Assembly (NCBI GenBank): GCA_015493585.1
Contig: WGCW01000186.1
Coordinates: 1-51,805 of the forward strand
Direction: 5' to 3'
Source: Acidobacteriota bacterium
GTDB taxonomy: Bacteria; Acidobacteriota; Thermoanaerobaculia; Thermoanaerobaculales; Sulfomarinibacteraceae
DNA length: 51,805 nt
Part shown: piece by piece, positions 1 to 51,805 of the stretch
Position numbering within the stretch: the stretch's first letter is position 1
Layout: every line of letters begins with the position of its first letter
Position numbers and translations under genes: made by a program
Notes under the pieces: generated by a model
What the model saw: the letters and a program-made list of their open reading frames with translations, nothing else
Database searches by the model: none
What the model was told of the DNA's origin: nothing

Positions 1-327
1 CTCTTAGTACCCCGCGATCTCCGCCGTTAGATTCTCCAGATGGATCTTCACGAGATGGGGACAGTGTTGAATATGTCCCCCGCCCAGATCCTTCGCCGCG
101 TACCTTCGGCCCGCGGCTCAGGATGACAGGGGAGGGATAGCTATACCTTCGGCCCGCGGCTCAGGATGACAGGGGAGGGATAGCTGTACCTTCGGCCCGC
201 GGCTCAGGATGACAAGAGAAGGATGGCTGCGCCTCCTCTCTCGCACAAGTCAAGAAGCGGCGCACAGCGCACAACCTCGAAGGAGTCAAAGCTGCACAGG
301 TGCGGCCTCATCGGGTACACTGCACGT
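1..327. other. Non-coding left edge made of repeat modules
   Basis: I see no convincing gene here. Positions 1-75 hold a degenerate copy of a composite module (a CTCCGCCGTTAGATTCTCC-like part followed by GGGGACAGTGTTGAATA) that recurs at 32.7-33.7 kb. Positions 101-229 hold a 43-bp tandem repeat, described separately. The ATG at 223 lies in the last tandem unit and opens the downstream reading frame, but the peptide it would add (35 residues) is polar and unlike the family N-terminus, so I treat it as non-coding. Confidence 0.7.
101..229. repeat. 43-bp tandem repeat, three units
   Basis: Units begin at 101, 144 and 187, each starting TACCTTCGGCCCGCGGCTCA and containing GGATGACAGG. The first two are nearly identical; the third diverges in its last ~15 bases. 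The CTCAGGATGACA core is the same motif that occurs many times, in both orientations, in the 32.4-33.8 kb repeat island. No spacers and no associated cas genes, so it is not a CRISPR. Confidence 0.9.
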
Positions 328-1599
328 GTGGAGACGCTTGGTCAACACGTTTCACCGGAGCTGGTCGGATTCGTTCTAACGCTGGCGCTGTCTCTACTGA
401 TCGGCTTTGAGCGGGAGGAGCTTCGTTCAAATCGCCCGGTCGCCTTCTTCGGCGGTGTCAGAACGTTCCCGTTGATCGGCCTGTGCGGTTTTCTTTTCGT
501 CATCGGGTTTCCTGCAAGCCCGGTCCCGTTCGCGACGGGTCTTCTCGTGCTTGGAGCGCTCCTCGTCGTCTCCCATTCGGCAAGCCTTGGAACCAGCGAT
601 ATGGGCATCACAACCGAGGTCGCCGCCGTCTTGACCTACGCGCTGGGCGCTGCAATCGCCTTCAAGCTCTACTGGATCAGTATCGCAACGGCTGTCGTCG
701 CCGTCCTGATCCTCCATGAGAAACAGCGGCTCGAAGGTCTCGTGCAACGCATCCCTCGCGACGAGCTCGGCACGCTCCTTCGCTTTCTCCTGCTGAGTGG
801 TGTCATCCTCCCAGCGGTTCCGAACCACGCCTTCACAACTTTTCAGATCAACCCGTTCAAGATCTGGCTGGTCGTCGTTGCCGTCAGCGGCATCTCGTAC
901 CTCAGCTACCTCTTCCGGTTGAAGTGGGGGCCCGAAGCCGGGCTGATCTTCGCCGGGCTCCTCGGTGGGGCCTACTCATCGACGGCCACAACGGTCGCTT
1001 TGGCCAGACAGTCGAAGGAGTGCACCGGCGTACCCATCCGGTTTGCTGGTGCCATCCTTGCGGCAACGGGTGTCATGTACATCCGGTTGTGGATCTTGCT
1101 TGAGCTGTTTGCACACAGGTTGGCCCAGCCGCTGACCGCCTTGTTCTGGGGCCTTGGGCTTGTTGCAATCGCTGTGGGATGGCTCCTGACGCGGGTCCAC
1201 CGGAACCATGAGGCCCCGGAACCGGAGGAGAGCCGGCCTCGTCAGACTTCCAACCCTCTCGAGCTGACGGCAGCCTTGGCCTTTGCGGCCATCTTTCTGG
1301 CCGTCATGATCGTCACCCGTCTCGTCAGCAAACATTTCGGGAACGCGGGCGTGCTCGCCCTGGCCGGCATCATGGGGCTGACCGATGTCGACCCGTTCAT
1401 CCTCGGCCTCACACAATCGGCCGGCCATGGCGTCCTGCTGGCCACGGCCATCCTGGCGGTCGTCATTGCCTCTGCCTCTAACAACATCATCAAGGGGATC
1501 TACGCCTTCTCATTCGGCGAGCGCCGTGCCGGCCGTCTCTCGCTGATCCTGCTCTCCCTCTGGGGCGTCGCGAGCGTTCTGCTGTTTCTGGTTGCCTAA
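328..1599 (+). CDS. MgtC/SapB and DUF4010 family inner-membrane protein
   Basis: Predicted polytopic membrane protein of about 423 residues. The N-terminal part (LALSLLIGFERE) matches the MgtC/SapB-type membrane domain, and the C-terminal half carries the DUF4010 signature GGAYSSTATTVALAR (around residue 215 from the chosen start). At least ten hydrophobic segments are visible. Function in the family is not settled; MgtC relatives are linked to Mg2+ and membrane homeostasis. I chose the GTG at 328 because residues encoded upstream come from repeat DNA and the family begins shortly before the first membrane segment; no clear Shine-Dalgarno sequence precedes it, so the start is uncertain. It converges on the glutaredoxin gene with a 10-bp gap. 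Confidence 0.8.
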   Translation: METLGQHVSPELVGFVLTLALSLLIGFEREELRSNRPVAFFGGVRTFPLIGLCGFLFVIGFPASPVPFATGLLVLGALLVVSHSASLGTSDMGITTEVAAVLTYALGAAIAFKLYWISIATAVVAVLILHEKQRLEGLVQRIPRDELGTLLRFLLLSGVILPAVPNHAFTTFQINPFKIWLVVVAVSGISYLSYLFRLKWGPEAGLIFAGLLGGAYSSTATTVALARQSKECTGVPIRFAGAILAATGVMYIRLWILLELFAHRLAQPLTALFWGLGLVAIAVGWLLTRVHRNHEAPEPEESRPRQTSNPLELTAALAFAAIFLAVMIVTRLVSKHFGNAGVLALAGIMGLTDVDPFILGLTQSAGHGVLLATAILAVVIASASNNIIKGIYAFSFGERRAGRLSLILLSLWGVASVLLFLVA

Positions 1600-1609
1600 G
1601 CTGACGCGC

Positions 1610-1861
1610 TCACAGATCTTCAAGGCCGAGCTCAGCAAAAGTCGAAGAGCCGCCGCGAAACCCGATCGAGACACGCTCATGATCGACAATGACCGGAAGC
1701 CGGTGTTCCCAGGAATGTGCGCGTAGCTCGGACATCCGATGCGGCTCCCGGCTGAGATTGATCTCAAGAAAACGCACGTTGCGGCGCCGAAGATCATCAC
1801 ACAGGGCCGCGCTGTGCGGACAACCGTCCGCCGTGAAGACGAGCACCCTGTACAGCACCAT
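1610..1861 (-). CDS. Small glutaredoxin-like protein
   Basis: 83-residue thioredoxin-fold protein. A CPHS active-site motif follows the first beta strand (VLVFTADGCPHS), and LPVIVDH plus IGFRGG near the C-terminus match the glutaredoxin cis-Pro and glutathione-site region. Probably a cytoplasmic thiol oxidoreductase; the partner is unknown. The ATG at 1861 shares one base with the era stop codon and is preceded by a purine-rich GGGGGAGGG ribosome site, so it is translationally coupled as the last gene of the phoH-era operon. A TTG one codon upstream is possible but less likely. Confidence 0.8.
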   Translation of the reverse strand: MVLYRVLVFTADGCPHSAALCDDLRRRNVRFLEINLSREPHRMSELRAHSWEHRLPVIVDHERVSIGFRGGSSTFAELGLEDL

Positions 1862-2832
1862 CAACCCTCCCCCTCTGGTTCCGGCTCATCCGACGCGGTG
1901 ATCAGGCCGGAGACGTCACCATCGGGCCCCGTTGCAAGCCCCGGCTCCATTTGGACGAGGACACGAGGATCGTCCCGCCACCGGCGATGAACCTTGACAC
2001 GAAGGCCGAGGAACATCCGGATGCCGAAGCGGGCTTCCAGCTCCGCACGCGCCTCTCGTCCGAGCCTCGTGATCATGCTCCCTCTCCGGCCGATCACGAT
2101 GCCCTTCTGGCTGTCGCGCTCAACGTAGATGACGGCCTCGACCCGAAGCAGGTTCCCGCTCTCCTCCATCTGCTCGACGATGACACCTGTGGTGTACGGC
2201 AGCTCGTGCTTGACAGCATCAAGCAGCTTCTCCCGAATCACTTCGGCGATAAAGAACCGTTCAGTCTGTGTTGTCGTGACATCCGTCGGGTAGAAGGCCG
2301 GCCCCTCCGGAAGCATGGCGAACAGACGTCCACGAAGCTCATCCAACCCTTCTTCAGTCACTGAAGAAATGGGAAGAATCTCAGTACCAGGCCTCCGCTG
2401 ACGGTAGGCATCAATCAGCGGCAACAGCTTCGTCTTTGGTTTGACGAGATCAATCTTCGTCAGCAGCCCAAGGACCGGTGTCCGGACCTCATCGAGCAGA
2501 TCGAAGAGGTACGCCTCCCCCTGACCCCAGATCTCCGATGCATCGATCAAATGGAGCACGAGGTCCGCTTCGTCGATCGAGGAACGGACCTCCTGCATCA
2601 TCTTGGCGTTCATCCGGTGCAGCGGGCGATGCACGCCGGGAAGATCGAAGAAGACTGCCTGGCCGCGATCCTCGGTCAGAACTCCGATGATCCTGTTCCT
2701 CGTCGTTTGCGGCTTGTCGGAAACGATGGCGACCTTCTCACCGAGAAGCGCATTGAGGAGTGTGCTCTTGCCGGCGTTGGGCCGTCCGACGAGGGCGACC
2801 AGTCCGGTGTGGGATCGATCAGTATCCATCAT
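1861..2832 (-). CDS. era: GTPase Era
   Basis: Essential GTPase that binds 16S rRNA near its 3' end during 30S maturation. About 323 residues. G1 is GRPNAGKST (residues ~16-24), G3 is DLPGVH, G4 appears as TKID, and the C-terminal KH domain contains GIVIGRRGSMITRLG. Two consecutive ATGs (2832 and 2829) follow a GGGGGATGCAGGTG leader; the longer frame back to a TTG at 2919 overlaps corC and does not look like Era, so I use 2832. It lies between corC and the glutaredoxin gene in a compact operon with ybeY and phoH, an association seen in many bacteria and consistent with ribosome maturation. Confidence 0.96.
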   Translation of the reverse strand: MMDTDRSHTGLVALVGRPNAGKSTLLNALLGEKVAIVSDKPQTTRNRIIGVLTEDRGQAVFFDLPGVHRPLHRMNAKMMQEVRSSIDEADLVLHLIDASEIWGQGEAYLFDLLDEVRTPVLGLLTKIDLVKPKTKLLPLIDAYRQRRPGTEILPISSVTEEGLDELRGRLFAMLPEGPAFYPTDVTTTQTERFFIAEVIREKLLDAVKHELPYTTGVIVEQMEESGNLLRVEAVIYVERDSQKGIVIGRRGSMITRLGREARAELEARFGIRMFLGLRVKVHRRWRDDPRVLVQMEPGLATGPDGDVSGLITASDEPEPEGEG

Positions 2833-2915
2833 GCACCTGCATCCCCCAAACGGGCGGCCGAACCGTTCCGTACAGCCTCCATTGGCGAGCCTCGTCACGG
2901 GCTCCTGCGGCGGGC

Positions 2916-4193
2916 TCAATCCTCTCCATCGTCATCCCCATGTGAATCCTGAACACGCCGGACACGAATCGTCTCGATCCGGCGATCGTCAACGCTCTCG
3001 ACGGTGAACTCTAAGCCCAGCGCTTCATCCCGGACCGAGGCACCCTGCGGCGGGACGGTTCCGTACTGGGAAAAGACCAGCCCCCCGACGGTTTCGACCT
3101 CCTCATCTTCGACCTTACACCCAAAGAGGTCTTCCAGAACCTCGAGAGGCGCCCGTCCCTGTAAACGATAGAGACCCTCCTCGATCTCTTCCCATTCGGG
3201 AGGTTGCTTCGGCTCGTGCTCATCCTGAATCTCGCCGACGATTTCTTCGAGAATATCCTCCAACGTCACGAGCCCAGCGGTTCCCCCGTATTCGTCGATG
3301 ACGATCGCCATCTGTTGTTGATGCTGCTGGAACTCTCGCAAGAGCTCACCGAGCTCCTTCGTTTCCGGCACCACCGGACATTCCATCATCAGCTCACCAA
3401 CGGGAGGAGCCGTCCCGTTGGCCACGTGTTCGACCAGCGACTTGACGTGAACCACGCCAACGACATGATCGATCGTCTCCTGGTAGACCGGGAGACGGCT
3501 CTTCCGGCTCGACGCGAACGTCTCCATGAGATCCTGAAACGTCGCCGTTAGCGGAACCGCGACGATTTCCGTCCGTGGGGTCATCACCTCACGAACGATC
3601 GTATCGAAGAAGTCGACCAGGGACTCGACGAACTCCCCCTCCTCCCCTTCGAAGATCCCCGCAGCCTCGCCGACATCGAGAAAGGCCTGGATCTCCCGTT
3701 CACTTGCCTCGTCTTCGTCGTCCTCGGCTTCCTGGAGAGGAGCTGGAGAACGGCCACCGCGCCCAAGAATGGCGATCGCCGGAAGCAACAGCGGACGAAC
3801 GAGCCGGAGCAACGATGCGGCCGTATCCTCTCCCGTGAACCTGACAAACACTGCCGAAATCAGCATGGCGGCGGCCCACCCGAGGAGCGCCAGGCCGAGC
3901 GCACCAAGCCCTGACACGCCGGGAAGCTGGGAGTACACGACCCACATCGCCCAAAGAACGGTCACCTCGAGCCAGCGCAGCACGTTGAGAAGCCTGGAGA
4001 GGGCAAAGGGCGCCGTGCTTGCCGCCGGGATCAGATCCTGATGATCGTCCAACAGACCCTGAAATCGCACGTTCCCCATTTCAGCAAGACGCCGGCTCAG
4101 TGTCTCGAAGATTACGAGGACCACTAAGAGGAGAAGACCAGCCAACGTCAACGTCACGGGATGACGCAGCCACCCGGTCAGCGCAGCTTCCAT
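2916..4193 (-). CDS. CorC/HlyC-type CBS-pair membrane protein
   Basis: About 425 residues: an N-terminal membrane region with roughly three hydrophobic segments (residues ~13-130), an acidic linker, a CBS pair (MTPRTEIVAVPLTATFQDLM through LEDILEEIVGEI) and a C-terminal CorC_HlyC domain (residues ~330-410) ending in RIETIRVRRV. The family is associated with divalent metal efflux or tolerance; direct haemolysin activity is not implied. The ATG at 4193 shares a base with the ybeY stop (TGATG), and a GTG one codon earlier is an alternative. Its position between ybeY and era is the usual one for corC-like genes. Confidence 0.9.
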   Translation of the reverse strand: MEAALTGWLRHPVTLTLAGLLLLVVLVIFETLSRRLAEMGNVRFQGLLDDHQDLIPAASTAPFALSRLLNVLRWLEVTVLWAMWVVYSQLPGVSGLGALGLALLGWAAAMLISAVFVRFTGEDTAASLLRLVRPLLLPAIAILGRGGRSPAPLQEAEDDEDEASEREIQAFLDVGEAAGIFEGEEGEFVESLVDFFDTIVREVMTPRTEIVAVPLTATFQDLMETFASSRKSRLPVYQETIDHVVGVVHVKSLVEHVANGTAPPVGELMMECPVVPETKELGELLREFQQHQQQMAIVIDEYGGTAGLVTLEDILEEIVGEIQDEHEPKQPPEWEEIEEGLYRLQGRAPLEVLEDLFGCKVEDEEVETVGGLVFSQYGTVPPQGASVRDEALGLEFTVESVDDRRIETIRVRRVQDSHGDDDGED

Positions 4194-4615
4194 CACAACA
4201 GCTCCTCGCGCAGTTGAAGCTCAAGCATTTCCATCTCTCCGTGATCCTCCTCGTGATCGTACCCAAGGAGGTGCAGAAGGCCGTGCAGGACCAGCTCTTC
4301 GAGCTCCCGGAGCAACGAATGCCCCAGCTCATTCGCTTGGCGCCGCGCCGTATCGAGTGAAATCACGATCTCTCCAAGGAAGACGAAGCCGTCCGGGAGC
4401 CTGTCGCCGTCGGGAAACGAGAGAACGTCCGTCGGCCGGTCCCGGCCCAGGTACTTGTTATTGAGCTCCTGGATCCGGACATCGTCCGTCAACACCAACG
4501 AGACATCGGTACGATCCCGGCCTGATCGCGCCAGGACGTTACGAACGAGGCGTCTCAGTGGCTGAGCCGTTCGTCCCTGCGGACGGCGTTCCCAGGCGAT
4601 GTGAACCCGATTCAC
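4193..4615 (-). CDS. ybeY: Endoribonuclease YbeY
   Basis: Single-strand-specific metallo-endoribonuclease needed for 16S rRNA 3' maturation and 70S quality control. About 140 residues. The zinc signature is HGLLHLLGYDHEED near the C-terminus, and RPTDVLSFPDGD is the typical conserved segment before it. I chose the GTG at 4615 because a GGAAGGAAG site lies just upstream; a TTG at 4642 would add nine residues. With this start, the gene overlaps the 3' end of pgpH by 77 bp, which is longer than the other overlaps in the cluster. Confidence 0.95.
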   Translation of the reverse strand: MNRVHIAWERRPQGRTAQPLRRLVRNVLARSGRDRTDVSLVLTDDVRIQELNNKYLGRDRPTDVLSFPDGDRLPDGFVFLGEIVISLDTARRQANELGHSLLRELEELVLHGLLHLLGYDHEEDHGEMEMLELQLREELL

Positions 4616-6902
4616 TCTTTTTCTTCCTTCCGTTGAAATCAAACCCCGGATAGTCGATCCGGCTGTGGAACATATTGGTCAGGACCCACAGGAACGCAGA
4701 TCCAACCTTCTCGAGCTCCTTGAACGTCAGCTCGGATTGATCGAGTTGTCCATCCTCCAGCGCATCGGTCACAATCCGCTCGATCATATTGCGAATCTTG
4801 GCAGGAGTCGGATTGTCCAAGGTCCTCGCTGCAGCCTCCACGGCATCGGCAAGGAGCAGGATTCCGAGCTCCTTCGTATGCGGCTTCGGCCCGGGATACC
4901 GGTAGTCGCTCTCCCTGACCTCATCCGGGTCGCGCCCGTGTTCCTGTGCCTGTTCCTTCGCCCGCGAATAGAAGTAGCGAATGAGTTTCGTCCCGTGATG
5001 GGTCGCGATCGCCTGCCGGATGGGCAGCGGCAGCTTCTCCTTGCGGGCGATCTCGAGCCCCTCCTTGACGTGGCTCATGATGACCAGCGCCGACATCGAG
5101 GGGGTCAGGTGATCGTGGGGGTTGGATCCGTGTTGATTTTCAACGAAGTACTCAGGCTTCACGAGCTTCCCAACGTCGTGGTAGTACGAACACACCCGCA
5201 GCATGAGGCCGTTGGCGCCGATGGCATCGGCGCCGGCCTCGGCGAGGTTGCCAACAGAAAGCGAGTGCTGGAACGTCCCCGGAGCCTCCAGCGAGAGCCT
5301 CCTCAAGAGTGGGAGGTTTTGATTGGAGAGCTCGAGCAGGCGGATGTCGGTTGTGACGCCGAAGATCTTCTCAAAAAACGGCAACAAAAACGTGGCGATC
5401 CCGGCGGAAACGGGACCCCCCGCGAACGCCAGGCCAAGGCTCAACGCCAGCAGACCTAAGGCATCCGGCCACCCCTGGTAGAGCTCAAGCACCACGACAA
5501 CGGCCGCATTGACAACCCCAACGGCCAGGCCAACGCGCGTCAGCACGGCCCGTTCCTTGAACTGCTGTGCCGCAAGAACCCCTGCGAGCCCCGAAGCCAG
5601 CGCGTAGAAGACGACGGGAAGGGTTCCGCCCAGCATCAGGGCGACAAGAATAGCCTCCGAAACGGCAAAGAGCATGGCCGGCTCGAGGCCCAGCATCATA
5701 AACATGACGATCGGGCCAGCCGCATGGGGCAACGCCCACAGAAAGACCTGCGGAGATGACAGCACGGGGCTCTGGCTGTTGAGCGCCAGCGCGTTGGCGA
5801 GATAGACGCCGAACCGGTCAACGGCTGTGAAGATCATGAGAAGCACAAAGACGATCGAGAGGTGGTATCTCCGTTCCCGAACCGGATCGAGCCTGGCGAG
5901 AACTTTCCACCAGCCCACGAGAATCAGCACGAGCAGGAGGAAATCTCCCGTGATCGTCGTATACCCCATCACCTTCCGGCGGGCGTGATTGATCTCTCGA
6001 AGAGCTGCCGCCACGGTGGGCGTGACGGCATCCCCTCGCCGGATCAGTACCTGCCCACGCTTGAGAATCATGAGCCTCGGCGTAACTTTCTGTGCCGCTT
6101 GAACCCGCCTCGCCGCCGTCTCGGCCCTGTTGAAGACCAGGTCCGGCGTGAGATTCGCCATCAGGAAATGCACGGCCGGCTTGATCCATCGTCTGCGAAC
6201 CGCGTCGTGCTCCAGCAGGCGCGCCCGCAAGGCCGGCTCCAAACCCGACCGGAAATCGATCACCGTGGACAGATCATCGAGCGTTTGAGGCCTCTCCGCC
6301 AACGTCGCCAGATTCCGCACCGTCACGCCGGCCTTACCGCGCCGTTCCATGGCACGCCAATCATCAACGATATGTTGCCGGTAGATTTGACCGACGACGT
6401 CGACCAGCGCCCGTTCCAGCCCGGAGCTGCACTGCGCCGACAGAAGCACACGGGTGATCCCCGCGCCGATGCTCAGATCGGAGGCCGAGCTCAGATTGGC
6501 TGCCGTCAACTGCCCCCGTTTCAGATCGTCCCGGCACACGGCGAAAAGGGCACGCAGGGCATCGACCGTGTCCTGGCTTAGACGCGGCTCGAGATCGTAG
6601 ACGGGTAACACCGAGGCTGCCGCCTCGTGCCGCAGGCGTGTCGTCGCGGCCTTGTCGGGTATGGCCAGGTCCCGATGGATGACCACATCGAAGGTCGCAA
6701 CATCTCCGGGCTTCCAATCGGGGAGTCTGCGGCCGACGCGGGGAACGACGAGCCATGTGCAGAGCAGCGCGGCAAGCACCGACCAGAGGAACGGGTGCTC
6801 GACCGCCCGGTCCCACCATCCGGCCCGTTCCTGAAGGCCTCGTTGGATCCGTCCGACGGCCGCAGTGTCCTGCCTACTCTTCGGTTGCTTTTTCTTCTTC
6901 AT
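4539..6902 (-). CDS. PgpH/YqfF-type 7TM receptor with HD hydrolase domain
   Basis: About 787 residues. One N-terminal membrane segment is followed by a large extracytoplasmic 7TMR-HDED region, a run of about seven membrane helices, and a cytoplasmic HD domain (GTFQHSLSVGNLAEAGADA, then CSYYHDVGK). PgpH proteins hydrolyse c-di-AMP to pApA, so c-di-AMP turnover is the likely role. The ATG at 6902 lies inside the end of phoH (29-bp overlap); earlier in-frame starts would encode sequence antisense-like to the PhoH tail. The last ~30 residues (Lys/Ser/Gly-rich) overlap ybeY and look disordered. Confidence 0.93.
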   Translation of the reverse strand: MKKKKQPKSRQDTAAVGRIQRGLQERAGWWDRAVEHPFLWSVLAALLCTWLVVPRVGRRLPDWKPGDVATFDVVIHRDLAIPDKAATTRLRHEAAASVLPVYDLEPRLSQDTVDALRALFAVCRDDLKRGQLTAANLSSASDLSIGAGITRVLLSAQCSSGLERALVDVVGQIYRQHIVDDWRAMERRGKAGVTVRNLATLAERPQTLDDLSTVIDFRSGLEPALRARLLEHDAVRRRWIKPAVHFLMANLTPDLVFNRAETAARRVQAAQKVTPRLMILKRGQVLIRRGDAVTPTVAAALREINHARRKVMGYTTITGDFLLLVLILVGWWKVLARLDPVRERRYHLSIVFVLLMIFTAVDRFGVYLANALALNSQSPVLSSPQVFLWALPHAAGPIVMFMMLGLEPAMLFAVSEAILVALMLGGTLPVVFYALASGLAGVLAAQQFKERAVLTRVGLAVGVVNAAVVVVLELYQGWPDALGLLALSLGLAFAGGPVSAGIATFLLPFFEKIFGVTTDIRLLELSNQNLPLLRRLSLEAPGTFQHSLSVGNLAEAGADAIGANGLMLRVCSYYHDVGKLVKPEYFVENQHGSNPHDHLTPSMSALVIMSHVKEGLEIARKEKLPLPIRQAIATHHGTKLIRYFYSRAKEQAQEHGRDPDEVRESDYRYPGPKPHTKELGILLLADAVEAAARTLDNPTPAKIRNMIERIVTDALEDGQLDQSELTFKELEKVGSAFLWVLTNMFHSRIDYPGFDFNGRKKKSESGSHRLGTPSAGTNGSATETPRS

Positions 6903-7863
6903 GAATTCCGGCCCCGGACTGCCGGGCCTCCCACCGTTCGTACCGGTCGACGATGCGCTGGACCAGACGGTGCCGCACGACATCCCGCCGTGTGAACTCA
7001 ATAAAGCCAATCCCGTCAACGCCCTGAAGCACGTGCACCGCCTCGACGAGCCCGGAGGCACGGCCCCCCGGAAGATCGATCTGCGTGACATCGCCCGTGA
7101 TCACCGTCTTCGAGTGAAACCCCATGCGCGTGAGAAACATCATCATCTGCTCATGGGTCGTATTCTGGGCCTCGTCGAGAATGATGAAGGCATCGTTGAG
7201 CGTCCGCCCCCTCATGAAGGCGAGTGGCGCGACCTCAATCATCTCGTGCTCCATTAACCGTGATGTCTTGTCATAGCCGAGGATGTCATAGAGCGCATCA
7301 TAGATCGGTCTCAGGTACGGGTTGATCTTCTCTTCGAGATCCCCGGGGAGGAAGCCGAGACGTTCTCCCGCCTCAACGGCCGGACGCGTCAAAACGATCC
7401 GCCTGACCTGCTTGTCGAGAAGAAAGGCCGATGCCATCGCCACTGCCAGGTACGTCTTCCCCGTCCCCGCCGGCCCTGTCGCAAAGACGTAATCGTGTTT
7501 CATGATGGCCTGAATGAACAACCGCTGGTTGAGATTCCTCGGAACCACGTGGCGCTTGAGGCTCTCCGGAATGCTGGTATCGAGGAAGAACTCCACCAGG
7601 TCGATACCGGCATCTTCTTCCAACACCCGCACCCCGGTCCGGAACTCCTCCCGGCCGACGTCACACCCGGCCGCCAGCAACCGGTCGAATGACTCCAGAA
7701 GGCGCGCGGCGATCTCCTCGGACTCGGGCTCGCCCGAAACCATGACCTCGCCTCCACGCGCATTGACCTCCACCCTCAACCGTTGGCCGAGGTAACGGAG
7801 ATTCTCATCCCGGACGCCGAACAAACGCTCGGGGTGCTCGTGGTACAGGGTTATTTTTCGCAT
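6874..7863 (-). CDS. phoH: PhoH-family ATPase
   Basis: 329 residues. Walker A is GPAGTGKTYLA, Walker B is FIILDEAQN, and the conserved EAGERLGFLPGDLEEK and TGDVTQIDLP segments are present, so this is a full PhoH/PhoL-like protein. An N-terminal ~110-residue extension precedes the ATPase core, as is common when phoH sits with ybeY. The family is linked to RNA metabolism, but the molecular activity is not firmly established. The start is ATG 7863. It is the first gene of the minus-strand operon phoH-pgpH-ybeY-corC-era-grx. Confidence 0.95.
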   Translation of the reverse strand: MRKITLYHEHPERLFGVRDENLRYLGQRLRVEVNARGGEVMVSGEPESEEIAARLLESFDRLLAAGCDVGREEFRTGVRVLEEDAGIDLVEFFLDTSIPESLKRHVVPRNLNQRLFIQAIMKHDYVFATGPAGTGKTYLAVAMASAFLLDKQVRRIVLTRPAVEAGERLGFLPGDLEEKINPYLRPIYDALYDILGYDKTSRLMEHEMIEVAPLAFMRGRTLNDAFIILDEAQNTTHEQMMMFLTRMGFHSKTVITGDVTQIDLPGGRASGLVEAVHVLQGVDGIGFIEFTRRDVVRHRLVQRIVDRYERWEARQSGAGIHEEEKATEE

Positions 7864-8304
7864 TGAATGACTTTGCCTTCGCCCTCAGCGCTCCACCTTC
7901 GGCCGGGGCAACGATGGACGCCGGCGCGGCGTATCCCACCTCTCATGACGCCTCTGCACAGTCCCACATCCGGGGAGGAACACCTCCCGCATGGGCGATA
8001 CCGCAGCATCCTTCCCAACCGTGCACCTGGCCATTGTACCAGCCGGGAACCGTTGCATCATGTGTGATCCACACCTGGGGTTGTTGCGCTGTGCGGAACC
8101 CGTGTGATCCCAGCGGATACGACCACGATCGAAGCACGCTCACCTCAACGCCAAAGCAACCGGTCGCGGGGAGAGCGCCCGAGGGAGCGCGGACTTCAGT
8201 CCGCATCGTACGCTCAACGCGTTCTGGTACAAAAAGATGCGGACTGAAGTCCGCGCTCCAAAGCTGCCTCCGGCCGCCGGGGCACAACGCAACAACCTCA
8301 CACC
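7864..8304. other. Non-coding interval upstream of phoH
   Basis: 441 bp between phoH (transcribed leftward from 7863) and the end of the cobalamin adenosyltransferase gene. Reading frames on both strands are low-complexity Pro/Arg/Ser-rich and have no recognisable domain. The interval must hold the phoH promoter, though I cannot pick out a convincing -10/-35. Its right part contains a perfect long inverted repeat (8184-8259). Confidence 0.6.
8184..8259. repeat. Perfect 24-bp inverted repeat with 28-bp loop
   Basis: Left arm 8184-8207 and right arm 8236-8259 are exact reverse complements. Each arm also contains the near-palindrome GCGGACTTCAGTCCGC. The structure lies 45 bp beyond the stop codon of the minus-strand adenosyltransferase gene. 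It could act as a transcription terminator or as a REP-like element; no clear T-run follows either arm. Confidence 0.9.
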
Positions 8305-8850
8305 TCAAGTCTGACGAAGCCCCGGCCACGGACGTTCCTCGACCCCCAGGCGATGGTTCAACCACCGGGCAAGCACGAACAGTGTGTCCGAGACGCGGTT
8401 GAGGTAGGCGATCTCCCTCTCCAGACCGGCCCCATCGTGCGAGATGGCGACCACCCGGCGTTCCGCACGCCGGCACACCGCCCGCGCCAGGTGCGCCAGT
8501 GCAGCGGCACGACTCCCGCCCGGAAGAATGAACGACCTCAGCGGCTCCAGGTTCTGCTCCATCTCGTCGATCCATCCCTCCAGGGGCGAGGGATCCCAGC
8601 GGGATGGATCACTGTCAAGCCTCCCTTGCGGATCGGCGAGGAACGCTCCAAGGGCAAAAAGCGCGTCTTGGATCCCGGCCAGCCTGGCCGCAACACCCTC
8701 CGGCACCGGTTCGGTCGCAAGAATCCCCAAAACCGAATTGAGCTCATCGATCGTTCCGTACGCATCAATCCGGCGATCGTCCTTCCAAACCCGGCCCCCC
8801 GATGCCAGAGAGGTCGATCCAGCATCACCCGTCTTCGTGTAAATCTTCAT
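8305..8850 (-). CDS. PduO-type cob(I)alamin adenosyltransferase
   Basis: Transfers the adenosyl group of ATP to cob(I)alamin to form adenosylcobalamin. 181 residues, typical for the family. It starts with the hallmark MKIYTKTGDAGSTSLASG, and RIDAYGTIDELNS and the late segment EIAYLNRVSDTLFVLARW follow, all characteristic of PduO/EutT-like trimeric enzymes. The ATG at 8850 is chosen because family alignment starts there; upstream codons have no family match. The gene is divergent from the secreted nuclease with a 98-bp gap. No cobalamin-dependent enzyme is seen in the window. Confidence 0.95.
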   Translation of the reverse strand: MKIYTKTGDAGSTSLASGGRVWKDDRRIDAYGTIDELNSVLGILATEPVPEGVAARLAGIQDALFALGAFLADPQGRLDSDPSRWDPSPLEGWIDEMEQNLEPLRSFILPGGSRAAALAHLARAVCRRAERRVVAISHDGAGLEREIAYLNRVSDTLFVLARWLNHRLGVEERPWPGLRQT

Positions 8851-8948
8851 GGAAGCATGATACCTGCACCTGTGCGATGTGCGGATGACCGGGCAGAGGA
8901 ACATTCCATTACCTAACCGGCCGGTGCAAGGAGCAGTATGCTTGGGCC

Positions 8949-10778
8949 ATGAGAAATGCGCTTCGATTCCGTTGGATTTCACTCCTCGTCTTTGCCTTTT
9001 CAGCCACGTTCCTGCCGGCACAGACCCTTGAGATCTGGCAGATCCAGGGGGCCGGAATGACCTCTCCTTACGTGGGCCAGCGTGTGACGACGGATGAAGC
9101 CATCGTCACCGCCGTTGCTCCGCACGGTTTCTTCATCGAAACCCCGCCGGCACGCTCCGACGGCAATCCTCAGACGTCGGACGGTATCTACGTGTACACG
9201 GGGACAGCGCCAACAGTGCAAGCTGGTGACATGGTCGATGTCACGGGGACCGTCAGCGAATACCACGGGTTGACCGAGCTTGGTTCCAGCCCCATCATCA
9301 CCATCTCCGGTACGGGTCAAGCCCTCCCACCTCCCGTTCAGCTCGACGCGCACCACCCCTCGCCAAACCGTCCCCAGCCGGAAAACGAACTTGAGCGGTA
9401 CGAGGGTATGCTGATCCACATCGCGTCCGGTATCGTCACTGGGCCAACGGATCGTTATGGAAACTTCACGATCGTTGCGCGGCCGGGCCGTGCCTTCAGA
9501 GAACCCGGCATCGCCTTTCCCGGGATTCCAGGCCTTCCCATGTGGGATGGCAATCCTGAGGTCCTGGAGGTCGATCCCGCTGGCTTGGGGCTTCCCAAGC
9601 AGGAGATCACGGCAGGCTCCCCCATTCATGGGATGACCGGCGTCCTCTCGTATAACTTCGGCCATTACCAGGTATGGCCCCTCGTCCTCGGTGTCGTCCA
9701 ACATTCACCGGTGGCGGCTGTTCGTCCCCGTTTGCCGGGTGAGGTGACCGTTGGCACTCAGAACCTCGAACGTTTCTTCGACGACATCGACGATCCGTCC
9801 ACCGACGATACCGTCCTGACTCATGCACAGCTTGAGGACCGCCTCTCAAAAGCCTCACAATGGATCCGGAACGTGCTCAGATCTCCCGACATCCTCGCCC
9901 TCGAGGAAGTCGAAAACCTCAACGTCCTGGATGCTCTTTGCAACAAGATCGCCTCAGACGATCCAGATGTCCACTACACGCCATATCTCATTCCCGGCAA
10001 CGATTTCTCCGGCATGAACGTCGCGTTCCTCGTGCGCTCCTCAATCACCGTCGATCAGCTCGTTCAGCTCAATGCTGATGATACCTTCGATGCTGGGGGC
10101 AAAACCTACACGACGTTCGACAGGCCGCCTCTTCTGCTTCGATGCCGGGTCTCGACCGGAGGAACGCCGTTCCCATTGACATTAATCGCTGTGCATCTCC
10201 GGTCACTCAACGGTATCGATGATCCCAGTAAGGGTGACTTCGTCCGGCTCAAAAGAGCCAGGGAGGCACTCGACCTATCGCAGGACATCGAGCAGCTCCA
10301 ACAAGCCAGTCCTCAGATCCATCTCATCGTGCTCGGAGATTTCAACGCCTTTGGGTTTTCCGATGGATACGTCGACGTGATGGGACAAATCACGGGGCGC
10401 ATCGATCCGCTCGGTGCCATGATCCCGGCGACACAGATCGTCGATCCGCCGTTGACCGACCAGGTCAGCCGCCTCCCTGCCGATGAGAGGTACACCTTTG
10501 TCAACGGTGGAACCGCTGATGATCTCGACCATGTCTTGACATCGAACGCCCTCGATACGTGGGTGCGAGGCCTGATCCCCGGGCGCGGAAACGCCGATGC
10601 TCCGTTGGATTCCTCCGCCGATCCGTCGACACCGGTGAGAACCTCCGATCATGATGGGCTCGTGCTCTACGTCATGACCGACCGGAACGGGAACGGCATC
10701 CCAGATGACCGGGACATTCCCGCTCGATATCGACGCGGACATTCGCGGGGGCGTGCCCACAACCTCCCCACCGGATAA
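8949..10778 (+). CDS. Secreted endonuclease/exonuclease/phosphatase-family nuclease
   Basis: 609 residues. Residues 1-25 form a signal peptide (ending FLPAQT). Next is an OB-fold-like region (residues ~30-130; GFFIETPP, SDGIYVYTG), as in ExeM/NucH-type extracellular nucleases. The EEP domain (residues ~260-575) shows ALEEVEN, LIAVHLRS, VLGDFNAF, DLDHVLTS and SDHDG, covering the expected metal and catalytic residues. The tail has DRNGNGIPDD, a calcium-binding thrombospondin-3/dockerin-like motif, followed by ~20 basic residues. Likely an exported DNase or phosphodiesterase scavenging DNA or phosphate. An AAGGAG site lies 13-16 nt upstream of the ATG, somewhat far. Confidence 0.88.
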   Translation: MRNALRFRWISLLVFAFSATFLPAQTLEIWQIQGAGMTSPYVGQRVTTDEAIVTAVAPHGFFIETPPARSDGNPQTSDGIYVYTGTAPTVQAGDMVDVTGTVSEYHGLTELGSSPIITISGTGQALPPPVQLDAHHPSPNRPQPENELERYEGMLIHIASGIVTGPTDRYGNFTIVARPGRAFREPGIAFPGIPGLPMWDGNPEVLEVDPAGLGLPKQEITAGSPIHGMTGVLSYNFGHYQVWPLVLGVVQHSPVAAVRPRLPGEVTVGTQNLERFFDDIDDPSTDDTVLTHAQLEDRLSKASQWIRNVLRSPDILALEEVENLNVLDALCNKIASDDPDVHYTPYLIPGNDFSGMNVAFLVRSSITVDQLVQLNADDTFDAGGKTYTTFDRPPLLLRCRVSTGGTPFPLTLIAVHLRSLNGIDDPSKGDFVRLKRAREALDLSQDIEQLQQASPQIHLIVLGDFNAFGFSDGYVDVMGQITGRIDPLGAMIPATQIVDPPLTDQVSRLPADERYTFVNGGTADDLDHVLTSNALDTWVRGLIPGRGNADAPLDSSADPSTPVRTSDHDGLVLYVMTDRNGNGIPDDRDIPARYRRGHSRGRAHNLPTG

Positions 10779-10926
10779 AAAGTGGCCGCGGTGTCGAGGG
10801 AGGACAGATCCGCGGCCGGAAAAAATAAGGATGGAGGGTCCTGTTAACCCGGATGCATCACCAGAGAGCATCGCGAAAGCGCCGCCAAGCGTGGGGCATC
10901 TCGCCCTGCAGCAGATGGATGGTGAA

Positions 10927-11541
10927 TCATCCGGGTTCATCTCCGAACAGAAGATATTCATGCGAGTTTTCGGGTGCCTCTGAGATCTTGTCTGCGAGCA
11001 AGCCGTCAAGTCTTTGATAGAGCTCCGGAACGGCCAACTCGATCAGCCGCACGCTCCTGACAAGGTACTCCGGACCCAACGGCCATTTTGAAATCTCTCC
11101 GCTGGAGAAAGGATACAACGTCACGAGTTGCGTCCCGAGGAGCGCCGGCTCTCCTTGCAACGATGCATTTCGGAACTGTGGCAGCCAGTCTAAGAGCTCG
11201 TTCGTCCGTGCCAGGCCCTGGCACCTGCTAAAGGCCCGCAAAACGAGCTTACATCCATGCTCGAGCAACGCGCCGGTGAAGCTCCTCAAGAAGGCCACGA
11301 GTGATCCCTGGATCTCCTGATTGTCATCACCGATGTATCCAAATACCGGGATCGGGATCCCGAGCACGAGGAGGTTGAGCGTACCGGCGGGCAGCACAAC
11401 CGACGACAACCCAGCACCGGTGGTTGACAGCGGCCCCCCCAGCTCTGTCAGCAAGACCCGCCCGACCAACAGGATCCGGCGGGCCATATCTGCATCCCCG
11501 TGGATGTCTCGAAAGCTTTCGACCCTCCTCTGGACCTCCAT
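10927..11541 (-). CDS. Protein of unknown function, about 204 residues
   Basis: I do not recognise this protein. It has no signal peptide and no clear membrane helix apart from a hydrophobic stretch around residues 50-75 (SSVVLPAGTLNLLVLGIPIPVFGY). The composition is that of a soluble protein with normal codon use, and a strong GGGGGGAGGATGC ribosome site precedes the ATG at 11541, so I believe it is real. It follows the FHA regulator on the same strand after a 409-bp gap containing a MITE-like element, so it is probably transcribed separately. It converges with the secreted nuclease. Confidence 0.6.
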   Translation of the reverse strand: MEVQRRVESFRDIHGDADMARRILLVGRVLLTELGGPLSTTGAGLSSVVLPAGTLNLLVLGIPIPVFGYIGDDNQEIQGSLVAFLRSFTGALLEHGCKLVLRAFSRCQGLARTNELLDWLPQFRNASLQGEPALLGTQLVTLYPFSSGEISKWPLGPEYLVRSVRLIELAVPELYQRLDGLLADKISEAPENSHEYLLFGDEPG

Positions 11542-11950
11542 GCATCCTCCCCCCGATGCCAAGCTATGTCAGTCCTTGCAAGTTCAATACCAAGAGCCGT
11601 AATCTCTGGAAGTGATTGAATACAATGAGACTCACAGAATGACCCTCGCTGAGAGGCTCAAGAACTGTCAACCATTGTTGACACATGTCGATACGCATGG
11701 AAACAGAACCGCGTGGGCGCCGGCAAAGAAGTGAGGCTATTCGGACCCCACGATTCCGCCGGATGAGATATGCCAAGATCTTGGTGCTCTGGTACTTGCG
11801 GCGAGGCAGGCAACCCGGAGGGATGCCGGGCATCGGAGCATGTCACGAGCGCACGAGAGAGGAGGCCCCCGGCCGTAGGCCGGCTGAGCTGTCAGGCTCT
11901 GGCTCTGAAGGAGGCGGCGTGGGCGTGTGCAGATCGCCTGAGAGAATCGC
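11542..11950. other. Intergenic interval containing a MITE-like copy
   Basis: 409 bp without a credible gene. The right 220 bp (from about 11741, running 10 bp into the 3' end of the FHA regulator gene) is copy A of the dispersed inverted-repeat element. The left ~200 bp should hold the promoter of the unknown gene at 11541; I see no clear consensus. Confidence 0.6.
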
Positions 11951-11960
11951 TCACTCGAGG
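11741..11960. mobile_element. MITE-like element, copy A (degenerate left end)
   Basis: About 220 bp. The body is alignable with the copies at 33991 and 42621: GGATGAGATATGCCAAGATC near the left, CCGTAGGCCGGCTGAGC in the middle, CAGATCGCCTGAGAGAATCG at the right. The right terminus, read inward, is CCTCGAGTGAGCGATTCT, like the other copies; the left terminus has decayed. The right end overlaps the last three sense codons and supplies the TGA stop of the FHA/AAA+ regulator gene. Confidence 0.75.
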
Positions 11961-13774
11961 CCGGATGGCATACCAAGTCTCTTCATCTTCTTGAAAAGCC
12001 CGGCACGGCTGATTCCAAGCTCTTCAGCGACGCGGGTCCGGTTTCCCCCGTGCTCATCGAGAGATGCTTGAATCAAAACCCGCTCGAACACATCCCTGGC
12101 CTCCGAGAGGGACATGCCATTGAATAACGCCAGATCGAGCGCTGGCCGGGCTCCTGGGAAACCGCCCCCAGGCGTCACTGAAAGATGGGCCGTGTCGATA
12201 ATCGCCCCTGGAGTCAGCGAAGAGACCGCCCGGATGATCTCGCTGCGAAGCTCTCGAACATTCCCCGGCCAATCGTACGCCGTCAACGCTTCCAGGGCGC
12301 GCACCGTCAGCCCCCGAACCGGCTTGTGCATCTTGGCGGCCGTTTCTTCGAGGAAGGCGTTGACAAGGACCGGAATATCCTGCCGCCTCCGTCGCAAAGG
12401 GGGGATATGGATGCGCAACACATGAAGGCGGTAGTACAGATCTGCACGAAAACGCTCCGCCTTGACCTCGGCATCCAGATCGCGGTTCGTCGCCGAAATA
12501 ATCCGTACATCGCACTTCGTGGGAGCATCATCGCCCACCCGGTAATACTCTCCAAGCTCCAGCACCCGCAGCAGCTTCCCCTGTAAGCCCAGTGGCAGGT
12601 CCCCAACTTCATCCAAGAAGAGAACCCCGTGATCGGCAACCTGGAACTTTCCCTTTCTGGCGCTGACTCCCGTGGCAGCTCCCGGTGCGACGCCAAAAAG
12701 CTCCGCCTCGATCAGCTCAGAGGGGATTGCCGCACAGTTGACGGCGACGAACGGCCCACCACTCCGGTGAGACAGCATGTGTATTGCACGGGCGAAGAGC
12801 TCCTTGCCCGTCCCACTTTCGCCGGTGATCAGGACCGGCTCCTCCTGGCGCGCGTAGCGCTCTGCAAGCGACTTACATTTCTTGAGGGAGGGGGAGCTTC
12901 CGAGAATGCCCTCAAATGCGGCACCATTCCCACGTTTCCCTGCCACAGCGGCCTTTTCGCCACCACGAGGCGCCGCCGCCGCAGCGTTGAGAACCACTTT
13001 GAGCGACGCAAGAATCGCAGAAAGATCCGAAGCCGCCGGCGGAGTCACACCGTACTGGATCACCAGCACATGCCGCTCGTCAAGCGCGCTCGCCAAGAAC
13101 CGCGTGCCAAACTGGTCCGTATCCTGAACGACAACCTTCTTCTCTTGGAGGATCTCATTCCCGACTTCCGTCAGGCTGTTCAAGGTCTTTCGGTCCGACG
13201 GATCAAGGTCGAGGTTCCCCGCGCTGGTGATGAGCGACAGCTGACCAGCATGACCTTTGAAAAGGATCATCCCGCCTTCAAATCCAAAGCGCTCAACAAC
13301 CCACCGCAACAGCGTGCCGATCGAGCAACTTTCCGCGCAGCGCGCCGTCATCTCAAGGAGGGCCACAATATCGTCAAGGTCCGTGACAGGCTGGTACCGC
13401 CCGGTGTCAACACTGGATTCTGGAACTTCAACACCGTCAGTGGGTTGAATCTCGGATGCCAGACCGAACGAACCCGAGGACACCTCAACGATCACCAAGC
13501 GGGCCGATGACACCATGATTTCGTCGCCACAGTGAGCCTCGGCCGACGTCACCGGCTGGCCATTGACACGGGTTCCGTTCTTGCTCTTGAGGTCGGTAAT
13601 ACGGAAGCTCCCATCGGCGACATCGAGAATCGCATGGGCTCTCGACACATCTGGCTGAGGGATGACGATATCATTGCCCCGCCTCGAGCCGATCCGGTAC
13701 GTCCGGTGTTTGTGAAGCTCAAAACGTTGCTCGCCAAGCTCAGGATGAAAGTAGACCAAGAGGTAGTGTGCCAT
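11951..13774 (-). CDS. FHA-domain AAA+ enhancer-binding-type regulator with atypical GAFTGA loop
   Basis: 607 residues. An N-terminal FHA domain (residues ~25-95: YRIGSRRGND, SRAHA, KNGTRVNG) should bind phosphothreonine. A GAF-like region covers ~120-260. The AAA+ domain has Walker A GESGTGKE (318-325) and Walker B LFLDE (385-389). A Fis-type helix-turn-helix is at the C-terminus (NRTRVAEELGISRAGLFKKM). The loop that should read GAFTGA and contact sigma-54 is GAATGV (365-370). This places it among FHA-type regulators that may not activate sigma-54 conventionally. The start is ATG 13774 with no clear ribosome site. The gene lies downstream of the ClpX-like gene, with 62 bp between holding a C5/G5 hairpin (~13807-13823). 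Confidence 0.9.
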   Translation of the reverse strand: MAHYLLVYFHPELGEQRFELHKHRTYRIGSRRGNDIVIPQPDVSRAHAILDVADGSFRITDLKSKNGTRVNGQPVTSAEAHCGDEIMVSSARLVIVEVSSGSFGLASEIQPTDGVEVPESSVDTGRYQPVTDLDDIVALLEMTARCAESCSIGTLLRWVVERFGFEGGMILFKGHAGQLSLITSAGNLDLDPSDRKTLNSLTEVGNEILQEKKVVVQDTDQFGTRFLASALDERHVLVIQYGVTPPAASDLSAILASLKVVLNAAAAAPRGGEKAAVAGKRGNGAAFEGILGSSPSLKKCKSLAERYARQEEPVLITGESGTGKELFARAIHMLSHRSGGPFVAVNCAAIPSELIEAELFGVAPGAATGVSARKGKFQVADHGVLFLDEVGDLPLGLQGKLLRVLELGEYYRVGDDAPTKCDVRIISATNRDLDAEVKAERFRADLYYRLHVLRIHIPPLRRRRQDIPVLVNAFLEETAAKMHKPVRGLTVRALEALTAYDWPGNVRELRSEIIRAVSSLTPGAIIDTAHLSVTPGGGFPGARPALDLALFNGMSLSEARDVFERVLIQASLDEHGGNRTRVAEELGISRAGLFKKMKRLGMPSGLE

Positions 13775-13836
13775 AAAGCAAGTTTACATCGAATTTCTGC
13801 CGCGATCACCCCCGTAGGGGGGCGCTGGACGGCACA

Positions 13837-15006
13837 TTACGCCAGCCCCAGCTCCCGTTTGACCATCGCCGCAGAGATCTTGATGCGGTACCCGCCATCT
13901 GGCAGCTCTTCGAGAGCCTTGCTCTCGAACGGATCAAACTCGACGCGATTGATAATCTTGCCGAAGATCATCCGGAGCGCACGGGCTCCCGTCCGGGTGT
14001 GCTTTTGCGCCTGTTCCGCAATCAGGGCTGCGGCCAGATCATCGATCTCGAGTGAAATACCCATGACCTCGAAGTAGCTTCTCGACCGGACGAAGGGAGA
14101 ATTGAGCGATTCCAGCAAGATCTGCTTGAGCACATCTCCACTGAGCTCATTGAGCAGAACGATATTGTCAAAACGTGCCATGAACTGCGGCACCATGCCG
14201 TAGGTAAAGAGATCCTCGTCTTTGAGAAAATCTCCAAGCGTGAACCTCGTTTCGATATGGACTGTTCCATCCGCTGAACGAATGGCCTGGGACTTCAGTT
14301 TCTCACCGCTTCCCGGTTTGATCACCCGAAGGTAAACCTGGTCGTAGAGCTCCTCGAAAGCACCACCGCAGATGAACATCATGTGGCTCGTGTCGATATC
14401 GAGTGTGATCTGGCGCTCTTCGCCATCGACAACGGCATAGGTCCGGTACGAAACCTGCTCTCCCTCCATCAGCGTCAGCAGCCCCTGTTGGAGTACGACG
14501 CCAATGGCGTTGGGTTTCCCCGCAACAATGGAGGACATTTTGTCAATCTCGTCGATACAAACCGTCGCTTTCTCCATAGCGGCCTTGAGCTCGTCCGCAG
14601 TGACCTTGCGGCCAAGGAGCGTCCGTGCCCGCTGCTCGATTGCCGTCAAGAGCCGGTCAGGACGGAACTCCATCCGATCTGAATCGACGAGAAGGTTGGC
14701 GTTGATGATCGTCATCGCCTGGAACGGCCGGTACTCGGGAATATCACGATACAAACGTTGGATGTTGTTCATGATCGTCGTCTTACCGGTCCCAGAGTTT
14801 CCGATCAGAAGAATATTGCCCGAGACCTTTCCGGTGACATGCTTGTACACGGCAACAGACACGTAGCGCAACGCACGGTCCTGGCCCAGGACACCGCGCT
14901 TGAGCTCCTGAAAGATCTCCCGCGGTTTGATCTCCGCCAGCGGCCGGGAACCGGCGGACCCATCCGCCCGCCCCTCGCTCGTCACTTCGCGGCCCTGCTG
15001 GCTCAT
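13837..15006 (-). CDS. ClpX-like AAA+ ATPase without zinc-binding domain
   Basis: 389 residues. ClpX/HslU-type ATPase core: GQDRALRYVSVAVYKH, Walker A GNSGTGKT (69-76), Walker B CIDEID (151-156), a sensor-2-like GARALRMIFGKI near the C-terminus. The N-terminal Cys4 zinc domain of canonical ClpX is missing, replaced by ~25 polar residues. The ORF lacks the usual clpP neighbour. It may be a specialised unfoldase or chaperone rather than the housekeeping ClpX. The ATG at 15006 follows GGGAGGGCTGAG and starts 1 bp after the aminopeptidase stop, so the two genes are co-transcribed. Confidence 0.85.
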   Translation of the reverse strand: MSQQGREVTSEGRADGSAGSRPLAEIKPREIFQELKRGVLGQDRALRYVSVAVYKHVTGKVSGNILLIGNSGTGKTTIMNNIQRLYRDIPEYRPFQAMTIINANLLVDSDRMEFRPDRLLTAIEQRARTLLGRKVTADELKAAMEKATVCIDEIDKMSSIVAGKPNAIGVVLQQGLLTLMEGEQVSYRTYAVVDGEERQITLDIDTSHMMFICGGAFEELYDQVYLRVIKPGSGEKLKSQAIRSADGTVHIETRFTLGDFLKDEDLFTYGMVPQFMARFDNIVLLNELSGDVLKQILLESLNSPFVRSRSYFEVMGISLEIDDLAAALIAEQAQKHTRTGARALRMIFGKIINRVEFDPFESKALEELPDGGYRIKISAAMVKRELGLA

Positions 15007-15007
15007 C

Positions 15008-16204
15008 TCAGCCCTCCCGAACCCACACACGATTCCGTGGGATCAACTGGATGCCGTCAATCATGACCGACCTCCCACATCCGCCACTCCGAAAGTCCGT
15101 CACGATGTCCACGTGCTGCGCCGACCGGTTCAAGATCCCCAGCTCTTCGAGCTCGTGGATGCGTGCCTTCCCTTCCTCGGAAGACGGATCCTCGACGTAA
15201 CACTCTTCGTAGCTCGCGCCGATCGCGATATGGAGCGTACCACCCACCTTTTCGACGAAGAGCGGGTGCTTCAAAACGCGGTCGAGGCCGGGGTTCATGC
15301 CGAGCGCCACCTCGCCGAGCCGGTGAGAACCATCGTCGGTCTCGATGATCGCCACAAGGTGCTCCGCCCCCGTTTCCGCGCTGTAGCTGACGATGCGGCC
15401 TCCATCGAACTTCAGATAAATCCCCTGAATGTCGTTCCCGCCGTAGTTGACGGGCAGATCGACGAAGATTTCGCCCTCAACCGAACGGGCATCCGGGCTT
15501 GTGAACACCTCGCCATCGGGGAAGTTCCGGAGGCCGTAGGAAAGCACCGCACGGCTCGATGACAGATCCATCGTGAGCCGGAGCTCCCGGCCGTCGCTCG
15601 GGTGTTCGGTCTCGATCACAATCTCACGACCTTGATCGAACACAGGAGCGATCGCCTCTTCCGCACGCCGCAGCTCGCGTGGATCGGACGTTGAAGCTCG
15701 AACGATGAACTGCGTGTACTCTTCGAAATCCATCCCCTCCATGGCGGCGGCTGCGGGCGTCGGGTAGAGGGTAATCACCCACGGCTTACTTAGACGCAGG
15801 GTGGAAAACGGTTTGTCAGCCGCCGCCAGGCGCTGGGCCTGTTCCGCAGTCAACCCCATGAAGCTCTCAGGGTCTTCTGCACCGAGCACCTCGACGTACT
15901 TCGTCATACTCTCGTAGCGTTTCCGGTGCCATTCGGGAATCCGCTCGGCCTGTTTGGGTGTGCCCCACCGGGCCATCGCAGCGGACCAGACGCGCCCGCG
16001 TTCATTGTTGGGTGGAATCAGGTACACATCGGGGATGCCACCCGCCTCGATGACGCGCCTCTCCAGAATCTCCATCAACGGCCACGCCACCCGCTCACCC
16101 TTGATCATCACGCGATCCTCGGACGTGATGCCCCCGAGGGAATGATCTAAGAGATAGCCCGCCCACGTTTCCAAGTCTTCACGTCGAATATCTGGCTCAC
16201 GCAT
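15008..16204 (-). CDS. M29-family metallo-aminopeptidase
   Basis: 398 residues, the normal length of AmpS/aminopeptidase T proteins. The dinuclear metal site and catalytic segments are visible: FPDGEVFTSP, LGEVALGMNP, HIAIGASY and HVDIVTDF near the C-terminus, supplying the expected Glu, His and Asp ligands. It should be a cytoplasmic broad-specificity aminopeptidase. The start is ATG 16204. The gene sits between the DUF1573 gene and the ClpX-like gene, all on one strand with gaps of 37 and 1 bp, suggesting one transcript. Pairing with an unfoldase-like ATPase could reflect shared peptide turnover, but that is inference. Confidence 0.92.
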   Translation of the reverse strand: MREPDIRREDLETWAGYLLDHSLGGITSEDRVMIKGERVAWPLMEILERRVIEAGGIPDVYLIPPNNERGRVWSAAMARWGTPKQAERIPEWHRKRYESMTKYVEVLGAEDPESFMGLTAEQAQRLAAADKPFSTLRLSKPWVITLYPTPAAAAMEGMDFEEYTQFIVRASTSDPRELRRAEEAIAPVFDQGREIVIETEHPSDGRELRLTMDLSSSRAVLSYGLRNFPDGEVFTSPDARSVEGEIFVDLPVNYGGNDIQGIYLKFDGGRIVSYSAETGAEHLVAIIETDDGSHRLGEVALGMNPGLDRVLKHPLFVEKVGGTLHIAIGASYEECYVEDPSSEEGKARIHELEELGILNRSAQHVDIVTDFRSGGCGRSVMIDGIQLIPRNRVWVREG

Positions 16205-16241
16205 CCTATGTTCTCCTTTGCATCATCGATGGACCGGAATC

Positions 16242-17444
16242 TTAGGACAACGGGCTCGATCCCGGTGGGGGGAGCTTTGGATCCCCTGGCACCTTCTTGA
16301 CCGGAGCTCGCTTTGGCCGGAGAACTCTCTTGATTGGAGCTCCTTGCGGCCCGAGCAAATGGATTTTGGGCGGCAGGGGAACCGCGCGGCGAGTGGTGAC
16401 GAAAACCGGGATCGTCATCGACGGATGTTTCGGATCATCGGTCTTCACCGTCAACGTTGCATGCAGGCCTCGTTTGGCCGCTTTCAGCCCAGCCGCCCGA
16501 TCGAGACCGACCCTGACCCTTTCGACAGTTCCCAGGCCAGGCGGCATGATGACAATCTTCAAAAGCTCAGGATGATCGGTCTCGACAGAGCGGATATGAA
16601 ACCGGGTGCTCCCATGCGCCCGCACTTCAACTACTCTCCAGTACTCCTTGGGGCCTCGTATGCCAACGATAAACTGCAAGCGCGGCGGAACGATCTCCAG
16701 TGTTGACCGGACGTGGACAAAGAGCGGGAGCACGAGCTTCGGCTGACGAGGATCGTTCGTCATGAGCTCCACTTTTCCACTCCGGGACATCGCGTGGGGG
16801 GCAGCCGGGAAACTCACCATCATCCACACGTCTCCAGGACCGGCCTTCAATCCGCGCTGATCTTCCGCCTTGGTGACACCGGACCAGGTCACCTTCACGA
16901 GCCCAGCCGGCTCGATGTGCGTCTGGAGAATCTTCAACGGCTTTCCGTCCTGCCGGTGGAGCAGCACCTTGGTCTCAGCGGGCCGGTTCTCCCACGTGTT
17001 CAGCCAGAGCCGCGGGGAGGGACGAACCTCGATCGGCGCGATGACCGTCGCGTTGAGCCTGAGAACGATTTGTTTCAGCCCGGGATCGTTTGTGACAACC
17101 CGGATCGTCTTCGATATCCGCCCGTTCTGCTGAGCGTGTGTATGGACCTTGGCGACGAGCTTTCCCGACCCACCTGCCGGGATCACCGAGTCATGCTCGG
17201 CGACCGTGCATCCTCAAGAGGGGGCCGCGCTGAGAATCCGGATCGGCACTTTCCCAGTGTTCTTGAAAATGAAGGTGCCCACGACGTCGCGGCCGGCGAG
17301 CACCTGTCCCACGTCGAGGACGACGTGGTCCACGTGGAGCGAAGGTACGGCCTTCGCCGGAGAGCCCCCCCGCGTTTGAGCCGCAGCGACGACAACACCC
17401 ATCGCCAGCAGACTCGACACCAAAATCGCTTGTTTCTTCCACAT
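16242..17444 (-). CDS. DUF1573 exported protein with in-frame TGA (candidate selenocysteine 77)
   Basis: 400 codons if the TGA at 17216-17214 is read through. Residues 1-22 form a signal peptide. The first DUF1573 domain (residues ~35-140) has FIFKNTGKVPIRILSAAPS, then TGA, then GCTVAEHDSVIPAGG: exactly the family's conserved SCGCT site with the first Cys codon replaced by TGA. The frame stays open for 323 further codons containing two more ASPM/MSP-like beta domains and a Pro-rich tail. A stem-loop at SECIS distance follows (17181-17205). The ATG at 17444 has a GGGGAG ribosome site. The gene lies 108 bp downstream of a di-haem cytochrome c gene. Alternatives are a nonsense mutation or a sequencing error (TGC to TGA). 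Confidence 0.75.
17181..17205 (-). promoter_or_regulatory. Candidate bacterial SECIS stem-loop
   Basis: Read on the minus strand, the TGA is followed by 8 nt (GGATGCAC), then GGTCGCCGAG, loop CATGA, and CTCGGTGATC. This gives a 10-bp stem with two G-U pairs; opening the closing G-C pair puts a G at the first position of the apical loop. The TGA-to-loop distance is 17-18 nt, within the range described for bacterial SECIS elements. The structure is inside the coding sequence, as required in bacteria. I could not compute folding energies. Confidence 0.6.
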
Positions 17445-17552
17445 GCATCGCTCCCCGTCCCGGAGGCCTCATCTGCCCCAGAAACCGCACATCTGAAACG
17501 GTTGCCGGGCGCCCCCGGGCACGCATCGAATTGTAACGCAGCGTGGGACCAT

Positions 17553-18320
17553 TCACCTGTGTGCAAAAGACCGGTTGTGAAGCCAAACCAGGTAACGTCT
17601 CAGGAGATCGGTTTCCGTCGAATCGAGCTTCGGCCCAAAAGCAGGCATCCTGAGCACCGGGCCAGGCACCCATGGCAGAGGCACGCGCTTAGGCGTCGCA
17701 CCGGATTGCAGCAATGCCGCAAACGCATCGGGCGAGCTCAGGGCCTTGCCGGCATCCGGGCGCATCCAGCCTGGAACAGCACCGGACAGGCTCCCAGGGT
17801 TTGCAACACCGCCCGACCCGAGAGGACCATGGCAGCGGAAGCACTCCATCTGCCGGGCGATATCGTGACCCGCCGCAAGCTCCGGGTCTTCCGGAATACC
17901 GGCAAGCCCCGTCAGCACACCGACAGCGAGCGCAAGGTTGTTCCGCTTCCGCACGGTCAGACGGCTCCCGTAGGCCGGCATATCCCCAACGCCGAAACCC
18001 GCTTCTTCCGGCCGTCCGTTGACAACGGCGTCCCGGATCACCTCCAGCGACGCCGGTGCCGCCCCATCCGCGCGCCAGCGGAGTGCTCCCGTTCCGGTTC
18101 GATGACAGGCCACGCACCCTTCGTGCTCAAAGAGCTCCAAACCGGTGCGGACGGCATTGGCCCCCCTGCGCCTCCACATCCAGCGATAGGCGGGGAGCGC
18201 CACCAGCACAACGACGATCATGCCGATGAAGAGCCACACGGTGAGCCGGTTCCGCCTCGCCCGGGCCGCAACCCGGGGACGCTTGACCTTGGTTTTGCTG
18301 GATTTCGCCGCCCGCGGCAT
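17553..18320 (-). CDS. Membrane-anchored di-haem cytochrome c
   Basis: 255 residues. A basic N-terminus is followed by one membrane anchor (LTVWLFIGMIVVVLVALPAY, residues ~26-45), then a periplasmic part with two haem-binding motifs, CVACH (69-73) and CFRCH (160-164), each with a downstream Met-rich segment (VGDMPAYG, VLRMPAFG) that may supply the distal ligand. It probably passes electrons in the periplasm. ATG 18320 has a GGGAGGTGCGC ribosome site. It heads the minus-strand run cytochrome-DUF1573-aminopeptidase-ClpX-like and is divergent from the helicase gene (98-bp gap). Confidence 0.88.
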   Translation of the reverse strand: MPRAAKSSKTKVKRPRVAARARRNRLTVWLFIGMIVVVLVALPAYRWMWRRRGANAVRTGLELFEHEGCVACHRTGTGALRWRADGAAPASLEVIRDAVVNGRPEEAGFGVGDMPAYGSRLTVRKRNNLALAVGVLTGLAGIPEDPELAAGHDIARQMECFRCHGPLGSGGVANPGSLSGAVPGWMRPDAGKALSSPDAFAALLQSGATPKRVPLPWVPGPVLRMPAFGPKLDSTETDLLRRYLVWLHNRSFAHR

Positions 18321-18418
18321 GCGCACCTCCCACAGCCTCACATGGAGGGCAACATTGTACACGCCAGACGGATCCCGAAGGGCTGATCCACCACCGCTCA
18401 CGCGCCGGGATCGTTACA

Positions 18419-20827
18419 ATGCGCCCGATGGCAACGATCCTCCCCAGCGATCACCGCATCGAGCTATCCGTACGCGAGCTCATCGACGGACCGGCCCGCC
18501 GGGTCATCGGCCTCGGCGGATCGGGGCTGGCCCGCATGTGGCTTGGCCAGGCTCTCCATCGTTCGGTCCAGGAGGCCTCGTGCAATGAAGAGCCCGAGTA
18601 CCGGGCGGAGGTCCCCGTCGTGCGCACGCTCGAGGTCGATGGGTGGACGGTCACGATCTCCGGCCGGGCGGACGGCGTCGTCTTCTCCGGGGGCCGGGCC
18701 GTCCGGGTCGATGAGATCAAGAGCCTGCACTTTGCGGTTGATCTCCACAACCTCTACTTTGAGGAGATCGCGGAACGGTTTCGCCAGCAGCTGATTGTCT
18801 ACGCCGCGCTCCTCTCAGAACCGGAAAAACCAGCCGTGGCCCGGCTTCTCCTCGTCGACATCGTCACGCAGGAGCTCCACATCGAAGAGGTCGCCTGGAC
18901 GCCCGAATCCGCCCAGGCATTCATCAGGCAGCAGGTTCACAAACTCCTCGCCATGGAGCGGCGGCGCTTCAAGAAAGTCAGCCGTCTCCGCGACGCCGCT
19001 GGCTCTCTCCCCTTTCCGCATGCGTCGCCCCGCCCGGTGCAGACACGGATCATCGATGCGGTCGCCAGGAGTCTTGAACAGGGCCGGCACCTGCTGCTCT
19101 CCGCTCCAACCGGAACGGGGAAAACCGCTGCGGTTCTCTACCCTGCGCTCAAGCACGCGCTTGAAAACGGCCAACGCGTGATGTTCCTGACGGCAAAGAC
19201 GCTCGGGCAACGAATCGCCGTCGAAACGCTCAGAGCGATGCATACGGTGCCGTTTTCCAGCATGCAGTTGCGTGCCAAGCAGAAGATGTGCGCCAACACA
19301 GAGATGATCTGCCACGAAGAGCTCTGCCCCTACGCCGACAGTTTCGGCTTGAAGATGACCCGCTCGGGGCTGATGGCGTCCCTGCTGGCGGACCATCCGC
19401 ACCTCGATCCCGATGAGATCTTTGCCGAGGCCACCGCCCATGAGGTCTGTCCGTTTGAAGTCAGTCTTGAGGCTCTTGCGGAGATGGATGCCGTGGTGTG
19501 CGATTACAACTACGCCTTCGACCCGGCGCTCGGTCTCGATGTCCTGCTCGATTCGAACGCTCTGAGCCGGGCCATCCTGATCATCGACGAGGCGCACAAT
19601 CTTGTCGCCCGCAGCCGGGAGTACTACTCCCCCGAGCTCGAGACGGACGCCATCCAACGGGCGCTCGAGCATGTCCGCAGGCATCACGGCGCTGTCTTCG
19701 ATACGGTTTCCCACATCCTCCAGGAGCTCGATGCCTTCATCCGGCGGCTCGCCGGAGAGGACGCTGGCATCACGGAAGGGGACGAGGCATTGATCGAGAT
19801 CCCGGAAGGGGAGGTCGCCTCATTCCGGATCGCCTTCGACGCCGCCATGCTGGAATACTGGATGTATATGCGGGAGCACAAACAGTGGGTAGCCAACGAC
19901 CCGCTGCTGGATGTGTTCGTCAACCTCACCCGCTTCCACCAGGTTCTCCGGCTCGGTGGTGAAGAGTTCGTCTTCATCGGCAGGCACTCGGCAGATGGCC
20001 GCCATGCGCTCAAGATCCTCTGTCTCGATGCCTCCCGGTTTCTCGGCTCGATCATCTCGGCAAGCGCCGGGACGATCGCCATGTCGGCGACTCTGAGACC
20101 TGCCGGATTCTTCCACAAGATGCTCGGCTTTCCGGAGGAGCTGACGGACAGCGTGCAGGTCACCTCGCCGTTTCCATCCGAGAACCGCCTGGTGATGGTG
20201 ATCCCAGATGTTGACACAACGTACCGGCGCCGGGACGCCAACGCCGACGCCATTGCCGGATGGATCGCACGCCTGGCCCACCCAGAGAAAAACGGGCTCG
20301 TCCTCTTTCCGAGCTACCGGTTTCTCGATAGGGTCGCCGGCCGCCTTGGGCCCGTTCCTCACGCCGTCCTGACCCAACGTCCCGGGACGGCCGGAGCGCA
20401 GCAGGCCGCCATCCTCGATGCCCTCAAGAACCGGCGGCCTGTGCTCGTCCTCGCCGTGCTTGGCGGCATGTTCGCCGAAGGCGTCGATTATCCGGGAGAG
20501 ATGCTTTCCCAGGTGATGGTCGTTTCGCCCGGTCTTCCTCAGTTCAATTCGGAGCGGGAGCTGTTGCGGAACTTTTACCGGGAAAAGTACGGCCACGGCT
20601 TTGCATACGCCTACCTGATCCCCGGAATGACACGGGTTGTACAAGCGGCGGGACGGCTGATCCGTTCGGCCGAGGACCGGGGCACGATCATTTTACTGGG
20701 CAAACGGTTCCTGCAACCGCAGTACCTCCAGATGCTACCCGAAGATTGGATCGATGGAGACGATCCCGCGGCCCTCGTCTTCGATCATCCTGGAGTTACG
20801 ATCGCCTCATTCTTCGAGGAGCCGTAA
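18419..20827 (+). CDS. RecB/Cas4-like nuclease fused to an XPD/DinG-type Fe-S helicase
   Basis: 802 residues. Residues ~60-180 have a PD-(D/E)XK nuclease layout: RADGVVF (Asp85), DEIKS (Glu99, Lys101) and FRQQLIVYAALL (the Gln motif). The helicase has Walker A APTGTGKT (229-236), four Cys for a 4Fe-4S cluster (291, 298, 303, 344), DEAH (390-393), SATLRP, and a C-terminal motif VI region QAAGRLIRS. The product should be a DNA helicase of 5'-3' XPD/DinG type with an attached nuclease, acting in repair or replication. The nuclease domain lacks the Cas4/AddB Cys cluster. Either ATG 18419 or ATG 18428 could start translation. It converges on the sigma factor gene (9-bp gap). Confidence 0.9.
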   Translation: MRPMATILPSDHRIELSVRELIDGPARRVIGLGGSGLARMWLGQALHRSVQEASCNEEPEYRAEVPVVRTLEVDGWTVTISGRADGVVFSGGRAVRVDEIKSLHFAVDLHNLYFEEIAERFRQQLIVYAALLSEPEKPAVARLLLVDIVTQELHIEEVAWTPESAQAFIRQQVHKLLAMERRRFKKVSRLRDAAGSLPFPHASPRPVQTRIIDAVARSLEQGRHLLLSAPTGTGKTAAVLYPALKHALENGQRVMFLTAKTLGQRIAVETLRAMHTVPFSSMQLRAKQKMCANTEMICHEELCPYADSFGLKMTRSGLMASLLADHPHLDPDEIFAEATAHEVCPFEVSLEALAEMDAVVCDYNYAFDPALGLDVLLDSNALSRAILIIDEAHNLVARSREYYSPELETDAIQRALEHVRRHHGAVFDTVSHILQELDAFIRRLAGEDAGITEGDEALIEIPEGEVASFRIAFDAAMLEYWMYMREHKQWVANDPLLDVFVNLTRFHQVLRLGGEEFVFIGRHSADGRHALKILCLDASRFLGSIISASAGTIAMSATLRPAGFFHKMLGFPEELTDSVQVTSPFPSENRLVMVIPDVDTTYRRRDANADAIAGWIARLAHPEKNGLVLFPSYRFLDRVAGRLGPVPHAVLTQRPGTAGAQQAAILDALKNRRPVLVLAVLGGMFAEGVDYPGEMLSQVMVVSPGLPQFNSERELLRNFYREKYGHGFAYAYLIPGMTRVVQAAGRLIRSAEDRGTIILLGKRFLQPQYLQMLPEDWIDGDDPAALVFDHPGVTIASFFEEP

Positions 20828-20836
20828 CGTGGCAGA

Positions 20837-21700
20837 TTACGTCAGATATCCGGAGAGCGCTTCCCGTTTGTGGCTGCGCCGCAGCTTCGCCAAAGCGCGG
20901 TTCTCGATCTGACGAACCCGCTCACGCGACAGTCCCAGAATTCGTCCGATCTCACGGAGCGTCTTCGGCTGATCATCATGGAGGCCGAAGCGAAGCTCGA
21001 GCACTTTCCGCTCGCGCTCGGGCAGATCGGCGAGCGCATCTTCGAGCACGCTGAGAAACGACTCGCGCAGAATGCGCTCGTCGGTATCGGGCAGCACGCT
21101 CTGCTCGAGAAGATCACCGAGCTCGGAATCTCCATCCGCATCCACCGGCTCGTTCAACGAGAGTGAGCTCAAGCTCACTCTCGACAGAACGGAAACATCT
21201 TCGACACTGAGTCCGAGCTCGTCGGCCAACTCCTCAACCGTTGGGGGACGGCCGAGCTGTTCGGTCAAAGCTCCGCGGACGCGTTCAAGACGGTAGAGCG
21301 TATTCGCCTGCTTCTGGGGAAGGCGAAACGTCGCCGCCTGCTCGGCCAACGCGTGAAGAACCGCCTGGCGAATCCACCACACGGCATAGGTAATGAACTT
21401 GACATCCTGCCCCTTCTTGAAGGGGTTGTACTTCTTGGCAGCTTGAATCAGCCCGAGATTCCCCTCATGAATCAGATCGAGGAATGGGACGTTTGGATTC
21501 CGGTACCGTTTCGCATAGGCCACGACAAAACGGAGGTTCGCTTCAACCAGTTGCCGAAGTGCCTCTTCATCGCCAGCCTGAATGCGACGTGCGAGCTCAA
21601 GCTCCTCCTCATGCGTCAGCGTTCTGTACTGCGAAATCTCCCGAAGGTACCGCCTCAGCGTTGCCGCCTCGCTGTCGGAGACCTGGCGCTGAGCCGTCAT
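20837..21700 (-). CDS. Sigma-70 family RNA polymerase sigma factor (group 1/2-like)
   Basis: 287 residues. Region 1.2 (LRRYLREISQYRTLTHEEE), region 2 (NLRFVVAYAKRYRN, FLDLIHEGNLGLIQAAKKY, KFITYAVWWIRQA), region 3, and region 4 with the HTH TLREIGRILGLSRERVRQIENRALAKLR are all intact; the long region 1.1 of primary sigma factors is absent. It is a RpoD/RpoS-like group 2 factor or a short primary factor; I cannot tell which. The ATG overlaps the hspR stop by 4 bp (ATGA), making it the last gene of the dnaK-hsp20-hspR operon, so its level should rise with heat or folding stress. Confidence 0.93.
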   Translation of the reverse strand: MTAQRQVSDSEAATLRRYLREISQYRTLTHEEELELARRIQAGDEEALRQLVEANLRFVVAYAKRYRNPNVPFLDLIHEGNLGLIQAAKKYNPFKKGQDVKFITYAVWWIRQAVLHALAEQAATFRLPQKQANTLYRLERVRGALTEQLGRPPTVEELADELGLSVEDVSVLSRVSLSSLSLNEPVDADGDSELGDLLEQSVLPDTDERILRESFLSVLEDALADLPERERKVLELRFGLHDDQPKTLREIGRILGLSRERVRQIENRALAKLRRSHKREALSGYLT

Positions 21701-22071
21701 TCGTCTTCAACCGGTTGAATCATCCCCGAGCGTGCCCGGACAATGGCGTGATAGTGTGGCACTCCCTTCTCCTCTTCGAGCTTCTTGCGGAGCAACTTTG
21801 TCAGCATCTCCATTTCCCGCTGCAAGTGCTGTACCTGTTCACGAAGGTTGAGAATGATCTCCACACCGGCAAGATTGACGCCAAGGTCCCGGGTCAGCGT
21901 CAGAATCGTCTCGAGCCGCTCACAGGTCTCGTCATCGTACAACCTGGTATTGCCCTCGGATCGCCTCGGACGCAACAACCCTTCCCGTTCCCAGAGGCGA
22001 AGCGTCTGGGGATGGACACCGTACTTCTCGGCGACCCACGAGATCATGCGATATCTGGGCTCCGACGTCAT
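21697..22071 (-). CDS. hspR: MerR-family heat-shock repressor HspR
   Basis: 124 residues. The N-terminal MerR helix-turn-helix reads YRMISWVAEKYGVHPQTLRLWEREGLLRPRRSEGNTRLYDDE (quoted in parts: VHPQTLRLWEREGLL and NTRLY), the HspR-type variant. A coiled coil follows (VEIILNLREQVQHLQREMEM). HspR represses dnaK operons by binding HAIR sites with DnaK as corepressor; a HAIR-like site is present upstream of dnaK here (24543-24563). The gene overlaps hsp20 and the sigma gene by 4 bp each, so all three are translationally coupled. Confidence 0.93.
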   Translation of the reverse strand: MTSEPRYRMISWVAEKYGVHPQTLRLWEREGLLRPRRSEGNTRLYDDETCERLETILTLTRDLGVNLAGVEIILNLREQVQHLQREMEMLTKLLRKKLEEEKGVPHYHAIVRARSGMIQPVEDE

Positions 22072-22508
22072 GCCCCATCCTCCATGATCGTGACCTTTCG
22101 CCGGGAGCTCGACGCTTTTGGCAACCGTACGGTGAGGACTCCCCTCTCGAGCTCAGCATGCGGCGAGCCGGACAACTCTGCCTGCGGAAGCACAAAATCC
22201 CTGTAAAACGACCCGCACGGCCGCTCCATCCGCACGTACCGGCCCTCTGCCTCACGTGCGATCTCTCCAGCGACCCGGAGCCGGTTCCCGTTGAGCTGGA
22301 GATCGATCGACGACGCATCTGCACCGGGGATTTCAAGGATGGCGACGATCTCGTTATCGGTCTCGTACAGATCGGCAGCTGGGCAGAACGGGCCGCTCGA
22401 CGGCTCTCCAACCCCGAGACTGCTCTCGATCACAGCTTCGTCGAAGAGCTCGTTCAGCCGTTCTTTCAACACCATGAGCTCTTTGATGATGGGCCACGAT
22501 ACCGTCAT
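22068..22508 (-). CDS. Hsp20/alpha-crystallin small heat-shock protein
   Basis: 146 residues. The alpha-crystallin domain covers ~45-140 with the markers PAADLYETDNEIVAILEIPG, LRVAGE, and the ERGVLTVRLPK motif. No IxI-type C-terminal tail beyond KVTIMED. It should hold unfolding proteins for DnaK. It is separated from dnaK by 58 bp containing a strong hairpin (22526-22554) and starts from ATG 22508 behind GGGGGAAAG. Confidence 0.94.
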   Translation of the reverse strand: MTVSWPIIKELMVLKERLNELFDEAVIESSLGVGEPSSGPFCPAADLYETDNEIVAILEIPGADASSIDLQLNGNRLRVAGEIAREAEGRYVRMERPCGSFYRDFVLPQAELSGSPHAELERGVLTVRLPKASSSRRKVTIMEDGA

Positions 22509-22525
22509 CTTTCCCCCACAAACCG

Positions 22526-22554
22526 GTGAAGGGGTGGGTCCCCCACCCCTTCAC
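22526..22554 (-). promoter_or_regulatory. 13-bp perfect hairpin between dnaK and hsp20
   Basis: Arms GTGAAGGGGTGGG (22526-22538) and its exact complement (22542-22554) with a 3-base loop. No T-run follows on the minus strand, so it is not a classic intrinsic terminator. It sits between stop and start codons of two operon genes, where an mRNA-processing or stability element would change the dnaK:hsp20 ratio. Confidence 0.75.
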
Positions 22555-22566
22555 TGTACCACGACG

Positions 22567-24498
22567 TCAGTTGCTCCCGTCCGAATCCACATCGACGTAC
22601 TCCGCGTCGATGACCTCATCTTCTTCAGGACCCGATGCCTGAGATGCGGAAGCTCCAGATGCAGCCCCCTGTCCGGCAGCCGGGCCTGCAGCCTGAGCAT
22701 CCGCCGTCTGATACAGCTTAGCGGCGAGCTGATGGCTCGCTTGCGTCAAACGTTCGTACGCCGTTTCAAGACGCTCCTTGCCACCTTCTTCAAGGGCCCG
22801 TTTCGCGTCAGCCAACACGTCGTTGATCGTCCCGAGCTCCGCTTCGGGTAACTTCTCCTTATTGTCATTAATAAGCTTCTCTGTCGAGTAGACGAGCGCG
22901 TCGAGCTTGTTGCGCGCGTCGATCTCCTCGCGCTTCTTCGCGTCCTCGCTCTCGTGCGTTTGAGCTTCGCGAACCATCTTCTCGATCTCTTCATCACTCA
23001 AACCGGACGAGCTTGTAATCTGGATCTTCTGCTCCTGGCCGGTTGCCCGGTCCTTTGCCGCAACGTGGAGAATGCCGTTGGCATCAATGTCGAAGGTGAC
23101 CTCGATCTGCGGAATGCCCCGCGGTGCCGGCGGAATTCCCATGAGATGGAAACGGCCCAGGGTCCGGTTGTCTTTCGCCATCGGCCTCTCACCCTGCAGG
23201 ACGTGGATCTCGACCTGGGTTTGGTTGTCTTCCGCCGTCGAGTACACCTTCGATTTCCTGGTTGGAATCGTGGTGTTCCGCGGAATCACGACGTCTGTCA
23301 CGCCGCCCAGCGTCTCCACTCCCAGGGACAGCGGCGTCACGTCGAGCAGCAGGACGTCCTTGACCTCACCACCGAGCACACCGGCCTGAATCGCGGCCCC
23401 GATCGCAACGACCTCATCGGGGTTCACACCTTTGTGCGGCTCCTTCCCGAAGAAATCGCCGACCAGCTTCTGCACGAGCGGAATCCTGGTCGAGCCGCCA
23501 ACGAGAACCACCTCGTCGACGTCCTTGGCCTCGAGGCCGGCATCTTTGAGAGCCAGTTTGCACGGTTCGATCGTACGTTTTACGAGGTGATCGATCATCT
23601 GTTCGAGCTTCGAGCGGGTGAGCCTCATATTGAGGTGTTTCGGCCCCGACGCATCCGCCGTCACGAACGGGAGATTGATTTCGGTCTCCATCGTTGACGA
23701 GAGCTCAATCTTGGCCTTTTCGGCGGCCTCCTTCAACCGCTGCAGCGCCATCTTGTCCTGTGAAAGATCGACGCCCTGATCCTTCCGGAACTCCTGCACC
23801 ATCCAATCAATGATGACCTGATCGAGGTCGTCGCCACCGAGGTGCGTATCTCCGTTGGTCGACTTGACCTCGACCACGCCTTCGCCAACCTCCAGGATAG
23901 AAATATCAAAGGTGCCACCGCCAAAGTCGTATACAGCAATGGTCTCATCCTTCTTCTTGTCCAGCCCGTACGCCAGGGCGGCTGCCGTCGGCTCATTGAC
24001 GAGGCGCACAACCTCTAATCCGGCGATTTGTCCCGCATCCTTGGTCGCTTGCCGTTGCGAGTCGTTGAAGTAGGCGGGGACGGTGATGACGGCTTTCTCG
24101 ACCTTTTCCCCGAGATAATCCTCAGCCGCAGCCTTGAGCTTCTGCAGGATCATGGCGGAAATCTCCGGTGGTGAGTAGACCTTCCCCTGAGCTTCCACAC
24201 GGGCCGTGTCGTTCTCTCCCCTAACGACCCTGTAGGGCACGTTGTTGATCTCGTCCACGATTTCGTCGTACCGGCGCCCCATGGCTCTCTTGATCGAGAA
24301 AATCGTGTTTTCCGGGTTTGTGATCGCCTGACGTTTCGCGACCTGGCCAACAAGTCTCTCTCCGTTCTTCGCAAAGGCGACGACGGACGGTGTCGTCCTG
24401 CTCCCTTCCTGATTGGGAATGACGGTCGGCTTTCCGCCTTCCATGACGGCGACGACCGAATTTGTCGTCCCGAGGTCAATGCCGATGATTCTGGACAT
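22567..24498 (-). CDS. dnaK: Chaperone DnaK (Hsp70)
   Basis: 643 residues, full length. The N-terminus is [50 protein letters not shown] and [10 protein letters not shown] complete the ATPase domain; the substrate-binding domain ([14 protein letters not shown]) and helical lid follow, with the tail ending in an acidic [13 protein letters not shown], the usual DnaK C-terminus that binds cochaperones. The ATG at 24498 has a perfect AGGAGG site. First gene of the operon; no grpE or dnaJ lies nearby. Confidence 0.99.
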
Positions 24499-24533
24499 GA
24501 TAGAAACCTCCTCAGTTTTCGTTACCAAGGAGC

Positions 24534-24562
24534 AATATAGAACCTGAGCGTCCAGTTGTCAA
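24534..24562 (-). promoter_or_regulatory. Sigma-70 promoter of the dnaK operon
   Basis: On the minus strand, TTGACA (24562-24557) is followed by a 17-bp spacer and TATATT (24539-24534), a near-consensus promoter. Initiation about 30 nt upstream of the dnaK start is expected. A HAIR-like operator overlaps the -35 and spacer. Confidence 0.85.
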
Positions 24563-24563
24563 G
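24543..24563 (-). promoter_or_regulatory. HAIR-like HspR operator
   Basis: CTTGACA-N7-GCTCAGG on the minus strand compared with the HAIR consensus CTTGAGT-N7-ACTCAAG: five of seven bases match in each half and the 7-bp spacing is exact. It covers the -35 element, a position suited to repression. An HspR gene is in the same operon, which supports autoregulation. Confidence 0.65.
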
Positions 24564-24617
24564 TATGAAAAATGGCAGAAACGTTGAGCGGAACTCCAAC
24601 GTGCCACGTACCTTGAG

Positions 24618-25913
24618 CTATTCAAGCAGGACGACGCCCGGGGTGCCTGGAGCTTGCCCGGACGCACTTTCCCACGCCAATCCGCGCGAGAGGAGAAGCT
24701 TCGGAACCGGTTCTCCACGGGCGTCCGTCCCGGCAGCGAGCAACTTGTGACCCCGGACGACCATGAGATACGTGCGGCCCCACGGATCGATAATGTCTTT
24801 TGGGCGCAACATGGAGGATCGAACGAGGTCCTGAGGCGACTCCGGATAGACACCCCTGACAAAATACTCCGTTTCAGCGGCCGCAAGGAGGTGCCTGATG
24901 CGGTACCAGGAGATATTCTCAACGATGTACCTATTCCACAGACTGCTCTTGAGGTGGAAAGCTGGGTTGACCGGGTTTTGAGGCATGATGGAAAGTGAGA
25001 AACCCAGCAAGACGAGGAAAGGAACAACAAGCCAGGGCACGGCGCCGATCCCCAAGCCTTTGGACCGCACCGGCTCCTGAGCCCGGCTGAGCTCCTGCGC
25101 GACCTCCTCCGGTGTTGCCTCCCGAATCAGGCCGCGATCCAACAGCTCGGCCAGCGCCTTGCAGGTCTCAAAGTCGATCAGCTCGCTCTTGAGAATGATC
25201 TCGCTGACCGCATCGTGACCGTTGACCATTTGATAGACCGACATCTCATTTGGCGTCACTTGATCCGGTTTGCGCTCCTGCCGGTCTTCTTTCTGCGGCG
25301 AATCAGTGAAAGAAAACCCAAGGAGATCTTCCCCTTCCTCGTCCGCCTCTTCACGAACCGTCAACTTCTTCCCCGGATCGACCTTCCTGAAGATCATCGC
25401 ATGGTCTGGAATCCGCTGATTGATGAACGGCCATTCGTCCGTCATCCGGGCGCCTTCCATGATGATGGAATCGACGGCAAGCGGGGTCATCAGATCCCTA
25501 TCAAAGTCGATATCCGTCTCCTGAGAGAAGTGATACTCCCCATCACTCCACCTAAACACCCGGTAGACGACCTGAAGGATCTGTTGTTCCAACGCTTGCC
25601 GGACGGCCTCTTGCGGCACCATGCCGGCATCGATTAAAATCCGCCCAAGCCGCTGCAGCGTTTCTTCCTGCTTGCGAAGCGCCACCTCGAGGTTTGCCTC
25701 AGACAACACCCCCTGCTTGAGCAAAATGAGGCCGAGCCGGTCCTCTGCTCTCTGGCTCAAGGAGCTCGTTGCCACGATCTTTCCCTCGAGGAATGAGATG
25801 GTGACGACATCGTTCTCATTCTTGAGGGTCAGAACTCCCGTCTTCCGTTGCAACGAGATCAATTGCAAGATATCCGCGAAACTAAAATCCCGAAGGGTGC
25901 CCTCGAGCGCCAT
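24618..25913 (-). CDS. DUF4388 (PATAN-like) protein with C-terminal membrane anchor
   Basis: 431 residues. Starts with the DUF4388 signature MALEGTLRDFSFADILQLIS, followed by KTGVLTL and FLEGKIVATS; a helical region (LEVALRKQEETLQRLGRILIDAG) and a second winged-helix-like segment (YQMVNGHDAVSEIILKS) follow. One membrane helix (AVPWLVVPFLVLLGFSLSI, ~residues 295-315) precedes a C-terminal domain with RTYLMVV and DARGEP, resembling the pseudopilin-like type II secretion GspG fold. Role unknown; DUF4388 proteins often act in motility or signalling. Start ATG 25913 shares a base with the preceding stop (TGATG). Confidence 0.8.
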   Translation of the reverse strand: MALEGTLRDFSFADILQLISLQRKTGVLTLKNENDVVTISFLEGKIVATSSLSQRAEDRLGLILLKQGVLSEANLEVALRKQEETLQRLGRILIDAGMVPQEAVRQALEQQILQVVYRVFRWSDGEYHFSQETDIDFDRDLMTPLAVDSIIMEGARMTDEWPFINQRIPDHAMIFRKVDPGKKLTVREEADEEGEDLLGFSFTDSPQKEDRQERKPDQVTPNEMSVYQMVNGHDAVSEIILKSELIDFETCKALAELLDRGLIREATPEEVAQELSRAQEPVRSKGLGIGAVPWLVVPFLVLLGFSLSIMPQNPVNPAFHLKSSLWNRYIVENISWYRIRHLLAAAETEYFVRGVYPESPQDLVRSSMLRPKDIIDPWGRTYLMVVRGHKLLAAGTDARGEPVPKLLLSRGLAWESASGQAPGTPGVVLLE

Positions 25914-27727
25914 CACACCCCTCCCCACGATGCCCGGATCGTATGGAACCAACTCAGCGCAAGAATGACGATCAGGACGATCTGGGCGGGAACGATGCTC
26001 CCCTGAGGCTCTATCTCAGCGAGAACCTGGGGAAGCCACCCGAGCGCCAGAAAACCGGAGGCAATTGCAACGAAGCTCCAGAGGAGCCCGATCTCCCAGC
26101 GCCCCTTCACAACCATTCCGCCCCCAGGAATGATGAGAGACAGAATACGGCACGTCCACGTCATGCGCTGCTGACGCTTTCGAATCTGGTCCAGCTTCGC
26201 CGCCTGTTGCTCGATCGCAACCTGATCACGTTTGAGAAACACGGACACGCACTGACTGCAATAGGCCTCACTTTCAGACGCGCCATGGCATCGTGGACAA
26301 AAGACCTTCCCGCATCTCGTGCACGCACGCGCCGTCCACATCCAGCGCTTTCTCATCAGAGCCACGATCACACCCAACAAACCCGTCACCAGGATCACGA
26401 GAGACAGAGACTGAAACGGCCACTTCCAGGACCACATGCTCCCTGGGATCATGCCCAGACTAACGAGCTCGCTGCGTGGAATGGCTGTCAGGAGCCGCTG
26501 CATGTCATGCTCTCCAACCAACGGGTCTACCGGCATGGCCGCCGGCCCATCCCCGATGATCTGCTTGAAGCGCTCACCTCCAAGCTGCCGGGCCTTGCTC
26601 CTCATCCTGTCGGCCTCCTGGAACCTGTAACTCTGATCCAGTGCCAATGAAAGATCGTAGTAGGCCAGCGGCTCGGCTGGGTTCCTCTTCATCGCTAAGC
26701 TGTAACTTTGAATGGCGCCGGGAAGGTTCCCCTCGTTGAAAGCCAGGTTGCCCAGGAAGATCAGTGGCCTTGGATCACCGGGAGCCTCCACGGCAGCTTT
26801 CTGAAACTGGACCCTGGCACTGGGGGCATCATCGTGAAGACGGAAGACGTCGCCCAGGAGAAGATGATACTCGGCGTTCTTCTTCAACTTGGGTTCCAGA
26901 CCAGCGAATTCCTGAACCATCGCTGGATCTAAACGCTTGTCCTGTAAGGAGGCCACCACCCGCCGGGAAAGGGGCAGATCTCGAAGTCCTGAATGTTCCC
27001 ACACGTTGAGACATGGGACGATGCACAGAAGGAGCACCCATACAACGGCGCTCGTCACCCGTTGCTTCCCCTGAAGATAGGGAAAGGTCAAAGCAAAGAT
27101 ATACGCGACCAGCCACACGGGGCCGAGCCCCGCGAAAATCGGCAGGGTCACGATGACGACGGCAAACACGGCCGCATCAGGCCCCTTGAAGATGATCGAG
27201 CCAAGCTCATGCGCATCATGGTACATCCTTGTGAAAAACTGAGCGGCAATCAGGAGAACGCCGACGAACAATACGCCCCCGAGGGCCATCAAAAGAAATG
27301 GCACGAGCGATCCGAGCACTTCACGCCGGCTCAGGGCGTTCGTTACCGCCGTCAACCATCCCCTGCCGTATGAGATGACAGCGCTCCCATACTTTCCATC
27401 CGACCATGCCTGACGCGCCAAGACGAACCAAACGGAGGGTTCTCCCGGATCGAGACCACGGGCGAGCCTGGCGGCCACATCACCAATCTTGCCCGGTTCA
27501 TGAGCGGCCCACGCCGCAAGAGCACGCGCATACGGTGTCAGATGTCTCACCCCAAGCTGACGGGCCCGTTTCTCGACACCCGCCACGTTCGATCGAAGTG
27601 ACTCCACATCTTTTGCATTCAGGGACTTCTGAACCTTAAACCACAGCTCTCCAAGCGTGGGGCCGGCATGGGCAGGCAACGCCCCCGCAACAATCAAGAT
27701 CAAAATGAGGAGAAGGCGTTTCTTCAT
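25913..27727 (-). CDS. Exported-N-terminus membrane protein with TPR repeats and zinc ribbon
   Basis: 604 residues. Residues 1-21 form a signal peptide or first membrane segment. Three to four membrane helices occupy ~135-230. TPR-like repeats lie between ~285 and 385 (YHLLLGDVFRLHDDAPSA, PLIFLGNLAFNEGNL, PLAYYDLSLALDQ). A double zinc-ribbon CTRCGKVFCPRCHG plus CSQC is near 475-500, followed by further membrane segments. Function unknown. It lies between DUF1844 and DUF4388 genes with 4-bp and 1-bp overlaps, so the three form a unit. Confidence 0.75.
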   Translation of the reverse strand: MKKRLLLILILIVAGALPAHAGPTLGELWFKVQKSLNAKDVESLRSNVAGVEKRARQLGVRHLTPYARALAAWAAHEPGKIGDVAARLARGLDPGEPSVWFVLARQAWSDGKYGSAVISYGRGWLTAVTNALSRREVLGSLVPFLLMALGGVLFVGVLLIAAQFFTRMYHDAHELGSIIFKGPDAAVFAVVIVTLPIFAGLGPVWLVAYIFALTFPYLQGKQRVTSAVVWVLLLCIVPCLNVWEHSGLRDLPLSRRVVASLQDKRLDPAMVQEFAGLEPKLKKNAEYHLLLGDVFRLHDDAPSARVQFQKAAVEAPGDPRPLIFLGNLAFNEGNLPGAIQSYSLAMKRNPAEPLAYYDLSLALDQSYRFQEADRMRSKARQLGGERFKQIIGDGPAAMPVDPLVGEHDMQRLLTAIPRSELVSLGMIPGSMWSWKWPFQSLSLVILVTGLLGVIVALMRKRWMWTARACTRCGKVFCPRCHGASESEAYCSQCVSVFLKRDQVAIEQQAAKLDQIRKRQQRMTWTCRILSLIIPGGGMVVKGRWEIGLLWSFVAIASGFLALGWLPQVLAEIEPQGSIVPAQIVLIVILALSWFHTIRASWGGV

Positions 27728-28248
27728 CGTCCCGATTGCACGAACGCCGCCCTCAGTTGGAAGAGCACCTCATCCAGCATCCGTTTCTCATCGTTCGTTA
27801 GGTTTCCCTTGGTTTTCTCTCCGAGCGTACCGAGAAAATCGATAAAGATCTTGGCCTGGTCCCTGTTGGGCTCGACCCCCTCGGCCCCCGTGAGGAGCAA
27901 GATTGCCTGTTGCGCGAGGAATTCGACCAGTGTGGCAAATCCATACTGTTGTCGAGCTGCTGCCTGGCCATTCGCTCGCGGCGGCTCTCGCAGGCTTGCC
28001 CGGGAATCGCCCGGGGCTGGAGCGAACTCCTCGGAGCGTTCCCCAGGCTCACCGGCCACGGCAGCCGACCCAGAAGCCGGCTCATGTTCCGGAGTTGGTG
28101 TGGGAACTGCACCGGCCCCAGGGGTCGTCTGATGAACCGGCTGACCGGCCTCCGCCGTCCGAAGCTCTTCCCGTGGCTCTCCGCTCTGGGTGAACCACCG
28201 GCGGTCGACAACCTTTATGGGCCTTGGAGATTTCTCTTCGTCCGCCAC
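27724..28248 (-). CDS. DUF1844 domain protein
   Basis: 174 residues. Residues 1-100 are Pro/Ala/Glu-rich and probably disordered. The C-terminal DUF1844 domain (~103-170) reads FATLVEFLAQQAILLLTG, QAKIFIDFLGTLGEKTKG, LTNDEKRMLDEVLFQLR. The domain occurs in Acidobacteria, Deltaproteobacteria and Planctomycetes but has no known role. A GTG start at 28248 is supported by GGGAGG six bases upstream. First gene of a three-gene operon with the TPR and DUF4388 genes. Confidence 0.85.
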   Translation of the reverse strand: MADEEKSPRPIKVVDRRWFTQSGEPREELRTAEAGQPVHQTTPGAGAVPTPTPEHEPASGSAAVAGEPGERSEEFAPAPGDSRASLREPPRANGQAAARQQYGFATLVEFLAQQAILLLTGAEGVEPNRDQAKIFIDFLGTLGEKTKGNLTNDEKRMLDEVLFQLRAAFVQSGR

Positions 28249-28281
28249 ACCGGCCTCCCTGCTGTCCCAATCTCTTTCAAT

Positions 28282-28310
28282 ATCTTACGTGCACGTCATC
28301 CTGGAAGCAA
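28282..28310 (-). promoter_or_regulatory. Possible promoter for the DUF1844 operon
   Basis: TTGCTT (28310-28305), 17-bp spacer, TAAGAT (28287-28282) on the minus strand, about 35 bp upstream of the GTG start. A moderate match; predicted by eye only. Confidence 0.4.
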
Positions 28311-28342
28311 GATATGCCATTGAAACCGCCGGGGACGGCGCA

Positions 28343-29584
28343 TCAGAGAAAAACCAAGCTCAGGACGTAGTAACACGCGATACTGACAACCGCCGCTGCG
28401 GGTACCGTGACAACCCAGGTCACCACAATCTCTTTGATGACTTTCAGATCGAGAGCCGCCACGCCCCGTGCGACCCCCACACCGATGACCGATCCAACGA
28501 TGACATGCGTCGTAGAAATGGGCAGACCCAAACGTGACGCGAAAAGAACCGTCATGGCACCACCGAACTCCGCTGAGAATCCCCGCGAGGGGTTCATGGC
28601 TGTAATCTTCGTTCCAACGGTGCGGATCACCCGGTATCCAAACGTTGCAAGCCCGATCACGATTCCGGCGCCACCGAGGGCGAGAACCCAGACCGGCACA
28701 GGCACTTGTGACATCACCTGACCGCTCTTGATCAGCGACACCACCGCTGCCAACGGTCCGACGGCGTTTGCAACGTCATTGGCGCCATGCGCAAAGGCCA
28801 CCGTACACGCAGTCACGATCTGCAGATGACGGAAGAGCTCCTCCACTCCCCCGAGACGTTGGCCGTACGGTTGAACCGTTCCGTTGAAACCTTTGAGCAG
28901 CGCCCAACCGACGAGCCCCGCGACGAAGCCAACGGATGCCGAAATAATGGTGGCGTGAAGCGGCCCAAAATCAAGGTGCAGCTGCTTGAGCCCCTTGTAC
29001 AGGAAGCTCATGCACAGCACAAAAAAGACCGTAAAGAGCAGAAACGGCGCCACACGCCGGGACTGCACAAGCGGGTTGGACCGGTTGAAGATCAACGCCT
29101 TGAGCACCATGAAGATCAGCCAGCCGAGAACCGCCCCGACAATCGGCGAGATCACCCATGAGGCGACCACCCGGCCCACCAGCCCCCACTTGATTGCATG
29201 AAACGGCAGAACGACCAGCGCAAAACCAACGATGGCGCCAACGATCGAATGCGTGGTCGATACCGGATACCCCATGTGCGTCGAAATTTGGAGCCAGATA
29301 CCGGCACCGAGCAGTGCTGCCACCATACCGATGCCGAGCGTCGTCTCCCGGCCGATCAGCAACCGTGGATCGAACAGTCCGGAACGGATCGTGCCCGTCA
29401 CGTGGGCACCAACGAGGATGGCACCGGCAAATTCGAAAATTGCTGCCACGAACACAGCCTGTTTGAACGTCAGGGCCTTTGAGCCGACGCTCGTGCCAAA
29501 TGCGTTGGCAACGTCGTTGGCCCCAATATTCCAGGCCATGTAGAAACCACCTACAACGGCCACAACGAACAGCGCCGTCATCAT
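28343..29584 (-). CDS. pit: PiT-family inorganic phosphate permease
   Basis: 413 residues with about ten membrane helices. Both family repeats are clear: IGANDVANAFGTSVGSKAL at the N-terminus and AHGANDVANAVGPLAAV in the second half, plus two GLPISTTH/GYPVSTTHSIVG motifs. Cation-coupled low-affinity phosphate uptake across the inner membrane. ATG 29584 or 29581. It follows the DUF47 gene by 10 bp, a conserved pairing. Confidence 0.96.
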   Translation of the reverse strand: MMTALFVVAVVGGFYMAWNIGANDVANAFGTSVGSKALTFKQAVFVAAIFEFAGAILVGAHVTGTIRSGLFDPRLLIGRETTLGIGMVAALLGAGIWLQISTHMGYPVSTTHSIVGAIVGFALVVLPFHAIKWGLVGRVVASWVISPIVGAVLGWLIFMVLKALIFNRSNPLVQSRRVAPFLLFTVFFVLCMSFLYKGLKQLHLDFGPLHATIISASVGFVAGLVGWALLKGFNGTVQPYGQRLGGVEELFRHLQIVTACTVAFAHGANDVANAVGPLAAVVSLIKSGQVMSQVPVPVWVLALGGAGIVIGLATFGYRVIRTVGTKITAMNPSRGFSAEFGGAMTVLFASRLGLPISTTHVIVGSVIGVGVARGVAALDLKVIKEIVVTWVVTVPAAAVVSIACYYVLSLVFL

Positions 29585-29594
29585 GACCGGATCC

Positions 29595-30269
29595 TTACCG
29601 CGCCAGCATCAAACGCAGATGGTTCGCAACCTGCTCGGAGGCATCTGCAATGTCGCCCAACGCTTCGAGCAGCTTCATCCACACGCACAGGTCCGGCTCA
29701 TGCAACTTCTCCGGCCAATTGAACAGCGCCTTGATCAGCTTGAACGCAGCCTTGTCAGCCTCCCATTCCTGTTCCCCAACCACATCGATCAGTTTCATCA
29801 CGTCATCGCTCTCCGGACCGGTGAACCCGGTTTCCAGAAGCTCTCCGAGCTTGCCGACGACTTGCTGGGCCGACCGGGCCGTCTCAACACAGATCTCGGC
29901 AAATTCGATCACTTGACGCCTCAGCTCAACTGGGACATCGAGGATCTTGAGATCGGCAAGGATCGCAGCGTCCTCTGCTCCATCCGCGATGTCGTCCTGA
30001 TCGTGGAGAAGCTCGAGAAGATCGGCGCGGGACACCGGCATAAAGAGCGTCCTCGGGAGGTTCTGTCTGAGCTCATTCTTCACAATATCAGCCTCGTGCT
30101 CGGCATGAGTGATATCTTTACGGAGCTCCTTGATCCGGGGGCCGTCACCCTCGACGACCGCTTCCATCAACGTCGGAACCATCTCGACGCAGTCGATCAC
30201 CTTCTCCATGTGAGCCTGAAGCGGTTTGAAGGGGCTCTTGGCAAACAGGCCTACAAGCGCTCGAACCAT
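29595..30269 (-). CDS. DUF47/PhoU-like phosphate transport accessory protein
   Basis: 224 residues, all-helical. Contains the DUF47 pattern ITHAEHEADIVKNELRQNLPRTLFMPVSRADLLELLHDQDDIAD (key pieces AEHEADIVK and DLLELLHDQDDIAD), with the paired E/D-x-x-x-D metal-binding helices. Such proteins accompany PiT permeases and probably modulate them. ATG 30269 starts one base after the crotonase stop, with GGAGCG just upstream, inside the crotonase gene. Confidence 0.92.
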   Translation of the reverse strand: MVRALVGLFAKSPFKPLQAHMEKVIDCVEMVPTLMEAVVEGDGPRIKELRKDITHAEHEADIVKNELRQNLPRTLFMPVSRADLLELLHDQDDIADGAEDAAILADLKILDVPVELRRQVIEFAEICVETARSAQQVVGKLGELLETGFTGPESDDVMKLIDVVGEQEWEADKAAFKLIKALFNWPEKLHEPDLCVWMKLLEALGDIADASEQVANHLRLMLAR

Positions 30270-30270
30270 G

Positions 30271-31053
30271 TTATTCGCTCCTAAACTGCGGCTTCCGCCT
30301 TTCGAGGAATGCCGCGGTCCCTTCCGCCATCTCCTCACTCGCGCCGCACAACCCAAAGAGTGTCGCTTCGAGGAGGCTTGCATCATCGAACGACATTTCT
30401 AGCCCGTACTGCACGGCCTCCAAGCAATGGGCGACGGCAAGCGGACCGTTGCGGAGGATCGCCCCAAGCAGATCAGTGACCGCCTGTGTCAGCTCAACCG
30501 GTTCAACGACCCTATTGACCAAACCTATTCTCTCGGCCTCTTCGGCCGAAACATTCCTCCCTGTGAGGAGAATCTCCAACGCGCGCCCCTTCCCGATCAG
30601 CCGGGGCAACCTCTGGGTCCCAGCATAGCCAGGGATCAGACCCAGCTTCACTTCGGGTTGACCAAAGACGGCGTTCGAGGTGGCGATGCGGAGATGACAC
30701 GCCATGGCGAGCTCACAGCCGCCGCCGAGGGCATAGCCGTTGACCGCCGCGACCACCGGCTTGGAGAGCCCCTCGATCCGGGCGAAGATCCGCTGGCCAC
30801 GCAGCGAAAATTCCTTGGCCTCTTCCGGTCCAAGCGTGTTCAGCTCAGCGATATCCGCACCTGCGACGAACGCCTTGTCACCTGCTCCGGTGATCACGAC
30901 CGCATGGATCTGATCGTCGTTCTCAATCTCATCGACCGCCCGATCGAGCTCTGCCATTGTGGCGACGTTGAGCGCGTTGAGCTTGGACGGACGATCGACC
31001 GTCACCCAGAGAATTCCGTCACGATTTGAGAGTTTCAGATTCTCATAACTCAT
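30271..31053 (-). CDS. Enoyl-CoA hydratase (crotonase)
   Basis: 260 residues, the standard length. Oxyanion-hole segments AGADIAEL and GYALGGGCELAMAC, and the second catalytic Glu region FGQPEVKLGLIPGYAGTQRLPRLIG, with both catalytic Glu residues in place. Hydrates crotonyl-CoA or related 2-enoyl-CoAs to 3-hydroxyacyl-CoA. Adjacent to 3-hydroxybutyryl-CoA dehydrogenase, so short-chain C4 substrates are likely, in butyrate or beta-oxidation-type metabolism. No thiolase or acyl-CoA dehydrogenase is present in the window. Confidence 0.94.
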   Translation of the reverse strand: MSYENLKLSNRDGILWVTVDRPSKLNALNVATMAELDRAVDEIENDDQIHAVVITGAGDKAFVAGADIAELNTLGPEEAKEFSLRGQRIFARIEGLSKPVVAAVNGYALGGGCELAMACHLRIATSNAVFGQPEVKLGLIPGYAGTQRLPRLIGKGRALEILLTGRNVSAEEAERIGLVNRVVEPVELTQAVTDLLGAILRNGPLAVAHCLEAVQYGLEMSFDDASLLEATLFGLCGASEEMAEGTAAFLERRKPQFRSE

Positions 31054-31109
31054 CTTCCAACCTCCTTGCGAGGCGTTGTCGGGCCAGCCACCCGGTTCGG
31101 CGCTCCGCC

Positions 31110-31961
31110 CTACTCGTACTCGTAAAAACCTTTGCCCGTCTTACGCCCAAGCTGTCCGGCAAGGACCATCCTTTTGAGCAGTCCGGGAGGGGCAAACCTC
31201 GGCTCACGGTACTCGTCAAACATGATCTCTGCCACGTGATACATCGTATCGAGCCCGATGAAGTCACAGAGCGTCAGTGGTCCCATCGGATGTCCACACC
31301 CCAGTTTCATCCCGGTATCGATGTCCTCACGCGATGCGAGGCCCTGCTCGTACACCGAGATCGCATCGAGCAGATAGGGAATCAGCAGCCTGTTGACAAT
31401 GAACCCCGAGTTGTCAACCGCGGCGACCGGCGTCTTCCCCACGGACTTTGCAAACTCGAAGATCGTCGAGAAGGTCTCATCAGACGTCAAAATTGTCCGA
31501 ACAACCTCAACGAGCTTCATAACCGGAACCGGATTGAAGAAGTGAAGGCACGCAAACCGGTCCTGCCGCTGCGTTGCCATTGCCAGCTCGGTCACGACCA
31601 GCGAGGATGTATTGGTACAGAAGATCGCCTCCGGCTTACAGATCCCATCCAGCTCCCGGAAGACCGCCATCTTGAGGTCCTTGTCCTCAACGACGGCTTC
31701 GATCACCAGGTCACAGGAGGCAAAGTCCCCGAGCTCGACCGTCGGCGTGATCCGGTCCAACGCTGCATCCCGAGCCGCCTCTTCGAGCCGGCCCTTCGAC
31801 ACCGCGCGATCCAAACTCTTCCGGATACGGCTCATGCCCCTTTTGAGGAGATCCTCGTTAACCTCGCGCACAACCACGTCGTATCCAGCCTTGGCAATGA
31901 CCTCCACGATGCCAGCACCCATCTGACCGCACCCAACGACACCTACCTTTTCAATCTTCAT
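31110..31961 (-). CDS. hbd: 3-hydroxybutyryl-CoA dehydrogenase
   Basis: 283 residues, matching the family. N-terminal Rossmann motif VGVVGCGQMGAGI; catalytic region LHFFNPVPVMKLVEVVR with the conserved His, and the C-terminal NRLLIPYLLDAI and GCGHPMGPLTLCDFIGLD segments. Interconverts acetoacetyl-CoA and 3-hydroxybutyryl-CoA with NAD(P). I chose ATG 31961 because AGGAGG lies six bases upstream; ATG 31967 directly abuts that site. It starts the operon hbd-crt-DUF47-pit. Confidence 0.95.
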   Translation of the reverse strand: MKIEKVGVVGCGQMGAGIVEVIAKAGYDVVVREVNEDLLKRGMSRIRKSLDRAVSKGRLEEAARDAALDRITPTVELGDFASCDLVIEAVVEDKDLKMAVFRELDGICKPEAIFCTNTSSLVVTELAMATQRQDRFACLHFFNPVPVMKLVEVVRTILTSDETFSTIFEFAKSVGKTPVAAVDNSGFIVNRLLIPYLLDAISVYEQGLASREDIDTGMKLGCGHPMGPLTLCDFIGLDTMYHVAEIMFDEYREPRFAPPGLLKRMVLAGQLGRKTGKGFYEYE

Positions 31962-32073
31962 CCTCATCCTCCTTTCCGTCCCCCGTCTCGTACGGTGGAC
32001 AGCCTGGCGATGAAAGTCTAACGTGATTCCCAGCTCGTGGCCAGCGTGGGCCGGCCCAACCTGGAGGACATTG

Positions 32074-32280
32074 ATGGAGATTACGGAAGACATCTTGATC
32101 GAAGACCTCGTCCGGGAGCTCCCGGAAAGCGTCAGGACCCTCTCGGAGCGTGGCATCGTCTGCATCAGGTGCGGCGAACCGTACTGGGGCACCCTCAAGG
32201 AGCTCGCCGCCGAGAAAGGCATTACAGATCTTCAACCTGTGCTTGAGGAGCTTCGCCGTCTGGCGGCATCGAGCTCGTGA
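32074..32280 (+). CDS. DUF1858-like small protein
   Basis: 68 residues. MEITEDILIEDLVRELPE, then RGIVCIRCGEPYWGTLKELA, matches the DUF1858 fold (a CxxC-containing helical domain found alone or on hybrid-cluster-associated oxidoreductases). Possibly a redox or metal-binding accessory. GGAGG lies seven bases before ATG 32074. It is divergent from hbd (112 bp apart) and ends at the edge of the repeat island. Confidence 0.75.
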   Translation: MEITEDILIEDLVRELPESVRTLSERGIVCIRCGEPYWGTLKELAAEKGITDLQPVLEELRRLAASSS

Positions 32281-32415
32281 GCACCCACATGTCCTGGTCC
32301 GGGGCACCAGGACAATGCACGAACGCGCATCCGCACAGATGTCCTTCAAGCAACCTTACGTTCCTGGGTTACGCAGGATCTTCACCGTGCCGCTCTTCTG
32401 TACGTCGAGAGTAAA
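32278..32415 (-). repeat. Foldback-family element, copy 1
   Basis: About 138 bp. Read on the minus strand it begins CTCTCGACGTACAGAAG, contains GATCCTGCGTAACCCA and ends GGACATGTGGGTGCTCA. It aligns by eye with copies at 33122-33265 and 33742-33985. It begins at the stop codon of the DUF1858 gene. Confidence 0.7.
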
Positions 32416-32510
32416 AACTACGGCAAAACACAACCGGCGCATATAAGGCCCCCGCCCAGATTCTTCGCCGCGCGCCTCCGGCGCGGCGCTCAGGATGACA
32501 GGGAAAGCGG

Positions 32511-32588
32511 TCATCCTGACCGCTTCACTCCCCTCGTCATCCTGACCGCTTCACTCCCCTCGTCATCCTGACCGCTTCACTCCCCTCG
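32511..32588. repeat. 26-bp tandem repeat, three units
   Basis: Three identical units beginning TCATCCTGACCGCTTCACTC at 32511, 32537 and 32563, followed by a partial fourth unit that turns into TCATCCTGAGCCGGAGGCG. The unit has no spacers, so it is not CRISPR. It seems to be a local amplification of the TCATCCTGA repeat core. Confidence 0.92.
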
Positions 32589-33725
32589 TCATCCTGAGCC
32601 GGAGGCGAAGGATCTGGGTGGGGGCCCAGAAGGCTACGTGCTGGGAACAGCGGCCACATGAACAGGGGACGGTGTTGAATTCATCTGAGCCGTTCTCTGC
32701 GAGCCTCTGCGACCTCCACGGTTGCGTTTTCCAGATGGATGTTGAGTCAAGGGGAGTTGCAGACACTGTTACATATCCCCGAATCCAAAAACAGAAATGT
32801 TGCCCCCCCACCCAGATTCTTCGTCGGCTTCGCCTCCTCAGAATGACATTGGGGGAAACGCTTCGCCTCGTCAGAATGACACCTCCCCCCTTGTCATCCT
32901 GAGCCGAAGGCGAAGGATCTCGCCTCCACAGAATGAAGCCCGAGATGGGGACACTCTTCAATAGTGCACTCTCCCCTCTCAGCGCTCTCTGCGTTCTCTG
33001 CGGTTAAATCCTCCCCGCGGTCGTTCCCCCCGCCCAGATTCTTCGTCGGCTCCGCCTCCTCAGAATGACACCCTTCCTTGTCATCCTGAGTGGTGCGCCG
33101 AAGGCGCGCCGCGAAGGATCTCGCCTCCTCTCAACTAACAGCAATCGCATCACGTGGAAGCAAGTAGCGTAACCTACTGACAAAGCCACATTTCGAGAAA
33201 CCGAACAAATCGTGCCCCAATGCCTGTTCGTCCATCGTCTCGGTGCCCCACACTGGGGCATGTGGGTGCTCAGAAGAACCACCCCCCTTGTCATCCTGAG
33301 CGGCGTGCCAAAGGCACGCTGCGAAGGATCTGGGCGGGGGACTCGGATGCACCGGCGATGCCTTGTCGCCCTCTGTGGCCAAGACGCGCTGACGGACCTC
33401 GCCAAAACCTCAGAGTTGAGGACGGTCTTGTACTTATCACAGCCTCCCTCTACGTACCTCCACGCCCTTCGCGGTTACGTTCTCCAAATGTGAGGAGTTG
33501 GGGACGGTGTTGAATAGGCGGCCCAAGAACAGAACCCGGGGTACCAGATCGAAGGCAGCTTCCTTCTCTCAGCAGTCTCTGCGCCCTCCGCGGTTAAATT
33601 CTCCCGATGGCTCATCAGAAGTTGGGGACAGTGTTCAATAGCAGCGGCGAACCGGCAAATGAGAATTGCTCATTCCCCCCACCCAGATTCTTCGTCGGCT
33701 TCGCCTCCTCAGAATGACAGTGGGA
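32588..33725. repeat. Scattered TCATCCTGAG / CTCAGAATGACA repeat motifs
   Basis: Copies of GTCATCCTGAG with a nearby AAGGATCT are at about 32588, 32893, 33080 and 33290, and inverse or variant forms (CCTCAGAATGACA, next to CCCAGATTCTTCG) at about 32835, 32867, 33057 and 33705. The same core occurs in the tandem array at 101-229. Interspersed are copies of the composite module ending GGGGACAGTGTTGAATAG (about 32664, 32946, 33500, 33624, and 57 at the window start). Confidence 0.75.
33122..33265 (+). repeat. Foldback-family element, copy 2
   Basis: About 144 bp, beginning CCTCTCAACTAACAGCAA, containing AGTAGCGTAACCTACTGA and CGAGAAACCG, and ending GGGGCATGTGGGTGCTC. Its right end carries a small internal hairpin (GTGCCCCA-CAC-TGGGGCAT). 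Same family as 32278-32415, which is in the opposite orientation. Confidence 0.75.
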
Positions 33726-33741
33726 GGGAAGGCTTCGCCTC

Positions 33742-33985
33742 CTCTCAACTAACAGCACTTGCGTCACGTGGGAGAAATCAGCGTAACATACTGATAACAC
33801 GAAACATCGAGAAACCGGGGAAACGATACCCGAATGCCTGTTCGTCCACCGTACCGGTGCCCCACCGGGGCACCACGACAGTGGACCAACACGGCCACAC
33901 GCGAATGTGCTTCACGCTACGTGACGTTGTGGGTTACGGAAGATCTTTACCATATCGTCCCATTCCTGTTGGTCGAGAGAGTTTT
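33742..33985. repeat. Head-to-head foldback pair (imperfect ~245-bp palindrome)
   Basis: The left arm (about 33742-33864) resembles copy 2 (TCAACTAACAGCA, AGCGTAACATACTGA, CGAGAAACCG, GTTCGTCCACCGT). The reverse complement of the right arm (about 33871-33985) gives CTCTCGACCAACAGGA, CCGTAACCCACA, GTTGGTCCACTGT, so it is a second diverged copy facing the first. The centre is GTGCCCC-AC-CGGGGCAC. The full structure could fold into a long cruciform or RNA hairpin. Confidence 0.7.
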
Positions 33986-33990
33986 TCAGA

Positions 33991-34150
33991 CCTCAGGTGA
34001 CCGATTCTGGCGAATGAGATGTGCCGGGATCTTGATGCTCTGGTGCGTGCGACGAACGGGGGCATGGCCGGAGGTACGTCGGCCATTGGCACACGTAACA
34101 CGGGCGCACGAGACTGGCACAGATCGCCTGAGAGAATCGCTCACCGGAGG
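33991..34150. mobile_element. MITE-like element, copy B (internally deleted)
   Basis: 160 bp. Termini CCTCAGGTGACCGATTCT and, read inward, CCTCCGGTGAGCGATTCT match at 16 of 18 positions. The body aligns with copies A and C but lacks ~60 bp including the GTAGGCCGGCTGAGC part. Flanks TCAGA and CCAGA are a possible decayed target duplication. It has no coding capacity. Confidence 0.8.
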
Positions 34151-34272
34151 CCAGAAGGGGTGTACCGGGCGCACGAAAAAAAGGAGACCGGTGAGGCCTC
34201 CCGAAACGTACACATCATCTTTGGATCGATCGCACTGATGTGGGCCACGTCCAACGGCGAGCCGATGGAACG

Positions 34273-34716
34273 TTAAAATTTCGATGGGCTCACAACGCCT
34301 TCCCCATGATCTCCGTCGAGATAATCGTCCTGCGAGAAGCCATGTCCAAGCACCCATCCTCGGCGATGAATAATCTGATCCCGGTACCGCCGCAGGAGCG
34401 CTTCGGCGAACGGCCGGGAGACCGGCGCTTCAGGATCGTTGGGGACGTAGCTGATTCCCATCACGTGCAGCACCTGCGCGAGCTCGGCGTGATCGAGCAC
34501 GGTCGCAGCCTTCCAGCTTTCTGGCATGAGGCCAAGCTTCTGCACACGGGTCATCGCCTCAGCCGGAGAAAGGGCGGGGGCTTCCTTTGTCGCCAGGGCC
34601 TTCAACAGGAGCTGTGCAAATTGACCGCGGGTCAGATTGGCAACCTCCGAGCTCCCGGCTGCCAGAAGCACTCCACACACCAACAGGGCAACCACCCCAA
34701 TTGTAACTCTTTTCAT
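34273..34716 (-). CDS. Small exported protein of unknown function
   Basis: 147 residues. A clean signal peptide (MKRVTIGVVALLVCGVLLAAG, cleavage probably after residue ~20) is followed by helical segments such as LTRGQFAQLLLKALATKEAP and LDHAELAQVLHVMGISYVP, which resemble S-layer-homology-like or fasciclin-like helical repeats only faintly. I do not recognise a family. The gene has its own promoter (34743-34772) and a GGGGG-containing ribosome site, and follows mdh on the same strand after 165 bp. Confidence 0.7.
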   Translation of the reverse strand: MKRVTIGVVALLVCGVLLAAGSSEVANLTRGQFAQLLLKALATKEAPALSPAEAMTRVQKLGLMPESWKAATVLDHAELAQVLHVMGISYVPNDPEAPVSRPFAEALLRRYRDQIIHRRGWVLGHGFSQDDYLDGDHGEGVVSPSKF

Positions 34717-34742
34717 GGCCCATACCCCCTTGTCTCTCTCCT

Positions 34743-34772
34743 ACAATAGGCTTAACGACAGCCACCTGTCAA
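34743..34772 (-). promoter_or_regulatory. Sigma-70 promoter of the small exported protein gene
   Basis: TTGACA (34772-34767), 18-bp spacer, TATTGT (34748-34743), on the minus strand, about 27 bp before the ATG. Confidence 0.65.
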
Positions 34773-34819
34773 GTGTGTGGGCCTGATACAACGGCAAAGG
34801 CAAACTTTAGGTCAAAGCA

Positions 34820-34865
34820 GGGGCGGGCGTACCAACCATGGAATCATTGGCCGGACGCCCACCCC
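34820..34865 (-). terminator. Hairpin downstream of mdh
   Basis: Arms GGGGTGGGCGT and ACGCCCGCCCC on the minus strand form an 11-bp stem with one G-T pair; a further CCAA/TTGG pairing lies inside. It begins 17 bp past the mdh stop. There is no T-run, so it may be a weak or Rho-assisted terminator, or an mRNA 3'-end stabiliser. Confidence 0.5.
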
Positions 34866-34881
34866 CGATTTTTCACTCGCC

Positions 34882-35856
<975 letters not shown>

Positions 35857-36444
35857 TCAGGCTCCAAGCCCGAGAAGCTCCTTGAGCTTCTCACGCGAAG
35901 CCGCCTCAACCTCGTCGTGAAGCGACCTGCCGTGCGAATCCATCGTAACCATCACCGGGAATTTCTCGACGTCAATCACCCAGAGCGCTTCGGGCACACC
36001 GAACTCTTCGAGCATGAACACACGCTCGACCTTCTTCACGGCATGGGCCAGAACCTGTGCGGCGCCGCCAACCGCATGAAAGTAGACGCCGCCACAACGC
36101 CCGAGACCCTCAAGCGTTTTCGGCCCCATGCCACCCTTTCCGATGACGCCGCGAAGACCGTAGCGGCACATCACGTCGGCCTCGTACGGTTCTTCGCGAA
36201 TCGAGGTCGTCGGACCGGCCGCGACAAAATCGTACGAACCATCGGGGTTTTTCCGGACGACCGGACCGCACTGATAGATCACGGTGTCCTTGAGGAATGG
36301 AGCCACCTCTTCCCGAAACGACTCGATCAACCATTTATGCGCCGCATCCCGTCCGGTGATCATGCGTCCGGTCAACTCGACCGCATCTCCAACACGGAGC
36401 TTGCGAATCTCCTCTTCGCTCACAGGCAGCTTCAGCTCAGCCAT
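35857..36444 (-). CDS. fumB: Class I fumarate hydratase, beta subunit
   Basis: 195 residues. Has the C-terminal class I fumarase/tartrate dehydratase pattern: LRVGDAVELTGRMITGRDAAHK, GPVVRKNPDGSYDFVAAGPTTS and KGGMGPKT. Forms the 4Fe-4S fumarase with the alpha subunit encoded just upstream. The ATG lies within the last codons of the alpha gene (13-bp overlap), so translation is coupled. Confidence 0.95.
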   Translation of the reverse strand: MAELKLPVSEEEIRKLRVGDAVELTGRMITGRDAAHKWLIESFREEVAPFLKDTVIYQCGPVVRKNPDGSYDFVAAGPTTSIREEPYEADVMCRYGLRGVIGKGGMGPKTLEGLGRCGGVYFHAVGGAAQVLAHAVKKVERVFMLEEFGVPEALWVIDVEKFPVMVTMDSHGRSLHDEVEAASREKLKELLGLGA

Positions 36445-37316
36445 GTCACATCACCCCCTTCGGAAATCCTGACAGCGGCGCGCCGGTCGGCCCAGCACAT
36501 GTAGCTGATCGTGACGAAGTAACAGGCCGGTAGACGATCGAGCGTCCCAATTTTGACACCGAGGAGGGTGGTTTTCCCTCCAAAGCCCATTGGCCCGATC
36601 CCAAGCTCGTTCCCTTCGCGGAAAATCTGCTCCTCGAGCCGTGCCAGCTCTGGGATGGGGTTCGTATCATCGAGATGCCGTAGGAGCTGACGCTTGGACT
36701 CTTCATACCCTGAGACGCGGTCACCTCCGATGCAGATCCCCAGTGTTCCCGGTGCACAGCCCTTTCCCTGCGCCTGAACGAGGGCGTCAAGGACCACCCG
36801 GCGGACCCCTTCGAGATCGCGGCCAGCGCCAAGCCGGTTGTCCGGTAGCTTGTGCTGGCTGCTCGCATTCTCCGACCCGCCGCCCTTCAAAATGAGCCGC
36901 ACCTCAATCTCTGGCTCATCCCACTCCTCAAAGTGCATGAATGGAATCCCAGCGCCGGTTCCCACCCCGGTATTCTTCCCGGAGAGCGTGTGAACGGCGT
37001 TGGGCCTGAGGTATTGCCGCGCCGTGGCCTGCCGGACCGCTTCAATCATGCTCTTTTCAATCATCCTGGTACTGACACCAATCGGATGATGGACCCAAAC
37101 CACCGGGGTGCCCGTATCCTGGCAGATGGGGGATGACTGTTCGCGCCCCAGGTCTACATTCATCAGGATCGTATCCAGCGCCTTTTGCGCCAGACTCCCA
37201 TCCTCTTCCCGGTCTCTTCCGCGCCGAATTGCGGCCACAACGTCATCGGGCAGTTGCGTCGCCGCCCTTCGGAGCATTTCCAGAAACACCTCACTGTAGC
37301 GTTCCTGCGATCTCAT
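36432..37316 (-). CDS. fumA: Class I fumarate hydratase, alpha subunit
   Basis: 294 residues. Three Cys positions expected for the 4Fe-4S cluster appear in SPICQDTGTP, KGCAPGTLGICIGGD and YMCWADRR; GGGSENAS and GMGFGGKT-like GPMGFGGKTTLLG are also typical. Oxygen-sensitive fumarase type, consistent with an anaerobic or microaerobic life. ATG 37316 has a very strong AAAGGAGGTG site. A TATAAT and an inverted repeat lie upstream. Confidence 0.95.
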   Translation of the reverse strand: MRSQERYSEVFLEMLRRAATQLPDDVVAAIRRGRDREEDGSLAQKALDTILMNVDLGREQSSPICQDTGTPVVWVHHPIGVSTRMIEKSMIEAVRQATARQYLRPNAVHTLSGKNTGVGTGAGIPFMHFEEWDEPEIEVRLILKGGGSENASSQHKLPDNRLGAGRDLEGVRRVVLDALVQAQGKGCAPGTLGICIGGDRVSGYEESKRQLLRHLDDTNPIPELARLEEQIFREGNELGIGPMGFGGKTTLLGVKIGTLDRLPACYFVTISYMCWADRRAAVRISEGGDVTWLS

Positions 37317-37360
37317 CAGCACCTCCTTTCGGCAGCACCCTGGCAAACGATGCCCTTGTG

Positions 37361-37393
37361 ATTATACGCACAATCTCGCCCAAAACGCGAGAT
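37361..37393 (-). promoter_or_regulatory. fumA promoter region with inverted repeat
   Basis: A perfect -10 TATAAT lies at 37366-37361 on the minus strand; no good -35 is present at 16-18 bp. Immediately upstream is a perfect inverted repeat ATCTCGC-N7-GCGAGAT (37373-37393), covering where the -35 should be. That layout suits an activator- or repressor-bound promoter for fumA-fumB-mdh; it could also be a short hairpin after the preceding gene. Confidence 0.5.
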
Positions 37394-37402
37394 GACACCA
37401 GG

Positions 37403-38524
37403 TCAAATCTTTCGTCTCAAGATCAAAATCTCCAGGGCAACTCCAGCCCGTTCAACGGCATCAGTCAGATCAGTGATGACTTCCTTCCGAATTTTGCCAC
37501 CCGGTACGTCCCCTATGAGAAATGCAATGGCACGTCCCTTCACCCGAATTGGGAGGATGATCATCTCAACCGGCATGGGATCCCCAAACGACTCAAGCAA
37601 ACTCGCATCAGGCCCGCCAGGAGGAACGGGACCGACGTGAACGTTGGGCGAGGCAGCAAGATCGGCGAGGAGGCCGTGACGATCCAGGGGAATCTCCAGC
37701 ATTTGAATGTCGTCCTGAACGAGATCATCGCCACTCGCCATCCAACCGCGTGCGGCGCCTCGATGCAATGAGAGCAACACAATGCGCTCCAGATGCCGGT
37801 GGGCATACTCAACGAGCAATCTCCCAACCTCATCCCGGTGATGAACGTGCAGCAGCCCAGCACGGTATGCGGATGGGTCGAGGGCATGTTGCACCCCAAT
37901 CTCTTGGACTTCAAGCAACGGAGTCAGCTCCGGGAATGCGGCGAGAGCGGTTGGGCTGCTGTGGTGACGTGCCCGTTTTCCCGGGATACTCAGCAGACGC
38001 GACCGCTCGGACCGCGGCCGGCGCCAGAGAGCATCCCACTCTTGGGCTTCCGGAATCCGGAGCTGATCCCGCGCCTTGACCGGCCCAAGATCGGCGACTG
38101 TATCAGCCTCCAGCTCCAACGTTTCGAGAATTGCAATCTCGGTCGCCACGTACGGACGCACGGAAAGACCCGTCATCTCCTCGATCTCTTCCCGTGTCTC
38201 CAGATCGCGCGGATTGACCATGGCAAGGGAAAGGCCGTGCCCACGCCTCTCGAACGCAATCACGAAGGCCCGGCGTTGCAGATCCAACGGAATCAACGAG
38301 CGTACCTGCTGCCCAGCCTCACGCAGCGTCGATGCCGTCACTGGTGGCAGATGAAACTGCTCGGAGAGCGCCTGCAGCAGACCAGATTCGTCAACGAAAC
38401 CACGGCGGAGCAGCTGTGTGCCAAGCCGCCCGCCGGTACGATGACATGCTTCGAGGGCTACGTGCAGCTCCTCGACCGTGATCAGGCCACGGTCTAACAG
38501 GATCTCACCGAGACGGCGTACCAT
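37403..38524 (-). CDS. MshEN (GspE N-terminal) domain protein without ATPase domain
   Basis: 373 residues. Residues 1-150 match the type II secretion/type IV pilus ATPase N-terminal domain: RLGEILLDRGLITVEELHVALE, LGTQLLRRGFVDE, then LPPVTAST and LAMVNPRDLETREEIEEMTG. MshEN domains can bind c-di-GMP. The secretion ATPase core is absent; residues ~185-373 look like a GAF-type sensor fold (VEMIILPIRVKGRAIAFLIGD). Probably a signalling or polarity protein; role unknown. ATG 38524. Confidence 0.78.
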   Translation of the reverse strand: MVRRLGEILLDRGLITVEELHVALEACHRTGGRLGTQLLRRGFVDESGLLQALSEQFHLPPVTASTLREAGQQVRSLIPLDLQRRAFVIAFERRGHGLSLAMVNPRDLETREEIEEMTGLSVRPYVATEIAILETLELEADTVADLGPVKARDQLRIPEAQEWDALWRRPRSERSRLLSIPGKRARHHSSPTALAAFPELTPLLEVQEIGVQHALDPSAYRAGLLHVHHRDEVGRLLVEYAHRHLERIVLLSLHRGAARGWMASGDDLVQDDIQMLEIPLDRHGLLADLAASPNVHVGPVPPGGPDASLLESFGDPMPVEMIILPIRVKGRAIAFLIGDVPGGKIRKEVITDLTDAVERAGVALEILILRRKI

Positions 38525-38572
38525 GCTTCAATTGTAGGTCCTCCAGCCCCGGCCTGTCCAAGGCATTCACCA

Positions 38573-39361
38573 TCATGAGGGATGAATCGTTGGAAGAACC
38601 GTCGGAACTGCGCGCAGCCAAATCGCGAAGGCAACGCATGCAAGAACCACGATCACCGTAATGGCGACGAACACCACAAACTTCTTCGTATCGATCTCCG
38701 CCGGCTTCGGCGCTTCCCCTCCCCAGAGCCGTGCGAATTCTCTCGGGTGCTCCTCGATATACTCCTCTCGGGGAAGCTTGCCGGTAAACATCGACGTGTT
38801 GAAATGCTTCCAGTGGACGAAGTAGGAATGCCACGTCAAGATCGCCAACGCTGCAAGCGTGGCTTCCCCGCCATGGGCAGCCTTCGCGGCGAGGATGAAC
38901 TGACCCGGGAAGAACTCGGAAAACCGCATGGGGAAGAGCATGATCAACCCGGTCGCCACCATGAGAAACGTCCCCCAGACCAGCGAGAGGTACTCGAGCT
39001 TCTCCGGCCACGAATACCGGTCGTACTGTGGCTCGTGTGAGACCAGCCCAAGGTTGTACAGAATCTGCTGTCTGAAGTCTTTCACATCTTGAAGAGTGGG
39101 AATCATGGTCCAGGGGTATTTGCGGACCCATTGGAACCACAGGAGCTCCAGGAAATGGTAGACGAGCTGTAACGCCATAATCGTACCAAGGAAGTGGTGA
39201 ACGGCCCGCATCCTCGAAACGCCGCCAAAGACCAAGGTGACGCCCCGCGCCCAACCCGCCCTCGGGAACAATTGTGGAAAACCAGTAATCACAAGGCCAG
39301 TGAACGTCACCAGCATGATCAGGTGGCCGACGATATGGCGTCGTTCAAAACGGCGAATCAT
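38573..39361 (-). CDS. Cytochrome b561-type membrane subunit (formate dehydrogenase gamma-like)
   Basis: 262 residues with about five membrane helices. Candidate haem b His residues appear in FERRHIVGHLIML, RAVHHFLGTIMALQLVYHF and LTWHSYFVHWKHFN. Resembles the membrane cytochromes of formate dehydrogenase and related quinone-linked complexes. ATG 39361 with GGGAGGTGCGTC upstream; its start overlaps the stop of the 11-haem cytochrome gene by 4 bp (ATGA). The pair likely transfers electrons between the quinone pool and the periplasm. Confidence 0.88.
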   Translation of the reverse strand: MIRRFERRHIVGHLIMLVTFTGLVITGFPQLFPRAGWARGVTLVFGGVSRMRAVHHFLGTIMALQLVYHFLELLWFQWVRKYPWTMIPTLQDVKDFRQQILYNLGLVSHEPQYDRYSWPEKLEYLSLVWGTFLMVATGLIMLFPMRFSEFFPGQFILAAKAAHGGEATLAALAILTWHSYFVHWKHFNTSMFTGKLPREEYIEEHPREFARLWGGEAPKPAEIDTKKFVVFVAITVIVVLACVAFAIWLRAVPTVLPTIHPS

Positions 39362-40581
39362 GACGCACCTCCCCCGCCATGATGACGTCGATACGTCCGG
39401 TAGACATCCGTTGCGATGAAGAGCAGGAAGAAACCGACGATGCTCGGGATCGCGAACTTGTAGAACAGCTTCACGTAGTAAATCCACGGGTATTTCGTTG
39501 GACTTGGGATGTAGTGGCCTGTCCATGCCGAGAGGAACTTCGTCGTCGCAGCGGGGTGACACCGCTGACACCGCTTCAACAAGTTCTCCTCAATCTTCTG
39601 CTTCCCAACGCCAACAACCTTGTAGACGTCGTGATAACCATGGCAGTCGTAACAGGTCGCCTGGTTCAGCGGCTGATTGGGGGTCACCTCTTGGAAAAGC
39701 TCAGCCGTGGTTCCATGAAAATCCGCGACGTACGTCGAGAAAACCTGCGTTGAAAGCCCATACTTCTTCATCATCTTTTTGTCTGCATGACACTTGCCGC
39801 AGAGTTGCGGGCTATCGGCACGGAAACGGGCGCTGCGCGGATCTGCCGTCTGGTGCGGCTTGTGGCAATCGACGCACGTCGGCACGTCCGGATTATTGTC
39901 AGCCATGAGGGCGGCACCGTGGACGCTCTTCCGGTACTCCTCGGCGATCTTGGCGTGGCACCGGCCACAGGTGAAGGAAACCTGCCGCCTGGACGTTCGT
40001 GACCCGGGTGCGTTCGCGGGCTGGATGTTGTGGTAGCCGTGACAGGAGATGCACGTCGCGGCGCCGGTCAGCCCCGCCAGTTCCAGACCCTGGCCGTGGA
40101 CACCGTTGAGGTACTTTCTCTGCTGGTGGCACTTCAGGCAGACCTGGCTGACGTTGTACGGGTACATCGGTGAACGCGGATCATTCTCCGGAAAAATGCC
40201 GTGCGCCCCATGACAATCCCAGCACTGCAGCACAAAGCTTGACCCACCAAGAGGGTCCCGGTGGACCGAGTGATTCATCTGCTCGGCAATATCCCGGTGG
40301 CAGGTCACGCAGGGATTCTTCAGGTGGGTTTCCTTCGGATGAGGGAATCGATCGATCCCGGCATGACAATCGGTACACTTCAAGCCCATATGGGCCGGGC
40401 ACCCCTCCTGGTTCACCGTCAGGGCTTTGACCTGTTTGGGCGTCAGTGTCTTCCCAATGGCTTGGCCAGCGGCTACCAGCCTTTGTGGATCAGCGTGGCA
40501 CTGGGAACACTTCAGCGGCGCTCCCCACGTGAACCCCGAAACGGCAAGGATGACGGCCGCCAGAGCTGCGGTTTTTTTCAT
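39358..40581 (-). CDS. Undeca-haem cytochrome c with C-terminal membrane anchor
   Basis: 407 residues. Signal peptide 1-20. Eleven CxxCH motifs are countable: CSQCH, CTDCH, CVTCH, CWDCH, CLKCH, CISCH, CGRCH, CVDCH, CGKCH, CYDCH and CQRCH. A single membrane helix (FAIPSIVGFFLLFIATDVY, ~residues 370-390) lies at the C-terminus, so the haem domain faces the periplasm. ATG 40581 after GGAGGAGG. Together with the cytochrome b gene it forms a two-gene unit with a dedicated promoter. Likely a quinol-linked periplasmic electron conduit; terminal acceptor not evident. Confidence 0.93.
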   Translation of the reverse strand: MKKTAALAAVILAVSGFTWGAPLKCSQCHADPQRLVAAGQAIGKTLTPKQVKALTVNQEGCPAHMGLKCTDCHAGIDRFPHPKETHLKNPCVTCHRDIAEQMNHSVHRDPLGGSSFVLQCWDCHGAHGIFPENDPRSPMYPYNVSQVCLKCHQQRKYLNGVHGQGLELAGLTGAATCISCHGYHNIQPANAPGSRTSRRQVSFTCGRCHAKIAEEYRKSVHGAALMADNNPDVPTCVDCHKPHQTADPRSARFRADSPQLCGKCHADKKMMKKYGLSTQVFSTYVADFHGTTAELFQEVTPNQPLNQATCYDCHGYHDVYKVVGVGKQKIEENLLKRCQRCHPAATTKFLSAWTGHYIPSPTKYPWIYYVKLFYKFAIPSIVGFFLLFIATDVYRTYRRHHGGGGAS

Positions 40582-40601
40582 CGGCCTCCTCCACCCCGGT
40601 A

Positions 40602-40629
40602 TATGTACATAATTTCACATGGTTGTCAA
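40602..40629 (-). promoter_or_regulatory. Sigma-70 promoter of the cytochrome c/b operon
   Basis: TTGACA (40629-40624), 16-bp spacer, TACATA (40607-40602) on the minus strand, about 21 bp before the ATG. Confidence 0.7.
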
Positions 40630-40633
40630 CCAT
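40619..40633 (-). promoter_or_regulatory. Inverted repeat over the -35 of the cytochrome promoter
   Basis: ATGGTT-N3-AACCAT, a perfect 6-bp inverted repeat embedding the TTGACA box. A repressor bound here would block the promoter; no candidate regulator gene is adjacent. Confidence 0.5.
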
Positions 40634-40656
40634 CTCTTTCCCAACCGTGGAAAATC

Positions 40657-41274
40657 TCAACGTTCCCGTTTCCCATCATCGGGCGTGAACAACCACCTTT
40701 CATCGATGTGTACGGGCCCGCCCGGCTCATGACACCGGCGGCACCGGGCTTCGTACAGATCTCCCGCACCGACGATAACCTGCTCGTCGGAGGGGATCAA
40801 ACGCTGTGTGAAGCTGGCCGGCGCCCCGCAACGGGCGCAGATGGCCGTGACCTTCTGAACCTGCTCGGCAACGGCGAGCAGCTCGGGCATCGGACCGAAC
40901 GGAACCCCGCGGTAATCAGTGTCGAGCCCCGCAACAATGACCCTCTTGCCAAGGTCCGCAAGATGGGAACAAACCCGTGGAAGCTCCTCATCAAAAAACT
41001 GGGCTTCATCGATCCCAACGACCTCGGTCCTCGGATCCATTCGTTCGAGAATCTCCGCGGCGGTTTTGACCGGCTCGGACGGGACGCGCCAGTGGGAATG
41101 AGACACCACTTCATCAACGCTGAACCGGTCGTCGACGGCCGGTTTGAATACCTGGAGACGCAAACGCGCAATCGCCGCACGCCGGAGTCTGCGGATCAAC
41201 TCTTCCGACTTGCCGGAGAACATCGGTCCGGTGATGACCTCGATCCAACCAGCTCCGGGACGCATGAAGCTCAT
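40657..41274 (-). CDS. tdk: Thymidine kinase
   Basis: 205 residues. Walker [14 protein letters not shown], the DEAQFF motif, GLDTDYRG-lid region, and the four zinc Cys (CARCG and CRRCH) of type II thymidine kinases. Phosphorylates thymidine to dTMP for salvage. ATG 41274 follows GAGGAG and begins 2 bp after the yjjX stop. Confidence 0.96.
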
Positions 41275-41276
41275 CG

Positions 41277-41834
41277 TCACTCCTCCCCCTCGGCTACGAG
41301 CGAGTTGTACCACGGCACCAACGCGGCGACGACCGCTTCAGCGAACGCCTCTGAACGGTCCATCACATCTCGAGTCAACACACCAAACGTTCCCCGCCCC
41401 GACCGGATGTCGTGCGCGCCGGCAAACACATCGATCGCCTCACCAAGCTCGACACCACCGAGAACGGCGCGGGCAAGCCTCGCGGGAAGCTGCACGCCAG
41501 GTCCGCTGCCAATCCATTCGGTCCGCCCGTCCCACGCCACGGCCCAGTTTCGGAGAATCAGAATTGGGGGCGCTCCCGGCACAACGATCACACCCCCTTC
41601 GAGGCCGAGCGCCAGATCAGCATCAACGAGCTCACCAGAACGCCGGGCCCGGTTACGGGCACCCGCGATGCCCTCCTCCTCGCTCATCGGCATCGCCGCC
41701 ACACCGCTTGGCACATCGGTTGGGATCAGCTCGATTCCGTCCGTCATCCAAACACCAACGTCCGCCAAACGTTCAAAAGCACGATGAACCGCCTCGAGCT
41801 TCGCCCGCCGCAGCGTGCCGACTGCCACCCGCAT
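41277..41834 (-). CDS. yjjX: Inosine/xanthosine triphosphatase (YjjX family)
   Basis: 185 residues. [32 protein letters not shown], and LGLEGGVIV match the NTPase family that removes ITP and XTP from nucleotide pools. The ATG shares one base with the nth stop (TGATG). Grouping with thymidine kinase and endonuclease III fits nucleotide salvage and DNA quality control. Confidence 0.9.
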
Positions 41835-42466
41835 CAGACGCCAACCCTTGCACATACGGCTTCGAGGCGGCACGTTTCGCAATGCGGGCTGCGGGCGGTG
41901 CATACCCGTCTCCCGTGCAGAACGAGCCGCAACGAAAAGCCGATCCATCGATCCTGCGGCACGAGCGATTCGAGATCGGCCTCGATCGTCGCCGGCGTCT
42001 TCGCACCGGTCAGACCGAGCCGGCGCGCCACTCGCTGAACGTGCGTGTCGACGGCAATGCCCGCCGGGATTCTATACGCCTCCCCGAGAACCACGTTCGC
42101 CGTCTTCCGCCCAACTCCGGGCAGCGTGATCAGCGCGTCCACATCCCGCGGTACCTGGCCCCCATGCTCGGCGACGACGGTGCGCGCTGCTGAGATCAGC
42201 GACCGCGCCTTGTTCCTGAAGAAGCCTGTTGAGCGGATGACAGCCTCAAGCTCGGCTGAATCCGCCGCGGCCAGCTCAGTTGGTCCCGGCCAGCGCCGGA
42301 ACAGCTCGGGCGTCACCTGATTGACTCTCCTGTCCGTACACTGGGCTGAGAGCACGGTGGCCACCAGGAGCTCCCACGGTGAACGGTAGTCGAGCTCACA
42401 CGCCGCCTCGGGATACTCCTCGGCCAAAAAACGCACGACGAGCGATACGCGCTCATGGATCTCCAT
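41834..42466 (-). CDS. nth: Endonuclease III
   Basis: 210 residues. HhH motif LPGVGRKTANVVL with the catalytic Lys, VDTHVQRVARRLGL with the catalytic Asp, and the C-terminal CTARSPHCETCRLEAVC cluster-binding pattern (C-x6-C-x2-C-x5-C, 4Fe-4S). Removes oxidised pyrimidines and nicks AP sites. I place the start at ATG 42466: the in-frame extension to 42733 runs through a MITE-like element and intergenic DNA. Confidence 0.96.
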   Translation of the reverse strand: MEIHERVSLVVRFLAEEYPEAACELDYRSPWELLVATVLSAQCTDRRVNQVTPELFRRWPGPTELAAADSAELEAVIRSTGFFRNKARSLISAARTVVAEHGGQVPRDVDALITLPGVGRKTANVVLGEAYRIPAGIAVDTHVQRVARRLGLTGAKTPATIEADLESLVPQDRWIGFSLRLVLHGRRVCTARSPHCETCRLEAVCARVGV

Positions 42467-42620
42467 GGAGCCGATTCTACCGCTACCGCAACCGGCTTGA
42501 TCGTGCCACCATCCGTCACCGGTGAACAGATACGTGCCCATGCGGCCATCAGCCAAAGCGAGAACAGCCGTCCACTGTGCTTCCCCCTTGACGCCGCCGG
42601 ATACCGCCGCGAATTTGGAA

Positions 42621-42840
42621 CCTAAGGTGAGCGATTCTGACGGATGGCCAAGATCTTGATGTTCTGATGTTTGCGGCGAGCGGAGGCATACCCGGCGGCA
42701 TGTCGAGCATCGGCGCACGCGTAAAGAGCGCAAGAGACAGGAGACGCCCCGCCCGTAGGCCGGCTGAGCCGTCAGGCTCTGGCTCCGCGGGAGGCAGCGT
42801 GGGCGCGTCCAGATCGCCTGAAAGAGTCGCTCACCTTAGG
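42621..42840. mobile_element. MITE-like element, copy C (intact ends and target duplication)
   Basis: 220 bp bounded by CCTAAGGTGAGCGATTCT and, read inward, CCTAAGGTGAGCGACTCT (17 of 18 identical). Direct repeats TGGAA flank it at 42616-42620 and 42841-42845, as expected from a transposase making 5-bp target duplications. It has no open reading frame, so it must have moved in trans. Best preserved of the three copies. Confidence 0.88.
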
Positions 42841-42856
42841 TGGAACATATGCGCGC

Positions 42857-42885
42857 TTGACAATACAGGGATATCCAGTTACATT
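42857..42885 (+). promoter_or_regulatory. Sigma-70 promoter of the acetate operon
   Basis: TTGACA (42857-42862), 17-bp spacer, TACATT (42880-42885). It lies 16 bp to the right of the MITE-like element and ~228 bp before the permease ATG, implying a long 5' leader. Confidence 0.75.
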
Positions 42886-43112
42886 GCCTCTCAGCTCCTA
42901 GCATGAGGAAAAAGATCGTTTGCATGACGTAGACGATCGTGGCATTTGGAGGGAGGCAACGGCGACGGCCACGTATCTACCGTTACCCATGGTGCACTGG
43001 CATTGCCTTTCCCTCAGGCCTACGCACGGATTCCCGTAACGGGCTCGATCGAAGATCACCTCAATCGTCTTTCTGACCGCTTGTTTCACGATGGATAGAG
43101 GAGGTTTTGATC

Positions 43113-43694
43113 ATGACCGATATGGCGCAATCCGTGACACTTACCGATCAATCCGCGAATCCAGCGCCCCTTGGGCTGCTCGGATTCGGTATGACAACCG
43201 TCCTGTTAAACATGCATAACGCCGGGATTTTTGCCCTAGGCACAATGATCCTCGCCATGGGGATGTTCTATGGCGGAATGGCACAGATCTTCGCCGGCTG
43301 GATGGAGTGGAAGAAGGGCAACACCTTCGGGCTCGTCGCCTTCACCTCATACGGCCTTTTCTGGGAAACCCTCGTGTTCTTAATCCTGATGGGCAAGTGG
43401 GGCTGGTTCACCCCCGCAGCAAAGGGTGGCATGGTGTCCTACCTCTTCTTCTGGGGTCTCTTCACATTTGTCATGTGGATCGCGACGCTCAAGCATGCGA
43501 AGGCGCTTCAGGTCGTCTTCTTCACGTTGTTCATCCTCTTCTGGCTCCTCGCCTGGAGCGAGGCTGGCGGGGGCATTGTGATCAAGCACATTGCCGGCTG
43601 GGAAGGCATCTTCTGCGGTCTTTCAGCCATGTATCTGGCCCTGGCCGAGGTTCTCAACGAGACCTACGGCAAGACTGTGCTCCCGGTCGGATGA
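43113..43694 (+). CDS. satP: Acetate/succinate permease, GPR1/FUN34/YaaH family
   Basis: 193 residues with six membrane helices. The family signature [14 protein letters not shown] is at the N-terminus, and [20 protein letters not shown] and the FTSYGLFW region follow. Mediates proton-coupled or channel-like uptake of acetate across the inner membrane. ATG 43113 follows AGAGGAGG; a TTG two codons earlier is possible. First gene of the plus-strand cluster with porin, acetyl-CoA synthetase and its regulators. Confidence 0.94.
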
Positions 43695-43789
43695 CCGGAT
43701 GAGCAAGATCAACCGACGAGAGGACCACGCCCCGGTGTTTCGCGTACCGAGGCATTCCCCCTCGCCACAGAGATAGAAAGGAAAGGTCC

Positions 43790-45205
43790 ATGGGAAAACA
43801 ATCGAGAGGATTTCTTTCCCTGGTTGTGGCCACGTTGGTCATGCTCGCCATGCTCGCTGGGCCGGCGCTCGCACAACAAAGCAACGCTGTGAATCTTCAG
43901 ACAAAGATCCAGCAACTCCAGAAGGAGCTTGCGCAGCAAAAGGCCGAGAATCAGCGGCTGGAGGAACAGCTCCAGCAGCTCTCCGACGCAGTCGCTGGGT
44001 TGATGAAAACGCAGGCTGTCCAAGGGAAAAAGATCGAGGAACTCCCGAAAACGTTGAAAGTCGAATCGCGGGTGAAGCCGATTGGGAAAGAGAACATTTT
44101 CATTAAGGGATTCATCAGCACGTCGTTTTACATGCAGGATCAGAATTTCGTCTTCGGCAACGGACAGAACGCGGAGTTTCCGAAGCCGCCGGAGTACGAG
44201 CACAACCGCTGGTTTGCCGGAGGCGACGTCCGGAATACCCGGCTGGATATCGGTTTTAAGGGTCCAAAGCTGCAAGGCTGGAACGCTGGCGGCTTGATCG
44301 AAACGGACTTCTTCGGCGGGTTCAATGGATCTGGCGCGTTCAGCCACCAGCAGGCTCACCTCCGTCTCCGGCTCGGCTACATCCAGCTGACCAAGGGGCA
44401 AACCAAAATTCGCCTCGGTCAAGATTGGAGCCCACTGTTTGGCGAGTGGCCGATCTCGACGTCGCATATCGCCTTCCCTCTCGGCTACGGTTCGGCCGGG
44501 TATGTCGGCTGGCGCTTCCCAGGCATCTACCTCTGGCAGGGGCTGACCAGCAAGGACGCCCCGGTCAAGGTGCAGCTCCAGGCGGGCGTGTTCGAGGGAT
44601 CATGGAACGGTCCGGGAAGCCCAATCGCGACGCTCAGCGCCGGAAACGTCGGCTTCCGCCCTCAGGTTGAAGCACGGTTAAACATCAGCGGCAAGACATC
44701 TGCGGGATATCCGTGGAAGCTCTACATCGTCGGCCACTGGGACGAGAAAGACCTCAACGGTGTCAACAACGTCAACCCGAATCCGGCGATCGACAACAAG
44801 ATCACAGGAACGGCTGAAGAAATCGGCGGCAAAATCAAGATCGGCCGGTTCCTCATGCATGGAAATGCCTACTTTGCCAAGGGAGCGGGCCAGCAGTTCA
44901 CAGCGATCACGCAGTTCGGCGATATCTCGACCTGGGGTGCATGGATGCAGCTCGGATATGACCTGACCGATCACTGGAGCCTGTACGGCTTCTACGGCGT
45001 TGACGATCCGGACGACACGGACGTGCTGACCTGGGTCGGGAACAACGGCCGGGTCAAGAACACCATGTACAACTTGCACCTTCGCTACGCCTACGGACCG
45101 TACTGGTTCGGGATCGAATGGCTCCACGACAAGCTGGAAACCGGCCCCAACTCGACGGAGACAAAGGGTAATCAGATCGCGCTGAGCGCCCTTTACAAAT
45201 TTTAA
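43790..45205 (+). CDS. DcaP-like trimeric outer-membrane porin
   Basis: 471 residues. Signal peptide ending GPALAQ (residues 1-28), a coiled coil (~35-75: LQKELAQQKAENQRLEEQLQQL), then a beta-rich barrel with alternating aromatic girdle residues and the C-terminal Phe (ALYKF) required for barrel insertion. The coiled coil-plus-barrel layout resembles DcaP-type porins. Probably the outer-membrane entry for acetate or other small carboxylates. Ribosome site AAGGAAAGG. Spaced 95 bp after the permease and 20 bp before acsA. Confidence 0.85.
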   Translation: MGKQSRGFLSLVVATLVMLAMLAGPALAQQSNAVNLQTKIQQLQKELAQQKAENQRLEEQLQQLSDAVAGLMKTQAVQGKKIEELPKTLKVESRVKPIGKENIFIKGFISTSFYMQDQNFVFGNGQNAEFPKPPEYEHNRWFAGGDVRNTRLDIGFKGPKLQGWNAGGLIETDFFGGFNGSGAFSHQQAHLRLRLGYIQLTKGQTKIRLGQDWSPLFGEWPISTSHIAFPLGYGSAGYVGWRFPGIYLWQGLTSKDAPVKVQLQAGVFEGSWNGPGSPIATLSAGNVGFRPQVEARLNISGKTSAGYPWKLYIVGHWDEKDLNGVNNVNPNPAIDNKITGTAEEIGGKIKIGRFLMHGNAYFAKGAGQQFTAITQFGDISTWGAWMQLGYDLTDHWSLYGFYGVDDPDDTDVLTWVGNNGRVKNTMYNLHLRYAYGPYWFGIEWLHDKLETGPNSTETKGNQIALSALYKF

Positions 45206-45225
45206 GACTGGAAAGGAGTACGACT

Positions 45226-47256
45226 ATGCCTGAGGACAAAAGCGGCGAGAACGTCACAGAGGCACAAATCGCCGTCCATTGGAAAGAAGAGGAGACCTAT
45301 GCTCCTCCAACCTCATTTATCGCACAGGCCAACATGACCGACGAGGACGTGCTCGAGCGGTTTGGGGAGCAGAATTTTCCCAACTGCTTCAAGGAGTACG
45401 CCGACATGCTGGACTGGTACGAGTACTGGACCAAGACGCTCGACACGAGCAAGCCCCCGTTCTGGAGGTGGTTCGTCGGCGGCAAGCTCAATGCCTGCTA
45501 CAACTGTGTGGACCGTCATCTTCCCAAGTACAAGAACAAGACCGCCCTGCACTTCGTACCCGAGCCTGAGAACGAAGCGATCCATCACATGACCTACCAG
45601 GAGCTCTATGTCAAGGTCAACGAGTTCGCCATGCTTCTCAGAGACTTCTGCGGCCTCAAGCGCGGCGACCGTGTGACATTGCACATGCCCATGACGGCGG
45701 AGTTGCCGATCACCATGCTGGCCTGCGCACGTCTGGGCATCATCCACTCCCAGGTCTTTTCGGGCTTTTCCGGCAAGGCCTGTGCCGACCGGATTGTCGA
45801 CTCGGGCAGCCACGTGCTGATCACCGAGGACGCCTACTATCGGAGTGGCAAGCTCCTCGATCACAAGGTGAAGGCCGACATCGCCGTTGCCGAGGCCGAG
45901 AAGGAAGGCCAGAAGGTCGACAAGGTTCTCATCTGGCAGCGCTACCCGGGCAAGTACTCCGCCAAGACGCCGTTGGTTGAGGGCCGCGACTTTATCGTCA
46001 ACGATATCCTCCCGAAGTACCTCGGCGCCAAGGTCGAGCCCGAGAAGATGAACTCCGAGGATGTGCTCTTCCTAATGTACACCTCCGGAACGACCGGCAA
46101 GCCGAAGGGGGCACAGCACTCCACCGGCGGGTATATGGCTTATGTGACGGGCACCTCCAAGTACATCCAGGACATCCATCCCGAGGACGTCTACTGGTGC
46201 ATGGCCGACATCGGATGGATTACCGGTCATTCCTACATCGTGTACGGGCCGCTCGCCCTGGCCGCCTCGTCGGTGATCTTCGAGGGCGTCCCCACGTATC
46301 CGGACGCGGGACGCCCCTGGCGTGTCGCCGAGGAGCTCGACGTCAACATCTTCCACACTTCGCCGACGGCGATCCGTGCCCTGCGCCGGGTCGGCCCCGA
46401 CGAGCCCGCCAAGTACAACTACAACTTCAAGCACATGACCACCGTCGGCGAGCCGATCGAGCCCGAGGTCTGGCGCTGGTACTACAACGTGGTTGGCAAG
46501 AAGAAGGCTGTCATCGTCGATACCTGGTGGCAAACCGAAACCGGCGGGTTCCTCTGCTCCACGGTTCCGGCGATTCACAAGATGAAGCCCGGCTCCGCCG
46601 GTCCCGGCGTTCCCGGCATTTATCCAGAGATCCTCGATGACAATGGCCAGCCGCTGCCACGCGGCTCGAACAAGGCCGGCAACATCGTCATCCGCAACCC
46701 GTGGCCGGGTCTGATGCAGACGATTTGGCACGATGACGAACGCTTCGTCAGGCAGTACTACGAACGGTACTGCGCTGACAAGAACAGCACCGACTGGCAC
46801 GACTGGCCCTACTTCGCGGGCGACGGCGCCGTCGAGGCGCCGGACGGCTACTTCCGGATCCTCGGGCGCATCGACGACGTGATCAATGTCGCCGGTCACC
46901 GGCTGGGCACCAAGGAGCTCGAGTCGGCTGCGCTGATGGTTCCTGAGATCGGCGAGGCGGCCGTTGTTCCGGTCCCGGATCCGATCAAAGGCCGGCTCCC
47001 CCACGTCTTCGTCTCCCTCAAGCCCGGTATCCAAGCCAGCAAGGAGATCGAGCAGAAGGTGTCTGACACCTTGGCGGCGGAGATTGGACCGATCGCCAAG
47101 CCTGGCCGGGTCTGGATCGTGCCCGACATGCCGAAGACCCGTTCGGGCAAGATCATGCGGCGCGTGCTGGCGGCCGTCGCCTCCGGTCAGGACACCGGAG
47201 ACACAACGACGCTCGCCAACCCGGAGGTCGTTGAAAAAATTAAATCGCTCGCGTAA
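45226..47256 (+). CDS. acsA: AMP-forming acetyl-CoA synthetase
   Basis: 676 residues. Acs family motifs: YTSGTTGKPKGAQHSTGGY, WWQTETGGF, YFAGDGA and the A10 PKTRSGKIMRR containing the catalytic Lys that is acetylated in regulated enzymes. The residues ACYNCVDRHL near the N-terminus are typical. Converts acetate, ATP and CoA to acetyl-CoA. GGAAAGGAG ribosome site. Followed by an intrinsic terminator. The next genes encode an acetyltransferase and a deacetylase that in other bacteria control this Lys. Confidence 0.98.
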   Translation: MPEDKSGENVTEAQIAVHWKEEETYAPPTSFIAQANMTDEDVLERFGEQNFPNCFKEYADMLDWYEYWTKTLDTSKPPFWRWFVGGKLNACYNCVDRHLPKYKNKTALHFVPEPENEAIHHMTYQELYVKVNEFAMLLRDFCGLKRGDRVTLHMPMTAELPITMLACARLGIIHSQVFSGFSGKACADRIVDSGSHVLITEDAYYRSGKLLDHKVKADIAVAEAEKEGQKVDKVLIWQRYPGKYSAKTPLVEGRDFIVNDILPKYLGAKVEPEKMNSEDVLFLMYTSGTTGKPKGAQHSTGGYMAYVTGTSKYIQDIHPEDVYWCMADIGWITGHSYIVYGPLALAASSVIFEGVPTYPDAGRPWRVAEELDVNIFHTSPTAIRALRRVGPDEPAKYNYNFKHMTTVGEPIEPEVWRWYYNVVGKKKAVIVDTWWQTETGGFLCSTVPAIHKMKPGSAGPGVPGIYPEILDDNGQPLPRGSNKAGNIVIRNPWPGLMQTIWHDDERFVRQYYERYCADKNSTDWHDWPYFAGDGAVEAPDGYFRILGRIDDVINVAGHRLGTKELESAALMVPEIGEAAVVPVPDPIKGRLPHVFVSLKPGIQASKEIEQKVSDTLAAEIGPIAKPGRVWIVPDMPKTRSGKIMRRVLAAVASGQDTGDTTTLANPEVVEKIKSLA

Positions 47257-47284
47257 CCACAGCAACGGTTTCGTGACGCATCAC

Positions 47285-47315
47285 CGGCCGGGCCCATGTG
47301 GCCCGGCCGCTTTTT
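47285..47315 (+). terminator. Intrinsic terminator after acsA
   Basis: CGGCCGGGCC, loop CATGT, GGCCCGGCCG, then C and TTTTT: a 10-bp GC-only stem with T-run, 29 bp after the acsA stop. It separates the permease-porin-acsA transcript from the acetyltransferase operon, unless read-through occurs. Confidence 0.92.
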
Positions 47316-47353
47316 GCCATGACAAGCCCCGAATGCCATGGTAACGTACCTTT

Positions 47354-49792
47354 ATGTTTCGCATCATTACCGAAGGCATGAGGTACCGCGAGCATGTATT
47401 GCTCAAGGATGGGCTCGGGGTGCTTCTCCGCCCGGCGACACCGGATGATGTTCCGCTCGTCAAGGATCTGCTGAGCCGGGTGTCCCGTGAGAGCTTACAG
47501 ATGCGGTTCATGGCGACCATTGCTGAGGTGCCGCACGAGACCGTTGTCCAGATGTGCAGTGGGGACTTCACCGAACGCGGCTGCCTCCTCGCCATCGTTG
47601 GCGAGGGTGAGGACGAGCGTGTCATCGGTCTCGGTGACTACATCGGGTACGGGGACGGCCGGACAGCTGAAGTCTCATTTCTGGTCGATGATTCCTACCA
47701 GGGACGGGGCATCGGCACACTGATCCTGGAACGTCTCGCCGGCATCGCTGCCACGTTCGGATACGTGGAATTCGAAGCCGAGGTACTCTGGGAAAACCGG
47801 GCCATGATCAACGTCTTCCGCTCGTCGGGCTTCGATCTCCACCAGGGTATCGACAGCGGTGTGATCCACGTCGAGTTTCCCATCGATGCCCCGCGGGCGC
47901 TGCGCGAACGGGGAGAAATCCGTGAGCGGATCGCCACCGCCAACTCGCTCACCCCGCTCTTACGGCCAAAGACAGTCGCCGTTGTCGGCGCCTCCAGGGA
48001 GAAGAGCGGTATTGGGAACATGATCTTCCGCCACATCCTCCACGCACGTTTCGAGGGGACCGTGTACCCCGTCAACAACCACGCTGAATCCGTCCACGGT
48101 ATCCGTGCCTACCCGTCCCTTCAGGATCTGCCGGAACCTGTCGATCTGGTCGTGGTCGCGGTCCCTGCCGAGGCTGTCACCGACGTGGCGGAGCGAGCTG
48201 CAGCAGCCGGGGCTAAAGGGCTCGTTGTCGTCAGTGCTGGCTTTGCGGAGACGGGCCCTGAAGGTGCGGACCGTCAACAGGAGCTCGTCAGGCTCGTCCG
48301 GAGCCAGGGCGTCCGCCTCATCGGCCCCAACTGCCTCGGCGTGATCAACACAGATCCCGAGATCCATCTGAACGCCAGCCTGGCCCCAGAAATCCCCCCG
48401 TACGGGCGGGTCGGGTTCTTCTCGCATTCTGGCGGCCTCGGACTCGTCATCCTGGAGCATGCCATCGAACGCGGAATCGGCTTTTCCAGCTTCGTTTCCG
48501 CCGGGAATCGTGCCGACGTGTCGGGCAACGACATCCTCCAATACTGGGAGGAGGATTCGAACACGGACATGGCTCTCCTCTACCTGGAGACCTTTGGCAA
48601 CCCGCGAAAGTTTGCCCGGATTGCCCGCCGATTCACCCACCGCAAACCGATCCTGTGCGTCAAGAGCGCCCGCAGCGCCGCAGGACAGGTCGCCGCATCT
48701 GGTCGAACCGAAGGTACGTTCGGCAGCGAGCTCGAGGTCGAGGCGCTCTTCCGCCAGGCGGGCATTATCAGGGCGGAGACCCTGGATGAGATGTTTGATG
48801 TTGCCGTGCTGCTGACCCACCAGCCCCTCCCACGTGGAAACCGCGTCGCCATCGTCTGTAACTCGCGCGGTGTCGCCACGCTCTTCGCCGACGCAAGCGA
48901 GGCTCAGGGTCTTGAGATCTCCGGACCCGGCATCCTCGACCTCGGTCCTCTTGCCACGCCAGAGGCCTACGAGAAGGCCGTGCAAACAGCCCTGGAGCAC
49001 GAGGATGTTGATGCCCTGCTCGTCAGCTTTGCCTGTATCGGTGAGTGCACGGGAGAGCCTGTCGCCCGGGCAATCCACCGCGGCTATGTCGCGGCTGAAA
49101 CCACAACTGGCTTTGCAAAACCAACGCTCCTGTGTTTCATGGGCCTCCACGGAGCCCTCCAGCCCGTTTCACCAGCCCAGGAAGATGCCCCACACCACGT
49201 CTTTCCAACCTACCTCTTCCCGGAATCGGCGCCGAAGGCGCTGGCAAAGGCCGTTCGCTACGCGGCGTTCCGGAGGCAAAAGGCAGGCACCCTCGCCTGG
49301 TACGACGACACCGATGCGGCAGCGGCGAGGGCCGCAGTCAAGGCTGCGCTGGAAGCGGCTGGCAGGGACCATGAGCTGGTCTGGATCGATAAAGAGCGCG
49401 CCCATTCGATCCTCAAGCATTTCCGGATTCCAGTCGCGAGCTTCGAGAAGGACGGGCCTGCCATGAGCGTCGTCGTGCATCCAGATCCTCATTTCGGCCC
49501 GCTCATCGAGCTCTTCGTGCCGGGGATCAAGCCGATCATCCGGATTACCCCGTTGACGGACCGGGACATCGAGGAGACCGTGGCGGCCGCTGGCCTCCAG
49601 GACGGGAACGATGTTGGCGAGCTCCTTGGCAGGATCTCCCAACTGATCGAAGAGGTACCTTGGCTCGCCGCACTGCGCGCAACCGTGCACCCTCCCCTTG
49701 ATGGGGACACCGGCTCATGCGCCGTCGTTCATGAGGACGTTCGGATCGGCTTGGCTCCGGACGGTTTCTCCATAACCGGGGCCAGCTCCTGA
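47354..49792 (+). CDS. Pat-like protein acetyltransferase: N-terminal GNAT fused to acyl-CoA-synthetase-like domains
   Basis: 812 residues. The GNAT domain (~20-175) shows EVSFLVDDSYQGRGIGTLILE. A CoA-binding Rossmann domain (~200-330: TVAVVGASREKSGIGN) and succinyl-CoA-ligase-like domains (GRVGFFSHSGGLG, FVSAGNRADVSGND) follow. The C-terminal ATP-grasp_5 remnant goes from HSILKHFRIPV straight to PHFGPLIELFVPG, so the nucleotide-binding half is missing, and the metal-binding DxNP is replaced by VHPPL. The synthetase part is probably a sensor only. Domain order is reversed relative to E. coli/Salmonella Pat. Expected to acetylate and inactivate AcsA. It follows the acsA terminator. Confidence 0.88.
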   Translation: MFRIITEGMRYREHVLLKDGLGVLLRPATPDDVPLVKDLLSRVSRESLQMRFMATIAEVPHETVVQMCSGDFTERGCLLAIVGEGEDERVIGLGDYIGYGDGRTAEVSFLVDDSYQGRGIGTLILERLAGIAATFGYVEFEAEVLWENRAMINVFRSSGFDLHQGIDSGVIHVEFPIDAPRALRERGEIRERIATANSLTPLLRPKTVAVVGASREKSGIGNMIFRHILHARFEGTVYPVNNHAESVHGIRAYPSLQDLPEPVDLVVVAVPAEAVTDVAERAAAAGAKGLVVVSAGFAETGPEGADRQQELVRLVRSQGVRLIGPNCLGVINTDPEIHLNASLAPEIPPYGRVGFFSHSGGLGLVILEHAIERGIGFSSFVSAGNRADVSGNDILQYWEEDSNTDMALLYLETFGNPRKFARIARRFTHRKPILCVKSARSAAGQVAASGRTEGTFGSELEVEALFRQAGIIRAETLDEMFDVAVLLTHQPLPRGNRVAIVCNSRGVATLFADASEAQGLEISGPGILDLGPLATPEAYEKAVQTALEHEDVDALLVSFACIGECTGEPVARAIHRGYVAAETTTGFAKPTLLCFMGLHGALQPVSPAQEDAPHHVFPTYLFPESAPKALAKAVRYAAFRRQKAGTLAWYDDTDAAAARAAVKAALEAAGRDHELVWIDKERAHSILKHFRIPVASFEKDGPAMSVVVHPDPHFGPLIELFVPGIKPIIRITPLTDRDIEETVAAAGLQDGNDVGELLGRISQLIEEVPWLAALRATVHPPLDGDTGSCAVVHEDVRIGLAPDGFSITGASS

Positions 49793-49805
49793 CTCTGGAG
49801 GTCAC

Positions 49806-50432
49806 ATGCTCGTACGAGAAATCATGCATCCGGACCCAATCACCGCATCGCCGGACATCTCGCTGGAGGAGGCGTATGCTCTGATGAACGCAAAGAACAT
49901 CAGGCACCTCCCCATTGTGCGTGGCTCGACCTTGACCGGCCTGATCACTGATCGCGATCTCCGCCTGGCGACAAGCTCCCTGGCGGCAAAACCGTTTCCG
50001 CCCTCGGCAACTGTCGCACAGGTCATGAAATCTCCCGTGACGACTGCAGATCCGCTGGACCCGGTCGAGGTCGCCGCACGCACGATGCGCGAGCTCAAGA
50101 TCGGCTGTATGCCGGTCCTGGAAGAAAACGAGCTGGTTGGTATCTTCACCAGCATCGACCTCCTCGACGCAATGATTCGTTTGACTGGGGTCCACCGTCC
50201 CTCCGGCCGTTTGGAGGTCAGTCTTGCAGACCGTCCGGGCGAGCTCGCACGTCTGACTGGGCTCCTCAGTGAACGGAACGTCAACATTCAGTCGATCCTC
50301 AGTTACCCCGGCCCGTCCGGCCGGTTGAGGCTGGTCTTGCGCGTCGCTTCGATTGAAACCCGGCCTCTTGCCGAGGCGCTCTGTTCGGCTGGCATCGATA
50401 TTGTGTGGCCACCCCAGCGGTCATGCCGGTAG
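49806..50432 (+). CDS. acuB: CBS-pair and ACT domain protein (AcuB-like)
   Basis: 208 residues. Two CBS domains (VREIMHPDPITASPDISLEE, then VMKSPVTTADPLDPVEVAA through LVGIFTSIDLLDAM) and a C-terminal ACT domain (LEVSLADRPGELARLTGLLSERNVNIQSI). In Bacillus the acuABC genes control AcsA; AcuB is thought to sense adenylates or amino-acid-type ligands, but its biochemistry is poorly known. Ribosome site CTGGAGG. Overlaps acuC by 10 bp. Confidence 0.88.
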   Translation: MLVREIMHPDPITASPDISLEEAYALMNAKNIRHLPIVRGSTLTGLITDRDLRLATSSLAAKPFPPSATVAQVMKSPVTTADPLDPVEVAARTMRELKIGCMPVLEENELVGIFTSIDLLDAMIRLTGVHRPSGRLEVSLADRPGELARLTGLLSERNVNIQSILSYPGPSGRLRLVLRVASIETRPLAEALCSAGIDIVWPPQRSCR

Positions 50433-51553
50433 CGATCTATCACCCCGAGTACGGCGCGTACGCCTTCGACGCCAATCATCCGTTCAGTCCGTTGCGGATC
50501 GAGATGGTGCTCGACCTTCTCCGTGAGGCCCACATCCCACTCGAGCTGCTCAAGCCCGATGCAGCGACTCCCGATGAGCTTCGGATGGTGCACGAAGCGA
50601 GCTATCTCGACGCCGTCGCGGCCGTGAGCTGCGATCCTGCGGACCCCCGCTTCGAGTATGGGCTGGGAACGCCCGACAATCCGGTCACAGCAGGTATGGA
50701 TCGCGGGGCGGCCCGAATCGCCGGCGGCACGCTGACCGGAGCCCGTATGATCGCCGAAGGCCGGGCGTCGAAGATCCTGCAGATGGGCGGCGGGCTGCAC
50801 CACGCCCGGCCCGCCCTGGCCTCAGGATTTTGCCTCTTCAACGATCTCGCGATCGCCATCAAGAACCTGATCCAGCACGGTCTCCACGTCGCGTACCTCG
50901 ATATCGACGTCCATCACGGGGATGGCGTCCAGTCAATCTTCTACGACGATGACCACGTGATGACGTTGAGCTTCCACGAGTCGGGCGAATACCTCTTCCC
51001 CGGTACCGGCTGGACCCACGAGCTCGGGCAGGGGATGGGCCGGGGGTTCAAGCTCAACGTACCGCTGGAGCCGTTTACCGAGGGAGACAGCTACCTCGAA
51101 ATCCTTGACATGGTGGCGCAACCGGCGCTCGAATACTTCCGCCCTGACGTCATCGTCTTCCAGGCCGGCGCTGACGCACACTATGCCGATCCTCTCGCCG
51201 ATCTTCTCCTGACGACGCAGACCTACGAAACCATCTTCCAACGTGTCATCGGCTACGCGAACCGTTTCGCCAAGGGCCATCTCCTCACTACGTTCGGCGG
51301 GGGCTACTCACTGACCGCGACGCCCCGCATCTGGACCATCCTCTATCTGGTACTCTTCGGCCATCCGCTCTTCGAAGCGCTTCCCGCGCCGTGGATCGAA
51401 CGATGGCGGAAGCATCTGGGAGAGAACCCGCCGCGTACGCTGCACGACCCGCCTCACCCGTACGAAGCGATTCCACGGCGGGACGAGATCAACCGCCACA
51501 ACCGGCTGATGGCCCAGAGGCTGCTCGATGCGGTGTCGATGCTCTGGCTGTGA
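50423..51553 (+). CDS. acuC: AcuC-type histone deacetylase-family lysine deacetylase
   Basis: 376 residues. HDAC core: IYHPEYGAYAFDANHPFSP, GGGLHHARPALASGFCLFND with the His-His pair, YLDIDVHHGDGVQ with the Zn ligands Asp and His, and QAGADAHYADPLADL with the third ligand. Removes acetyl groups from lysine; in Bacillus AcuC reactivates AcsA. ATG 50423 overlaps the acuB stop; a GTG at 50405 would add six residues. Last gene of the set, convergent with the tRNA. Confidence 0.94.
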   Translation: MPVAIYHPEYGAYAFDANHPFSPLRIEMVLDLLREAHIPLELLKPDAATPDELRMVHEASYLDAVAAVSCDPADPRFEYGLGTPDNPVTAGMDRGAARIAGGTLTGARMIAEGRASKILQMGGGLHHARPALASGFCLFNDLAIAIKNLIQHGLHVAYLDIDVHHGDGVQSIFYDDDHVMTLSFHESGEYLFPGTGWTHELGQGMGRGFKLNVPLEPFTEGDSYLEILDMVAQPALEYFRPDVIVFQAGADAHYADPLADLLLTTQTYETIFQRVIGYANRFAKGHLLTTFGGGYSLTATPRIWTILYLVLFGHPLFEALPAPWIERWRKHLGENPPRTLHDPPHPYEAIPRRDEINRHNRLMAQRLLDAVSMLWL

Positions 51554-51584
51554 CGTGGCGCCCTGAGGCGTTGCACGACAGGAA

Positions 51585-51662
51585 TGGCGACCCCAACGGG
51601 ATTTGAACCCGTGTTGCCGGCGTGAAAGGCCGGTGTCCTCGACCTGGCTAGACGATGGGGTC
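51585..51662 (-). tRNA. tRNA-Glu (anticodon TTC)
   Basis: 78 nt including an encoded CCA. 7-bp acceptor stem GACCCCA/TGGGGTC, anticodon arm CCGGC-CTTTCAC-GCCGG with TTC at 51626-51624, T-arm ACGGG-TTCAAAT-CCCGT, discriminator G. D-arm starts GTCTAG as in most bacterial tRNA-Glu. Confidence 0.97.
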
Positions 51663-51805
51663 GCACGCAGTATCTTCGATTGTCGCCCCGGCGGCACCGG
51701 GACGATCATCCTACACGAAAACCTCCCGTGGAAAAAGACCCACCGGGGCTCACGTTGGTGCGATGTCCGTTCCTGCCTGAGCGCATGGCCGGCACGGGGT
51801 CGATC

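Follow-up and report, generated by a model that had tools for sequence, protein, structure and literature searches.

Selenoproteins of the DUF1573 family that carry a UGC motif are tabulated in two reviews, both of which cite Zhang & Gladyshev 2007 (PMC9312934; PMC13188914). One protein of this kind, 'OS_HP2', is listed with pfam07610 and a UxC motif (PMC2398784); it was first listed in 2007-2008, from the delta symbiont of Olavius algarvensis. The original prediction for the locus described here knew of no described DUF1573 selenoprotein, and the novelty this implies does not stand beside the existing OS_HP2 entries (PMC2398784; PMC9312934; PMC13188914).

We analyzed a window of 51,805 nucleotides, the whole stretch of DNA under study, from a marine Acidobacteriota bacterium. 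The window protein shares with OS_HP2 the PF07610 family and the U-G-C motif, which here reads P-S-U-G-C-T (residues 75-80), but it comes from another phylum, and the comparison between the two runs through the motif, Pfam and the NF041425 model only. This NCBIfam model, 'OS_HP2 family (seleno)protein', matches the window protein with E=9.8e-25 and 86.8 bits against a curated cut-off of 100, and the genome search also stays below the cut-off. The Cys paralogue scores 85.8 bits and the other tested clade members 63-92 bits, all under 100. Scores under the cut-off place the window protein outside the curated subfamily; we class the gene as a new member of the DUF1573 selenoproteins with a UGC motif and not as a member of NF041425.

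Two other known systems are close to this locus. Cys-containing DUF1573 proteins (CGCT motif) have the same domain and motif as the window protein, but carry Cys in place of selenocysteine (Sec), largely lack the SECIS stem and fall in a separate clade. SECIS elements of bacteria, that of E. coli fdhF for example, are stem-loops within the coding sequence right after the UGA, with a small loop that contains a G. By description, the window element resembles the fdhF SECIS in its placement and in the G of its loop, and differs from this type in having a second short conserved hairpin directly behind it. What is new here is the Acidobacteriota clade, the coexisting Cys paralogue and the second conserved hairpin behind the SECIS.

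An in-frame TGA within a DUF1573 gene

The gene and its internal TGA codon lie as follows.

16242-17444, minus strand: DUF1573 selenoprotein gene of 400 residues, with ATG at 17444, Sec codon TGA at 17216-17214 and stop at 16244-16242
17214-17216, minus strand: TGA codon of Sec77, at the alignment position of the first Cys in P-[ST]-C-G-C-[TA]

The start codon ATG occupies 17444-17442 on the minus strand, and the TGA is the sole break in the frame that runs from 17444 to 16242. Past the TGA, 323 sense codons follow in the same frame as the ATG before the stop is reached, whereas an ordinary ORF call returns only a fragment that starts at 17186, 3' of the TGA. The surrounding residues read NTGKVPIRILSAAPS-[TGA]-GCTVAEHDSVIPAGG in the minus-strand translation. 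In the read-through translation, the PF07610 match covers both sides of the TGA (residues 39-135, E=3.6e-16) and scores 59.4 bits against a gathering cut-off of 26.1. These results agree with the original prediction that a TGA replaces the first Cys of an SCGCT-type motif (codon 17216-17214 within P-S-C-G-C-T), that the flanks lie in one frame and both match the family, that the frame stays open for 323 codons afterwards, and that the second Cys is retained in a U-x-C arrangement (Cys79).

Comparison of this genome with a same-genus relative shows that codon position 3 differs at 50% of sites on either side of the TGA, while positions 1-2 differ at 13-16% of sites before it and at 14-21% after it. 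The constraint on positions 1-2 after the TGA indicates that the downstream part is constrained coding sequence. Other conserved in-frame TGA codons found between the window and the same-genus contig are mostly shadow-frame matches, and the codon at 17216 is the convincing one.

Two conserved hairpins follow the TGA

Folding of 17216-17165 recovers the 10-bp stem that had been predicted to start 8 nt past the TGA, and comparison of the Sec genes adds a further hairpin.

17182-17204, minus strand: SECIS stem-loop, 9-bp stem pairing 17204-17196 with 17190-17182, and a 5-nt loop CAUGA that contains a G
17164-17181, minus strand: second hairpin behind the SECIS stem, CCCG, 10-nt loop, CGGG

Folding energy is weak as evidence (z between -0.4 and -2.1) and not decisive alone, so the significance of the hairpin comes from comparison across species. 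We aligned 21 Sec genes (alignment A2), in which stem columns 13-21 pair with 27-35 and the second hairpin pairs 36-39 with 50-53. Across both hairpins, 96.9% of cells are paired and 12 cells have changed on both sides; none of 500 shuffles reached the observed pairing, and sliding the partner along the alignment drops it below 48%. In the clearest case, L025 and L034 replace GAG...TCG with GGG...CCG, which retains the stem although Glu becomes Gly and Ser becomes Pro. Similarly, all distinct Sec genes retain four of four pairs in the second hairpin, where L063 and L075 show a compensatory change from G-C to U-A.

In the same columns, 24 Cys genes are 52.6% paired, and the three pairs at the apex are for the most part broken. 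At the third base of codons +5, +6, +8, +9, +11, +12, +14, +15, +16 and +18, fixation reaches 90-100% among the 21 Sec genes, against 33-92% among the Cys genes. The check proposed for the SECIS thus finds a stem that is present, conserved with covariation and largely missing from Cys genes. Conservation of the amino acids could account for some of the pairing; as its main cause, such constraint is made unlikely by the pattern at third positions and by the control with Cys genes. At the window site, a covariance model of the element reaches 90.5 bits, and its search of the genome found nothing else convincing. One match of this model, at C110:14175, is spurious. That the second hairpin takes part in recoding is conceivable, and we consider it doubtful.

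The genome encodes the selenocysteine machinery

The window's assembly spans 3.10 Mb in 194 contigs, is 99.6% complete and includes a tRNA-Sec gene (75.9 bits), which ARAGORN also calls as tRNA-Sec with anticodon TCA. Genes for selA (494.5 bits), selB (317.8 bits) and two copies of selD (359 and 358 bits) all score above curated cut-offs. The search proposed in the original prediction, for selA, selB, selD and tRNA-Sec (selC), thus finds every one of them in the same assembly, and since selA, selB and selC are present, the chief objection foreseen for a selenoprotein at this locus falls away. The two selD genes (L018 and L019, at G000:C16:1149-2072 and G000:C116:11455-12378) are both full and of near-equal score, and occur despite a single DUF1573 selenoprotein gene being found in the genome. 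The same genome yielded no Sec-type formate dehydrogenase.

Sec genes form a clade beside Cys paralogues

We searched 20 genomes of the same family, the window's genome included, for orthologues. A Sec orthologue is found in 18 of them, always with TGA at the same codon (18/18) and in the shared codon context P-[ST]-TGA-G-C-[TA]; the TGA position is retained among these orthologues down to about 30% identity. The two genomes in which no Sec copy was found, G012 and G019, are only 83% and 65% complete. Together with three genes from a second Acidobacteriota family (L063, L073 and L075, which appear again as L140, L137 and L141), TGA occupies this codon in 21 Sec genes. The phylum scan and the tree identify the second family as f18, which holds the more distant Sec copies.

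Homologues outside this set have Cys at the codon. TGC or TGT is found in all 12 homologues from a sister family of the same order, in two class-level homologues, and in 18 Cys paralogues within the family genomes, one of which is from a genome without a Sec copy. The suggested inspection of the Cys/TGA column therefore yields a perfect split, with TGA in the 21 Sec genes and TGC or TGT in the homologues. The window's own genome encodes a Cys-type DUF1573 paralogue (P-T-C-G-C-T) at G000:C71:18138-19148 (L132:8998-10020). This paralogue adjoins genes for an IF-2B-family protein, TsaD and LepA. The Sec copies, those of the second family included, group in the tree as a single clade with support of 100/100, separate from every Cys copy; some pattern matches are due to chance, among them L138, a long outlier in the tree to which we give no weight. 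The Sec copy is thus a dedicated paralogue beside a Cys-G-Cys copy in the same genomes.

A scan of named genomes with a DNA pattern containing the TGA gave 63 matches, 17 of which encode the selenoprotein. The remaining matches are due to chance or unrelated, a recurrent match in Opitutae among them. In many Opitutae/Verrucomicrobia contigs (L058, L062, L066 and others), the pattern falls in AAPW-TGA-GCAV, which is not DUF1573. All records in which the scan found the Sec form are Acidobacteriota (labeled Thermoanaerobaculia, Thermoanaerobaculales, 'Holophagae' or Acidobacteria); since the search pattern is specific to the motif of the clade, absence of the form elsewhere means little. A related-locus scan of genome contigs with a protein query gave no match, perhaps owing to the short, exact back-translated patterns that it uses. 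Among the records with the Sec form is FeB_10, the name behind the GTDB family FEB-10, which has been renamed Ca. Sulfomarinibacteraceae (PMC8528874). The Sec clade belongs to Thermoanaerobaculia, and the window's genome probably to Ca. Sulfomarinibacteraceae.

Predicted export, fold and the U-G-C site

Two features of the protein can be placed on the window.

17373-17444, minus strand: probable signal peptide, MWKKQAILVSSLLAMGVVVAAAQT, with a basic start, a hydrophobic core and an AxA-type end
17040-17339, minus strand: first Ig-like domain, residues 36-135, from the AlphaFold2 model and the PF07610 and PF22544 matches

The orthologues share the type of N-terminus seen in the putative signal peptide of the window protein, and the DUF1573 selenoprotein is, judging from its sequence, probably exported. 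An AlphaFold2 model built from an 18-sequence alignment consists of three beta-sandwich domains at a mean pLDDT of 85.2. The predicted fold is accordingly a row of three DUF1573/HYDIN-type Ig-like domains. The best Foldseek matches are ASH/HYDIN-type Ig-like domains (central-pair proteins and 2qsv from Porphyromonas gingivalis), in agreement with PF22544. Identity in the listed matches is, however, 8-15%, and global TM-scores are about 0.16-0.28 of the query; the likeness is a domain-level resemblance that does not imply shared function. A sequence search found no close solved relative.

In the model, strands 68-75 and 79-84 of domain 1 are joined by a turn that carries U77-G78-C79. Residues 77 and 79 are invariant among the aligned relatives, and the mature window protein has no Sec or Cys besides Sec77 and Cys79; the same holds for most relatives. 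The protein does not resemble a thioredoxin-fold selenoprotein, as the model is all-beta and Ig-like and the spacing is U-x-C rather than CxxU or UxxC. On balance, U77-G-C79 would most likely serve as a selenol/thiol redox pair. Against such a role, the protein lacks a thioredoxin-like fold, and no conserved operon or partner gene surrounds the Sec loci compared.

Gene neighborhood

The genes near the selenoprotein gene and further along the window are as follows.

11951-13774, minus strand: FHA/sigma-54 activator
13837-15030, minus strand: AAA ATPase
15008-16204, minus strand: M29 family aminopeptidase, downstream neighbor (PF02073, E=1.5e-46)
17553-18401, minus strand: cytochrome c with two CxxCH motifs, upstream neighbor (PF13442, PF00034)
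20837-21700, minus strand: sigma-70 factor
21697-22071, minus strand: MerR regulator
22567-24528, minus strand: Hsp70
24618-25952, minus strand: DUF4388 gene

The di-haem cytochrome gene pointed out upstream in the original prediction is real, but it is not a conserved partner, as a homologue lies nearby in 2 of 20 other Sec loci. Similarly, a homologue of the M29 peptidase adjoins the gene in only two other loci, and comparison of the gene neighborhoods of the Sec loci revealed no conserved neighbor across the clade. We therefore reject the cytochrome as a functional partner, and its presence says little about function.

Selenocysteine insertion and alternative explanations

The locus combines a UGA at a column where homologues have Cys, a downstream SECIS, and selA, selB, selC and selD in the genome. 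From the machinery genes and the RNA element we infer, with high confidence, that the TGA at 17216-17214 is read as selenocysteine. The stem-loop about 9 nt past the UGA would recruit SelB with GTP and Sec-tRNA-Sec, so that selenocysteine would be inserted at codon 77 in place of termination. The product would leave the cytoplasm through the signal peptide read from its N-terminus and form the three predicted Ig-like domains, and Sec77 and Cys79 would then most likely cycle through a selenenyl-sulphide outside the cytoplasm.

Other readings of the TGA fare poorly against the comparative data. A single genome, in an assembly of 194 contigs, could not exclude a pseudogene or a sequencing or assembly error; the same TGA in 21 independent genes from diverged genomes, purifying selection downstream of it and Cys at the codon in homologues leave this explanation with practically no probability, and the orthologues sharing the TGA already refute it. 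Some bacteria read TGA as Trp, and an altered code or a suppressor might place this or another amino acid here, or the codon might simply end a short truncated protein. But the upstream cytochrome gene itself terminates in TGA, which is thus a stop there, the column holds Cys and never Trp in homologues, and the genome has tRNA-Sec and its enzymes, while a truncated product leaves the selection on 323 downstream codons unexplained; we regard this reading as scarcely credible. It is also very improbable that the conserved bases after the TGA reflect protein constraint only, with an incidental hairpin. The protein motif is itself conserved and the folding energy exceeds that of shuffles by a small margin only, but third positions are near fixed in Sec genes and free in Cys genes, the stem shows compensatory changes, and it is largely missing from the Cys genes.

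The main rival to redox use of U-G-C accepts selenocysteine and takes the site to bind a metal, such as Cu, Hg or Zn, in an exported scavenger or metallochaperone. A C-x-C or U-x-C pair with no other conserved Cys would suit such a role, as would an exported protein with an Ig-like scaffold and no thioredoxin fold; no metal-transport or resistance gene was identified among the neighbors scanned, however, and no invariant His lies near U-G-C. We consider metal binding a possibility to be taken seriously, though not a probable one. A further reading, less likely than not, is a dedicated Acidobacteriota clade of exported Ig-fold selenoproteins, maintained beside a Cys paralogue, in which the recoding signal would be bipartite, with the second hairpin joining the SECIS stem in insertion or pausing.

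These findings add Acidobacteriota of the class Thermoanaerobaculia to the users of a DUF1573 selenoprotein. Standard gene callers will cut this protein short or overlook it. No function has been assigned to DUF1573. Because a whole bacterial family strictly keeps so costly an amino acid at a single position, residues 77 and 79 stand out as the working site, and through these two residues the function of a widespread domain becomes testable.
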